From positions 1-47,628 of the forward strand of contig JAVCCH010000066.1 of the NCBI GenBank assembly GCA_030765535.1: a stretch of 47,628 bases of DNA. Reading direction: 5' to 3'. The translations under genes were made by a program, and so were the position numbers. This document shows, piece after piece, positions 1 through 47,628 of this stretch. Within the stretch, counting starts at the first letter, position 1. Every line of letters starts with the position of its first letter. This stretch comes from Candidatus Tenebribacter davisii (GTDB lineage: Bacteria; Cloacimonadota; Cloacimonadia; Cloacimonadales; TCS61). Below the pieces are notes generated by a model. That model saw only the letters and a list, made by a program, of their open reading frames with translations, did no database searches and had not been told where the DNA came from.

Positions 1-496
1 GAAGAACTCTAACTTTTTGCCCACCATCCAATTCGATCATTTTTTTTGTATGCAGATTTTCAACTATCCCAAGTCCGCTTAAAAGAGAAGCAGCTTCTGT
101 TTCCGCATCCCAACCATTCAGATCAGCAAATTCAACCTCCAAATCTCCGGCTTTCATACCATCTTCATCGGTGAAATCTACTTTGTTATACAAAGCATCT
201 TTCTCAATGATAATTTCGGATAATCTTTTGTGTCCCATAATTACTGTGGCTAGAACCTCAAACTCATCATATTTGAATTGATCTTGTTCCAAGATAGCAA
301 TCCTTTCATTTTTCCCTGTTGTAACCGAGCCGCTTAGAGGGTCAATTTCGCCAGACAGTATTTTGAGAAAAGTTGACTTCCCGGCACCATTAGCACCAAT
401 TAATCCGTAACAATTTCCCGAAACGAATTTCAAATTTACATCACTAAATAACGGTTTGCTTCCAAAAGCAAGCGTCACTTCATTTACATTTAACAT
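1..496 (-). CDS. ABC-F family ATPase (YbiT-like), N-terminal part; 3' end outside window
   Basis: Translating the minus strand from the ATG at 496-494 gives about 165 residues that run off the window edge without a stop. The protein opens MLNVNEVTLAFG and has a Walker A GANGAGKST near residues 34-42. It ends at LDGGQKVRVL, which aligns with the ABC signature region of the first nucleotide-binding domain, with Asp where Ser is usual. There are no membrane segments and there is an insert between Walker A and signature. This fits soluble ABC-F proteins, which act on the ribosome rather than in transport; YbiT/Uup-type members have two ATPase domains. A purine-rich stretch with GGA lies about 9 bases upstream of the start. 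The ABC-F class is fairly sure; the subfamily is a guess because the linker and second domain are missing. Confidence 0.85.
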   Translation of the reverse strand, partial: MLNVNEVTLAFGSKPLFSDVNLKFVSGNCYGLIGANGAGKSTFLKILSGEIDPLSGSVTTGKNERIAILEQDQFKYDEFEVLATVIMGHKRLSEIIIEKDALYNKVDFTDEDGMKAGDLEVEFADLNGWDAETEAASLLSGLGIVENLHTKKMIELDGGQKVRVL

Positions 497-1004
497 CTTT
501 ATTCCTCTTATTTATCATTTATAATTTTATCTTTGAAAACTATACAATTCGCAGGCAATTCCAGAAACTAATCTACACCCTAAATTCTTGTATATGTTGA
601 AGTATTGAGTCAAAGTTTATAAGTAGCCTATCACATCAAGTAATATTTAAGAAGGGGCAGATTTACGCCGTCATCCTGATGAATCTTATGTAGGTAATCT
701 TCTTAGGAAGGACAAGGCGTAAGCAGAAAGGAGACTAGAAGATCAGAAAGTGACAGAGCACACAGAAAGAAAAGATATTAAACTATAAAAAACAGCCAGA
801 TTAAAAAATCTGGCTGTTTTATTATAAATCTTTCGACCACAATTTTCGCAACATATCAGATAATAAAAAAATCATTGACGGCTGGAAAAACAAACCTTAT
901 TTTATCAGAGATAATTTTAAGAGTGATTTTTCAATAAAAGAAAGTATTTTGAAGAGGTAAAATTGCTCACGTTTTTAAGTTTGTGAATGACAAGGGAGAG
1001 ATTG
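497..1004. other. Spacer between divergent genes: imperfect hairpin, terminator and gene debris
   Basis: About 500 bases with no convincing intact gene. At 663-722 the arms TTACGCC and GGCGTAA enclose GTCATCCT/AGGAAGGAC, forming a long imperfect hairpin that looks like a decayed dispersed repeat. A strong terminator hairpin follows at 791-818. From about 832 to 960 one plus-strand frame stays open for some 43 codons (FDHNFRNISDNKK...ESILKR, then TAA) without a usable start codon, so it may be the tail of a lost gene. Functions are not recognisable. Confidence 0.4.
789..824. terminator. Rho-independent terminator hairpin, probably bidirectional
   Basis: A perfect 12-bp stem, AACAGCCAGATT (791-802) and AATCTGGCTGTT (807-818), has a four-A loop, A-runs on its left and TTTT-ATTAT on its right. 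The A/T tails suit termination in both directions. No intact gene ends just before it, which supports a lost or decayed gene nearby. Confidence 0.8.
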
Positions 1005-1397
1005 ATGGATAATATCTATATTAAAGCACTTGAAATTGGAATTGAAAACCTTGATAATGGTATTTCTTATAACAACATGGCTTCAAAAATGGAAATTGAA
1101 AACAAAAGCACTTTTTTTCAGAGGAATTTCCAAGAATGGTTTTATACAAATTTCTATCATCCAGATAAATATATCATAGATGCCGATAGACTAAAACGTA
1201 GGAATCCCGGGTATTCAAATTCAATGAATGATTCATGTTCGGTATTAACTGGGAAAGCATATATGGATTACTTAGATTATATTGAACTGAAGGAGGCAAG
1301 ACAAAGTTCAAAAACAGCTAAAACTATTGCAATCATTTCTATAATAATAACCGGAGTAATTGCGCTTGCACAAATACTAATTAGCATATGTAATTAA
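1005..1397 (+). CDS. Hypothetical small protein with C-terminal membrane anchor
   Basis: A 130-residue protein of unrecognised family. The ATG at 1005 is preferred over the in-frame ATG at 987 because GGGAGAG (994-1000) sits just ahead of it. The first 100 residues are polar, with an aromatic-rich stretch near residues 36-48 (FQRNFQEWFYTNF). Residues about 107-129 (KTIAIISIIITGVIALAQILI) form one hydrophobic segment at the extreme C-terminus, so the bulk is probably cytoplasmic and tail-anchored. It stands alone, next to gene debris and oriented toward a convergent lipoprotein gene. I do not recognise a function. Confidence 0.6.
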   Translation: MDNIYIKALEIGIENLDNGISYNNMASKMEIENKSTFFQRNFQEWFYTNFYHPDKYIIDADRLKRRNPGYSNSMNDSCSVLTGKAYMDYLDYIELKEARQSSKTAKTIAIISIIITGVIALAQILISICN

Positions 1398-1507
1398 AAA
1401 ACTATTTGATGAAATAGTTAGGTTTCACATTCTATTGAACCAGTTCTAAAAGAGTTCAATAAAAAGTATTGGATAAAGTTGTCGGGAAACTACTTTTCCA
1501 ATCAAAA

Positions 1508-2152
1508 TTATTCTGTATCTTCAACATCCAAAAAGTTCAATACATCATTCACGAAAGTGATATTGCTGGCAATGGTTGTTGTTCGGGAAGATTTTTCCAG
1601 ATTGCCATCTATTTGTTTTGCTTGAGCCAGGTAACTGATGGCTTGCGACAGCATTTCCTTTTCTTTGTTCAAAAGTATTCTAGCTTCTTTCCGATATTGA
1701 GTGATCTCACTTTTCAGTTTTAAACTGTTCAATTTATTCATCACATTTATATAATCAGTTTTATCTTTAAATCCTTCAATCAACACGAAACCGGCATTAT
1801 TATATTGCCAGGCTTCAATATCAAACCGCTGTAAATCCTTAGCATATCCGGCAGCTTCCAAGAGACACTTAGCTTGTTTTTCATAGTTACTTTCTGCTTC
1901 TTTCACAGCAGCTTTAGCAGAACGATAAGAGCTCCATAAAGATGCTTCATCAACAATAACATTCTCTTCAACTTTTTCTTCTGTCAGGTCTGTAGGTTTT
2001 TCTACTTTCGGTTCCTGTTCTGGAACTAGAATTGAATCAGTTTTTTCTTTGCTTGTAAGTGATTCCATAAGTTTCTGCTCGGTTCCTTTTTCTTTTGGAC
2101 TACATCCGATTATCAATAGTACAACAATAGCAAACATAAAAAATTTTCTCAT
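1508..2152 (-). CDS. Lipoprotein, helical, unknown function
   Basis: A 214-residue protein. The start at 2152 is chosen because AAAGGAG lies 5 bases upstream and because it places a classic lipoprotein signal at the N-terminus: MRKFFMFAIVVLLIIGC with a lipobox LIIGC and Cys17 as lipidation site. The longer reading from 2212 would bury this signal. After the Cys comes a Lys/Glu/Pro/Val-rich linker (to about residue 70), then a region of Ala/Leu/Lys-rich helices with WQYNNAG and KDKTDYINVMNKL elements reminiscent of TPR-like helical hairpins. It is likely anchored in a membrane facing the periplasm. No enzymatic motif is visible. Confidence 0.8.
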   Translation of the reverse strand: MRKFFMFAIVVLLIIGCSPKEKGTEQKLMESLTSKEKTDSILVPEQEPKVEKPTDLTEEKVEENVIVDEASLWSSYRSAKAAVKEAESNYEKQAKCLLEAAGYAKDLQRFDIEAWQYNNAGFVLIEGFKDKTDYINVMNKLNSLKLKSEITQYRKEARILLNKEKEMLSQAISYLAQAKQIDGNLEKSSRTTTIASNITFVNDVLNFLDVEDTE

Positions 2153-2340
2153 GGTAAGCTCCTTTGAAATAATTTGATGATTTAAATAAGAATAAATTGA
2201 TTTTTCTGTCAAACACTTTGCTGTAATACGAGATCAAGAAAATTTGACTCAAGTTACCTGATCTTTTAGATTTTAAATTCATTGAATAATTTCTCAGGAT
2301 TTGGCTTTACAAATTTTGATTCTTCTTCTTCTTCTCTCTT

Positions 2341-3183
2341 ATGAAAATTTTTGTACAATGTAATTATAAATTGTTGGATTGCGGTGAATTTGAGAAATTG
2401 GAGCAGATTGATGATATTATCATTCGAAGACCGGCTTTACAGGCTGAATGGAAGCGAAAACTAGGAAATGATATTTGGCAACAATATCAGGCAAAATTTG
2501 ATTATACACAAAATGAATGGACTACAATCCCTGAAATTAACTTACCATATTTTGTGTGTAACAATTTAACTTTTGAATTAAGATTATCTTCTAATCGTCA
2601 AATAGGGATCTTCCCTGAGCAATTAACGAACTGGCAGTGGTTGAAAAAAGTGATCTCTAAGGCAAATCGACCTCTCAATATTTTAAACGGATTTGCCTAT
2701 ACGGGAGCATCGACTCTTTTTGCATCTGCAGAAGAAACTACTCTCACTCATGTCGACGCTTCTTCAAGTAGTGTGAATTGGGCAAAACAAAACTGTCGAT
2801 TATCCAATCTTGAAAATACTAATATCCGCTGGATCGTTGATGATATAATTTCTTTTCTTACTCGTGAAGTTAAACGTGGAAAGGTATATGATGGGATAAT
2901 TCTTGATCCACCTGCTTTTGGTCGCGGAAAAAAAAGTTCTATATGGAAGATAGGTAGAGATCTGCCAAAATTAATGAAATTAGTTGATAAACTACTAAGT
3001 AATGATCCCGAATTTGTGATCTTATCTTGCCATGATAAAGATTATGGGAAACGTGAATTGAGAGATGAACTTACAAAATTGCAAAGTTTGAAAACTAGTA
3101 GAATAGAAACATTAGATCTAACAATAAAATCAAAAACAGGAAATGACTTGCCTGCTGGAAAATGTGCCAGATGGAAAAAATAA
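2341..3183 (+). CDS. Class I SAM-dependent methyltransferase, COG1092 (RlmI/RlmK-like) type
   Basis: A 280-residue protein. The SAM-binding motif I is at LNGFAYTGASTLFAS (about residues 118-132). An acidic motif LTHVDASSSSVNWAKQN follows, then the catalytic-loop motif LDPPAFGRG (about residues 188-196), typical of the COG1092 rRNA cytosine methyltransferases such as RlmI. The usual N-terminal PUA domain is absent or very divergent, so an RNA substrate is probable but unproven. There is no clear Shine-Dalgarno; a CTTCTTCTTCTTCTCTCTT pyrimidine run precedes the ATG. A shared terminator hairpin just after the stop separates it from the convergent protease gene. Confidence 0.82.
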   Translation: MKIFVQCNYKLLDCGEFEKLEQIDDIIIRRPALQAEWKRKLGNDIWQQYQAKFDYTQNEWTTIPEINLPYFVCNNLTFELRLSSNRQIGIFPEQLTNWQWLKKVISKANRPLNILNGFAYTGASTLFASAEETTLTHVDASSSSVNWAKQNCRLSNLENTNIRWIVDDIISFLTREVKRGKVYDGIILDPPAFGRGKKSSIWKIGRDLPKLMKLVDKLLSNDPEFVILSCHDKDYGKRELRDELTKLQSLKTSRIETLDLTIKSKTGNDLPAGKCARWKK

Positions 3184-3220
3184 AAAAACCTGCATGAGAA
3201 ACAACTCATACAGGTTTTAA
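3184..3220. terminator. Bidirectional terminator between convergent genes
   Basis: Arms AAAACCTGCATGAG (3185-3198) and CTCATACAGGTTTT (3205-3218) pair with one mismatch around a 6-base loop, with A's before and T's after. It lies between the methyltransferase stop at 3183 and the protease stop at 3247 and can serve both. Confidence 0.85.
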
Positions 3221-3246
3221 TTTCAATAAACTAGTTGTGTAGATAA

Positions 3247-6200
3247 CTACTTCATCAATATCATTTTCCTCACAGATGAATAATTTTTTGAGTCCATCTT
3301 ATAGAAATATATTCCGCTTGAAACAGATTTATTGCTGTTATCCTTACCATTCCAGGATGTGAAATGAACACCTTCCGGCATATTCCCAGATATAAGAGTT
3401 CTAACAAGTTGTCCACGTGCATTGAAAACTTTCAACTTAACAAAACCTTCTTCTTTAACACTGAAACTGATATTGGTAACAGGATTGAACGGATTAGGAT
3501 AATTCTTATTAAGTTCATTCACAAATACAGGAACAACTTCCGGTTCAATACCGGATGTGGCATCAAATGCATTACCTGTCCTTTGCGGATTACGCTTGAA
3601 ATTTGACCAATATATAGTACCACTGGAGTTTTTGTAATCAATTAAATAGTAAGCGGATTGATTAGGAACCAATATTTCAATATCGTTATCATCATCAGCA
3701 TATCCTATTGAGGGTGCAACTTTAATGGAATTACCAAAATAAATTGGGAACATGTCAGTTTCATTACCCGTTATATCTATGGAATGCAGATATCCTGCGT
3801 CATCACCGAAGATAATATCAGGAGTTCCATTGTCATCAATATCTATAATGACAGGAGTAGATTCAGCTGTCTCACCAATAGAAACAGGGAAATTCGGAAG
3901 ATCATTTCCAGCTTGATCCCATAAATGGATTACACCGGTTTGATCCACAAAACAGATATCATTGTTTCCGTTATTATTAAAGTCTGCAGTTACAATTGAT
4001 GTACGAACGTCAGCACCAATATCATGATTCCAGATTAAAGAACCATCATGATTTATGGCAAAAACAGAACCCGATATTGTGGAAACGATCACTTCAGGAT
4101 TATTATCAGCATCTATATTAACTATGCTTGGTCCCTTTGAAGAACCAAAGGTAATATTATAAGGCCAGCCAGAAAGGTTGGCACCCGTATTGGAGGAAAT
4201 GGCATTTAAAGAACCTGATATCGTTACAACAAGAATTTCCAGATTTCCATCATTATTCAAATCTCCAACAGCAGCTGAAGATAATACAGGAGCATTAAGT
4301 GCAGCCGGGAAATTTGGAAAAGATGTGCCGTCAGAATTAATAATATGAACTGCGCCGACAGGGAATGAGCAAATAATCACTTCCATTGTTCCATTACCGT
4401 CTACATCTGCGATCATAGGATTACTTTTGATAATACCGCCAGCTTCATAATCAAAAATAATACTTCCGTTATGGTCATAGGCGATTACATGACCAGCATC
4501 ATTACCAATAACAATATCTTCAATACTGTCTCCATCAACAAGTCCGACAGCAACTGCTTCATTAATTGTAGCACCAGTATCGATCGGGAAAGGAGCCACA
4601 GGTGTTCCATCTGCATGCATTACATGAATATTTCCACTATAATCACCAAATATTATTTCATTTGAACCATCATCCTCAAGGTCAATAATCGTACCACTTG
4701 ATAAAGTTAAACTTCCTAAAACTAAGGGCCATCCTGCTTGAGCAAGTGTTAATTCTACTGTCGTCTGAATTGCAGCTACATAAGGCCAGGATGAATTGGA
4801 ATTAGCTGTTATTGTTAAAGTAAATGGTATAACGTAGTCAGAAATTGAGACAGAAGTTTCGAATCTGAATGGATCACCTGTATTCCAGGCGCTTCCTCCT
4901 GATGCTATATCAGAATAGACAACTTCATCATTAAGTATTGTCACCTCACCTACATCGCAACTCAGGGTAGCTGTAATCCCCTCTGCATCGATCCAGATCT
5001 CATCATTATGCAAATTGATCAAAAGATCAATAACTTCACCTGGATTTGGAACCCCATCACCATCACCTGATTGTTCAATTGTGGTTGTTTCGGCAATAAT
5101 GATGTTAGGTAAAAGATCATACATTGCACCCTTAAAAGAATTAACTCGTCCTGCACCTAACATACCAATATACATTGGATCATTAACAGCTTCGATATCA
5201 TCACAAGTATATTCCAATCTGGTTTTTAATTCTTGTGGTGTAAGATCTGGGTGAACAGATTTAATAAGACCTGCAACACCTGCCACAATTGGAGAGGCCA
5301 TAGATGTACCATTAAAATTTTCGTATCCATTTCCTGCAATTATGGTAGAGTAAATTGTCGCACCGGGAGCAGAAACATCGACGGGAGTTCCATAATTAGA
5401 AAAATTAGCTTTTACATCATTATAGGGTCCTGTAGCGGCTACACAGACAGCGTTTGTAGCATTACCTGGATAATGAGCAGTAGTGCCAATGTCTACATTA
5501 TCATTTCCAGCAGCACAAACAACAATTGCTCCTTGACCTATGGCATAGTTGATAGCATAATTAGCTGTTGCTCCGTTGCCGCTGCCGCCCCAACTACAGT
5601 TGATAATGTCAGCGCCTGAATCTGCACAATAATAAATTCCTTGATATCCATTGTAAATTGACGTTGTAGCAAAAGTTGTAGGTGAATGACGTGACGAAAT
5701 AAGTTTAACGTTCATCATTGGTCCTGTAACACCAATATAGTTATCGCCTACTGCTCCAGCACAACCAGCAACATGAGTACCGTGATCATTTTCTACATGG
5801 CTTTGAAATGACTGATTAGTGTTACTATGAAAATTCCAACCAATACAGTCATCTACATATCCATTACCATCATCATCTATACCATTTCCACCAGAAACAA
5901 CCCCGGATGTCCAATTTATATTCATGGTATTTCCACCAGATGTTGAATTTAGTTCCGGTTCATTGATCCAAATATTGCTCTGAAGATCAGGATGATTCCA
6001 TTTGATCCCTGCATCAACAATACCAATTACAATATCTTCACTTCCGGTTGTGTAGTCCCAGGCAGGTTCGCTGCGAATAAACTCATGGAACCACTGCATA
6101 TCATAGCCTGTATCATTAGGAACATATTCCACTCTGTTAATTGCTTCATATTCTGCATAGATTATATTCTGATCCGAGGATAATGCTTCCAGTGCTGATT

Positions 6201-6528
6201 CAATGTTATCATTGCTTGCCAGAGTAATATTGTAGATACATCGCGGGTATAATCCATTATCGTTCCAATCCAGATCTTTCAAAAAACTAATGCTTTGTTC
6301 CAGGTCAACAAATCCATATTGCCTGGATAATTGATCGAAACTTGATATTCCAGTTTCCACAATACCATCAGTTAATTCATAGTCTAGTATACACTCTCTA
6401 TTACCGATGGAATCCCATGTGAAACCAACAATTATTCTTTTGGGATAAAAATATTCCTTATCAAAAGGTAAGGCAAATAGCGCAGAAATGCACAACACTA
6501 ATAAAAGTATTAAAAATAATTTTCTCAT
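3247..6528 (-). CDS. Secreted subtilisin-like serine protease (S8) with FG-GAP repeats and C-terminal sorting domain
   Basis: A 1093-residue extracellular protease. It has an N-terminal signal peptide (MRKLFLILLLVLCISALFALP) and a propeptide-like region to about residue 145. The S8 catalytic domain carries Asp172 (IVDAGIK), His249 (DHGTHVAG), the oxyanion Asn342 (AAGND) and Ser409 (NGTSMASP). After a beta-sandwich region (about 475-595) come roughly eight FG-GAP/VCBS-like repeats of the form D-x-(D/N)-x-(D/N)-G-x-x-(D/E)-I (about 605-985), which resemble calcium-binding propeller blades. Residues about 1010-1093 are a FlgD-like sorting domain starting NYPNPFNP and ending SSGIYFYKM...ILMK, similar to type IX or related export signals in FCB bacteria. 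AAGGAG lies upstream of the ATG. All catalytic residues are present, so it should be active. Substrate unknown. Confidence 0.93.
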   Translation of the reverse strand: MRKLFLILLLVLCISALFALPFDKEYFYPKRIIVGFTWDSIGNRECILDYELTDGIVETGISSFDQLSRQYGFVDLEQSISFLKDLDWNDNGLYPRCIYNITLASNDNIESALEALSSDQNIIYAEYEAINRVEYVPNDTGYDMQWFHEFIRSEPAWDYTTGSEDIVIGIVDAGIKWNHPDLQSNIWINEPELNSTSGGNTMNINWTSGVVSGGNGIDDDGNGYVDDCIGWNFHSNTNQSFQSHVENDHGTHVAGCAGAVGDNYIGVTGPMMNVKLISSRHSPTTFATTSIYNGYQGIYYCADSGADIINCSWGGSGNGATANYAINYAIGQGAIVVCAAGNDNVDIGTTAHYPGNATNAVCVAATGPYNDVKANFSNYGTPVDVSAPGATIYSTIIAGNGYENFNGTSMASPIVAGVAGLIKSVHPDLTPQELKTRLEYTCDDIEAVNDPMYIGMLGAGRVNSFKGAMYDLLPNIIIAETTTIEQSGDGDGVPNPGEVIDLLINLHNDEIWIDAEGITATLSCDVGEVTILNDEVVYSDIASGGSAWNTGDPFRFETSVSISDYVIPFTLTITANSNSSWPYVAAIQTTVELTLAQAGWPLVLGSLTLSSGTIIDLEDDGSNEIIFGDYSGNIHVMHADGTPVAPFPIDTGATINEAVAVGLVDGDSIEDIVIGNDAGHVIAYDHNGSIIFDYEAGGIIKSNPMIADVDGNGTMEVIICSFPVGAVHIINSDGTSFPNFPAALNAPVLSSAAVGDLNNDGNLEILVVTISGSLNAISSNTGANLSGWPYNITFGSSKGPSIVNIDADNNPEVIVSTISGSVFAINHDGSLIWNHDIGADVRTSIVTADFNNNGNNDICFVDQTGVIHLWDQAGNDLPNFPVSIGETAESTPVIIDIDDNGTPDIIFGDDAGYLHSIDITGNETDMFPIYFGNSIKVAPSIGYADDDNDIEILVPNQSAYYLIDYKNSSGTIYWSNFKRNPQRTGNAFDATSGIEPEVVPVFVNELNKNYPNPFNPVTNISFSVKEEGFVKLKVFNARGQLVRTLISGNMPEGVHFTSWNGKDNSNKSVSSGIYFYKMDSKNYSSVRKMILMK

Positions 6529-6805
6529 TATTACTCCTTATCATTAATTTAATTGACAAATGATTTCTTCTTAGTTGGTTTTGATAGGAAGTTTTGTCAA
6601 GTTCTATAATATACTGTTATGTTCATTAAATTATAAGAATTAAATAGGTGAATACTTTTTTAATTGTAATTTATTGGGGGTTTCAGAAATTATTTTCAAT
6701 TGAAAAAATATATTCCGCTGCAGGTTGGTTTTCAATTATTCCATTTTCTATTCTAAATTACTTTTTTCATTGACTCACAGATTTGATTTTAACATTTGAA
6801 TAAAT

Positions 6806-7837
6806 ATGAAAAAAGCAAATTTATCAATAGATTTAGGTGGAACACATACGCGTCTTCGAGTAGAAGTGCTTGAGAACGGTGATGTGATCTCAACTTCTCA
6901 GGAATTTAAAAAGAAGGTAAACTCTGTAGCTGAATTAGAAAACTTTATTGATCTTACTGTAAAAAAGATCAATTTCGATTTGCGATCTGCTAAGTGCGTA
7001 ATTGGTTTTGCAGGAGCGGTGATAGATCATAAAAAAGTTCAAATTACAAATTGGATGCATAAACCAACAATAATTTTGGAAGAATTGCTTCAATGGGGAT
7101 TTCCAGAAAATAATACGATTATGGTGAACGATATGGAGCTGGCAGGTTATGGAATTTTAGACCTGGAAGAAAAAAAAATGATAGATTCAGTTCTATGTGA
7201 GGCTTTGTATAAACCTGATATTCCAGCTAAAAACCGGATAAATAATAAACTTATTATTGCACCTGGAACCGGATTTGGAACTGCAAGTATATTAGAGGTT
7301 AAGACTCGCAAAGGTAAGATCATAAAAGAGGTTCTATCCTCTGAGATCCAACATATTCAAGTTCCTCCGCTGGATGAAAGGCATGCTGAAATTATAGCAA
7401 TGATCCTTTCCCAAAAACCCGGGAGGAGATTTTTAAATTTTGAAGATTTTGTTTCCGGGAAAGGATTATGTGAATTATATCAAGCAATAATGAAATTAGC
7501 AGGAAAGGAACAGGTAGAAAAGGATGCCTTTGATATTGCCAACTCAGCAATAAATGGAAAAGATAAAATTGCGGTAGAAGCACTTAATATTTATTATAAA
7601 TGTACAGGTAGAATAATTCAGGCAATGGCACTGATGATACAACCCTATGGGGGTATTTATTTATGCGGAGCTTCCACCGTTCAGAATGCGGCATTTATTA
7701 AGCAAAGTGGATTAATGGAAGAATTTCATAATTGTCTAATTCGACAGCAGCTTCTAATTCAATTTCCAGTTTATATTATTTCTAAATTAGATATAAATAT
7801 TGCTGGAGGATTATGGGCTTGCAGGAATATTGTTTAA
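6806..7837 (+). CDS. glk: Glucokinase (Glk family)
   Basis: A 343-residue hexokinase-fold enzyme that phosphorylates glucose with ATP. Motifs in order: the phosphate-1 loop DLGGTHTR (residues 9-16), FAGAV, the catalytic region MVNDMELAGYG with the expected Asn-Asp pair, the phosphate-2 loop IAPGTGFGTA, and a C-terminal adenosine motif GGIYLCGAS followed by a tail like that of bacterial Glk (LMEEFHN...). This pattern fits PF02685 glucokinases rather than ROK kinases, whose zinc-binding cysteines are missing. It is slightly longer than the about 320-residue norm, with an insert near residues 120-148. The stop is immediately followed by the ATG of the next gene, so the two are co-transcribed. 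A 277-base spacer upstream shows no clear sites. Confidence 0.88.
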   Translation: MKKANLSIDLGGTHTRLRVEVLENGDVISTSQEFKKKVNSVAELENFIDLTVKKINFDLRSAKCVIGFAGAVIDHKKVQITNWMHKPTIILEELLQWGFPENNTIMVNDMELAGYGILDLEEKKMIDSVLCEALYKPDIPAKNRINNKLIIAPGTGFGTASILEVKTRKGKIIKEVLSSEIQHIQVPPLDERHAEIIAMILSQKPGRRFLNFEDFVSGKGLCELYQAIMKLAGKEQVEKDAFDIANSAINGKDKIAVEALNIYYKCTGRIIQAMALMIQPYGGIYLCGASTVQNAAFIKQSGLMEEFHNCLIRQQLLIQFPVYIISKLDINIAGGLWACRNIV

Positions 7838-8617
7838 ATGCAATACGATAAAGTAAAAGATAAATTTGCCATAGTTATAAATAAATTACCAGTTCTCAGA
7901 AAACTGTTTTATCTGATTCTGGATATGTTGCTTTTGCGTCAGTGGTATGTAAAAAAAGAGATCAAGAAACATTTCAAAGCTGATAAAGAGTTGCGGTTTT
8001 ATGATGCCGGTGCCGGCTTTGGGCAATATTCATATTTTATTCTTAAACATTTCAAGAAAGTAAAGATCCATGCTGTTGATCTGAAAACAGATTACATGGA
8101 TTCCTTTGCACATTATGCACAGAAAACAGGTTGGCAAAATTTTAATGCTCAGCAGGCAGATCTGACAGAATATATTCCAGAAGAGAAATTTGATCTCATC
8201 ATTGCAATCGATATTTTAGAACATATTGAAGATGATGAACAGGTATTGCGGAATTTCAGGAAAGCTCTGGAAAAAGATGGAAAACTGATAATTTCATCAC
8301 CCAGTAATTTTGATGAATCTGCTAAGTTTACAGCAGAACATGTACGTCCGGGTTACAGCAAAGAGGATATTTGTTCAAAATTAATAAGAGCGGGTTTCAA
8401 AATAGATTCATTTGAATATTCCTATGGAAAATTTGGAAAAATATATTGGGTTCTCGCTCTAAAATATCCACTGTCATTGATCTCAACATCTAAGATATTA
8501 GCAATATTTCTTCCAATTTATTATTTAATCTTCTACCCTATTGCTTTATGCTTTATGATCTTAGATTATTGTAAAAAAAATAAAATAGGAACCGGTGTAA
8601 TCGTAGTAGCGGAATAA
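7838..8617 (+). CDS. Class I SAM-dependent methyltransferase with C-terminal membrane segment
   Basis: A 259-residue protein whose ATG directly follows the glucokinase stop. Motif I is FYDAGAGFGQYSYFIL (about residues 52-67), followed by the acidic motif IHAVDLKTDYMD, then FDLIIAIDILEHIEDDEQ and a KALEKDGKLIISSPS post-motif. These are typical of Methyltransf_11/25 small-molecule or lipid methyltransferases. Residues about 204-245 are strongly hydrophobic (YWVALKYPLSLIS... FLPIYYLIFYPIALCFMIL), suggesting membrane association and a lipid or membrane-bound substrate. Which substrate cannot be read from sequence. Confidence 0.8.
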   Translation: MQYDKVKDKFAIVINKLPVLRKLFYLILDMLLLRQWYVKKEIKKHFKADKELRFYDAGAGFGQYSYFILKHFKKVKIHAVDLKTDYMDSFAHYAQKTGWQNFNAQQADLTEYIPEEKFDLIIAIDILEHIEDDEQVLRNFRKALEKDGKLIISSPSNFDESAKFTAEHVRPGYSKEDICSKLIRAGFKIDSFEYSYGKFGKIYWVLALKYPLSLISTSKILAIFLPIYYLIFYPIALCFMILDYCKKNKIGTGVIVVAE

Positions 8618-8618
8618 T

Positions 8619-8668
8619 CTTGGGTCAGAGTTTCAATAGATAATGACTTTATAGAGTTCTGACCCAAG
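8619..8668. repeat. Inverted repeat with TTGGGTCAGA / TCTGACCCAA arms, REP/RAYT-like
   Basis: Perfect 11-bp arms CTTGGGTCAGA (8619-8629) and TCTGACCCAAG (8658-8668) enclose 28 bases, lying between two convergent stop codons (8617 and 8679). The GGGTCAGA core with a following GT recalls short palindromes mobilised by Y1 (RAYT) transposases. It could also act as a terminator, but lacks a T-run. Confidence 0.5.
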
Positions 8669-8678
8669 CTAAATAATC

Positions 8679-10220
8679 CTATTTCATTAGTAAGCATTTC
8701 TTGCTGGCAATTGTTTTTCCATCTACTTTTAACTGATACATATAAATCCCTGAAGAGACAGGTTGGTTTTCTTCATCTGTACCATTCCAAATAACTTGGT
8801 GAATTGGTGGATTAGTGAATTGGTTAATTGAGAATGACTTCACTTTTTGTCCCTTCACATTATAAATTTCAATTTGTGCATTTTCGTGTACATTTGTGGT
8901 TTCAAAACTAATAGTTGTGGATGGATTAAATGGATTAGGAAAGTTTTGTAATGAATATTCCGAAAAGACAAAATCGTTTTCTACTGAAACGACATCATTA
9001 ACTGTAATATTCCAAAGAAAATACAATTCATTCCTGTTACCAAAATTATCAGTAACATAAAGGGTGATCTCATATTCTCCAGCGAAATTTTCATCAGTTA
9101 AGAAAGAGTATGCACTTTCAATTGAAACCTCTTCACCATCAAGTAGCCATTCATATTCCAGATCATTTCCATTAGGGTCTGAAGCCGTTATGTAAAAGTT
9201 CAATGAATCACCTTCATCAATTACTTGGCCTTGAGTTATCCAGCTGCTTCCCACGAAATTTGCGTAGGAAAGATCGGTTATAACTATCTCGAAATCCTGG
9301 TAAAATGGATAAGCTCCCATATCTGAAATAGTACCATCAGGATCGAGCGGGAAAGCAGAATCACCAGTATCTATACAGGGAGAATCTGCCGTTAGATGGT
9401 AATCACCTGTTCCAACGAATAGCGGATCTTCCGAGATGCTATGTGTTCCAGCTGTAAGACCTGCATAATTCGGAGTATTTCCCCATACATCATTGTAATC
9501 TGCGATCGGGAAGGGGCTTCCTGCAATTTGATCATATTGAAAACCAACACCGCTATTATTTACAATAATATTATTGATCACGGTTAAGCTGTCGCTATTC
9601 GCTTGTAGCCATAATCCTTTAAAATCATTATCTACAATTGTGTTATTTATTATCTTTGCAGATGACCATTGAGCATAAATACCGGCACCGATAGGATAAT
9701 CTGAAGAATTATCATAGATCAGATTATTACTGATAATAGAACTCTCAAACATTGCACAAATACCGGAAACATTGTTTTGTCTGATGATATTATGCAAGAT
9801 TTCACAATCTCCATTCAGTCTGACAGCACTTTTGTTTGAAAGAGGTTCTGGCTGACCGGCATATTCTACAATACAATATTGCATAATACTTGATTCGTAA
9901 AGTATAATATTGTACCAGTCACCGGGAGTGGGTGTAGTTGCATTGGATGTAAAAATGATAGGTTCTGTTTCTGTACCGATTGCTTGCAAAATCCCAGAGA
10001 CAACAAATTGATAGAATCCATCAAACTTAACTTCCACACCTGCCTCTATCACTAGTAAGGAATCACTATCAATCGAAATATCATCCACAACAATGTACGG
10101 ACTATTTGCAAGTTCCCATATCCCAGAGACTTCACCCGAAACATTTGTTTGTGCAGTTAATACCTGGGTTGATATTACGAATATTGCTATAAATAAAACC
10201 CATTTAGTTTGTTTTCTCAT
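8679..10220 (-). CDS. Secreted right-handed beta-helix protein with C-terminal sorting domain
   Basis: A 513-residue protein with a signal peptide (MRKQTKWVLFIAIFVISTQVLTAQT). Residues about 60-240 contain repeated parallel beta-helix turns rich in Asn and Ile (IIRQNNVSGI, ISNNLIYDN, IINNTIVDN, VINNIIVNNSGVG), as in right-handed beta-helix/choice-of-anchor families. A PADYNDVWGN...DPLFVG...LTADSPCIDTGD segment follows, typical of these cell-surface proteins. Residues about 305-405 look like a PKD/cadherin-type beta-sandwich (DPNGNDLEYEWLLDG). The C-terminus (from FPNPFNP to SSGIYMYQL...CLLMK) is the same sorting domain as in the nearby protease. AGGAGGAAAAA precedes the ATG. Likely exported to the surface; a polysaccharide-binding or lyase role is only a possibility. 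Confidence 0.85.
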   Translation of the reverse strand: MRKQTKWVLFIAIFVISTQVLTAQTNVSGEVSGIWELANSPYIVVDDISIDSDSLLVIEAGVEVKFDGFYQFVVSGILQAIGTETEPIIFTSNATTPTPGDWYNIILYESSIMQYCIVEYAGQPEPLSNKSAVRLNGDCEILHNIIRQNNVSGICAMFESSIISNNLIYDNSSDYPIGAGIYAQWSSAKIINNTIVDNDFKGLWLQANSDSLTVINNIIVNNSGVGFQYDQIAGSPFPIADYNDVWGNTPNYAGLTAGTHSISEDPLFVGTGDYHLTADSPCIDTGDSAFPLDPDGTISDMGAYPFYQDFEIVITDLSYANFVGSSWITQGQVIDEGDSLNFYITASDPNGNDLEYEWLLDGEEVSIESAYSFLTDENFAGEYEITLYVTDNFGNRNELYFLWNITVNDVVSVENDFVFSEYSLQNFPNPFNPSTTISFETTNVHENAQIEIYNVKGQKVKSFSINQFTNPPIHQVIWNGTDEENQPVSSGIYMYQLKVDGKTIASKKCLLMK

Positions 10221-10446
10221 TTTTTCCTCCTTTTTTTATTCTTCTTTTTCATTTTAACCCACAAATCTTCTTTAATTTCATTAAAAAGTTCATATATTCT
10301 AACTAATTTAGAGAAATTACTAAAACAAATTTTTTGTCAAATATTTTGTACTTTATCATAGTTCACATTCCAACTTAAAATTGACAAAGAAAAGAATGTT
10401 AATTTTTTTGTTATAGTAAAATAATTAATATAAATTAGGAGACAAA

Positions 10447-11679
10447 ATGAAATATAAAATAATATTAATATTCATGTTCATTGCTGTCATTTTATCTGGA
10501 AACTCAATTTTCTCATTTGATGGCATGCCGCTTGAATATTATGGCAATGATGTTTATGGTATCGGAATGGGCGAAACGGGATCAGCAGATCTTTTCAGGA
10601 TCAACCCCAATTTTCATAATCCGTCCATAGCTACAACTACGAATAATGTGTTATTCTCTACAGCAACTTCACTGGGGTATATGTGGTACCGTGATTCTTA
10701 TGATAACGAATTTCGTGATGATGGCATGTATCTGCCCTATTTTACAATGGCAATTCCAATCTCTAATAACAGATTTGTCTTCAGTTTTAATTCAGTTGCA
10801 TCTGGAAATATTGAAAACGTAAAAGAATGTGAGTTTTTAAACTCTTACGGAGATACTTTGCAATATTCGCAGATCAATAGATTGAGTACATCACTGTACA
10901 AAGCAGATATAAGCTATGCCTATAAAAGTCCTTTTGTAAACTTTGGTGCTGCAATGAATTATTATCTTGGGCATCGTATCCGCTACTGGAATCTTGATTT
11001 TGAAGATGCTGATTATACAGATGCAAAATATGAAATTGAAAAGATTTACAAAAATCCGGGATTTACTATAGGACTTTCAAAAAAGATCGGCAAAGTTTCT
11101 TTAGGGGCTGCCTACTCTACTCACGTGAAATTAACTGGAGATGTAACTTATAAATATGGTCATACTCCTTATGCTGATACACTAAGTCTGGATGATGAAT
11201 TCCTGTTTGAAGTTCCAGCACAAATATCAGGTGGAATCACTTGGAAATTTTTGGAAAAGTATAAAACTTCATTTGATGCTTATTATCAAATGTGGAGTGA
11301 AACTGAAGATCACGACAAGAATACAATAAAACTTGGTCTTGGATTAGCCTATGATCCTCTCAGCGGTTATGGTTCATGGTATGAAAAGATCCCATTAAGG
11401 ATCGGCGGATATTATCGTGAGCTTCCATTTGAAGTGAATAACGAAAAGATCATAGAACAAGCATTCACATTTGGGACATCAATTCCCTTAAAATCTCCCA
11501 ATAAAAAAATCGAATTTGCCGTAACATATACAACTCGAGGAGATGTTGATAAACATGGCCTTAGTGATAAGTCTTTGATGTTCTCTATTGGAATTACCGG
11601 TTTCGATATTTTCAATAAACGCTATAAAAGAATTAAAGATCGTGAAATTCCTAAAGCAGATAGGCAGGTAATTGATTAA
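10447..11679 (+). CDS. Outer-membrane beta-barrel-like protein, signal peptide
   Basis: A 410-residue protein with signal peptide MKYKIILIFMFIAVILSGNSIFS. It then has alternating, aromatic-rich amphipathic strands (LGYMWYRDS, TSFDAYYQMWSE, PLRIGGYYRELPF, KSLMFSIGITGFDIF) typical of an outer-membrane barrel. The N-terminal SADLFRINPNFHNPSIA segment resembles the hatch region of FadL/PorV-like barrels. TTAGGAGACAAA precedes the ATG. Its TAA overlaps the ATG of the RecJ-like gene by one base, placing it at the head of the long operon to 17552. The exact family is not recognised. Confidence 0.7.
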   Translation: MKYKIILIFMFIAVILSGNSIFSFDGMPLEYYGNDVYGIGMGETGSADLFRINPNFHNPSIATTTNNVLFSTATSLGYMWYRDSYDNEFRDDGMYLPYFTMAIPISNNRFVFSFNSVASGNIENVKECEFLNSYGDTLQYSQINRLSTSLYKADISYAYKSPFVNFGAAMNYYLGHRIRYWNLDFEDADYTDAKYEIEKIYKNPGFTIGLSKKIGKVSLGAAYSTHVKLTGDVTYKYGHTPYADTLSLDDEFLFEVPAQISGGITWKFLEKYKTSFDAYYQMWSETEDHDKNTIKLGLGLAYDPLSGYGSWYEKIPLRIGGYYRELPFEVNNEKIIEQAFTFGTSIPLKSPNKKIEFAVTYTTRGDVDKHGLSDKSLMFSIGITGFDIFNKRYKRIKDREIPKADRQVID

Positions 11680-13250
11680 TGAACTTCCGGTGGAGTTATA
11701 GACATTCGAATAAAGAAACGATCTTTGATCAGATAAGAGAGAATCGTGAAATTAATGATGACTTTATTAATTCATCAATGAGTGATATTCCCCACTATTC
11801 GTTATTAAAAGATATTGATACAGCCGCTAAAAGGATCATTGAAGCTGTTCACCAGAAAGAGAAAATCATTATTTTTGGTCATGATGATGTTGATGGTATT
11901 ACTGCGACATATATTTTATATGACTTTTTAGAGAAGCTTGGTTCCCAAAACCATTTTTATTATATTCCCAACCGGCTTATTGATAGCCATGGTATCCAAA
12001 AAAATTTCATTAATAAGGTTAAAAAAGAAAAATTTAATTTAGTAATTACAGTAGATGGTGGTGTCTCCTGCAAAGATGCGATTTCTGAAATTATGGATTT
12101 TGGTTGCGATGTTATTGTTACTGATCATCACATTGTTCAGGAAGATCTTTTACCTCCGGCTTTAGCTATTATAAATCCCAAGCAGAAAGACTGCAAATTC
12201 CCTTTTGAAATGATAGCAGGTGTAGGCGTAGCCTATTTTCTTATTAAAAGAATTTCAGAAATAACTGGAATAGATATTGATAGAAATTACCTCTTTTGGG
12301 TAGCGGTAGGCAGCATCTCAGATAAAGTTCCGTTGTTAGGTACCAATAGAATCCTGGTTAAGGAAGTTCTTGATTCATGGAGTACTTTCAATGATAGTAC
12401 ACTTTATAAATTAAGTCCTTATCTTGAGTCGGGGATCAATTATTCACAAAGAATGAATAATATCCGCTACATCATCAAATTACTTTCCAATGGCAGGGGT
12501 AAAAAAGGTAATCACAAAAGCATGAAATTGCTTATTACTCATGATAAAGAGAAAGATGTTCTTATTGCTGAAATGCAGAATATGCAAAAGAAATACGATA
12601 ATAAACTCAAAAATATCCGTCGTTATCTCCGTACAAAAATTCCACGAAACCTGGGAGATTACTTCATCTTTAGAGATCTGGAAAATCAAATTCCTTTTGA
12701 ATTTTTAGGTTTTGCATCCTCATTTATTACGAATAAACACAAGATTCCGGTTATTTTTATTAAGAGTAAAAATGGCATAGCTGTTGGAGAAGCACGGGGA
12801 GCAAATGGCTTTAACTTGGTGGAAGCTTTTACATATTGTAAAGATCATCTTATTCAATATGGCGGTCATGCGAAAGCAGCAGGATTTACGATTAAAAGCA
12901 GTAACATAGATGTTTTCATTGAGCGATTTGAAGAATATATTGAACGAAATAAAACTATTATTGAAGAAAATAAAAGAATTGATATCGATGCGGTTATCAA
13001 CAGTAGAGAACTGGATAAATTCAACGAATATATTCGCATGGATTATAATCTGCTGCAACCCTTTGGTCAGGGAAACCCGGAACCAAAATTTCTAATCATG
13101 GATTATCTTCCAGAACGGGATAATCATGTAATGCAATTTAAAAATAGTGAAAGTAAAATGGAACCGGAAGTACCTTATAATATCATTTTTACTTTTAAAA
13201 ACTCTTCTTTTAAATTTGTTGATTATAGAGAAAAACACTACATGTTGTAA
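11679..13250 (+). CDS. RecJ-like DHH/DHHA1 phosphoesterase
   Basis: A 523-residue protein. Motif I is FGHDDVDGITA (residues 66-76, in place of the more usual DxDxDG), motif II is ITVDGG (Asp126), and the family-defining DHH is at residues 149-151 (VTDHHIV). The C-terminal DHHA1 substrate motif is GGHAKAAGF (395-403), followed by an OB-like tail with QPFGQGNPEPKF. This is the arrangement of the 5'-3' single-strand DNA exonuclease RecJ, somewhat shorter than the E. coli enzyme. Divergence in motif I leaves open another DHH nuclease with RNA or nucleotide substrates. The start overlaps the previous stop by one base, and the ferredoxin gene follows after 13 bases. Confidence 0.85.
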   Translation: MNFRWSYRHSNKETIFDQIRENREINDDFINSSMSDIPHYSLLKDIDTAAKRIIEAVHQKEKIIIFGHDDVDGITATYILYDFLEKLGSQNHFYYIPNRLIDSHGIQKNFINKVKKEKFNLVITVDGGVSCKDAISEIMDFGCDVIVTDHHIVQEDLLPPALAIINPKQKDCKFPFEMIAGVGVAYFLIKRISEITGIDIDRNYLFWVAVGSISDKVPLLGTNRILVKEVLDSWSTFNDSTLYKLSPYLESGINYSQRMNNIRYIIKLLSNGRGKKGNHKSMKLLITHDKEKDVLIAEMQNMQKKYDNKLKNIRRYLRTKIPRNLGDYFIFRDLENQIPFEFLGFASSFITNKHKIPVIFIKSKNGIAVGEARGANGFNLVEAFTYCKDHLIQYGGHAKAAGFTIKSSNIDVFIERFEEYIERNKTIIEENKRIDIDAVINSRELDKFNEYIRMDYNLLQPFGQGNPEPKFLIMDYLPERDNHVMQFKNSESKMEPEVPYNIIFTFKNSSFKFVDYREKHYML

Positions 13251-13263
13251 ACGGAGAAATATT

Positions 13264-13434
13264 ATGAAAATTATACATGAATTATGTGATATTTGCGGAA
13301 CCTGTGTTGCAGTTTGTCCAGTAGATGCGATCACAGTTTCAGAATTCAAAGTTGAGATCAATAACAATATCTGTATTGATTGCTTGAATTGTTTGAAAGT
13401 ATGTCCTGCAAAAGCTATTGTGGAAGGTGAATAA
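13264..13434 (+). CDS. 2[4Fe-4S] ferredoxin, probable partner of the adjacent reductase
   Basis: A 56-residue protein. The start at 13264 is chosen because CGGAG lies 8-12 bases upstream and because it gives a standard small ferredoxin; the longer reading from 13147 runs back into the RecJ-like gene. It has two complete cluster-binding motifs, CDICGTCVAVCP (Cys8, 11, 14, 18) and CIDCLNCLKVCP (Cys37, 40, 43, 47). The stop overlaps the ATG of the geranylgeranyl-reductase-type flavoprotein by one base, a coupling seen in methanogenic archaea, where a ferredoxin encoded beside the reductase donates electrons. I infer the same partnership here. Confidence 0.9.
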   Translation: MKIIHELCDICGTCVAVCPVDAITVSEFKVEINNNICIDCLNCLKVCPAKAIVEGE

Positions 13435-14627
13435 TGGTAAAAGATAAATATGATATTGTTGTGATCGGAGCCGGACCGGCAGGAAGTGTTGCTGCCAGAT
13501 TCGCTGCAGAGAACGGTGCTTCAGTTCTTATATTGGAGCGTGATAGAGAACCGGGGATACCTGTACGTTGTGCTGAGGGTGTTTCTCATAATGGGATAAC
13601 TCCTTTCATTGATATTGATAAAAGATGGATCGCATCGCAAATAGATGTCGCTAAACTTACTTCTCCAAACGGAGAGAGTGCTTTCATGCATAATAATGGA
13701 ATTGGTTATGTTCTGGAAAGAAGAATATTCGATACTGCACTTTGTACATTAGCTGCAAAACATGGAGCACAATTAATAACAAAAGCAGATGCTCTTGATC
13801 TGATTAAAGAAAATGATAAAATAACTGGTGTAAAATATCGATATATGGGAAAGACCAGGACAGTGAAATGCGATCTGGTTATTGCCGCTGATGGTACAGA
13901 ATCACGCGTGGGAAGATGGGCAGGGATTGAAACAACCGTAAGCTTAAGAGATATTGATACCTGTGTTCAATATACCCTTGCAGGTGTAAATTTTAAAGAA
14001 AATACTTGTGAATTCTATTTCGGAAATGAAGTTTCTCCCGGCGGATATATCTGGATCTTCCCGAAATCAGACACTACAGCAAATGTTGGTATTGGAATTG
14101 CCGGACATCTATCACATAAAAAAGGACCTAAAGAATACCTGGATGAATTTATTACTGAAAAATATCCAAATGCAACAATAACATATACAATGTATGGCGG
14201 AGTTCCTACTGCGGCTACATTAAAGGAAATAGTTCGGGATAACATAATGTTAGTTGGAGATGCGGCAAGACAGGTAAATCCGATAACTGGCGGTGGAGTT
14301 GTACAGGGTATGATCGCAGGAAGCATTGCCGGTAAAGTAGCAGCAGAAGCAGTTAAAAATGGACAATTTGATGTAAAATTCCTGAAGAAATACCGCAAAG
14401 AATGGGATAAAACACTTGGCAATACGCAAAAAGTTATGCATTCAATGAAAGAAAAATTCCTTTTTATGACAGATGAAAGATTCAATAATTTAGTTAGTTT
14501 CTGTAAAAAGATACCGGCTGATAAATTCAGCTTGAAAACTCTATTTACTGAAGCTGTAAAAGGTGATCCAAAATTGATGCTGGATGTTGCAAAATCGTTT
14601 ATTGTGAGTAAAATAAAACTGAAATGA
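13434..14627 (+). CDS. Geranylgeranyl reductase family FAD-dependent oxidoreductase
   Basis: A 397-residue flavoprotein. The N-terminal dinucleotide-binding motif is GAGPAG (residues 12-17), followed by a second FAD contact LERD. VRCAEG carries Cys46, matching a conserved Cys in archaeal geranylgeranyl reductases. The GGYIWIFPK motif is at about 203-211 and the FAD-binding GDAARQVNPITGGG at 275-288. Members hydrogenate double bonds in isoprenoid chains, such as archaeal lipids, menaquinone, dolichol or the phytyl group. It lies between a ferredoxin and a polyprenol-kinase-like membrane protein with 1- and 4-base overlaps, arguing for an isoprenoid lipid substrate. The precise substrate is not readable; archaeal-type membrane lipid or polyprenyl phosphate are the main options. 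Confidence 0.88.
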   Translation: MVKDKYDIVVIGAGPAGSVAARFAAENGASVLILERDREPGIPVRCAEGVSHNGITPFIDIDKRWIASQIDVAKLTSPNGESAFMHNNGIGYVLERRIFDTALCTLAAKHGAQLITKADALDLIKENDKITGVKYRYMGKTRTVKCDLVIAADGTESRVGRWAGIETTVSLRDIDTCVQYTLAGVNFKENTCEFYFGNEVSPGGYIWIFPKSDTTANVGIGIAGHLSHKKGPKEYLDEFITEKYPNATITYTMYGGVPTAATLKEIVRDNIMLVGDAARQVNPITGGGVVQGMIAGSIAGKVAAEAVKNGQFDVKFLKKYRKEWDKTLGNTQKVMHSMKEKFLFMTDERFNNLVSFCKKIPADKFSLKTLFTEAVKGDPKLMLDVAKSFIVSKIKLK

Positions 14628-15214
14628 CCGAGAAACAGAAGAAAGAATTCTATCGAAAAACAATTCATATAAGTTCGATATTGTTACCCCTTTCTTATTA
14701 CTTTATTTTTCACTATAATCGGAAATTAATGTTCCTGATTTTAATACCATTAACGATTATAGCTTTAATTATCGATATCGCCAGACTCGAGCATAAAACG
14801 AGTAAAAGAATATTTCTAAATTTAGTTGGAGATATGTTGCGTAAACACGAGATACATAATTTCACTGGAGCTACCTATATGATGATCTCAGCTGTGATAT
14901 GTATCGGATTTTTCCCGGCTAATATTGCAGTGGCAGCTTTGGCATTTCTGGCTATTGGCGATACTCTGGCGGCTCTGGTAGGAATTCCATTTGGCAAGAG
15001 GAAAATATTAAGTACAAATAAAAGTTTTGAAGGTAGTTTAGCCTGTTTTGTCGGCTGTTTCATTTTTGGGCTTTTTTTCATAAATCCGGTGGTAGCTTTA
15101 ACTGGTGCTTCTACGGCAGCAATTGCAGAAATTTCTAAAATACCAATTGACGATAATATCAAAATTCCTATAACTTCCGGATTAGTCATGAGTTTTGTAA
15201 ATATGTTCTTTTAA
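14624..15214 (+). CDS. Polyprenol/dolichol kinase-like (SEC59/phytol kinase family) membrane protein
   Basis: A 196-residue integral membrane protein with about six hydrophobic segments. It begins EFYRKTIHISS, the R-K-x-x-H motif at the start of the diacylglycerol/phytol/dolichol kinase family. It contains AIGDTLAALVGIPFGKRK and STNKSFEGSLACF; the GDxxAxxxGxxxG and K(S/T)xEGS motifs are the CTP-binding signature of this family. These enzymes use CTP to phosphorylate long-chain isoprenoid alcohols. The start overlaps the reductase stop by four bases (ATGA). In context it would supply polyprenyl phosphate to the glycosyltransferase downstream. CDP-archaeol synthase is a related but less likely reading. 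Confidence 0.82.
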   Translation: MTEKQKKEFYRKTIHISSILLPLSYYFIFHYNRKLMFLILIPLTIIALIIDIARLEHKTSKRIFLNLVGDMLRKHEIHNFTGATYMMISAVICIGFFPANIAVAALAFLAIGDTLAALVGIPFGKRKILSTNKSFEGSLACFVGCFIFGLFFINPVVALTGASTAAIAEISKIPIDDNIKIPITSGLVMSFVNMFF

Positions 15215-15242
15215 TTCAATAAGCATGTAGTGAGGAAAAAAA

Positions 15243-16175
15243 ATGAAATTATCATTTGTGATACCCGTCTATAATGAACAAGACAGTTTAGATAAACTCT
15301 ATTCTGAGATAAGGGAAAACTGCAAAGAATATGAATATGAATTTATATTTATAGATGATGGAAGCACTGACAACAGCTACAAAATTTTGGGTAAATTAGC
15401 AGCTGATGACAATAATGTTAAACTGATAAAATTCAGGAAAAATTTTGGAAAATCTGCCGGTTTAAATAAAGGATTTGAAGTCGCTGAAGGTGATATCGTG
15501 TTTACGCTGGATGCCGACTTGCAGGATGATCCAAAGGAAATACAGCACTTTATAAATAAAATTGAAGAGGGATACGATATGGTTACCGGCTGGAAAATAA
15601 AACGTCGTGACCCTATTTCAAAAACATGGCCTTCCAAACTATATAATAAGGTTACATCCAATACTTTTAAATTAAAGCTGCATGACTATAATTGTGGATT
15701 TAAAGCATATCGTAAAGAGGTGATTAATGAACTTGATATCTATGGCGAAATGCATCGGTATATACCAGCTTTAGCTCATTCTTTAGGATTTAAAGTTGCT
15801 GAGATCCCGGTTCATCACCGAAAACGGGAATTTGGGAAAACCAAATATGGTTCGGAACGATATTTACGCGGATTCCTGGATCTTCTCACTGTAAAATTAG
15901 TTACCGGATATATTCATAGTCCACTCTATTTATTTGGCAGAGTTGGTTTTGGCTTTGGTTTTATTGGTTTTATTATAGCACTCTATCTCTCCATCATGAA
16001 ACTGGGATTCGGTGTACCATTATATAATCGTCCGCTTTTATATTTAGGTACTCTCCTCATGATAATCGGTCTGCAGTTCTTTTCGATCGGACTTCTGGGA
16101 GAATTGATAATCAATCGTAATAGAAGTGGAAATAAAGCGAAAAATATTTCCATTGCTGAAATTGTAAATCTATGA
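15243..16175 (+). CDS. GT2 glycosyltransferase, GtrB/DPM1-like (polyprenyl-phosphate glycosyltransferase)
   Basis: A 310-residue enzyme. The GT-A domain shows PVYNEQDSLDKLY, FIDDGSTDNS (nucleotide binding), DADLQDDP (metal-binding DxD region) and KIKRRDP...SKLYNK, followed by GFKAYRKEV. Two C-terminal transmembrane segments (about residues 228-255 and 262-290) complete the layout of GtrB-type polyisoprenyl-phosphate glucosyltransferases and DPM1-type enzymes. These move a sugar from UDP-Glc or GDP-Man onto polyprenyl phosphate on the cytoplasmic face. The next gene makes UDP-glucose, favouring glucose as donor sugar. GTGAGG precedes the ATG; the gap from the kinase gene is 28 bases. Confidence 0.87.
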   Translation: MKLSFVIPVYNEQDSLDKLYSEIRENCKEYEYEFIFIDDGSTDNSYKILGKLAADDNNVKLIKFRKNFGKSAGLNKGFEVAEGDIVFTLDADLQDDPKEIQHFINKIEEGYDMVTGWKIKRRDPISKTWPSKLYNKVTSNTFKLKLHDYNCGFKAYRKEVINELDIYGEMHRYIPALAHSLGFKVAEIPVHHRKREFGKTKYGSERYLRGFLDLLTVKLVTGYIHSPLYLFGRVGFGFGFIGFIIALYLSIMKLGFGVPLYNRPLLYLGTLLMIIGLQFFSIGLLGELIINRNRSGNKAKNISIAEIVNL

Positions 16176-16193
16176 TCTATCCTGGAGAATCTT

Positions 16194-17552
16194 TTGAAAA
16201 GTTATTTAACTGAATTTGTAAATTTGATGGAACAGGCTGGCTTAAATGATCTCGTGATCCAATCATTTTCCAACTCATATTATAAGATTTTAGAAGGTGC
16301 AACCGGTAAACTTTCAGAAGATCAGATCCAGCCGCCGGCTGAAGAAAAACTTATAGATTATAATAAACTAAAAACTATCTCCAAAATCCCATTATCTAAA
16401 CTTGCAGTCATAAAATTGAACGGCGGACTTGGGACCAGTATGGGCCTTGATAAAGCGAAGACATTGCTCCGGATCAAGGGAGAGAATAACTTTCTGGATA
16501 TTATTGTACAACAGATCCTACATTTAAGAAAAGAGACATATGAAGATATCCCATTGGTGCTGATGCATAGTTTCAATACTCAAAAAGACTCTCTTTCTTA
16601 TTTGGAAAAGTACGGAGATTTGGCTATCCCAAATATTCCACTTGATTTCAGGCAGAATAAATTTCCCAAGATAAAACAAAGTGATCTGTCACCTTTGAAA
16701 AATGAGAATGATAATTTAAACTGGAATCCGCCGGGACATGGTGAGATCTATACAGCTCTAGCAATTTCTGGGGTACTTGATAAACTTTTAAATAACGGTT
16801 TTGAATATATATTTATTTCTAATTCGGATAACCTTGGAGCAGTTGTTGATGAAAAAATATTAACCTATTTTGCTGAAACAGATCTTCCCTTTATGATGGA
16901 AGTATGCCAGCGTACGGAGATGGATAAAAAGGGTGGGCATCTGGCACAAACAACAAAGGGTCAGCTCATATTACGGGAAACTGCTCAATGCCCGGATGAC
17001 GAAATTGAAATCTTCCAAGATATTGACCGATATTCCTATTTTAATACCAATAATCTCTGGGTGAATTTAAAAGTTTTGAAGCAGCGTTTATATGAAACAA
17101 GATATTTACTGCCGCTGACGATGATCTTAAATAAAAAGAGCGTAAATGGTGAAAAGGTTTATCAGGTCGAGTCAGCCATGGGATCAGCAATAAGTGTATT
17201 CAAAAATTCACGTGCCATGATAGTTCAGCGTGATAGATTTGCCCCGGTAAAGACCACAAATGACATGCTGGCAATCTTAAGTGATGCTTATGAACTAACC
17301 GATGATTTAAAAATAAAATTAGTAAATGAATTCGGCAGAGTTCCGCATATTGAGTTAAATAATAAATATTACAAAAATATTCATGATTTCGAAGAACGTT
17401 TTAAGAATGGAATTCCATCTCTGAAAAAATGTAAAAGCCTGGTATTAACAGATGATGTACATTTTGGTGAAAATGTTGAGATCAGGGGTGATGTAAAGAT
17501 CACAAAAGAGAGAAATCTGGAAAATATTATCCTGGCAAATGAAGAGTTGTAA
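16194..17552 (+). CDS. UTP-glucose-1-phosphate uridylyltransferase, eukaryotic UGP type
   Basis: A 452-residue enzyme making UDP-glucose from UTP and glucose-1-phosphate. It carries the UDPGP-family signature LNGGLGTSMGLDKAK (about residues 73-87), then NPPGHGEIYTAL and the nucleotide-binding FISNSDNLGA. It ends in a left-handed beta-helix-like tail (VRGDVKI...). This is the UGP1/UDPGP family, unrelated in detail to bacterial GalU. The start is TTG at 16194, with CTGGAG 6-8 bases upstream; no ATG lies nearby. It follows the GtrB-like gene by 18 bases and closes the operon. Its stop is 14 bases from the convergent sigma-factor stop, with no hairpin between. Confidence 0.9.
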   Translation: MKSYLTEFVNLMEQAGLNDLVIQSFSNSYYKILEGATGKLSEDQIQPPAEEKLIDYNKLKTISKIPLSKLAVIKLNGGLGTSMGLDKAKTLLRIKGENNFLDIIVQQILHLRKETYEDIPLVLMHSFNTQKDSLSYLEKYGDLAIPNIPLDFRQNKFPKIKQSDLSPLKNENDNLNWNPPGHGEIYTALAISGVLDKLLNNGFEYIFISNSDNLGAVVDEKILTYFAETDLPFMMEVCQRTEMDKKGGHLAQTTKGQLILRETAQCPDDEIEIFQDIDRYSYFNTNNLWVNLKVLKQRLYETRYLLPLTMILNKKSVNGEKVYQVESAMGSAISVFKNSRAMIVQRDRFAPVKTTNDMLAILSDAYELTDDLKIKLVNEFGRVPHIELNNKYYKNIHDFEERFKNGIPSLKKCKSLVLTDDVHFGENVEIRGDVKITKERNLENIILANEEL

Positions 17553-17566
17553 TTAGCTTGATCCTG

Positions 17567-18421
17567 TTACAATAGATTATCAAGATCATTATCAATTTTA
17601 TTATACGAGTCATCCAGTATTTTTTTTAATGTTACCTTTTGTATTTGCCTCACGCGTTCACGTGACAAACCAAGTTCTTCTCCGATCTGAGCGAAATTTT
17701 TAGATTTACCACTTTCCAAACCAAAATACTGCTTTATAATATATGTTTCACGAGGACCTAGAGAATTGATGGATTTATCAATACTCTCTTCAACTTTCTC
17801 ACGGTAGTAAAGGGTTTTAGGATCAACTTCTGATCTATCTGCCAGCAGGTCGCTTAAAGCAATATTGTTATGATTATTTGAGAAGTTAGCATTATCAATA
17901 GACAGAGTATTTTTAGCTTGTTTGTTAATTTTTTTTATTATAGTTTCATCAAGGTCAGTGATCTCAGAGATCTCTTTTACTGTTGCTTTATTTCCTGTTT
18001 CACTAAACACTTTATCTCTGGCATATTTTATTTTATTTGCCTGAGTTGCTTTACCCAGCGGCATTCGTATAATAGATGTTTTTTCTGCAAGGGCGAAAAG
18101 GATCTTCTGACGTATCCACCACACAGCATAAGAGATCAATTTATTTTGTTGTTCCGGCTCAAATTTATCGATCGCTTTGATCAGACCCATATTTCCTTCA
18201 CTAATCAGTTCAGAAAGTGTAAGTCCTCGATTCTGATATTTAGCTGCGATCTTTACAACGAATTTAAGGTTGGAAGTAACAAGTTTTTCGATTGCTACCT
18301 TATCTCCGCTCTTAGCCTTTATAGCAAGTTCATATTCTTCTTCCCTGCTCAGAGGATTGATCTCGGCTATCTGATTAAGATAGTTCTGTAATGCCTTATC
18401 ATTGAAAATATTCTCTGCCAT
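17567..18421 (-). CDS. rpoD: Primary-type sigma-70 factor (RpoD/SigA family, short form)
   Basis: A 284-residue sigma factor. Region 1.2 is ALQNYLNQIAEINPLSREEEYELA. Region 2 includes LVTSNLKFVVKIAAKYQNRGL, ELISEGNMGLIKAIDKFEPE and SYAVWWIRQKI. Region 3 follows IRMPLGK. Region 4 carries the -35-binding helix-turn-helix FAQIGEELGLSRERVRQIQK. The lack of a long region 1.1 and nonconserved insert, giving under 300 residues, matches the housekeeping sigma of Bacteroidetes and relatives. AAAGGAAT precedes the ATG. Whether it is the main sigma or a close paralogue cannot be settled from this window. Confidence 0.88.
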   Translation of the reverse strand: MAENIFNDKALQNYLNQIAEINPLSREEEYELAIKAKSGDKVAIEKLVTSNLKFVVKIAAKYQNRGLTLSELISEGNMGLIKAIDKFEPEQQNKLISYAVWWIRQKILFALAEKTSIIRMPLGKATQANKIKYARDKVFSETGNKATVKEISEITDLDETIIKKINKQAKNTLSIDNANFSNNHNNIALSDLLADRSEVDPKTLYYREKVEESIDKSINSLGPRETYIIKQYFGLESGKSKNFAQIGEELGLSRERVRQIQKVTLKKILDDSYNKIDNDLDNLL

Positions 18422-18441
18422 TTTATATTCCTTTTTCTTTC

Positions 18442-18545
18442 GACGTGATCAACAAGATACACAGGATCAAGTCTAAATTTTCTATCATTTCTTCTTTACC
18501 CTATCCTTTCACTTTTATCATGTTCATCCGGTTAATCCTGTCTGC
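18442..18545. repeat. 104-bp direct repeat, copy 1 (flanks GxxExxY gene)
   Basis: Starts GACGTGATCAACAAGATACA and ends TTAATCCTGTCTGC. It matches 18954-19057 at about 94 of 104 positions with no gap. Each copy has ACAGGAT near its left end and ATCCTGT near its right end, so each is itself a loose palindrome. Confidence 0.9.
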
Positions 18546-18549
18546 TTTT

Positions 18550-18930
18550 TTAGCTCAGGACTCTAACCTTTCTTTTAACCTGCACTTCTTTACTACTAAA
18601 ATTAATTAGTAGTCCTACATCAATTCCAGTAGCTGTGAGATAATTCACAAGTTGAACTTCATGGACTTTAGCCAATTCTTTAAATGCTTTCAGCTCTATT
18701 ATGACCTTATTCTCAACAACTATATCTGCTATGAAAAATCCAACTTCCTGTTCATCATAAAATACTTGTATTGATTTTTGTTGTTCAGCGCTTAATCCTA
18801 ATTTCTTAAGTTCAATCATCAGGCAACTTTCATAAACTGATTCAAAAAATCCACTTCCTAGTTTATTATAAACTTTATAAGATGCACCTATAATCTTATC
18901 TGTCAGATCAGCATATTTAAGTTCATTCAT
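18550..18930 (-). CDS. GxxExxY family protein (PDDEXK_3 nuclease fold)
   Basis: A 126-residue protein with the eponymous motif GFFESVY (Gly27, Glu30, Tyr33). A nuclease-like core follows: Asp69 (FIADIVV) and Glu79-Leu-Lys81 (IIELKA), i.e. a D-(x)n-E-x-K arrangement of the PD-(D/E)XK superfamily. The family is widespread, often linked to intervening sequences or dispersed repeats, and its biochemical role is not established. The gene lies exactly between two 104-bp direct repeats, as if moved or maintained as a unit, and separates the sigma factor from the MerR-like gene. Confidence 0.87.
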   Translation of the reverse strand: MNELKYADLTDKIIGASYKVYNKLGSGFFESVYESCLMIELKKLGLSAEQQKSIQVFYDEQEVGFFIADIVVENKVIIELKAFKELAKVHEVQLVNYLTATGIDVGLLINFSSKEVQVKRKVRVLS

Positions 18931-18953
18931 AATATTACCATCTTTATTCTTTT

Positions 18954-19057
18954 GACGTGATCAACAAGATAAACAGGATTGAGTCTAAATTTTCTATCAT
19001 TTCTTTTTCACTCTATCCTTTCAATTTTTTCATGTTCATCCAGTAAATCCTGTCTGC
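18954..19057. repeat. 104-bp direct repeat, copy 2 (flanks GxxExxY gene)
   Basis: Second copy, beginning GACGTGATCAACAAGATAAA and ending TAAATCCTGTCTGC, six bases before the MerR-like stop. It is about 90 percent identical to 18442-18545 by eye, with substitutions only. Confidence 0.9.
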
Positions 19058-19062
19058 ATTCT

Positions 19063-19365
19063 TTAAACCTGAAAATCATTAATATGATCATAGATAAAAT
19101 CCAGTAATTCATCATCATTCATATTAAGTTTTTTTGCAAAAGAAAATACGATCTTTACACCGGATAGATTCATGCCAAGTTCAGATGTCAATGTAATAAT
19201 TGTAGTGATTTTTGTTACATCATTCCTGGTGAAAAGTCGTGTATTATGATCAGATCTGATCGGCTTAATCAATCCTTTCCGCTCATACATCCTGATAGTT
19301 TGATCGTGAACGCCAAGCTGCTTAGCTACCTCTCCGATTTTTAATAATTTACCTTTATCTACCAT
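19063..19365 (-). CDS. MerR-family regulator, HspR-like
   Basis: A 100-residue protein with an N-terminal MerR winged helix: KIGEVAKQLGVHDQTIRMYERKGLI (residues about 9-33), with the RMYERKGL wing start and RSDHNTRLFTRNDV. A short helical tail with no cysteine or ligand-binding domain follows. The IRMYERKGLIxPxRSxxNxRxF pattern is that of HspR heat-shock repressors, though no dnaK or clpB gene is nearby. AGAGGGAAT precedes the ATG. It lies 16 bases after the LysM-M23 gene on the same strand, so it is probably co-transcribed with acylphosphatase and the peptidase. Confidence 0.82.
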   Translation of the reverse strand: MVDKGKLLKIGEVAKQLGVHDQTIRMYERKGLIKPIRSDHNTRLFTRNDVTKITTIITLTSELGMNLSGVKIVFSFAKKLNMNDDELLDFIYDHINDFQV

Positions 19366-19381
19366 TATTCCCTCTTGCAGA

Positions 19382-20290
19382 TTAAAGCCCTGGAAGAACT
19401 TTTCGAGGATTAATCGCTTTCCCCTTTATACGGTATTCAAAATGAAGATGCGGACCAGTAGCTGTTCCTGTCTGTCCTAAAGAAGCTATTGGCTGTCCTT
19501 TACTTACTGTTTCACCCAGTCTTACCAGATTAGCTTCATTATGTGCGTACACGGTCATTACATAATCATCATGTTCAAGAATTATCACATTTCCATATCC
19601 GCGCTGTGTTCCTGAATATACAACTTTCCCTTTGAGAGCTGCATAAATAGGATCACCTTTATCTGCAGAAATATCAATTCCTTTATGAGGTCTGCCGTTA
19701 CGCATACCAAATTCAGAAGTAACAGTTCCATGAGTGGGCAGAGCAAGCTTAGACCTTGGTTTTGTAACTGCAGGATGTGTTGGAATTGATTTACCTGTTT
19801 TTGGCTTTTCAATATGTTCTACCACTGGACTGGAAACAGGCTTTGTTTTTCCAGCAGTTAGTACAATATTCATACCCGGCTCGAGTTTATAAGAGTGCAG
19901 ATCGTTATAATCAAGGATATCGAAAACACTTAATCCATACATTTTTGCAATGCGGTGAATTGATTCTTTCGGTTTAACAATATGATAACCTCTTTTGGGA
20001 ATTTTACGCTGAGTAACAAATTCCTGCTTCTTTGCCGGATGTGGATAAAGAAAGATCTTCTGCCCTGTAAATATCCTGTCCGAACTCATATTATTGAAAA
20101 GCTTGATCTTCTCGGTGGAAAGTGAATATTGACCGGCAATTGATTGCAGGGTCTCACCTTTCTTTACTATATGATAATCTCCAGAAGGTGTAACGTAAAG
20201 AGGATTACTGGACAGTGCAAAAACAGAAGAAACTGATATCAGAAAAATAGTGCAGATCAAACTGTGCAAAAGCCACTTGTTTCTTCCCAT
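19382..20290 (-). CDS. LysM-domain M23 family peptidoglycan metallopeptidase
   Basis: A 302-residue envelope protein. It has an N-terminal hydrophobic signal (residues about 7-26) and two LysM domains (about 39-82 beginning YHIVKKGETL, and 102-144 beginning YHIVKPKESI). A Pro/Lys linker leads to an M23 (LytM) domain. Zinc ligands His202 and Asp206 (HKGID) and His283 (HLHFE) are present, with His250 (YAHN) and His281 as catalytic partners. All key residues are retained, so it is a likely active endopeptidase rather than an EnvC/NlpD-type activator. It lies 16 bases after acylphosphatase and 16 before the MerR-like gene. Confidence 0.92.
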   Translation of the reverse strand: MGRNKWLLHSLICTIFLISVSSVFALSSNPLYVTPSGDYHIVKKGETLQSIAGQYSLSTEKIKLFNNMSSDRIFTGQKIFLYPHPAKKQEFVTQRKIPKRGYHIVKPKESIHRIAKMYGLSVFDILDYNDLHSYKLEPGMNIVLTAGKTKPVSSPVVEHIEKPKTGKSIPTHPAVTKPRSKLALPTHGTVTSEFGMRNGRPHKGIDISADKGDPIYAALKGKVVYSGTQRGYGNVIILEHDDYVMTVYAHNEANLVRLGETVSKGQPIASLGQTGTATGPHLHFEYRIKGKAINPRKVLPGL

Positions 20291-20306
20291 CCTTTTATAT
20301 TCCTAA

Positions 20307-20579
20307 CTAATACCTTATACTGAAATCTGTAAACTGTTCACCTAAAATTATTTCGGAAGTTTGTATCTTATCTACTCTGGCCATAGAAGGACCCTCCCGG
20401 AGCATATTGATAAAAATTTTTAAAATACTCTCCTCTCCAACAGCGACAATTTTCACATCTCCATTCATCATATTCTCGGCATACCCTTTTATGTTAAGCT
20501 CATTCGCTCCATGTAGAACAAAGCCTCGATAACATACTCCCTGCACTCTGCCTGAAACGATGATTTCAATTTCTTTCAT
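20307..20579 (-). CDS. acyP: Acylphosphatase
   Basis: A 90-residue enzyme hydrolysing acyl phosphates. The phosphate-binding loop GRVQGVCYRGF has the catalytic Arg18, and KGYAENMMNGDV supplies the catalytic Asn36. The remainder (VGEESILKIFINMLREGPSMARVDKI) follows the family well, and the length is typical. It is first in a minus-strand group with the LysM-M23 gene. Confidence 0.92.
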   Translation of the reverse strand: MKEIEIIVSGRVQGVCYRGFVLHGANELNIKGYAENMMNGDVKIVAVGEESILKIFINMLREGPSMARVDKIQTSEIILGEQFTDFSIRY

Positions 20580-20973
20580 TTTATACTCAATAATAATAAA
20601 ACCATTCTATAAATATGAGTGAGACCGTGTCAAATAATTTAATAATCCGGAAAGGGAATCCTGAAATTTATAAAAGGTACAAATAATGGCATATCAACAA
20701 AAAGTTTGACAAAGATTTAATTTTATTGATTGTGAAGATGTACTTGTTAAAACATGAGAGATACAATGAATATATTAATTGGACTTTACATAATAAGGAA
20801 ATGAGTGTTACAACATTAAAGTGAGTTAATGATTCATAAATAAAGGTACAAAATGAGAGTTGATCTAAATGTGATATACGCGATATTTGTCGAATACAAC
20901 CCCAAATTAGGGGGTGTTCGCGACAAAATTGGCGGGGACACAAACATTATGGGCAAAAATATTAGGAGGTAAG
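20580..20973. other. Spacer between divergent genes; possible 39-codon ORF and attC-like end
   Basis: Nearly 400 bases between acylphosphatase and the lipoprotein. A small plus-strand frame at 20853-20972 (39 codons, starting MRVDLNVIYAIFVEYN) is open but unrecognised and ends inside the Shine-Dalgarno of the next gene. Around 20899-20926 CAACCCC...GGGGGTGTTCG forms an imperfect hairpin. The stretch ending AACATTATGGGC (20944-20955) resembles the R' end of an integron attC site. AAAGGTACAAA occurs twice (20674 and 20843 areas). Nothing else is interpretable. Confidence 0.35.
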
Positions 20974-21723
20974 ATGAAAAGTAAATGGATGATATTTATT
21001 ATAATTTTAATATTAATCAGCTGTTCAGATAAACCAATGAAAGAGAAAGATAATGCTGATTTGGAAAAAACAAAGGTGGTTGAGATAAAAGAAGAGAATC
21101 CACCATTAAAAACCTGCAGTATACAATTGGGTGACTTTGAAATGGGTGTAGATGGATATTCTCTTGGTAAGGAAACAGAACTCACAGAATTATTAAAGCA
21201 ATTAAAAAATATGGAATGTGATATTATCGAAATTTCATATGGTTGGACTGGTTTGTCTAGTGGTTATGCACCAGCAAAAATAATTTATAATAGACATACA
21301 AAAAGATTGCAACAAATATATGTGGAAACTAACGTAATTGAGGATTATCAAAACGTTGATGAAAATTGTTTGAAAGATTTTCTCGAGAAGGGTCACAAAT
21401 CTTTATGGGAATTAGAGAGTTACTGTGAAAATATTACTTATGATTTCAATAATAGAGAAATGAAACAAAGTGCAATTGGTCCAAAACCAGAGCAAAGTAC
21501 ATTAGATGGTTCAGTTTTAATTGTAAAAAGTTATGTTAAATCAAATGCAAAAGATGCAACAAGTATTGAATTTATTGAATGGTCAAAAGTAACTAGTTTT
21601 GGTGAAGATTGGGTTGTAAGATGTAAATTTAAAGGTTCTAATTCATTTGGTAGTGTTGTCACTCAAAATGTGTGGTTTTATATTCAAGACAATAAAATTG
21701 TTAATACAAAAATTATTGAATAA
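20974..21723 (+). CDS. Lipoprotein, unknown function (possible orphan integron cassette)
   Basis: A 249-residue protein. The start at 20974 is chosen because TAGGAGG lies just upstream and because it gives a lipoprotein signal, MKSKWMIFIIILILISC, with Cys17. A charged Lys/Glu linker precedes a soluble part with no recognised motif (SIQLGDFEMGVDGY, EISYGWTGLSSGYAPAK). Composition is more AT-rich and repetitive than its neighbours. The stop is followed directly by TTGCCTATAACAAGCG, like the start of an attC site, and AACATTATGGGC lies ahead of the gene, so it resembles a captured cassette. No integrase is visible. Confidence 0.7.
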   Translation: MKSKWMIFIIILILISCSDKPMKEKDNADLEKTKVVEIKEENPPLKTCSIQLGDFEMGVDGYSLGKETELTELLKQLKNMECDIIEISYGWTGLSSGYAPAKIIYNRHTKRLQQIYVETNVIEDYQNVDENCLKDFLEKGHKSLWELESYCENITYDFNNREMKQSAIGPKPEQSTLDGSVLIVKSYVKSNAKDATSIEFIEWSKVTSFGEDWVVRCKFKGSNSFGSVVTQNVWFYIQDNKIVNTKIIE

Positions 21724-21973
21724 TTGCCTATAACAAGCGTGTCGCTTAAAAAAAAATATAAATTATAAATTACGAATTATGAGCCGAAGCGAAGCGGAGA
21801 CCGACGAAGTCAATTATGAATGTGAACCGCCTTCACTACGTTTCGCAGCGTCGAGAATGTGAAATGAGAATTAGTAGTAAGAAATGAATAATTAATTTAA
21901 CATCTTAAATCATAAATTTTAAATTGCAAATCAATATCTTGACACAAAAAAGGATGCCCGATAGTAGTTAAAT
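21724..21973. other. Repeat-rich spacer before rsmG
   Basis: After the attC-like TTGCCTATAACAAGCG (21724-21739) come an A-run and small AT palindromes. AATTATGA occurs at both 21775 and 21812, bracketing the GC-rich GCCGAAGCGAAGCGGAGACC. Words such as GAATGTGAA recur. No coding potential is seen. This looks like a dispersed-repeat remnant. Confidence 0.4.
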
Positions 21974-22609
21974 ATGATAAAAGAAAGAAATATTATGCAT
22001 AAAGGCATCTTTAAGAAATATTTGGAAAAATATCTACCGCAAAAAGCAGAAGAACTTATGATCAAATTTGAGAATCTACTTGAAGCATTATGGGAAGAGA
22101 ATTCCAAAGTAAACCTAATTTCGCGGAAAACTTTGAAAGAAGAATATTGGACACGGCATTTTTTAGATTCCCTGCTCCCAATTGAGATTACAGATCTTTC
22201 TAATAAAAAAATACTGGATTTCGGAACCGGGGGTGGATTGCCAGGAATACCCTTAAATCTTGTCTTTCCTAACTCTAAGCTTTATCTGTTGGATTCAACA
22301 CACAAAAAGATCAATGCAGTAAAAAATATAATTAAAATTCTTGACCTGCCATCGTGTTTCACGATTGTTTCACGGTTAGAAGATTTAGATGACAGATGGT
22401 TTAATTTTTTTGATGTTATAGTGTGCAGGTCAGTGAAAATATTGCCTAAATACAAAAGAGTTTTATTCAAATTGATCAAGAACAACGGGAAGATAATTTT
22501 GTATAAAAGTAAATTGATCGATGATATTGGGCAATTCAAAAAGCGTCATATTCACGATGTTTCGCATCCTGCCATTGGTGAACGTAAAATAATTGAAATA
22601 ATAAAGTAG
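21974..22609 (+). CDS. rsmG: 16S rRNA (guanine527-N7)-methyltransferase RsmG
   Basis: A 211-residue SAM-dependent enzyme that methylates G527 of 16S rRNA. Diagnostic segments: NSKVNLISRKTLKEEYWTRHFLDSL, the SAM loop LDFGTGGGLPGIPL (about residues 81-94) and LLDSTHKKINAVKNI. VIVCRSVKILPKY follows. The true start may be the ATG at 21995, since neither has a strong ribosome site. It precedes parA-parB, the classic gidB-parAB arrangement near many bacterial origins. It contains two direct parS half-sites (22355-22374). Confidence 0.93.
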   Translation: MIKERNIMHKGIFKKYLEKYLPQKAEELMIKFENLLEALWEENSKVNLISRKTLKEEYWTRHFLDSLLPIEITDLSNKKILDFGTGGGLPGIPLNLVFPNSKLYLLDSTHKKINAVKNIIKILDLPSCFTIVSRLEDLDDRWFNFFDVIVCRSVKILPKYKRVLFKLIKNNGKIILYKSKLIDDIGQFKKRHIHDVSHPAIGERKIIEIIK

Positions 22610-22658
22610 TGATAGATAGGAAAGTACAAAGATCTTTGCTGAATATTCTGGAGAAAAT

Positions 22659-23414
22659 ATGGGAAAAATTATTGCAATAGTAAATCAGAAAGGGGGTGTT
22701 GGCAAAACAACATCTGCCATTAATATTGCTTCTGCCCTGGCGATTTACGAAAAGAAGACATTACTGATAGATTTTGATCCGCAGGGCAATTCTACCAGTG
22801 GAGTTGGTGTAAATGGAGAACGTCCAAATATTTATGAAGCACTTTTAAGTAATAATAAGATCACTGAAGTAATTAAGAGATCTCCAATCCTGGAAAAACT
22901 GGATGTTGTACCGTCTAATATAGATCTTAGTGGTGCAGAGATCGAATTGGTGAAAGAATACTCCAGAGAATTCAAACTTAAAGAAGCTTTAGCTCCTATC
23001 AAAGATGAATATGATTACATAATAATTGACTGCCCTCCCTCACTGGGTTTACTTACCGTTAATGCCCTCTCTGCCTGTACCGATGTACTCATCCCTATTC
23101 AATGTGAATACTATGCTCTGGAAGGCGTAAGCCAGCTGTTAAATACGATCAGATTATTAAAAAAAGGATTAAATCCCGATTTGAATATTATGGGAATATT
23201 ACTTACAATGTACGACAGAAGACTTAATTTATCTCTTCAGGTCGCCAAAGAAGTAAGGCGGTATTTTCAGGAACAGGCATTCAGTACAATAATTCATCGA
23301 AGTGTAAAATTGAGCGAAGCACCCAGTTTTGGAAAGTCCATATTCCATTACGACATTAAATCGTCAGGTGCAAAAAGTTATTTGCAGTTGGCAAAGGAAG
23401 TGATTTCAAGATGA
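22659..23414 (+). CDS. parA: Chromosome-partitioning ATPase ParA (Soj)
   Basis: A 251-residue P-loop ATPase. The deviant Walker A is KGGVGKTT (residues 11-18), with the signature Lys before the Gly pair. FDPQGNSTSG, IIDCPPSLG (Walker B region) and PIQCEYYALEGV follow. The length and absence of an N-terminal helix-turn-helix fit chromosomal Soj rather than plasmid ParA. CTGGAGAAAAT precedes the ATG, and the stop overlaps parB by four bases. It acts with ParB and the parS site at 34468 to segregate the origin region. Confidence 0.95.
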   Translation: MGKIIAIVNQKGGVGKTTSAINIASALAIYEKKTLLIDFDPQGNSTSGVGVNGERPNIYEALLSNNKITEVIKRSPILEKLDVVPSNIDLSGAEIELVKEYSREFKLKEALAPIKDEYDYIIIDCPPSLGLLTVNALSACTDVLIPIQCEYYALEGVSQLLNTIRLLKKGLNPDLNIMGILLTMYDRRLNLSLQVAKEVRRYFQEQAFSTIIHRSVKLSEAPSFGKSIFHYDIKSSGAKSYLQLAKEVISR

Positions 23415-24262
23415 CAAAATTAGGAAAAGGATTAGAAGCGCTGATAAGTTCAGTTCCGGAATCAACGGATATTTCAACCGGTATCACTACGATCAGAACG
23501 GATAAGATAAAACCCAATAGATACCAGCCGAGAAAGAAATTTAATTCGGAAAAACTGCAGGAACTGGCAAATTCACTAAAAGAGAATGGGATTATTCAAC
23601 CGATCATAGTTACTTCCAAGGATGAAGGTGAATATGAGCTTATTGCCGGGGAACGCAGGCTGGAAGCATCCAAGCTGGCAGGATTTAGCGAAATACCGGT
23701 TATCATCAGGAGTGTTTCACCCAAAGAGCAGCTGCAATTTGCGATCATTGAGAACGTGCAGAGAGAAGATCTCACTGCTATTGAAGAAGCAAGAGCATAT
23801 CAGCAGTTGAATGAAGAATTCAAACTTACTCACGCACAAATTTCTGATATCGTTGGTAAGGATAGAGCAACAATAACAAACTTTATCAGGTTGCTGAAAC
23901 TAAGTGAGGATATACAACAGATGATCTTAAACGATCAAATATCTTCAGGACACGCCAGAGCAATATTACAAGTTGACGAAAGCCTTAGAGACAAGTTCTC
24001 CAGGTTAATAATTAAAAATAAACTATCCGTACGTAAAACAGAAGAAGAAGCTAAACGTATAAAAGAGACAGGATCGGTTTCTATTCTCAGGAAGAAAAAA
24101 GAGACTGTCGAAATTCCGGAAATGAAAGAATATGAAAAAGACCTAAAACAGAAATTTAAATTAAAAGTAAAAATCTCTGACAATAATTATAAGGGTAAAG
24201 TCAGCATTTATTACTCTTCTGAGGATGAATTGAACACTCTCCTGGAAAAATTGAAAAAATGA
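23411..24262 (+). CDS. parB: Chromosome-partitioning protein ParB (Spo0J)
   Basis: A 283-residue CTP-dependent DNA clamp. The N-terminus KLGKGLEALIS is the ParA-contacting peptide. The CTP-binding motif GERRLEAS is at residues 80-87, and ENVQREDLTAIEEARAYQ leads to the helix-turn-helix HAQISDIVGKDRATITNFIRLL, which reads parS. A C-terminal dimerisation segment closes the protein. It starts four bases inside parA and ends with a four-base overlap with the M23 gene, so these are one transcript. Confidence 0.95.
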   Translation: MTKLGKGLEALISSVPESTDISTGITTIRTDKIKPNRYQPRKKFNSEKLQELANSLKENGIIQPIIVTSKDEGEYELIAGERRLEASKLAGFSEIPVIIRSVSPKEQLQFAIIENVQREDLTAIEEARAYQQLNEEFKLTHAQISDIVGKDRATITNFIRLLKLSEDIQQMILNDQISSGHARAILQVDESLRDKFSRLIIKNKLSVRKTEEEAKRIKETGSVSILRKKKETVEIPEMKEYEKDLKQKFKLKVKISDNNYKGKVSIYYSSEDELNTLLEKLKK

Positions 24263-24924
24263 AATATCTCATTGTGGTCTTGCTGGTGCTGGTTTTGGTT
24301 ATTACTACCTGGTTTTACATGGAAAATGTAAGATTGAAAAAAGTTATTGCAGCACAGGAAGAAGAGCTGGATGTTTCAACAAAATATATTCAACAATTAA
24401 ATAAGAAGATCATGGATGAACATAAATCTGAATTACCGAACAAAACTGGTGATGAAAAGATCCGGGAATTAATGAATGATTACATGGATGAACAACATAA
24501 AAAGGCAAATGAAGATCTGGATAAAGCTGTAAAATTTGATGAAAAATTTAAATATGAACCTGATATTATTCCCGTGAAAGGTGATTTTGCCATAAGCCAG
24601 AAATTTTCTGAAAAGCATATGGCAATAGATCTTGCCGCTCCTACAGGCACAGAAGTAGTTGCAGCTGCAGCAGGAGAGATCCTCTCAGTTTATAATGATG
24701 AAATATTCGGTAATGTTATAATGATAGATCATTTGAACAAGTACACAACACTTTACGCTCATCTTGCCACAACCTTTTTTGTAAGTAACAGTACGGTAGA
24801 AAAAGGCGAAACTATCGGACTTGTTGGAAATACCGGCAATAGCTCTGCCCCACATCTGCATTACGAGATCATGGTTGATGGTATCAATGTTGATCCGGAA
24901 GAATATATTGATTTTAAAAAATAG
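24259..24924 (+). CDS. Membrane-anchored M23 metallopeptidase
   Basis: A 221-residue protein with one N-terminal membrane anchor (residues 3-20), a coiled-coil stalk (about 22-95) and a periplasmic LytM domain. Zinc ligands His120-x3-Asp124 and His201 are present, with His168 (YAHL) and His199 (HLHYE) as catalytic partners, so the active site is complete. It is translationally coupled to parB (ATGA) and is followed 11 bases later by a bactofilin. Bactofilins often work with M23 peptidases to shape the wall locally, so a cell-shape role is likely. Confidence 0.9.
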   Translation: MKYLIVVLLVLVLVITTWFYMENVRLKKVIAAQEEELDVSTKYIQQLNKKIMDEHKSELPNKTGDEKIRELMNDYMDEQHKKANEDLDKAVKFDEKFKYEPDIIPVKGDFAISQKFSEKHMAIDLAAPTGTEVVAAAAGEILSVYNDEIFGNVIMIDHLNKYTTLYAHLATTFFVSNSTVEKGETIGLVGNTGNSSAPHLHYEIMVDGINVDPEEYIDFKK

Positions 24925-24935
24925 GAGGATAATAT

Positions 24936-25325
24936 ATGAATAAAAATAGAAAAGTTGAACTCTCAACCATAATTGGAAAAGGAAGTAAGGTAAAAGGTTC
25001 ACTCTATGTTCAAGGCGGGATAAGAATTGATGGAGAGATAGAGGGAACAGTTGAATCTGACGGATTTGTGACTATTGGATCATCAGGTATTGCGAAAGCT
25101 GATATTAAAGCAGATGAATGCCTTATCTCAGGTACAGTAGAAGGTAATGTCGTTTGTAAAGATGCTGTTGAGCTGGATAGAAGTGCAAGAATGACCGGTG
25201 ATATTGTCGCTAAGATATTGAAGATACACACCGGAGCAGTATTCAACGGAAACAGTTCTATGAATTCAGGTACCAGAGTTCCCAAAAAAGTAATTATCAC
25301 AAATGATGTGGAAAAGAAAGACTAA
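24936..25325 (+). CDS. Bactofilin (polymer-forming cytoskeletal protein)
   Basis: A 129-residue protein with the DUF583/bactofilin core: repeated short beta-turns such as GSLYVQGGIRIDGEIEGTVES, SGIAKADIKADECLISGTVEGNV and ARMTGDIVAKILKIHTGAVFNG. These build a right-handed beta-helix that polymerises without nucleotide. Disordered N- and C-tails are typical. TAGGAGGATAATAT is a strong ribosome site. Its 3' end overlaps atpZ by 23 bases. Confidence 0.93.
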   Translation: MNKNRKVELSTIIGKGSKVKGSLYVQGGIRIDGEIEGTVESDGFVTIGSSGIAKADIKADECLISGTVEGNVVCKDAVELDRSARMTGDIVAKILKIHTGAVFNGNSSMNSGTRVPKKVIITNDVEKKD

Positions 25326-25542
25326 ACTTAATAGTGAATTATTAAGATACTTAAGTCTGGTTTCACAGCTGGGGATAACTGTAATTAGTTCAATCCTGAT
25401 AGCATTAGTTGTGGCAGTTTTCATAGAAAAAAGAGTTCAATCTGACGGTATTGTAATTTTAGTTGGAGTTTTAATTGGTGTTGCAGCAGGAATTTTTGCA
25501 GCATATAAGTTATTAAAAAAAATATTAGAAAAAGATTTATAA
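25303..25542 (+). CDS. atpZ: AtpZ/AtpI-family small F-ATPase accessory protein
   Basis: A 79-residue protein with two hydrophobic segments (about 17-36 and 48-66) separated by EKRVQSDG, the layout of the ATPase gene-1 (AtpZ) family found ahead of F-type operons in Na+ and alkaliphilic systems. It starts inside the bactofilin gene; ATG at 25303 or 25306 is possible. It leads the atp cluster. Confidence 0.75.
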   Translation: MMWKRKTKLNSELLRYLSLVSQLGITVISSILIALVVAVFIEKRVQSDGIVILVGVLIGVAAGIFAAYKLLKKILEKDL

Positions 25543-25548
25543 AACAAT

Positions 25549-25929
25549 ATGGAAGAAAACAATAAATACATTAAGAAAATATTGCTGATTATTCTCTTGA
25601 CAAACATCCCGGCAATTATGTGCTTACCATGGTTATTGAAGCCGTCATTAAGCTGGATTTTGGGTACAGCAGGCAGTGCTGGGAATTTTATCTGGCTAGC
25701 TCATAATCTAAAGATGAGGATCGGTCTTTTGCCAACTAAATCACGTGTGAAAGCAGCAAAATGGTCTCTGATAAGATATTCAGTATTGGCTGGTTATGCA
25801 CTTGTGATTTTCTTTTTAGTGAAACCAAATATCATTATTTTCGGGGCAGGTCTGCTATCTGCTCAAATAGTGATTTATATAGTCGAGATCGTAAAGACCT
25901 TTAAAAATAGTAAGTTCTTCAGAGGGTAA
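25549..25929 (+). CDS. AtpI-like membrane protein of the ATP synthase operon
   Basis: A 126-residue protein with four predicted membrane segments (about 8-30, 32-50, 75-95, 97-115). Its position between atpZ and atpB and its size fit ATP synthase I-type proteins, which help assemble the c-ring. Sequence identity to AtpI is weak by eye, so this rests mostly on context and topology. It has only 6- and 3-base gaps to its neighbours. Confidence 0.6.
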   Translation: MEENNKYIKKILLIILLTNIPAIMCLPWLLKPSLSWILGTAGSAGNFIWLAHNLKMRIGLLPTKSRVKAAKWSLIRYSVLAGYALVIFFLVKPNIIIFGAGLLSAQIVIYIVEIVKTFKNSKFFRG

Positions 25930-25932
25930 ATA

Positions 25933-26844
25933 ATGGCTAAGAAGAAGGGTTCGATATTAAAGATATTTATAATATTTGCCATAATTGAAATTGCACTTGT
26001 TATCATTTCAGGTAGTTTCAATAAACAACTTCAGATTGGTTTTAATAATGGTAAATTTGTCTTTAAACATATTAAAAGCCACTATGATCTTCAAGAAAAG
26101 ATAACGGAAGAATTCCAAATAGATGAACATTTTCGTAAAACTGGTGAAACACCAGAAATTTATGGAAGTAACCAGGTTTACGAGTTTTTCAAAGAAATAT
26201 TTGGAGAAGCCAGTGCCGTGGGAACATTCCAGCTTCTACGTATGATGCTCATAGTTGATCTTCTCCTTTTATTTATTGCACTTATTATAAAAAAACAACT
26301 TCTCAAAAGACCTTCACAACCTCAGATCTTATTTGAAATGGTATATTCTGCTTTAGAGCAGTTCGTTATTGAAACTTTAGGAAAGGAAAAACTTAATTTT
26401 ACACCTTATATTGTAACTCTCTTCCTGTTTATCTGGATCTCCAATATGATAGGTATGATACCAATTCCAGGTTTTATGGAGCCAACCAGGAATCTTAATG
26501 TTCCACTTGGACTTGGAATTTTAGCAGTTGCCATCGTTCATATAACTGCACTTAAAGTAAAAGGCGTTTGGGGTCATCTTCAGAATTATTTAAATCCTAT
26601 CAAAAACCCTCTTGCTCTTTTAGATATAATCAGTGAATTTTCTAAAGTTGTTTCAATTTCCTTCCGTCTATTTGGAAATGTTCTAGGTGGAGCAATAATT
26701 ATTACTGTCGTATCATCACTTGTCAGCTATGTTGTCTTTCCTGTTGGCTTGAATCTTTTCTTTGGAATGTTCGTAGGAACAATACAGGCCTTTGTTTTCA
26801 CCATGCTGGCACTTACATATATTGGTGTAGAGATCTCGGAGTAA
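25933..26844 (+). CDS. atpB: F-type ATP synthase subunit a
   Basis: A 303-residue membrane subunit forming the ion half-channels beside the c-ring. The essential arginine is Arg245 in SISFRLFGNVLGG, matching Arg210 of the E. coli protein; the C-terminal FTMLALTYIGVEISE helix is also typical. The N-terminus has an extra membrane segment (about 10-27) and a soluble stretch before the conserved core. The stop is followed at once by the ATG of the triple-hairpin c gene. Confidence 0.93.
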   Translation: MAKKKGSILKIFIIFAIIEIALVIISGSFNKQLQIGFNNGKFVFKHIKSHYDLQEKITEEFQIDEHFRKTGETPEIYGSNQVYEFFKEIFGEASAVGTFQLLRMMLIVDLLLLFIALIIKKQLLKRPSQPQILFEMVYSALEQFVIETLGKEKLNFTPYIVTLFLFIWISNMIGMIPIPGFMEPTRNLNVPLGLGILAVAIVHITALKVKGVWGHLQNYLNPIKNPLALLDIISEFSKVVSISFRLFGNVLGGAIIITVVSSLVSYVVFPVGLNLFFGMFVGTIQAFVFTMLALTYIGVEISE

Positions 26845-27600
26845 ATGATGGAATTATCTGTAGAAGTTATCAGAATTGCAGCATATCTGGGAGCTGCAAT
26901 AAGCGTTGGATTGGGCGCAATTACAACGGGTGTTGGATCAGGAATAATTGCCGGAGAGGGCGCTTATGGTGTGATGAAACAACCGAAAGCTAATGAGCAG
27001 ATATTCAGGACTATGCTTATCGGTCAGGCGGCAGCACAAACTGCCGGGATCTTCGCTTTGGTGATCTCCATGCTACTTATATATGGAGGATTTGATGTTG
27101 CCGAAGGTGGTTGGTATAGAGCTGCAGCTTTACTTGCTGCCGGACTGTCTATGGGAATCGGAGCTTTTGGACCTTCTCTAGGTGCCGGATATTCGGGCGG
27201 AGAAGCTTGCAAATCAGTTGCCAGAATGCCTAAACATGGAAATGCAATAATGGGGAACATGCTTATTGGTCAGGCACTATCTCAAACTTCAGCAATTTTT
27301 GCTCTTGTAGTGTCGTTATTACTTCTATATTCTGTTCCAAATCAACCTGCAGGTCTTACTATGGGAAAAATAATTTTAAAATCAATTTCATTAGTCGGTG
27401 CCGGCATGGCAATTGGACTTGGTACCATCGGGCCGGGAACCGGAATTGGTTTTGTTGCAGGGAAAGCAAATGATATGATGGGAAGATTTCCCAAAGAGAG
27501 ATCAAAAATAATGAGAACGATGTTCTTAGGAGCGGCAGTATCAGAATCAACCGCGATATATTCACTTGTAGTCGCTTTTCTACTGATATTTGCTGTATAA
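26845..27600 (+). CDS. Triple-hairpin ATP synthase/V-type-like c subunit, one ion-binding Glu in three repeats
   Basis: A 251-residue proteolipid made of three c-subunit hairpins (six helices), about residues 8-80, 92-162 and 177-250. Hairpin 1 has the helix-2 motif GQAAAQTAGIF (Gln65) and hairpin 2 has GQALSQTSAIF (Gln147). Only hairpin 3 keeps the carboxylate, VSESTAIYS (Glu234, Ser235, Tyr239). In helix 1 the Na+-ligand position, Glu33 in the neighbouring single c, is Ser32, Ala114 and Ile201. Each hairpin keeps a Gly-rich helix 1 and a polar loop (KQPKANEQ, RMPKHGN, RFPKERS). Fusion with loss of carboxylates is a V/A-type rotor trait; fusion c subunits mixed with normal ones are known in Acetobacterium woodii. 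It lies between atpB and atpE in an otherwise F-type operon. Confidence 0.93.
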   Translation: MMELSVEVIRIAAYLGAAISVGLGAITTGVGSGIIAGEGAYGVMKQPKANEQIFRTMLIGQAAAQTAGIFALVISMLLIYGGFDVAEGGWYRAAALLAAGLSMGIGAFGPSLGAGYSGGEACKSVARMPKHGNAIMGNMLIGQALSQTSAIFALVVSLLLLYSVPNQPAGLTMGKIILKSISLVGAGMAIGLGTIGPGTGIGFVAGKANDMMGRFPKERSKIMRTMFLGAAVSESTAIYSLVVAFLLIFAV

Positions 27601-27632
27601 ATAAATATTAAGATAATAATAGTGGAGGAAAG

Positions 27633-27884
27633 ATGGAATTAACATTAGCACAGGGAATCGTGAAAGCTGCTGCCCTTTTGGGTGCAGGAATGTGTATGGG
27701 AATGGGTGCTTTAGGGCCTGGAGTTGGTGAAGGCTTTGTTGCGGGTAAAGCTTGTGAAGGAATTGCACGCTCACCTGAAAATGCAAGTCTTATTACACGA
27801 ACAATGCTTGTAGGCCAAGCTGTATCTGAATCAACAGGTATCTACTCATTGGTTATTGCTCTTCTGTTAATATTCTCAACTTAA
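27633..27884 (+). CDS. atpE: F-type ATP synthase subunit c, single hairpin, Na+-type ligands
   Basis: An 83-residue proteolipid. Helix 1 is GALGPGVGEGFVAGKACEGIAR with Glu33 at the position of the Na+ ligand Gln32 in Ilyobacter tartaricus. Helix 2 is GQAVSESTGIYSLVIALLL with Val64, Glu66, Ser67, Thr68 and Tyr71, the full Na+-coordination set. GTGGAGGAAAG is a strong ribosome site, stronger than that of the triple c, which suggests higher expression. It probably mixes with the triple c in one rotor ring. Confidence 0.94.
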   Translation: MELTLAQGIVKAAALLGAGMCMGMGALGPGVGEGFVAGKACEGIARSPENASLITRTMLVGQAVSESTGIYSLVIALLLIFST

Positions 27885-27962
27885 GAAGTAATAACAGAAA
27901 CGTACATTGAAAGCGGTTGGATGTATGAACTTCCAACAGCTAAATATTAATTTGGAGATCTT

Positions 27963-28229
27963 ATGATTAGTATAGATTATTCTCTCATTATTGTGATCAT
28001 GAATTTTGTACTTTTACTGATCGTTCTGAATAAGATTCTATATAAACCGATAAAGAAATTCTTAATTGAACGTCAGAAAAAAATAGCTTCTGATCTTGAT
28101 GAAGCGAAAGCATCACGCCTGAAAGCCGGGAAACTTGTTGAAGAAAAAGACGGTGAGTTAAAAAAATCAGCAGAGGAAATTCGGAATATGAAAAGTGCTG
28201 CTACCGGTGATGCTAGAAGACAAAGTTAA
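27963..28229 (+). CDS. atpF: ATP synthase subunit b, N-terminal part (frameshifted)
   Basis: An 88-residue reading frame with the membrane anchor (residues 6-24, YSLIIVIMNFVLLLIVLNKIL) and the start of the stator coiled coil (YKPIKKFLIERQKKIASDLDEAK). It ends prematurely at TAA 28227. The rest of subunit b continues in the +1 frame from about 28210. Skipping one base near 28221 would give a normal b subunit of about 160 residues (DARR then KVKEIMKNA). The shift site is not a homopolymer. Since subunit b is essential, an extra base in the sequence, a real mutation or recoding are all possible. Confidence 0.85.
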   Translation: MISIDYSLIIVIMNFVLLLIVLNKILYKPIKKFLIERQKKIASDLDEAKASRLKAGKLVEEKDGELKKSAEEIRNMKSAATGDARRQS

Positions 28230-28446
28230 AGAGATCATGAAAAATGCAAAAGAACAGGAAAAACGGATATTACAGAATACAGAAGAACAGCTCGAAACCG
28301 AAAAAGTAAAAGTTATGGGAGAAATAGAAGATGAATTAGCAGAAATGGTTGCTGATCTATCTTCTAAATTCCTTTCGGAAAAACTGGATGATAAAAAAGA
28401 TCAAGAACTAATAAAGAAAATTATCTCTGAGAGGAATCATAAGTGA
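28195..28446 (+). CDS. atpF: ATP synthase subunit b, C-terminal part (frameshifted)
   Basis: The second half of the b stator: KVKEIMKNAKEQEKRILQNT...AEMVADLSSKFLSEKLDDKK, a long charged helix ending in the delta-binding region. It overlaps the first half by 35 bases in another frame. The in-frame ATGs at 28195 and 28210 have no ribosome site, so independent translation is doubtful. Its TGA overlaps the GTG start of atpH by four bases. Confidence 0.8.
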   Translation: MLLPVMLEDKVKEIMKNAKEQEKRILQNTEEQLETEKVKVMGEIEDELAEMVADLSSKFLSEKLDDKKDQELIKKIISERNHK

Positions 28447-28988
28447 AAAATATCCTTGCTGCTCAGCGCTATTCTCATGCGATTATTTATGAGCTCACAG
28501 CTAAAGAGATCAATTCAATCCTAGCTGATATTGAGATAATGAGCAGTACAATAAAAAATGAATCAGAGTTCGTAAATACGGTTAATTCTTATCTGTACCC
28601 GATTGATAAACGTATAGAATTGGCTTTGGAAGTATCAAAAAGAATGACAAATAAAAAAATATGGAATAACTTATTTAATATTCTTATTAAAAAACATAGA
28701 TTTAACATAATTCCTGCCATTTTAATAGATTTGGAAAATGAAATATTAGCTTCTAAAAATCAGGTTAAGGTTGAATTAAGTGTTGCTCATCAACTACCTG
28801 ATAACTTACTTGATTCCATTTCGATAGAATTAAAAAAGATCCTTGAAAAGGATATAATATTAAAAACAAAAATTGATCCTGAAATTTTAGGCGGATTTGT
28901 AGCAACAACTGATTCACTTATTATTGACGGCTCAATAAAAAATCATCTAATTAAACTGTTAAAAATGAAATCAAAAAATAGAAAATGA
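28443..28988 (+). CDS. atpH: ATP synthase subunit delta
   Basis: A 181-residue stator subunit linking alpha to b. It starts [14 protein letters not shown], as usual for delta, and ends with the strand-rich domain [37 protein letters not shown], where ILGGF is the family signature. The start is GTG, overlapping the end of atpF. Confidence 0.92.
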
Positions 28989-28995
28989 GGTCAGT

Positions 28996-30495
28996 ATGAA
29001 AATACAACCAGATGAAATAAGTTCAATCCTTAGAGATAAGATCAAAGAACTGCAATTAGATATTGATATCACTGAAACTGGAAAAGTTGTACAGGTCGGT
29101 GATGGTATTGCCCGTGTTTATGGAATGGATAACGTTATGGCTGGTGAAATGATCCAATTCCCTAGTGATATCATGGGAATGGCACTGAATCTGGAAGAGG
29201 ATAATGTCGGTTGTATAATTTTTGGTGAAGCAGAGAAGATCAAAGAAGGTGATATTGCCAAGAGAACCAAGAAAATACTTCAAGTTCCCGTAGGTGAAGC
29301 AATGCTGGGTCGTGTTGTAAACGCACTTGGAGAACCTTTAGATGGCAAGGGTGTGATAAAAGCAGAGAAATATACACCTGTTGAAAGAAAAGCTCTGGGT
29401 GTTATAGAACGTCAACCGGTGAAAGAGCCTCTTCAAACAGGACTCAAGGCGATCGATTCAATGATCCCGATCGGAAGAGGACAACGGGAATTGATAATTG
29501 GCGATCGTCAGACAGGTAAAACTGCGATAGCTGTAGATACAATATTGAATCAGAAAAATACGGATGTTATTTGTATTTATGTTGCAATTGGACAGAAAAA
29601 ATCATCTGTTGCAAAAATCGTGAATATACTTGAAGCAAATGGAGCAATGGAATATTCGATCATAGTTATTGCTTCTGCTGCGGAATCTGCTTCTCTTCAG
29701 TATCTTTCACCATATTCCGGCTGTGCTATGGGAGAATATTTCCGTGATAAGGGAATGCACGCACTAATTATTTATGATGATCTATCTAAACATGCCGTAT
29801 CTTACAGAGAACTCTCTTTACTTCTAAGAAGACCGCCAGGACGTGAAGCATATCCTGGAGATGTTTTCTATCTGCATTCAAGACTACTGGAAAGAGCATC
29901 AAAACTTAATGATGAACTTGGTGGAGGCTCACTTACAGCTCTTCCAATTATTGAGACACAAGCTGATGATCTAACTGCATATATTCCTACAAACGTGATT
30001 TCCATTACTGATGGTCAGATCTTCTTGAATAGCCGTTTATTCCACTCAGGTATCCGTCCTGCCATTAATGCCGGTCTCTCTGTGTCACGCGTGGGCGGTA
30101 GTGCACAGCTTAAAGCAATGAAAAGTGTTACCGGGCAACTTCGTGTTGCCTTAGCGCAATATGCAGAACTTGAGGCTTTTTCTAAATTTGGATCTGACCT
30201 GGATAAGGCGACTCAAGCACAATTAACCCGAGGAAAAAGACTGACTGAGATCTTAAAGCAGGCGCAATATTCACCCCTTTCTGCAGCAAAACAGACATTT
30301 ATTATTTTTATGGCTAATGAAGGATATTTGGATGAGGTAGAAACGGAAGATGTTGGTAAGGTAGAAGAAGAGCTTTATTCAACTCTTGATTCTGAATATA
30401 AGGAATTTATGGATAATATGATAAAAGATAAATTAAATGATGAAACCAAAGATGCTATGCGTAAGATCTGTGAAAAAGTATTAAAGAAATTGTAA
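28996..30495 (+). CDS. atpA: ATP synthase subunit alpha
   Basis: A 499-residue subunit. The N-terminal barrel is followed by a Walker [10 protein letters not shown] (residues 169-177), [13 protein letters not shown], the family signature [17 protein letters not shown] and a C-terminal helical domain. It forms the non-catalytic nucleotide sites of F1. TGAGGTCAGT precedes the ATG and there are 7 bases after atpH. Confidence 0.96.
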
Positions 30496-30501
30496 GTAAT
30501 T

Positions 30502-31356
30502 ATGGCTAATTTAAAAGAGATCAAGACACGTATTGAGAGCATTAAGAGTACTAAGCAGATAACAAATGCCATGAAGATGGTAGCTGCGTCTAAACTGCGG
30601 AAAGCCCAGGATAACATCTTTAATGCTCGTCCCTATGCAGATCATATAAACGACATGCTCAGAACTCTTAAGAACAAAAATATATCAACAGATCATCCCT
30701 TATTAGCGGAAGTATCGGGAAAAGGGAAAACAGCATTTATAGTTGTCACAGCCGATAGAGGACTATGCGGATCATTTAATACACATATTATAAAAGAAGC
30801 TGTTTCTCATCTTAAAAAGGAACCAAATGCTGATCTGATCTGTATTGGAAGAAAGGGATACGATTATTTCAAGAAAAATTCTAAAAATATTACCGCTTAT
30901 TATGTTGATCTTTTCAATGAGATGAATTTTGATGTCTCTGTAGAAGTAGCTGAAAAAATATTAAACTTATTTTTAAATGAAAATTACGATAAGATCAATA
31001 TTATTTATAATGAATTCAAGTCTGCTATTCAACAGGAAATCGTAGCCAAACAGCTTTTACCGATCGTTCCAATTGAATCCGAAGAAATTTCCAAATTGGA
31101 TTATGTCTATGAACCGGATGAGGAAACAATAATTTATGAACTTGGGAAAAAATATATTCATGTTGATATTTGGAGAATAATGTTGGAATCATCAGCTGCC
31201 GAACAGGGCGCAAGAATGACCGCTATGGATTCAGCTACAGAAAATGCTGCTGATCTGATCGATAAACTTGTTCTTCATTACAATAGAGCACGACAGGCAG
31301 CGATCACTACAGAAATAATTGAGATATCTTCCGGAGCGGAAGCTATCCAGCAATAA
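30502..31356 (+). CDS. atpG: ATP synthase subunit gamma
   Basis: A 284-residue central-stalk subunit. The N-terminal helix is LKEIKTRIESIKSTKQITNAMKMVAASKL. The core includes TADRGLCGSFN. The C-terminal helix carries ARMTAMDSATENAADLIDKL...ITTEIIEISSGAEA, the gamma signature. There are 6 bases after atpA. Confidence 0.95.
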   Translation: MANLKEIKTRIESIKSTKQITNAMKMVAASKLRKAQDNIFNARPYADHINDMLRTLKNKNISTDHPLLAEVSGKGKTAFIVVTADRGLCGSFNTHIIKEAVSHLKKEPNADLICIGRKGYDYFKKNSKNITAYYVDLFNEMNFDVSVEVAEKILNLFLNENYDKINIIYNEFKSAIQQEIVAKQLLPIVPIESEEISKLDYVYEPDEETIIYELGKKYIHVDIWRIMLESSAAEQGARMTAMDSATENAADLIDKLVLHYNRARQAAITTEIIEISSGAEAIQQ

Positions 31357-31378
31357 GAAAAATAGTTAGGATATATAA

Positions 31379-32788
<1,410 letters not shown>

Positions 32789-32796
32789 TATAAGAT

Positions 32797-33192
32797 ATGA
32801 GTAAAATTCACATTAAAGTTATTCAGCCAAATCAGATCAGGATAGATGAGGAATATGATCATATCATAGTTCCTGGAGTTGATGGTGATTTCGGAATCCT
32901 GACCGATCATACACCTTTCATTACTAAGATCAGATCCGGTGTTCTTCAGCTTTTTCAGAATGATAAAAGTGAAGAATATGCAATACATGATGGATTTGTA
33001 ACAGTTGAAAATAATATGGTCTCAATAGTGTGTGATACAATTGAGAAAAAAAATGAAATTGACAGCGTACGTGCTAAAGCATCGAAAGAACGGGCTGAGA
33101 AAAGAATTAAAAGTTCTGAAGAAGATATAAATTTCAGACGAGCAGAAATATCCTTAAAAAAGGCTTTGGTTCGCTTGGAAATAAGTTCTTAA
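32797..33192 (+). CDS. atpC: ATP synthase subunit epsilon
   Basis: A 131-residue subunit with the N-terminal beta-barrel (VPGVDGDFGILTDHTPF...IHDGFVTVENNMVSIV) and a C-terminal helical hairpin (AKASKERAEKRIKSSEEDINFRRAEISLKKALVRLEI). The hairpin can insert into F1 and restrain hydrolysis. It ends the operon, followed by a strong terminator. Confidence 0.93.
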   Translation: MSKIHIKVIQPNQIRIDEEYDHIIVPGVDGDFGILTDHTPFITKIRSGVLQLFQNDKSEEYAIHDGFVTVENNMVSIVCDTIEKKNEIDSVRAKASKERAEKRIKSSEEDINFRRAEISLKKALVRLEISS

Positions 33193-33199
33193 AAATTAA

Positions 33200-33232
33200 T
33201 AATATGGGTGATTTTATCACCCATATTTTATA
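33200..33232 (+). terminator. Terminator of the atp operon
   Basis: A perfect 12-bp stem AATATGGGTGAT (33201-33212) and ATCACCCATATT (33216-33227) with a TTT loop and a TTTATAAAAA tail, 9 bases after the atpC stop. Confidence 0.88.
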
Positions 33233-33249
33233 AAAAGATAGGATATAAG

Positions 33250-34467
33250 ATGAAACATAAATACATCTTGCTAATAATTATTATAGTAATAATTTCTTGT
33301 TCAGGAAGAAAAAGTGAAGAAATTCAAAATAAAATTGTTCCTGAAATGAAAAAAAACGAAATAGTAAAAACAGAAGTTCATCAAGAAAAAGATAAAATAG
33401 AAAAAGAACAAATTAAAAAGAAAATTCCCAAAAAAATACAGTATAAAAAATTTACAAAGGGAATATATTTAACGGCATATACTATTAACATGCCAAAATT
33501 TCACACAATCTTGGATAGTGCAGAGACCGCTGGAATGAATACACTGATATTTGATTTAAAAAACATGAATGGGCATATTTTCCTTAGAATGCCCCAAAAA
33601 GGCTTTTTAAGCGATGAAAACATGAAACCGATCGTTAACATTAATAGAGTGGTTAAAACGGTCCATAGTCGAAATATGAGAGCTGTTGCCAGACTAGTGA
33701 TGTTCCATGATCAGGTAACTGCTCAAAAGGATTCAACCTTGCGACCACAAAATATTAACGGTGGCTCATGGCAAGAAAGCAAAAGAAAAAAGCCAGCCTG
33801 GTTAGATCCTTCCAATCAGGAAGTTCAAACTACACTTTTGAATATAATCGAAAATGTAGCAAAAAATGGTGTAGATGAAATTCAAATGGATTATGTAAGA
33901 TTTCCAACACAAGGTAAAATATCAGATGCCGTTTTTTCCTTCCAAATGGAAGATTCCCTAAGAGCAATGAAAGATTCAACCTATATTTATAGAGGGAAAT
34001 CAGATATAATAAAAGAGTTTGTAAAGAAGGCAAAAGGTATATGTGATAAATACAATGTAACACTCTCAGCCGATGTTTTTGCGATTGTAGCCTGGCAAAG
34101 GAATGCAGATATAAAGGCTACAGGTCAGGATATAAAAAGAATGACTCATGATCTTGATGCAATACATCCTATGATATATTCTTCACATTTCGCCAAAGAT
34201 TTTGGATATAGAGAAAACGTTCAAAATGAACCATATCATATTGTTTATAAGGGCAGTGTCTTAACTAAAAACTATGCCATGAAAAACTGTAGAGTGATAC
34301 CGTATCTTCAATCGAATTCCTGGAAAGTTAACTATAATTATAATTATATCGCTGCACAAATTCAGGCTGTTATTGATTCAGGATCAGATGGATATATTTT
34401 ATGGAATGCTTCAAACAGATATTTTCAAACTCTCCGATGGATCAGAGAATTTGAAAATACAGATTAG
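33250..34467 (+). CDS. Lipoprotein with glycoside-hydrolase-like domain (DUF4015 family)
   Basis: A 405-residue protein. The start at 33250 is chosen for its lipoprotein signal MKHKYILLIIIIVIISC (Cys17) and AGGATATAAG upstream; the reading from 33208 would begin inside the atp terminator. A Lys/Glu/Ile linker (18-70) is followed by a TIM-barrel-like domain with GIYLTAYT, NTLIFDLKNMNGHI, AVARLVMFHD, DEIQMDYVRFPT and LSADVFAIVAW. These match the putative glycosyl hydrolase family PF13200. The Asp-x-Val-Arg-Phe-Pro strand holds a probable catalytic Asp. Probably exported and anchored; the polysaccharide substrate is unknown. Confidence 0.85.
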   Translation: MKHKYILLIIIIVIISCSGRKSEEIQNKIVPEMKKNEIVKTEVHQEKDKIEKEQIKKKIPKKIQYKKFTKGIYLTAYTINMPKFHTILDSAETAGMNTLIFDLKNMNGHIFLRMPQKGFLSDENMKPIVNINRVVKTVHSRNMRAVARLVMFHDQVTAQKDSTLRPQNINGGSWQESKRKKPAWLDPSNQEVQTTLLNIIENVAKNGVDEIQMDYVRFPTQGKISDAVFSFQMEDSLRAMKDSTYIYRGKSDIIKEFVKKAKGICDKYNVTLSADVFAIVAWQRNADIKATGQDIKRMTHDLDAIHPMIYSSHFAKDFGYRENVQNEPYHIVYKGSVLTKNYAMKNCRVIPYLQSNSWKVNYNYNYIAAQIQAVIDSGSDGYILWNASNRYFQTLRWIREFENTD

Positions 34468-34483
34468 TGTTTCACGTGAAACA
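34468..34483. promoter_or_regulatory. parS: parS centromere site (ParB binding)
   Basis: TGTTTCACGTGAAACA is a perfect 16-bp palindrome identical to the bacterial parS consensus. It starts at the base after the lipoprotein TAG and ends 6 bases before the stop of the HTH-EIIA gene. A cognate ParB is encoded at 23411, about 10 kb away. Confidence 0.95.
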
Positions 34484-34489
34484 CAGGTA

Positions 34490-35155
34490 CTATTTTAGGA
34501 CGGTTTTTGTAAGAACCTCAACAATTTCCTCATCTGTTTTAGCACTACTTAAAGTATTTAAAATTTTCTCGTTAATTAATAATTTAGAAATATATGAAAT
34601 TGAGAATAGATGTTGAATATCATCATGCAACAATAACATGAAAAATAATTTTACCGGTTTATTGTCTATTGCGTCAAACTCAATGCCATGTGATGATCTG
34701 CCGAAAATGATGCTTGGTTTTTTTACTTTGGAAGGATGAAAATGTCGGGGATGAAGCAAGGCAACCCCATTACCAATAGCGGTTGAGACCAACTCTTCAC
34801 GAGCTACAACAACTTGATATAACCACCGATGATCCCTGACGATCTTTAATTCTTTAGCAAATTTTGACATCTCACCAATAGCTTCATATTTATTATCTGC
34901 CACAAAATCAATATGTATGTTTTTCGGTCTGAAATAATCAGAAAATTTACAAACTGAACGCTTAAGAGCTAAATGTTCTACTTCTCTTTCATTTAAATTT
35001 GCAAACCATTCATCTACTTCCGCTTTTTCGATCTTATAAGCATTACCGATTTTCTTAGCCTTAAATATCTTACTCCTGGTCATTTCTTTAATGACTGAAT
35101 CGGTTACTTTTAAATATGCTGCTGCCTGGCGTAGAGTTAAATAATCTTTAGACAT
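34490..35155 (-). CDS. HTH (excisionase/MerR-like) - PTS EIIA(Ntr) domain fusion regulator
   Basis: A 221-residue protein. The second ATG at 35155 is the likely start, since AAGGAG lies 6 bases ahead of it but directly abuts the first ATG (35161). Residues 1-60 are an excisionase-type DNA-binding domain (LTLRQAAAYLKVTDSVIKEMTRSKIFKAKKIGNAYKI...VDEWF). Residues about 70-218 are a fructose/nitrogen-type EIIA domain. Its phosphorylation motif REELVSTAIGNGVALLHPR aligns with the PtsN RE-x-x-x-STGIGNGIAIPH motif, with His135 as acceptor. DNA binding may thus be switched by phosphoryl transfer. No EI, HPr or sugar EII gene is in the window. The gene is divergent from the lptE-like gene. Confidence 0.85.
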   Translation of the reverse strand: MSKDYLTLRQAAAYLKVTDSVIKEMTRSKIFKAKKIGNAYKIEKAEVDEWFANLNEREVEHLALKRSVCKFSDYFRPKNIHIDFVADNKYEAIGEMSKFAKELKIVRDHRWLYQVVVAREELVSTAIGNGVALLHPRHFHPSKVKKPSIIFGRSSHGIEFDAIDNKPVKLFFMLLLHDDIQHLFSISYISKLLINEKILNTLSSAKTDEEIVEVLTKTVLK

Positions 35156-35210
35156 TATCATCTCCTTTATAATTAAATTAATTTGATGCTCTTATCTAAG
35201 TATTAATTAT

Positions 35211-35245
35211 ATCTGTCAAGTATAAGAGAGTATTTCTTGACAGAT
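35211..35245. promoter_or_regulatory. 10-bp inverted repeat in the divergent spacer; possible operator or paired -35 elements
   Basis: ATCTGTCAAG (35211-35220) and CTTGACAGAT (35236-35245) are perfect inverted arms 15 bases apart, between the HTH-EIIA gene and the lptE-like gene. Each arm contains TTGACA facing away from the centre. Good -10 boxes are not obvious, so an operator is as likely as promoters. Confidence 0.45.
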
Positions 35246-35270
35246 AATGCTTATTAAGATTGCTAAATTT

Positions 35271-35759
35271 ATGAAAATTAAAATAATAATACTCATACTA
35301 TCACTGATTTCTGGGTGTAGTTATTCAGTCTATACTACTGGTTATCCGCATCTTAAAACAATCAGTATTCTGCCGATAGGGAACAAAACGGAAAAATACG
35401 AACTTCGTGATCTTGTATTTGATGAGCTGGTTACTGATTTCGATTCGGATGGACGTTTGAAATTAGTCAGTTTATCACCAGATTGTCAATTGGAATGCAG
35501 TATTAAGGATTATTCAGATAAAATCTATTCATATTCCGGATCTTCTGTTAATGAATATAAGGTACGTATATTATTTTCTGTAACATTTACAGATCTAATA
35601 AATAACCTGATCCTATGGCAAGATGAATCTCTTATGTTATCAGAGATATATTCACTTTCCAACGAAAATAGTCAATTTAAGAGTGAAGATGAGGTTCAGG
35701 AAGAAATTATTGAAAAACTATTTGAAACAATAATGAAAAATACGTTGGAAGGATGGTAA
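35271..35759 (+). CDS. lptE: LptE-like LPS-assembly lipoprotein
   Basis: A 162-residue lipoprotein. The start at 35271 gives MKIKIIILILSLISGC with lipobox Cys16; ATG 35247 would add eight residues before the signal. After the Cys, SYSVYTTGYPHLKTISILPIGNKTEKYELRDLV is the typical LptE opening, where the lipoprotein plugs the LptD barrel. LKLVSLSPDCQLECSIKDY and a KVRILFSVTFTDL strand follow. The C-terminal helix ends in the next gene (7-base overlap). lptD is not in the window. Confidence 0.8.
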   Translation: MKIKIIILILSLISGCSYSVYTTGYPHLKTISILPIGNKTEKYELRDLVFDELVTDFDSDGRLKLVSLSPDCQLECSIKDYSDKIYSYSGSSVNEYKVRILFSVTFTDLINNLILWQDESLMLSEIYSLSNENSQFKSEDEVQEEIIEKLFETIMKNTLEGW

Positions 35760-36487
35760 GAATAAATAAATATTTAGCACAATGCAATTTAGGGTCAAGA
35801 AGGTCTGTGGAAAAATTGATCCTGGATAGCAAAATAATGGTTAATGGAAATATTGAAAATAATCTTTCTTTGCAAATAGATCCTGCGGTTGATATAATAG
35901 AATTTGAAGGAAAAAAGATCACGCCCAAAATAGAAAAAATTTATTTAATGCTGAATAAACCTAAGAAATATTTAGTTTCTAAAAAAGATGACTTTGATAG
36001 AAGACTTGTTTATGATTTGTTGCCTGATTTTGGTGTAAATCTATTCTATATTGGCAGACTGGATTATATGTCGGAAGGTTTACTGCTATTGACTAATGAT
36101 GGAGATTTTGCGGAGAAGGTAATACATCCTCGCTATAAATTGCAGAAATTATATAAAGTTAAAATTAAAGGTAGTATTACAGATGAAAATATAGGAAAAC
36201 TAAGAAGTGGGATCATTTTAAATGGGAAAATAACAAAACCTGCAATTGTATTTGTTAATAGTGCTAAAAATAATACAACTACACTCAAGATCACAATATT
36301 TGAAGGGAGAAAGAGGCAAATTCGTTATATGCTAAAAAGTGTTGGTTCAGAGGTTTTGGACCTTAAAAGATTACAGATTGGTAATATAAAATTAGACAAA
36401 TTACCAATTGGAATGTGGAGAATGCTTAAACCTTCCGAAGTTACATCTTTAATGACATCAAGTAAATCAAATACAAAAAGGAAATAG
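35753..36487 (+). CDS. rRNA pseudouridine synthase, RsuA/RluB/E/F family
   Basis: A 244-residue enzyme. The N-terminal S4 RNA-binding domain is INKYLAQCNLGSRRSVEKLI...VNG. The catalytic motif GRLDYMSEGLLLLTNDG carries nucleophile Asp104, and EGRKRQIRYML and WRMLKPSEV complete the family pattern. It modifies uridines in rRNA; overall it is closest to RluB, but the subfamily is not certain. TTGGAAGG precedes the ATG, which overlaps the lptE-like gene by seven bases. Confidence 0.9.
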   Translation: MVRINKYLAQCNLGSRRSVEKLILDSKIMVNGNIENNLSLQIDPAVDIIEFEGKKITPKIEKIYLMLNKPKKYLVSKKDDFDRRLVYDLLPDFGVNLFYIGRLDYMSEGLLLLTNDGDFAEKVIHPRYKLQKLYKVKIKGSITDENIGKLRSGIILNGKITKPAIVFVNSAKNNTTTLKITIFEGRKRQIRYMLKSVGSEVLDLKRLQIGNIKLDKLPIGMWRMLKPSEVTSLMTSSKSNTKRK

Positions 36488-36488
36488 T

Positions 36489-37559
36489 ATGAAAATTGGA
36501 TTGATCGGATTACAAAATTCTGGGAAAACGACTATTTTTAATGCTCTCACCGGGATGGATGTAGAAATAACTTCTTACTCATCACAAAAAATTGAGCCTA
36601 ATCATGGAATTGTACAGGTAGAAGATAAAAGAGTTGAAAAGTTATCTAATATGTATAATCCTAAAAAAACTATTTATGCCACAATTGAATATATTGATTT
36701 TGTTGGTCTCACAGGTAATAAAGAAAATAATGATGCCTTTGGTGGAACCGGGATGGGATTAGTAAAAACAGCTGATGCCCTGGCCCTGGTTGTTCGTAAT
36801 TTTGCTGATTCAACATCAGGAGATTCACCTGATACACTAGTAGATGTAGATTCTATCGAATCAGATATGATAATCTCTGATCTGATCATTGCAGAAAAAA
36901 GATTAGAAAAAGTAGAATTGAGTAAAAAGAGGGGAATTAAAGAGACCTCTTTACTATTAGAAGAAAAAGCATTGCAGAAAGTAATAGCTCATTTAGAAAA
37001 TTCTAAACCTATTCGCACATTAGATCTTGCTAGTGATGAAGAAAAATCAATACGCGGTTTTCAATTCATAACCCAAAAGCCTTTAATGGTAATATTGAAT
37101 TCTGATGAGGATAATTTTGGGAATAATGATTCATTAATACATGAACTGGAAAAAACATACAAAGTAATAGAATTTGCCGGATCGTTCGAAATGGAATTGA
37201 ATAAATTAGATGAAGAAGAAGCTGCAGAATTTATGTTAGATATGAATATTAAAGCATCTGCTAGAGATCGACTTACAGAATTCTCATATGATTTACTTGG
37301 TTATTGCAGTTTCTTTACTGTTGGTGAGGATGAAGTCAGGGCATGGACAATTACACAAGGATCAGATGCAGTGGAAGCTGCTGGAAAGATCCATACAGAT
37401 CTGGCACGAGGTTTTATTCGTGCCGAATGCTTTTCTTACAATGATCTAATCCAGTGTGGTAGTGAAAAAGTTGTAAGAGAACAAGGTCTATTCAGGCTGG
37501 AAGGAAAGAAATACATTGTTCAAGATGGAGATATCTTAAATATTCGTTTCAGTGTGTAG
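36489..37559 (+). CDS. ychF: Obg-like ATPase/GTPase YchF
   Basis: A 356-residue P-loop protein. G1 is GLQNSGKTT (residues 7-15), with the FVGLTG region as G3. Residues about 130-200 form the coiled-coil insert (IAEKRLEKVELSKK...). The C-terminal TGS domain is FFTVGEDEVRAWTITQG...IHTDLARGFIRAE. G1 reads LQNSGKTT where most YchF have PNVGKST, a departure worth noting. It begins two bases after the pseudouridine synthase stop. Confidence 0.9.
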   Translation: MKIGLIGLQNSGKTTIFNALTGMDVEITSYSSQKIEPNHGIVQVEDKRVEKLSNMYNPKKTIYATIEYIDFVGLTGNKENNDAFGGTGMGLVKTADALALVVRNFADSTSGDSPDTLVDVDSIESDMIISDLIIAEKRLEKVELSKKRGIKETSLLLEEKALQKVIAHLENSKPIRTLDLASDEEKSIRGFQFITQKPLMVILNSDEDNFGNNDSLIHELEKTYKVIEFAGSFEMELNKLDEEEAAEFMLDMNIKASARDRLTEFSYDLLGYCSFFTVGEDEVRAWTITQGSDAVEAAGKIHTDLARGFIRAECFSYNDLIQCGSEKVVREQGLFRLEGKKYIVQDGDILNIRFSV

Positions 37560-37618
37560 TCTCAGTATCATAAAATATCTTTCATCATTTTTTGCGATGA
37601 TTTAATAATGAGGTAAGA

Positions 37619-39862
37619 ATGGAAAAAGAAAATAAAAAGAAAAATCTTAAAATATTCTTCGGTTTACTAATAATTCTTCTTTCAGTATTATTTTTAGTTG
37701 CTCTTTCAGTTTCATTACTGAAAATAGTGCTTGACTATCAAATATTACAAAAAGCTGATTTAAATATATTTAAATTTATCAAATTGGACTTTCCACCTGT
37801 GTCCAATCCGATTGGCCCATTTGGTGCATTTTTCGGATTCTGGTTTGCTACTATCTTTGGCAAGTTCTTCAGCATTTCTTTGCTTATTGGAAGTCTTTTC
37901 CTGGGCTTATTTATGATCTTTCTTAATAAGGAAAATCACCCTTATAAAAGAGTTGTCAGCTTTATTGTTTTTGCCTTTTTTGCTAATATATTATCATTTG
38001 TAATAAGTCCGCAAAACCTTAGTTCTTCAGGTATTATCCCCTGGAAAGTGTACAGTTTTCTAGAACATATTTTTGATCGGGCCGGAACGGGTATTATCTC
38101 AGCTGCAATTGTTCTTACCTCATTAATTTTTATATTTGATATGGAAAATATACAGAAATTTTTTGTATTCTTTACTGTAAAAATATGTAAAGGCATTAAA
38201 GCAATGTTCACAAAGAAACCTAAGAAAAAGAAGGTTGTAAAACTAAAGAAACCAAAAAGATCGGATAAGAAAAAAACTCCAAAGATCACCGATCATGCTT
38301 CGAAAATTGGAAAACAGGAAGAATTTAAAAAACCAATAATTCCACCTCAAAATCTTACTCAAAATAAAGAAGAGGTCAGTGATACTCCAAAACAATATAA
38401 AATCCCTGAATCAATAAGATTTCTCTCAAGTAAGCAGACTTCAAAAGAAGATAGAGAAGAGATTCAAAAAAATATTAATCTAACCAGTGAAATGTTAATA
38501 GATAAGCTTGCGGAGTTTGGAGTTAATGCAGAAGTTAAAAATGTAAATATCGGACCTATTATTACTCAATATGAGATTGAACCTGCTGCCGGTGTTAAAG
38601 TAAATAAATTCCATGCTCTTTCTGATGATCTGGCTCTTGCAATAAAGGCTAAAAGTATTCGTATTCAAGCACCAATCCCGGGTCGTGGACTGGTTGGAAT
38701 TGAAATACCAAATGTTAACAGAGATATCATTTATTTAAAAGATATCCTGGAATCTGATGAAATGAGAAACTTTAAAGGTCATATTGCAATAGGACTTGGT
38801 AAAGACATCGCCGGGAATCCGGTTGTAGCAGATCTTGCTGCTATGCCGCATTTACTTATTGCCGGCGCAACTGGAACTGGTAAGAGCGTGTGCATAAATA
38901 CAATAATTAACAGTATTATTTTCCTGATGAAACCAGAAGATATTCGGTTCATTATGATAGACCCCAAGAGAATCGAACTTTCAATATATAAAGGGATTCC
39001 GCACTTAATTCAGGATGTGGTTACCGACAACGAAGATGCCTTAAAGGTCTTGCAGTGGTGTGTTTCTGAAATGGAAAAACGTTATGAGCTCCTTCAAAAA
39101 CACAAGGTAAAAAATATAGTTGCTTATAATAAACAGATAAAAGAATTACAGAAAGCTCATAAAAAAACTGATGAATCAGAAATAGTAGATAAACCAATTC
39201 CGTATATAGTGATTATTGTTGATGAACTTGCAGACCTTATCATGACAATAGGTAAGGATATAGAGAGATTAATAACAAGACTGGCACAAATGGCAAGGGC
39301 AATTGGAATTCATCTGATCCTTGCTACACAGCGTCCTTCAACTCAGGTTCTTACAGGAATCATTAAAGCGAATATTCCTTCTCGCATTGCCTTTAAGGTC
39401 CCTACAAAAATAGACTCCAGAGTTATTCTGGATGCTAATGGTGCAGATAAACTTCTGGGAAATGGAGATAGCTTGTTTAGTTCTACAGGAATTGGTGGAC
39501 TTCAAAGGATTCACGGGGCATATATTGAACCTTCTGAAATTCTTACTATCACTAAATATCTTCTCACTCAGCCTAAGCCTGAACAACAAATAAATATCAT
39601 TAATGCTGATGATGAAATATTCAAGGGAGGTTTCGAATATGATGATGAACTCTTCCCGGAAGCATCTGCCGCAATAGTTTCAGCCGGCTCCGCCTCAGTC
39701 TCTATGCTGCAAAGACATTTTAAAATTGGTTATGCTCGTGCCGGCCGGCTCATTGATATGATGGAGCAAGCTGGTATTGTTGGTCCGCATGTAGGAAGTA
39801 AATCCAGAGAAGTACTGGCAAGTGAAGAGGATCTCAAAATCTATGGCTACTTACCTGAATAA
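37619..39862 (+). CDS. ftsK: DNA translocase FtsK/SpoIIIE
   Basis: A 747-residue protein. The N-terminus has about four membrane segments (about 12-37, 66-102, 113-130, 156-175). A Lys-rich linker (200-260) leads to the alpha/beta motor with Walker A GATGTGKSV (416-424) and Walker B IIVDELADL. The C-terminal gamma winged helix (SVSMLQRHFKIGYARAGRLIDMMEQAGIV) reads orientation motifs on DNA. It moves chromosome termini through the division septum. AATGAGGTAAG precedes the ATG. Its end overlaps lolA. Confidence 0.95.
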   Translation: MEKENKKKNLKIFFGLLIILLSVLFLVALSVSLLKIVLDYQILQKADLNIFKFIKLDFPPVSNPIGPFGAFFGFWFATIFGKFFSISLLIGSLFLGLFMIFLNKENHPYKRVVSFIVFAFFANILSFVISPQNLSSSGIIPWKVYSFLEHIFDRAGTGIISAAIVLTSLIFIFDMENIQKFFVFFTVKICKGIKAMFTKKPKKKKVVKLKKPKRSDKKKTPKITDHASKIGKQEEFKKPIIPPQNLTQNKEEVSDTPKQYKIPESIRFLSSKQTSKEDREEIQKNINLTSEMLIDKLAEFGVNAEVKNVNIGPIITQYEIEPAAGVKVNKFHALSDDLALAIKAKSIRIQAPIPGRGLVGIEIPNVNRDIIYLKDILESDEMRNFKGHIAIGLGKDIAGNPVVADLAAMPHLLIAGATGTGKSVCINTIINSIIFLMKPEDIRFIMIDPKRIELSIYKGIPHLIQDVVTDNEDALKVLQWCVSEMEKRYELLQKHKVKNIVAYNKQIKELQKAHKKTDESEIVDKPIPYIVIIVDELADLIMTIGKDIERLITRLAQMARAIGIHLILATQRPSTQVLTGIIKANIPSRIAFKVPTKIDSRVILDANGADKLLGNGDSLFSSTGIGGLQRIHGAYIEPSEILTITKYLLTQPKPEQQINIINADDEIFKGGFEYDDELFPEASAAIVSAGSASVSMLQRHFKIGYARAGRLIDMMEQAGIVGPHVGSKSREVLASEEDLKIYGYLPE

Positions 39863-40469
39863 AATAATACTCATTGTTTTCCTTCCGGTTTTGCTGCTGG
39901 CAAAAGATCCCGGATTAGAACAAATTTATAATGACATATTGCTAACTTATTCTGCCGTATATAGTTACGAGTCATCTTTCGAACAGGAAAACTATTGGAA
40001 AGAGATAGATATTAATAAATTTTCGAAAGGAATGATGTATTATAATAGAGAAAATCTTTTAATGAAATATTCTCAACCTGAAGGTCAAATACTTCTTATT
40101 GATGTGAATTCTATGACAATGTATGATCCAGTTTCAAAACAAGCTATATTATCCGGTGATATTACAGTAGCGATAAGACCGGATGAATTAATTATTCAGT
40201 ATTGGGATAAATCTCAGAAAAAAGTGATCGACCAATTTGATAATACAGTGAAGATCGAATTGATAACACCAGATGATGAAATAATAACTATTACGATCTC
40301 AAACAAAATTGTAACAGAATTCAGTATTGTAGACATAAATGAAAATTATGTAATTTATAAATTCTATGATATACTGATCAATAAAACATTACCCGAAAAT
40401 ATCTTTAAGCTAGTCTTACCTGAAGATATAAATATTCTCGATACGCGAAATAATAAACAACCTGAATAG
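39843..40469 (+). CDS. lolA: LolA-like periplasmic lipoprotein carrier
   Basis: A 208-residue protein with signal peptide MATYLNKIILIVFLPVLLLAKD. The start at 39843 is preferred over GTG 39822 because it gives a cleaner signal; AGAGG lies 12 bases upstream, inside ftsK. The body follows LolA: IYNDILLTYSAVYSYESSFEQENYW, FSKGMMYYNRENLLMKYSQPEGQILLID and LVLPEDINIL. It would carry lipoproteins from the inner to the outer membrane. The ftsK-lolA pairing is common in Gram-negatives. Confidence 0.87.
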   Translation: MATYLNKIILIVFLPVLLLAKDPGLEQIYNDILLTYSAVYSYESSFEQENYWKEIDINKFSKGMMYYNRENLLMKYSQPEGQILLIDVNSMTMYDPVSKQAILSGDITVAIRPDELIIQYWDKSQKKVIDQFDNTVKIELITPDDEIITITISNKIVTEFSIVDINENYVIYKFYDILINKTLPENIFKLVLPEDINILDTRNNKQPE

Positions 40470-40505
40470 AAAATAAAGATTATATTATTTGTTGCGGAGG
40501 AATTA

Positions 40506-41561
40506 ATGATCGCATTAATTATGGCTGGTGGTATAGGAACTCGTTTCTGGCCTTTAAGTAGAAAATCAAATCCCAAACAATTTCTCAAGATTATCTCGGA
40601 AGATTCCATGATTCAAATGACTGTAAAACGTCTCACTCCGTCAATTAAAATGGAAGATATATACATTGTTACGGCAAGTTCCCAGGTGGAACTCACCAAA
40701 AAAAATCTTCCCGATCTTCCGGAAGAAAATATTATCATCGAACCTTTTGGTATGAATACAGCGCCATGCCTTGCTCTCAGTGCGTCATATCTGGCTCGTA
40801 AATACGATAAATCTGAAAAAATGATAATTCTGCCAGCTGACCATTTGATCGCTTCAAAAGATGAATTCCTGGCTTCACTGGAAATTGGGGAAAGATCTGC
40901 TGAATTGGATAACCTGGTTACTTTCGGGATTAAACCGAATTATCCTGCTACCGGTTACGGCTATATTGAAGCTGGTCCAAAGATTGATGATTTACGATTT
41001 AATGTTAAACAATTTAAAGAAAAACCTGACCTTGAAACAGCTGAACAATTCTTAAATTCCGGAAATTTCTTTTGGAATAGCGGTATGTTCATGTGGAAAA
41101 TTGAAACAATTCTCAATGCGTATAGATCATATCTTCCTAAAGTTGCAGAGATCTTGGAAAATATAAATATTAGATGGAATGAAGATGGACTAACAGCAAA
41201 CATCTCCTCGGAATACGCATTAATGCCAAAAATTCCGGTGGATATTGGTATTATGGAACAAGCTGAAAAAAGAGTTGTAATTCCTGTAGATTATGGCTGG
41301 AGTGATGTCGGCAGCTGGAAAGCACTATATGATATATCCGAAAAAGATGAAAATGGTAACGTATTGAATTGTGACTTTGAGATTATTAACAGCCAAAATA
41401 ATTATGTGAATTCCAAAAAATTTGTTTCTCTGATCGGAGTGAAAAACCTGGTCGTAGTTGAGAGTGAGAATGCACTTTTAATAACTGATAAAGACCATAG
41501 CGAAGATGTTAAGAAGATAGTTGAAAAACTTGGACATGAGAATAAAATAGATTTACTATGA
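40506..41561 (+). CDS. manC: Mannose-1-phosphate guanylyltransferase (GDP-mannose pyrophosphorylase)
   Basis: A 351-residue nucleotidyltransferase making GDP-mannose. The N-terminal GGIGTRFWPLSRKSNPKQF (residues about 9-27) is the signature, followed by IEPFGMNTAPCLALSA, ILPADHLI and FKEKPDLETAEQFLNSGNFFWNSGMFMWK. The phosphomannose isomerase domain of long ManC is missing, so this is the monofunctional form. TTGCGGAGGAATTA precedes the ATG. The last 20 bases of the gene recur at 43333-43352. Confidence 0.92.
   Translation: MIALIMAGGIGTRFWPLSRKSNPKQFLKIISEDSMIQMTVKRLTPSIKMEDIYIVTASSQVELTKKNLPDLPEENIIIEPFGMNTAPCLALSASYLARKYDKSEKMIILPADHLIASKDEFLASLEIGERSAELDNLVTFGIKPNYPATGYGYIEAGPKIDDLRFNVKQFKEKPDLETAEQFLNSGNFFWNSGMFMWKIETILNAYRSYLPKVAEILENINIRWNEDGLTANISSEYALMPKIPVDIGIMEQAEKRVVIPVDYGWSDVGSWKALYDISEKDENGNVLNCDFEIINSQNNYVNSKKFVSLIGVKNLVVVESENALLITDKDHSEDVKKIVEKLGHENKIDLL
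41542..41561 (+). repeat. 20-bp direct repeat, copy 1 (3' end of manC)
   Basis: ATAAAATAGATTTACTATGA, identical to 43333-43352. It encodes the last codons of manC here. The two copies bracket the sorting-domain protein gene. Confidence 0.85.
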
Positions 41562-41753
41562 CCACTCTTAAGTGGTATACAGCATTAATCACATTAAGTA
41601 TTCCAATTTAGAAATCTTCTCAAATTCTATTAATATCAAAGAAATGAAACGGTAAATTCTTGACTTTGATTATTGGATTTGGGTTAATTGAAATCAGATG
41701 AGTTGAAGATGACAAACTAACGACATCCTGACTTGGAAATGAAGGAGTTGACT

Positions 41754-43340
41754 ATGAAATGGATTGTATTTTTTATTATTTTAGTTTCTGTTACTTTTCT
41801 TTTTTCGCAAGTTAATTTCGAGCTTGATTTCAGCTTTGAAAAAATGGATTCTGATGATTCATTAACGAATCTTCAACTATTTGATTATAATGATGATGGA
41901 ATTGAAGAAATTGTAGCATTTTATAGAAGTTCAAGTTATAACAATTGTTGGAGAATGCTTTGCTACACTCAAAATGGATCCCTGTTGGAAGAATTTGTGC
42001 AGGAAAATATAGATAATGAACAATTTCAAAAGGGATATATGTATAAGAAAAATGATATTAAATATATCCTTTCAACTTTCAGATACAAAAAAGGAGAGTT
42101 TGAGGAAGAAGTGTATCTGCGTTTGAAATTATTTGATTGTGCTTCTGGATCAATGGTTTGTGAGTTGAACTATTTAATAGGAATTGGTAACTCTGATGAC
42201 ACATATACTAGTTATACATTTAATACAACTGATATGTTTCATCAATTATACAGTTCCAACGATATTATTTTTTATGTAGGAGTTAGTCGTAATATTTCAA
42301 CATATACAACAATGATGAGCTATAGTACAAGTTCTTCAAAGTCTATGTTGTATAAATTTCTTTTTTCAAATAATTCTATAAGTTTCGTTGAAGAAATTGA
42401 AAATGCTGGAGAGAAAATCTATATATATGATCTAGATTATTGGTTAATAAGTACAGGTGCATATTTCTACCATTCGTGGGAAGAAATGGAGCCAGCAGAA
42501 GATAAATACAGAAGCTACAGAATTAATTTGATTTCAACAGAGATTATAAGTGATGTAGAAGAAGTTTATTATATTACTGGTGAGTACAGTAATTATTATG
42601 GAGAAGAGATATTTGAGCACTATCCATTATGGTTTAAGGTGCTAACTAATAATGATTTATTTTATAATGATTATGGTTTATCAGCTTACTATAAAGAGGA
42701 AGATACAATATCTGGTACAAGCACACATTTCAATAACTTTTCTTTAGATTTTAATAACTTTATTTGGCAAGAAGAAGATAGTTATATAGTAGGTAACCAA
42801 ATAACAACTTCAACGTGTATATCAGTAAATAATGAAGATCATTACGTAATATATTTTAGCGGTGGCAACTTAGAGATACGTAATAGAAATGATGGGAACA
42901 TTATTCATTATCAAAATTCTTCCATTTTACCTTTCACTATCAAACGCAAATCTGATGAAGAACTACTTTTCTTTGTAGGTATGGAAGATGAAACTGGTTA
43001 TGAGGCTTATATCCTGGAAGATGAAATTCAAGTTTCATCAAATGAAAGCGAATTATCAATAATTAAATACAATTTACAAAATCATCCAAATCCTTTTAAT
43101 CCATCAACAACTATCCAGTTTTCTATCCCACAAGAAAGTAAAGTTGAACTTACTGTATATAATATCAAAGGGCAAAAGGTAAAAACAATTGTAGATGCAA
43201 CTTGTGAAATGGGTATAAACACTTATATTTGGAATGGAACAAATAATTTTGGAAATAAGGTAGGAACCGGAATCTATTTCTATCAAATAAAAGTAGATGG
43301 TAAAGCAATAAAAACCAAGAAAATGATGTTGATAAAATAG
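41754..43340 (+). CDS. Secreted protein with C-terminal sorting domain, unknown function
   Basis: A 528-residue protein. The ATG at 41754 is chosen because AAGGAG lies 7 bases upstream and because it gives signal peptide MKWIVFFIILVSVTFLFSQV. The central part (25-440) is beta-rich and aromatic with an FDYNDDGIEEIVAFYR element like an FG-GAP repeat, but no enzyme motif is seen. The C-terminus from HPNPFNP to GTGIYFYQI...MMLIK is the same sorting domain as in the two other large secreted proteins. It lacks close neighbours and is bracketed by a 20-bp direct repeat, so it may be a recent insertion. Confidence 0.8.
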   Translation: MKWIVFFIILVSVTFLFSQVNFELDFSFEKMDSDDSLTNLQLFDYNDDGIEEIVAFYRSSSYNNCWRMLCYTQNGSLLEEFVQENIDNEQFQKGYMYKKNDIKYILSTFRYKKGEFEEEVYLRLKLFDCASGSMVCELNYLIGIGNSDDTYTSYTFNTTDMFHQLYSSNDIIFYVGVSRNISTYTTMMSYSTSSSKSMLYKFLFSNNSISFVEEIENAGEKIYIYDLDYWLISTGAYFYHSWEEMEPAEDKYRSYRINLISTEIISDVEEVYYITGEYSNYYGEEIFEHYPLWFKVLTNNDLFYNDYGLSAYYKEEDTISGTSTHFNNFSLDFNNFIWQEEDSYIVGNQITTSTCISVNNEDHYVIYFSGGNLEIRNRNDGNIIHYQNSSILPFTIKRKSDEELLFFVGMEDETGYEAYILEDEIQVSSNESELSIIKYNLQNHPNPFNPSTTIQFSIPQESKVELTVYNIKGQKVKTIVDATCEMGINTYIWNGTNNFGNKVGTGIYFYQIKVDGKAIKTKKMMLIK

Positions 43341-43352
43341 ATTTACTATGAT
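43333..43352 (+). repeat. 20-bp direct repeat, copy 2
   Basis: ATAAAATAGATTTACTATGA, identical to the end of manC at 41542-41561. It covers the stop codon of the sorting-domain gene. Confidence 0.85.
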
Positions 43353-43440
43353 ATATAATAAATAATTAAAATAAATTTCTTGAACTTCAACCACAATTTT
43401 CTTATTTTAACAGTATATGAATTTTAGGAGGAATTTTAGT

Positions 43441-45105
43441 GTGCAAAGAGTAACCAAAACAATAAATTTGCAATCGGGTGATCCTGAAGAAAAACGAAAA
43501 GAGATCTTAATGTATTTCCATAATTCATTCGATTTGGAAGAAAAGTTATTTGAAACTTTAAGGGGAGATGATAGCTATTTTCTGCGAGCAGATCCTCTCC
43601 GTCACCCTCTCATCTTTTACTTCGGCCACACAGCGGTATTTTATATCAACAAGTTAGTTTTAGCCAGGATCTTGGATAAAAGGATTGATCCAAAATTCGA
43701 GTCTATGTTTGCTGTTGGAGTAGATGAAATGAGCTGGGACGATTTAAATAAAGCCCATTACGACTGGCCAATTGTAGAAGCTGTAAGATCATACCGGAAT
43801 AAAGTTAGAAATACAATAGATCGTCTGATAAAACAACTTCCGCTCACAATGCCTATCGGTTGGGGAAACCCTTTCTGGATTATTATGATGGGAATTGAAC
43901 ACTCTAGAATTCATGTTGAAACATCATCTGTTCTTATTCGCCAACTCCCCAGAGATGAAGTTGTACAAACAGATTTTTGGGACTACTGTCATGAACAGGG
44001 AATTTCACCAGAAAATGAACTCTTACCTGTTCCGAGCGGACAAGTAAAATTGGGGAAAGTAAAAGATCATTCTATTTATGGCTGGGATTGTGAGTATGGA
44101 TCAAGAAAGGTTAATATTAAAGGATTTAATGCTTCAAAATTTCTTGTCTCAAATCATGAATTTCTAAAATTCATTGAAGCAAATGGATATCACAAAAAAG
44201 AATTTTGGACTGAAGAAGGATGGAATTGGAAAGAATTTCAACAAGCTGAATTCCCCCGATTCTGGATAAAAGAAGAAGAATGCTGGAAGTTTAGAACTAT
44301 GGCAAGTATTGTCAATATGCCCTGGAACTGGCCGGTGGAAGTAAATTATTTGGAAGCTAAAGCTTTCTGTAATTGGCTAAGTAAGGAAACGGGGATAAAT
44401 TTACGTCTTCCAACAGAAGCTGAATGGTATAGATTGCATGATCAATCTAATATTCCGGATCAGCCGGAATGGGAGAAAGCTCCGGGGAATATTAACCTGG
44501 AATATAAAGCTTCTCCATGTCCTGTAGATAAATTTAAGTTTGACGATCTCTATGATGTGATCGGCAATGTTTGGCAATGGACTGATATGCCAATTGATGC
44601 TTTTCCCGGCTTTGATGTACATCCGCTTTATGATGATTTTTCAACACCGACTTTCGATAACCGGCATAATCTTATCAAAGGCGGCAGCTGGATCTCTACA
44701 GGGAATGAATCAACTAAACATGCTCGTTATGCTTTTCGAAGACATTTTTATCAACACGCAGGTTTCCGTTACATAGAAACTGATCAGCCGGTCATACTTC
44801 CTGAAAATCTCTACGAAGAAGAACCTGATGTAACACCATATTGTGATATGCACTGGGGAGAGGATAAATTCGGAATACCTAATTATCAAAAAACTTTAGC
44901 TGATCTAGCTCTGAATTTTACTGAAAAAAACTCCAGACAACATGCTTTGAGTATTGGATGTAAAGTGGGAAGGACAGCATTTGAGCTTGCCCGAAAATTT
45001 AATAAAGTAACAGGTCTGGATTTTACGGTACGACACTTAAAAGCAGGCGTTGCAATGCAGAATAAGGAATATTGCGATATACTCTCAAGGAAGAAGGTAA
45101 CCTGA
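43441..45105 (+). CDS. ovoA: OvoA-type 5-histidylcysteine sulfoxide synthase, main part (frameshifted before C-terminal domain)
   Basis: Ovothiol synthase homologue. GTG at 43441 is the likely start, since AGGAGG (43426-43431) lies 9 bases ahead and the earlier ATG 43417 precedes that site. The N-terminal DinB-like domain holds the iron ligands: His63 (YFGHTA) and His154-x3-His158-x-Glu160 (EHSRIHVE). The FGE/sulfatase-modifying-type domain follows (PVPSGQVKLG... LRLPTEAEWYRL... GNVWQWTDM... KGGSWISTGNES... HAGFRYI). Then a methyltransferase domain begins (SIGCKVGRTAFELARKFNKVTGLDFT). The frame ends at 45105 just past KEYCDIL; the rest follows in another frame. Together they form the three-domain OvoA, which couples histidine and cysteine using O2 and then N-methylates. 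O2 use is odd in a presumed anaerobe. Confidence 0.9.
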   Translation: MQRVTKTINLQSGDPEEKRKEILMYFHNSFDLEEKLFETLRGDDSYFLRADPLRHPLIFYFGHTAVFYINKLVLARILDKRIDPKFESMFAVGVDEMSWDDLNKAHYDWPIVEAVRSYRNKVRNTIDRLIKQLPLTMPIGWGNPFWIIMMGIEHSRIHVETSSVLIRQLPRDEVVQTDFWDYCHEQGISPENELLPVPSGQVKLGKVKDHSIYGWDCEYGSRKVNIKGFNASKFLVSNHEFLKFIEANGYHKKEFWTEEGWNWKEFQQAEFPRFWIKEEECWKFRTMASIVNMPWNWPVEVNYLEAKAFCNWLSKETGINLRLPTEAEWYRLHDQSNIPDQPEWEKAPGNINLEYKASPCPVDKFKFDDLYDVIGNVWQWTDMPIDAFPGFDVHPLYDDFSTPTFDNRHNLIKGGSWISTGNESTKHARYAFRRHFYQHAGFRYIETDQPVILPENLYEEEPDVTPYCDMHWGEDKFGIPNYQKTLADLALNFTEKNSRQHALSIGCKVGRTAFELARKFNKVTGLDFTVRHLKAGVAMQNKEYCDILSRKKVT

Positions 45106-45545
45106 TAAGCTATCACGAAAAGCATCTGACAGATTTCGGCCTGGCTGAATTTGCCGGCAAAGTGGATTTCCTTCAGGGTGATATTTCTAATCTAATTGCC
45201 AAATTCAAAAATTATGATCTAGTACTGGTAGAAAATGCAATTGAACAAACTTATGATCCGATAAAGTTCCTTAAGATGATCCACAAAAGAATGAATAAAA
45301 ATTCAACTTTGATAATTGCTTCTACTTACAATTGGAAAGAGAATATAATCGAATCTGAGAAAAGAGTTGGCGGCTTCCGTAAAGACGGAGAGTCTTTTAC
45401 TTCGTTAGATGGTTTAACGGAAATATTATCGAAGTATTTTTTATTGGAAGGACAACAAATTGATATCCCTTTCATTTACCGTGAAAATGCAAGGATGTTT
45501 AAACATTATTTTTCGCAGGTAATGATTTGGAGGAAGAAAAGCTAG
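45072..45545 (+). CDS. ovoA: OvoA C-terminal methyltransferase part (frameshifted remainder)
   Basis: RYTLKEEGNLISYHEKHLTDFGL...FLQGDISNLIAKFKNYDLVLVENAIEQTYDPIKFL and FRKDGESFTSLDG continue the 4-mercaptohistidine N-methyltransferase domain exactly where the first part leaves off (NKEY then LRYTL). Restoring one T in the ATATT at about 45069 would fuse both into one protein of about 700 residues. As listed, this frame starts with TTG and has no ribosome site of its own. Confidence 0.85.
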   Translation: MRYTLKEEGNLISYHEKHLTDFGLAEFAGKVDFLQGDISNLIAKFKNYDLVLVENAIEQTYDPIKFLKMIHKRMNKNSTLIIASTYNWKENIIESEKRVGGFRKDGESFTSLDGLTEILSKYFLLEGQQIDIPFIYRENARMFKHYFSQVMIWRKKS

Positions 45546-45841
45546 CTATAAACTGGAAATAGGTCTGCGGGCAGAAGTTTACACTAAACTTGGTAACAAC
45601 GACGCAAAAGCTTTAATTGAATCAGCGATAGTCTATTTTTACTTCCGTTAAACAAAGATTTGTTTGATCATAAGGATAGATGGAACAGAAGATCGGGATT
45701 TTAATAGTGGTTGACAATAAATAATAAATACAAATGAAATGTTATTAAATTTAGATAGAAGAAGATAGTACTGAGAGATTTACTGTTTATAGCACAGCTG
45801 TGGAATACATAATTAGTAATTAAATAAACAAGGAGATTATA
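45546..45841. other. Spacer after ovoA with a short open remnant
   Basis: Just after ovoA one plus-strand frame is open from 45544 to a TAA at 45649 (SYKLEIGLRAEVYTKLGNNDAKALIESAIVYFYFR in two readable pieces), with no start codon; it may be the tail of a lost gene. The remainder to 45841 is AT-rich with no recognised site. Confidence 0.3.
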
Positions 45842-46249
45842 ATGAAAAAAGTACTTTTATTGCTTATTCCTTTTCTTTTAATAGGATGCACTAAGAATTT
45901 AATGATGGAACGTTCGACTCTTCAAACAATTATTCAACTAGATAAATCACAATATGATATTGTTGGAGATATTTCTGGTGAAGCTTCGATTTCATATATC
46001 TGGATTTTATTTGTTCCTATGCCATTTGGTGTTGAAAATACTTTTGGATCTTTAGAATATCCATCAAGGTATTCTCGATTTAGAAGTGGGGTAGAACAAA
46101 ATGCTATCTATAATGCAGTTACTAGTGTAGAAGGGATAGATGCGATTATCACTCCAAAATTTGAAACTGAAACAACTGGTTTCCCACCATTATATTGGAC
46201 AACAAAGGTTAAGGTTACAGGCAAAGGTATTAGACTTATTACAGATTGA
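45842..46249 (+). CDS. Small lipoprotein, unknown function
   Basis: A 135-residue protein with signal MKKVLLLLIPFLLIGC (Cys16). The mature part has YDIVGDISGEASISYIWILFVPMPFG and NAIYNAVTSVEGIDAIITPKFETETT, an arrangement recalling small envelope lipoproteins with a conserved DA(I/L)I-x-P-K element. AAGGAGATTATA precedes the ATG. The stop is followed by GGGGCGAGCG...GCGTGTTATCGG. Function unknown. Confidence 0.8.
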   Translation: MKKVLLLLIPFLLIGCTKNLMMERSTLQTIIQLDKSQYDIVGDISGEASISYIWILFVPMPFGVENTFGSLEYPSRYSRFRSGVEQNAIYNAVTSVEGIDAIITPKFETETTGFPPLYWTTKVKVTGKGIRLITD

Positions 46250-46292
46250 ATGGGGCGAGCGTGTGTTGCGTGTTATCGGTAGGATATTACAA

Positions 46293-47255
46293 TTATTTAG
46301 TTTCCCTTTTCCCCAGCATCGGTCCTTCTTTATAAAGAATTACAAAAACAACTGCCATAAAAATGACTGCCAAAAGTCCTGTATCAACGAAATCATTGAT
46401 TACTAGAGAATCCGCATTGAAGATTGTTTTAAGTCCGGTCGAATCATTCATCAAACCATGAAAAGCCACACCGATGAGAATACTGCCACCTAACCGGTTG
46501 TAGAAATACGTGATAACGATGGAATATAAAATACACATCAGCGTGAAAATGAAATAAAAACTTAAGAAATATGTCCAGGGACTAAAAACCAATTTTACCG
46601 GAATATGCCACAATGACCACATAACTCCCAGAATTATACTGGATTTTAAGGGAGTGAATTGTATTTGCAAGCGGGGAAGTGCAAAACCTCGCCAACCGAT
46701 TTCTTCCATCAATCCGCCACCGTCGAAAAACAAGCTCGTAATGAAAATGAAGATTATTTCCCAACCTGTATAGACCGTGTTAATTTTGAAAAATTCTTGC
46801 GGCTCCACATCACTGATATAATTTCTCAGAATTGAATATATAACATTGATACCAACAGCCAGTAAAATTGCCTGCAGCCAAATCTTAATCCCTTTTTTTG
46901 CGGATAATTCCGGTGCCCAGAATCTGAATCTTTGGAATAATTCTTTTATCCCTGCTTTTTGTTTCAGGATGAAGGATGTGATAATTCCAGAGATGGAAGC
47001 TGTGGCAGGCCAGGCCAGTAGAATGAAAGCAAACTAGACTCCTCCAGACACTTTAAGTGCAATGGGAAGCGAAAAAAGAATGTTGGTGTTGTAACCTTTT
47101 CCATCAGTTACGATATCGATATCTTTGCCAAAATCAGGAAATTTCGTAAAAATAATTATAGCAATAGGAATCAAGGCGGTGGCCAGCAGAATAGCTAAAA
47201 TCCAGTAAACCAGTACAGGGTGTTTTTCTGTGTATTCAGTTAATTTTTTTTTCAT
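46293..47255 (-). pseudogene. CPBP (CAAX/Abi) family membrane metalloprotease, interrupted by in-frame TAG
   Basis: The minus-strand frame from ATG 47255 (GGAGG upstream) reads 73 residues with one membrane segment, meets TAG at 47036-47034, then continues in the same frame without further stops to 46293, for 320 residues in all. The protease motifs lie after the stop: GGLMEEIGWRGFALPR (Glu184-Glu185, Arg189), SLWHIP and VAFHGLMN, the metal-binding and catalytic residues of CPBP glutamic/CAAX-type proteases. TAG is a normal terminator elsewhere here (e.g. ychF, parallel genes), so recoding is unlikely. Either a nonsense mutation or a sequence error. It overlaps the TetR-like gene by four bases. 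Confidence 0.8.
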
Positions 47256-47628
47256 TTTTTTTCCTCCATTTTATTTGTAATTCCTAAATAGTTTAAAAAA
47301 AGACGTAAACACTCATCATGCAATTCCTGATGATTTAAGGTAGCTTTGTTCTTATTGGTAACTTTTTCAAAGATTATCTTTTCTCCAATAAAAATATCAA
47401 GTAAGATCAGGATAAAAGTTAGAGCTTTTTTAGGATTAGGGTGATTTATTTCGTGCATACATGGTTCAAATAAACGTTCTATCTCTTTCTGATAAAGTTC
47501 ATTTTTTATTAATCGAGTTTCAGGAATTGATTTCAATTTTGTAACATTATAAATATATCTTGCACGTAACATTCCGCTTTCTTGTTGATTAACTTTAATG
47601 TATTCTTTGATGAAAAGTGAAGCACGAC
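47252..47628 (-). CDS. Probable TetR-family regulator, C-terminal part; 5' end outside window
   Basis: The frame is open to the window edge (…RASLFIKEYIKVNQQESGMLRARYIYN), giving 124 residues, so the apparent ATG at 47572 is internal. The all-helical sequence with FEPCMHEINHPNPKKALTFILILLDIFIGEKIIF and LRLFLNYLGI resembles the ligand-binding C-terminal half of TetR repressors; the DNA-binding half would lie outside. The stop overlaps the CPBP protease start (ATGA), suggesting the regulator and protease are one operon. Confidence 0.6.
   Translation of the reverse strand, partial: RASLFIKEYIKVNQQESGMLRARYIYNVTKLKSIPETRLIKNELYQKEIERLFEPCMHEINHPNPKKALTFILILLDIFIGEKIIFEKVTNKNKATLNHQELHDECLRLFLNYLGITNKMEEKK

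Follow-up and report, generated by a model that had tools for sequence, protein, structure and literature searches.

Palindromic repeats of intergenic spacers that are tied to a DNA-processing enzyme are known from REP-RAYT systems and from MITEs with their IS; RAYT is an HUH enzyme, and the ends of MITEs are one fixed sequence per family. Cyanobacterial STRR heptamer repeats are built of 7-nt tandem units. Enzymes of the Cas4, lambda-exonuclease and RecB types process DNA ends. Another small unit with repeated borders is the 23S rRNA IVS that encodes S23p. The IVS of Coxiella burnetii is 428 nt long, with complementary ends of 28 bp that form a stem (PMC4990558). Such elements lie in rRNA, encode a four-helix-bundle protein and are excised from the RNA by RNase III; they are described there as selfish, a transposition remnant has been proposed, and neither their role nor their origin is considered clear (PMC4990558). 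Here, we analyzed a 47,628-nucleotide stretch of DNA from Candidatus Tenebribacter davisii (hereafter, the window), in which a GxxExxY gene is bordered by repeats. Its locus lies between a sigma gene and a MerR gene and not in an rRNA gene, Pfam gives only PDDEXK_3 and no S23p, and the layout differs from that of an IVS in that the gene stands between two hairpins.

Results

The GxxExxY gene of the window lies between two hairpin repeats

The features of the locus are the following.

17567..18421, minus strand: sigma-70 family gene, the downstream neighbor, which makes a conserved junction with the MerR-like gene
18442..18547, minus strand: copy 1 of the hairpin repeat, which separates the stop codon of GxxExxY from the start of the sigma gene (alignment, RNA folding)
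18442..18467, minus strand: right arm of copy 1 in the minus-strand reading, an imperfect complement of the left arm (by eye and alignment)
18518..18543, minus strand: left arm of copy 1 in the minus-strand reading, three 9-nt units (by eye and alignment)
18550..18930, minus strand: GxxExxY gene, 126 aa, predicted PD-(D/E)xK nuclease fold (ORF list, profile matches, alignment, structure model)
18954..19059, minus strand: copy 2 of the hairpin repeat, which separates the MerR-like gene from GxxExxY (alignment, RNA folding)
18954..18979, minus strand: right arm of copy 2 in the minus-strand reading (by eye and alignment)
19030..19055, minus strand: left arm of copy 2 in the minus-strand reading (by eye and alignment)
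19063..19365, minus strand: MerR-family (HspR-like) gene, the upstream neighbor (ORF list and profile matches)

Read along the minus strand, the order is MerR-like gene, repeat, GxxExxY gene, repeat and sigma-70 gene. A preliminary description of this DNA had reported two gapless repeat copies, about 90% identical, that enclose a GxxExxY gene with 4 and 23 bases left beside it. We confirmed all of this: positions 18442-18547 and 18954-19059 are 90% identical over 106 nt, the gaps are as given, and the enclosed gene matches both TIGR04256 (GxxExxY; 146.7 bits against a cut-off of 35, E 3.5e-43) and PF13366 (PDDEXK_3; 143.3 bits against a cut-off of 22). The same description had taken ACAGGAT and ATCCTGT for the ends of the copies, which was a mistake, as both are single units within three-unit arms. 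The copies are themselves imperfect palindromes, with three 9-nt units making up each arm of about 26 nt. Read by eye along the minus strand, copy 1 has AGACAGGAT-TAACCGGAT-GAACATGA as its left arm and GATCCTGTG-TATCTTGTT-GATCACGTC as its right arm; within each copy the arms pair imperfectly. RNA folding yielded z values of -2.61 and -2.86 for the two copies relative to shuffles, with 3/200 and 0/200 shuffles folding as well, while Rfam gave nothing above the gathering score for positions 18300-19200. Furthermore, the repeat could be extended without gaps to 132 nt (18420-18551 and 18932-19063, 86% identity), and the extended repeat ends at the start codon of the sigma gene in one copy and of the GxxExxY gene in the other.

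A search of the genome of the window with the repeat returned 25 matches, among which only the two copies flanking the gene were convincing (next best E 0.099), so that the linkage of repeat and gene proposed earlier stood and a dispersed repeat family was rejected. The repeat is present at a single place, and no recent activity shows in this genome. A strict inverted-repeat scan gave one match in the window, three in 391 kb of the same genome (G000) and six in 390 kb of a sister genome (G007), compared with zero, three and two, respectively, in shuffles; it detected no convincing further element in the window or in the 391 kb, and it also missed the hairpins of the window itself. The same genome has a second GxxExxY gene, located between LemA and TPM-domain genes with another repeat pair of the CGCGAA class (L028 1199-1790, G000:C65), as well as three S23/PF05635 matches (G000, contigs C81, C65 and C68), one of them with an internal TAA.

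The GxxExxY protein is a predicted Cas4/lambda-exonuclease-like nuclease

Alignment of 21 relatives revealed that E30, D69, E79-x-K81 and Q93xxxY97 are invariant and that the PD-(D/E)xK active site is intact. No invariant position in this alignment is a cysteine, hence there is no conserved Cas4-type Fe-S ligand set. The AlphaFold2 model (mean pLDDT 94.8) had its best structural match in 4ic1 (SSO0001, a Cas4; E 2.8e-5), followed by LHK-exonuclease, lambda exonuclease, MGME1, RecE and the AddAB/AdnAB nucleases. Judging from this model, the protein has a Cas4/lambda-exonuclease-like fold. A sequence search for a homolog of solved structure found none that was convincing. PADLOC returned weak matches only, with Cas4a2 as the best one (E 0.0053), and membership in a defense system was rejected on that ground.

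Empty, solo-repeat and gene-bearing states coexist at the MerR-sigma junction

The MerR-sigma pair is conserved, and 30 loci carrying it were compared. In 14 of them, including one species of the genus of the window (G002), the spacer measures 3-23 nt, and in seven further loci with spacers of 35-105 nt no repeat of the window kind was recognized by eye. One hairpin without a gene is present in three members of the genus (G001, G004 and G005), two hairpins and a partial third, again without a gene, in G009, and one degenerate hairpin in G008. The gene is flanked by hairpins on both sides in the window genome and in G006, while in G007 several hairpins precede it and the contig ends after it. 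The junction of G015, from another genus, carries another arm class and two GxxExxY genes, of which one is full and the other truncated (L071). The proposal that gene and repeats form a mobile unit, made in the preliminary description, is thus supported by the finding of empty, solo-repeat and gene-bearing states at one junction in sister species, together with the gene-repeat association across phyla presented below. The empty sites that it suggested looking for are present in G002 and in the majority of the other genera, but the sisters also keep gene-less solo or tandem repeats.

Orthologs of the window gene occur at the same junction in G006 and G007. The differences at codon positions 1, 2 and 3 amount to 18/7/49 with respect to G006 and 18/10/50 with respect to G007, with dN of 0.090 and 0.104 and dS of about 1.3 (NG86) or 0.64 and 0.81 (LWL85). 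Since the differences fall mostly on third positions and dN is low compared with dS, the window gene is under purifying selection. At the protein level, the window GxxExxY is 82-83% identical to those of G006 and G007, which is similar to the identities of its neighbors among sisters other than G002 (sigma 82-85%, MerR 87-91%).

With a similarity of 0.90, the two repeat copies of the window resemble one another more than they resemble any sister copy (0.59-0.77), and those of G009 are likewise mutually closest (0.92), a pattern that fails in G006. The repeats therefore appear to have been duplicated or homogenized locally. It had been suggested that 90% identity dates the event as not very recent, which we could not support: this identity is not an insertion clock, given that no sister copy matches the two as well as they match one another, yet the gene has same-junction orthologs in two sisters. 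No target-site duplication could be assigned by eye at this junction, as sister spacers are too diverged and too short. We infer that the window locus is an old element that persists in G000, G006 and G007, whereas other sisters lost it and retain a solo repeat, though the repeat may also have come first and the gene later. One could also imagine that a local duplication of the 5' region of the sigma gene placed the second repeat before GxxExxY and that nothing is mobile here, an explanation that agrees with the extension of the repeat to the sigma start codon and with the mutual closeness of the two copies. We consider it very improbable, as a similar architecture with other arm sequences is found at other loci and in other phyla, and as G009 has tandem copies without a gene, while G001, G004 and G005 have one copy.

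Purine-operon and LemA-TPM junctions hold different arm classes in different species

Two junctions of the purine operon (purH end, purC/E fusion and purD, assigned with Pfam) were compared in eleven species, with the exception of purH-purCE in G005, which was not covered. Three arm classes were found, each with its own protein clade. Class K arms (CCGCAAAG) enclose the protein of G007 and others that share 71-76% identity with it, and they are located at purCE-purD in G007 and G006 and at purH-purCE in G001. Class D arms (CCACAGAG/CACGGAG) enclose proteins 56-60% identical to the G007 protein, at purCE-purD in G005 and at purH-purCE in G006, G004 and G009, while class T arms (CGAACAAAACTAAC) surround proteins 44-46% identical to it, at purCE-purD in G001 and G008. 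Also present were a solo hairpin at purH-purCE in G007 and a lone T right arm at purCE-purD in G004, as well as mixed arms, with K on the left and D on the right at purCE-purD in G009, and K on the left and T on the right at purH-purCE in G008. Neither purine junction holds such an element in G002, G011 and G012. G010 has none at purH-purCE and a different inverted repeat at purCE-purD (L350); by eye, this is a MITE-like repeat of about 18 nt, ACCCAGATAATGCAATAG...CTATTGCATTATCTGGGT, without 9-nt units.

Between LemA and TPM genes, a gene with CGCGAA arms is found in the window genome and in G001, solo or tandem CACAGAG hairpins in G004, G005, G007 and G009, and a CACGGAT hairpin in G006 and in G016, which belongs to another genus; no hairpin was recognized at this junction in G002, G010, G012, G013, G014 and G051. 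Presence/absence polymorphism at single sites, empty ones included, was thus observed at the MerR-sigma, purine and LemA-TPM junctions.

We also considered whether gene-less K-class hairpins dispersed in G007 are MITE-like copies mobilized in trans, but make no such claim, as they are mostly single unpaired arms. About ten isolated, partnerless K-class arms are scattered over this genome (L385-L394), apparently as relics. By eye, one of them (G007:C77, L393 ~617-650) falls inside an ORF, close to the C terminus and in its reading frame; it would read LTAKDAKNAK there, its 27 nt preserving the frame.

GxxExxY genes are associated with matching flanks in relatives and across phyla

The relatives' set comprised 123 distinct GxxExxY ORFs, mostly the best-scoring ones and not a random draw, of which 110 were scored and 13 dropped for short flanks. 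The sequence before each gene was compared with that after it, with score thresholds of at least 16 for inverted and at least 20 for direct matches. Inverted matches were found for 64/110 copies, compared with 4.7% of cross-locus pairings and 2/69 control ORFs, and direct ones for 45/110, compared with 1.9% and 1/69, respectively. Altogether, 86/110 copies showed one or the other, versus at most 3/69 controls. The multi-phylum set was drawn from the best-scoring 80 of 576 confirmed hits, which gave 79 ORFs and, after six had been dropped for short flanks, 73; here, either kind of match was present in 60/73 copies versus 0/39 controls, and inverted arms in 50/73. Neither match was seen in 24/110 relatives' and 13/73 multi-phylum copies; both samples lean to high-scoring, well-conserved genes, the scoring sets no exact arm ends, and the genomes are draft assemblies. 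It is our uncounted impression that many elements lie near contig ends. An earlier direct-repeat test with a score of at least 25 (40/108 versus 1/58) was replaced by this comparison of own with other arms, and a general inverted-repeat test with short windows proved too weak.

By eye, most copies take one of two forms. In the first, the gene lies inside the loop of a single inverted repeat, its start codon sometimes falling within the last unit of the left arm; in the second, seen in the window, it lies between two whole hairpins. Arm sequences differ widely between loci and match within a locus. The upstream neighbor is co-directional in 57/65 cases, compared with 38/60 control pairs (Fisher p 0.0017). 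By eye, a ribosome-binding site comes after the right arm. PF13366 matches were obtained in 78/117 relatives, and GxxExxY genes are present in many phyla. None of 19 pattern matches in viral contigs was confirmed as GxxExxY, PHROGs contained no match, and 8 of 72,556 plasmid records had one, so carriage by phages or plasmids was rejected. Rfam yielded no family above the gathering score for 20 GxxExxY loci. Taken together, that gene and arms form a unit, and that this unit is mobile, is well supported.

The polarity of the hairpins with transcription, the position of the ribosome-binding site after the right arm, the folding of the window copies and the persistence of solo hairpins before the sigma gene in sisters would also suit host regulatory or RNA-processing elements of operons, of the attenuator or REP-like kind, among which the GxxExxY gene is present incidentally. 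We regard this as quite unlikely: the same junctions in one genus hold three unrelated arm classes or none, most other genera have no hairpin, no Rfam family exceeds its gathering score, and arm class tracks protein clade across phyla.

The length and sequence of arm units follow the enclosed protein

The period of the arms was determined with the same test for all sets (lags 5-12, called when at least 15 of the 18 positions compared agreed); a plain 9-nt window test had been set aside, since codon periodicity confounds it and 11/60 controls reach its threshold. In the flanks of relatives' GxxExxY genes, the lag was 9 in 21 cases, 8 in four and 10 in four (29 callable of 116), and in the multi-phylum set it was 9 in nine, 10 in 15 and 8 in one (25 callable of 73), while 3/80 control flanks were callable. 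Around genes of the S23 family (PF05635), the lag was 7 in 11, 8 in five and 6 in one case in a first set (17 callable of 33), and 7 in 12, 8 in three, and 5 and 9 in one each in a second (17 callable of 29). Arm units thus measure 9-10 nt around GxxExxY and 7-8 nt around S23 genes, a period of at least 9 being found in 49/54 callable GxxExxY flanks versus 1/34 for S23 (Fisher p 9e-18, with related copies not independent). These four-helix-bundle genes have inverted arms in 15/31 and 18/29 cases, and those at L171-L200 and L355-L384 lie between inverted arms of 7-8-nt tandem units.

The fact that S23 genes, which lack a nuclease fold, share a similar architecture implies that a nuclease is not required for such an element. 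The element could accordingly be spread by host machinery or, like an IVS, at the RNA level, with the nuclease as cargo, for example a defense or repair enzyme, for which the weak Cas4-type PADLOC match might speak. This seems unlikely to us, as the dependence of the unit period on the gene family indicates that the enclosed gene is not interchangeable.

A protein tree was built for the 64 proteins with a callable period of 9 or 10 (190 instances were considered, and 76 gave a callable lag of whatever length). The period changes 10 times on this tree versus 19.1 times in shuffles (0/500 as low), a figure inflated by near-copies, and six times versus 11.0 on the 32 multi-phylum rows (0/300 as low). 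For protein pairs below 80% identity, arm similarity correlated with protein identity (Mantel r 0.285, n = 76, and 0.359, n = 114; 0/500 permutations each). Both arm sequence and period therefore follow protein phylogeny. Co-inheritance as one unit is enough to account for this correlation, which is no proof by itself that the protein acts on the arms.

Discussion

We conclude that the GxxExxY gene and its hairpin repeats probably constitute a compact mobile, and likely selfish, element, whose nuclease would act at the arms. The recurrence of a gene with locus-specific arms across distant phyla suggests that this very small mobile element is widespread. That the nuclease acts on the repeat arms is plausible in view of the intact active site and of the way in which arm class follows protein clade. 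The element would insert downstream of a stop codon, in the spacer ahead of the next ribosome-binding site, and for the most part along the direction of transcription, and we propose that the insert is tolerated inside operons because a ribosome-binding site stands after the right arm. The Cas4/lambda-exonuclease-like nuclease might recognize or process its arms, either as duplex or as extruded hairpin, and the resulting DNA ends could recombine with other copies or target junctions, leading to copying into other junctions. The same end-driven recombination could spread, duplicate, homogenize and delete repeats, and the solo and tandem hairpins of other sisters would most simply arise from recombination between direct repeats.

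More tentatively, and with rather more doubt than confidence, GxxExxY elements may represent a new minimal mobile class, namely palindromes of short tandem units that are propagated by a stand-alone Cas4/lambda-exonuclease-like protein. How long the unit is would be set by the enclosed family (9-10 nt with GxxExxY and 7-8 nt with S23), and the arm sequence would be free to diverge provided that both arms and the period fit the protein. If true, this would be one element class with an open-ended set of ends, and a source for part of the unexplained bacterial short tandem repeats and for rRNA IVSs.

Genes of the GxxExxY family are small and common, and no role has been assigned to them. With the periodic-arm rule, such a hypothetical gene becomes a mobile element that can be tested, and its arms are a defined DNA substrate for biochemical assay. 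The difference in period between two unrelated protein families predicts that each protein recognizes its own repeat length. The GxxExxY-hairpin element seems to be previously undescribed: the literature searched, most subscription papers being outside its coverage, contained no description of repeats around GxxExxY genes, and the mentions of GxxExxY in the accessible parts of it are incidental.

Among nucleases, the GxxExxY protein resembles Cas4, lambda-exonuclease and RecB-type enzymes in predicted fold and active-site layout, but differs from them as a stand-alone 126-aa core without conserved Cas4-type Fe-S ligands. Among repeat systems, REP-RAYT and MITEs differ from the present element in that GxxExxY arms are diverse and periodic and the enzyme has a predicted Cas4/lambda-exonuclease fold; the single fixed terminal sequence of a DNA transposon/MITE pair was not found, as there are many arm classes and the class follows the protein clade. 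STRR heptamers resemble the arms of S23 genes in their 7-nt units, but are not linked here to any gene and are not GxxExxY. S23/PF05635 genes located outside rRNA in the same genomes also lie between inverted arms that are specific to the locus and consist of short tandem units, although these units are 7-8 nt instead of 9-10 nt long and the proteins are unrelated. Through them, the arm rule links GxxExxY to the S23/IVS elements, for which both function and origin have been called unclear (PMC4990558). GxxExxY elements are like the S23p IVS in being about 0.4 kb long with one small ORF and complementary borders (inverted arms in 64/110 and 50/73), and unlike it in encoding a predicted PD-(D/E)xK nuclease, in occupying junctions of protein genes, in having arms of 9-10-nt units and in lacking an Rfam match in 20 loci.
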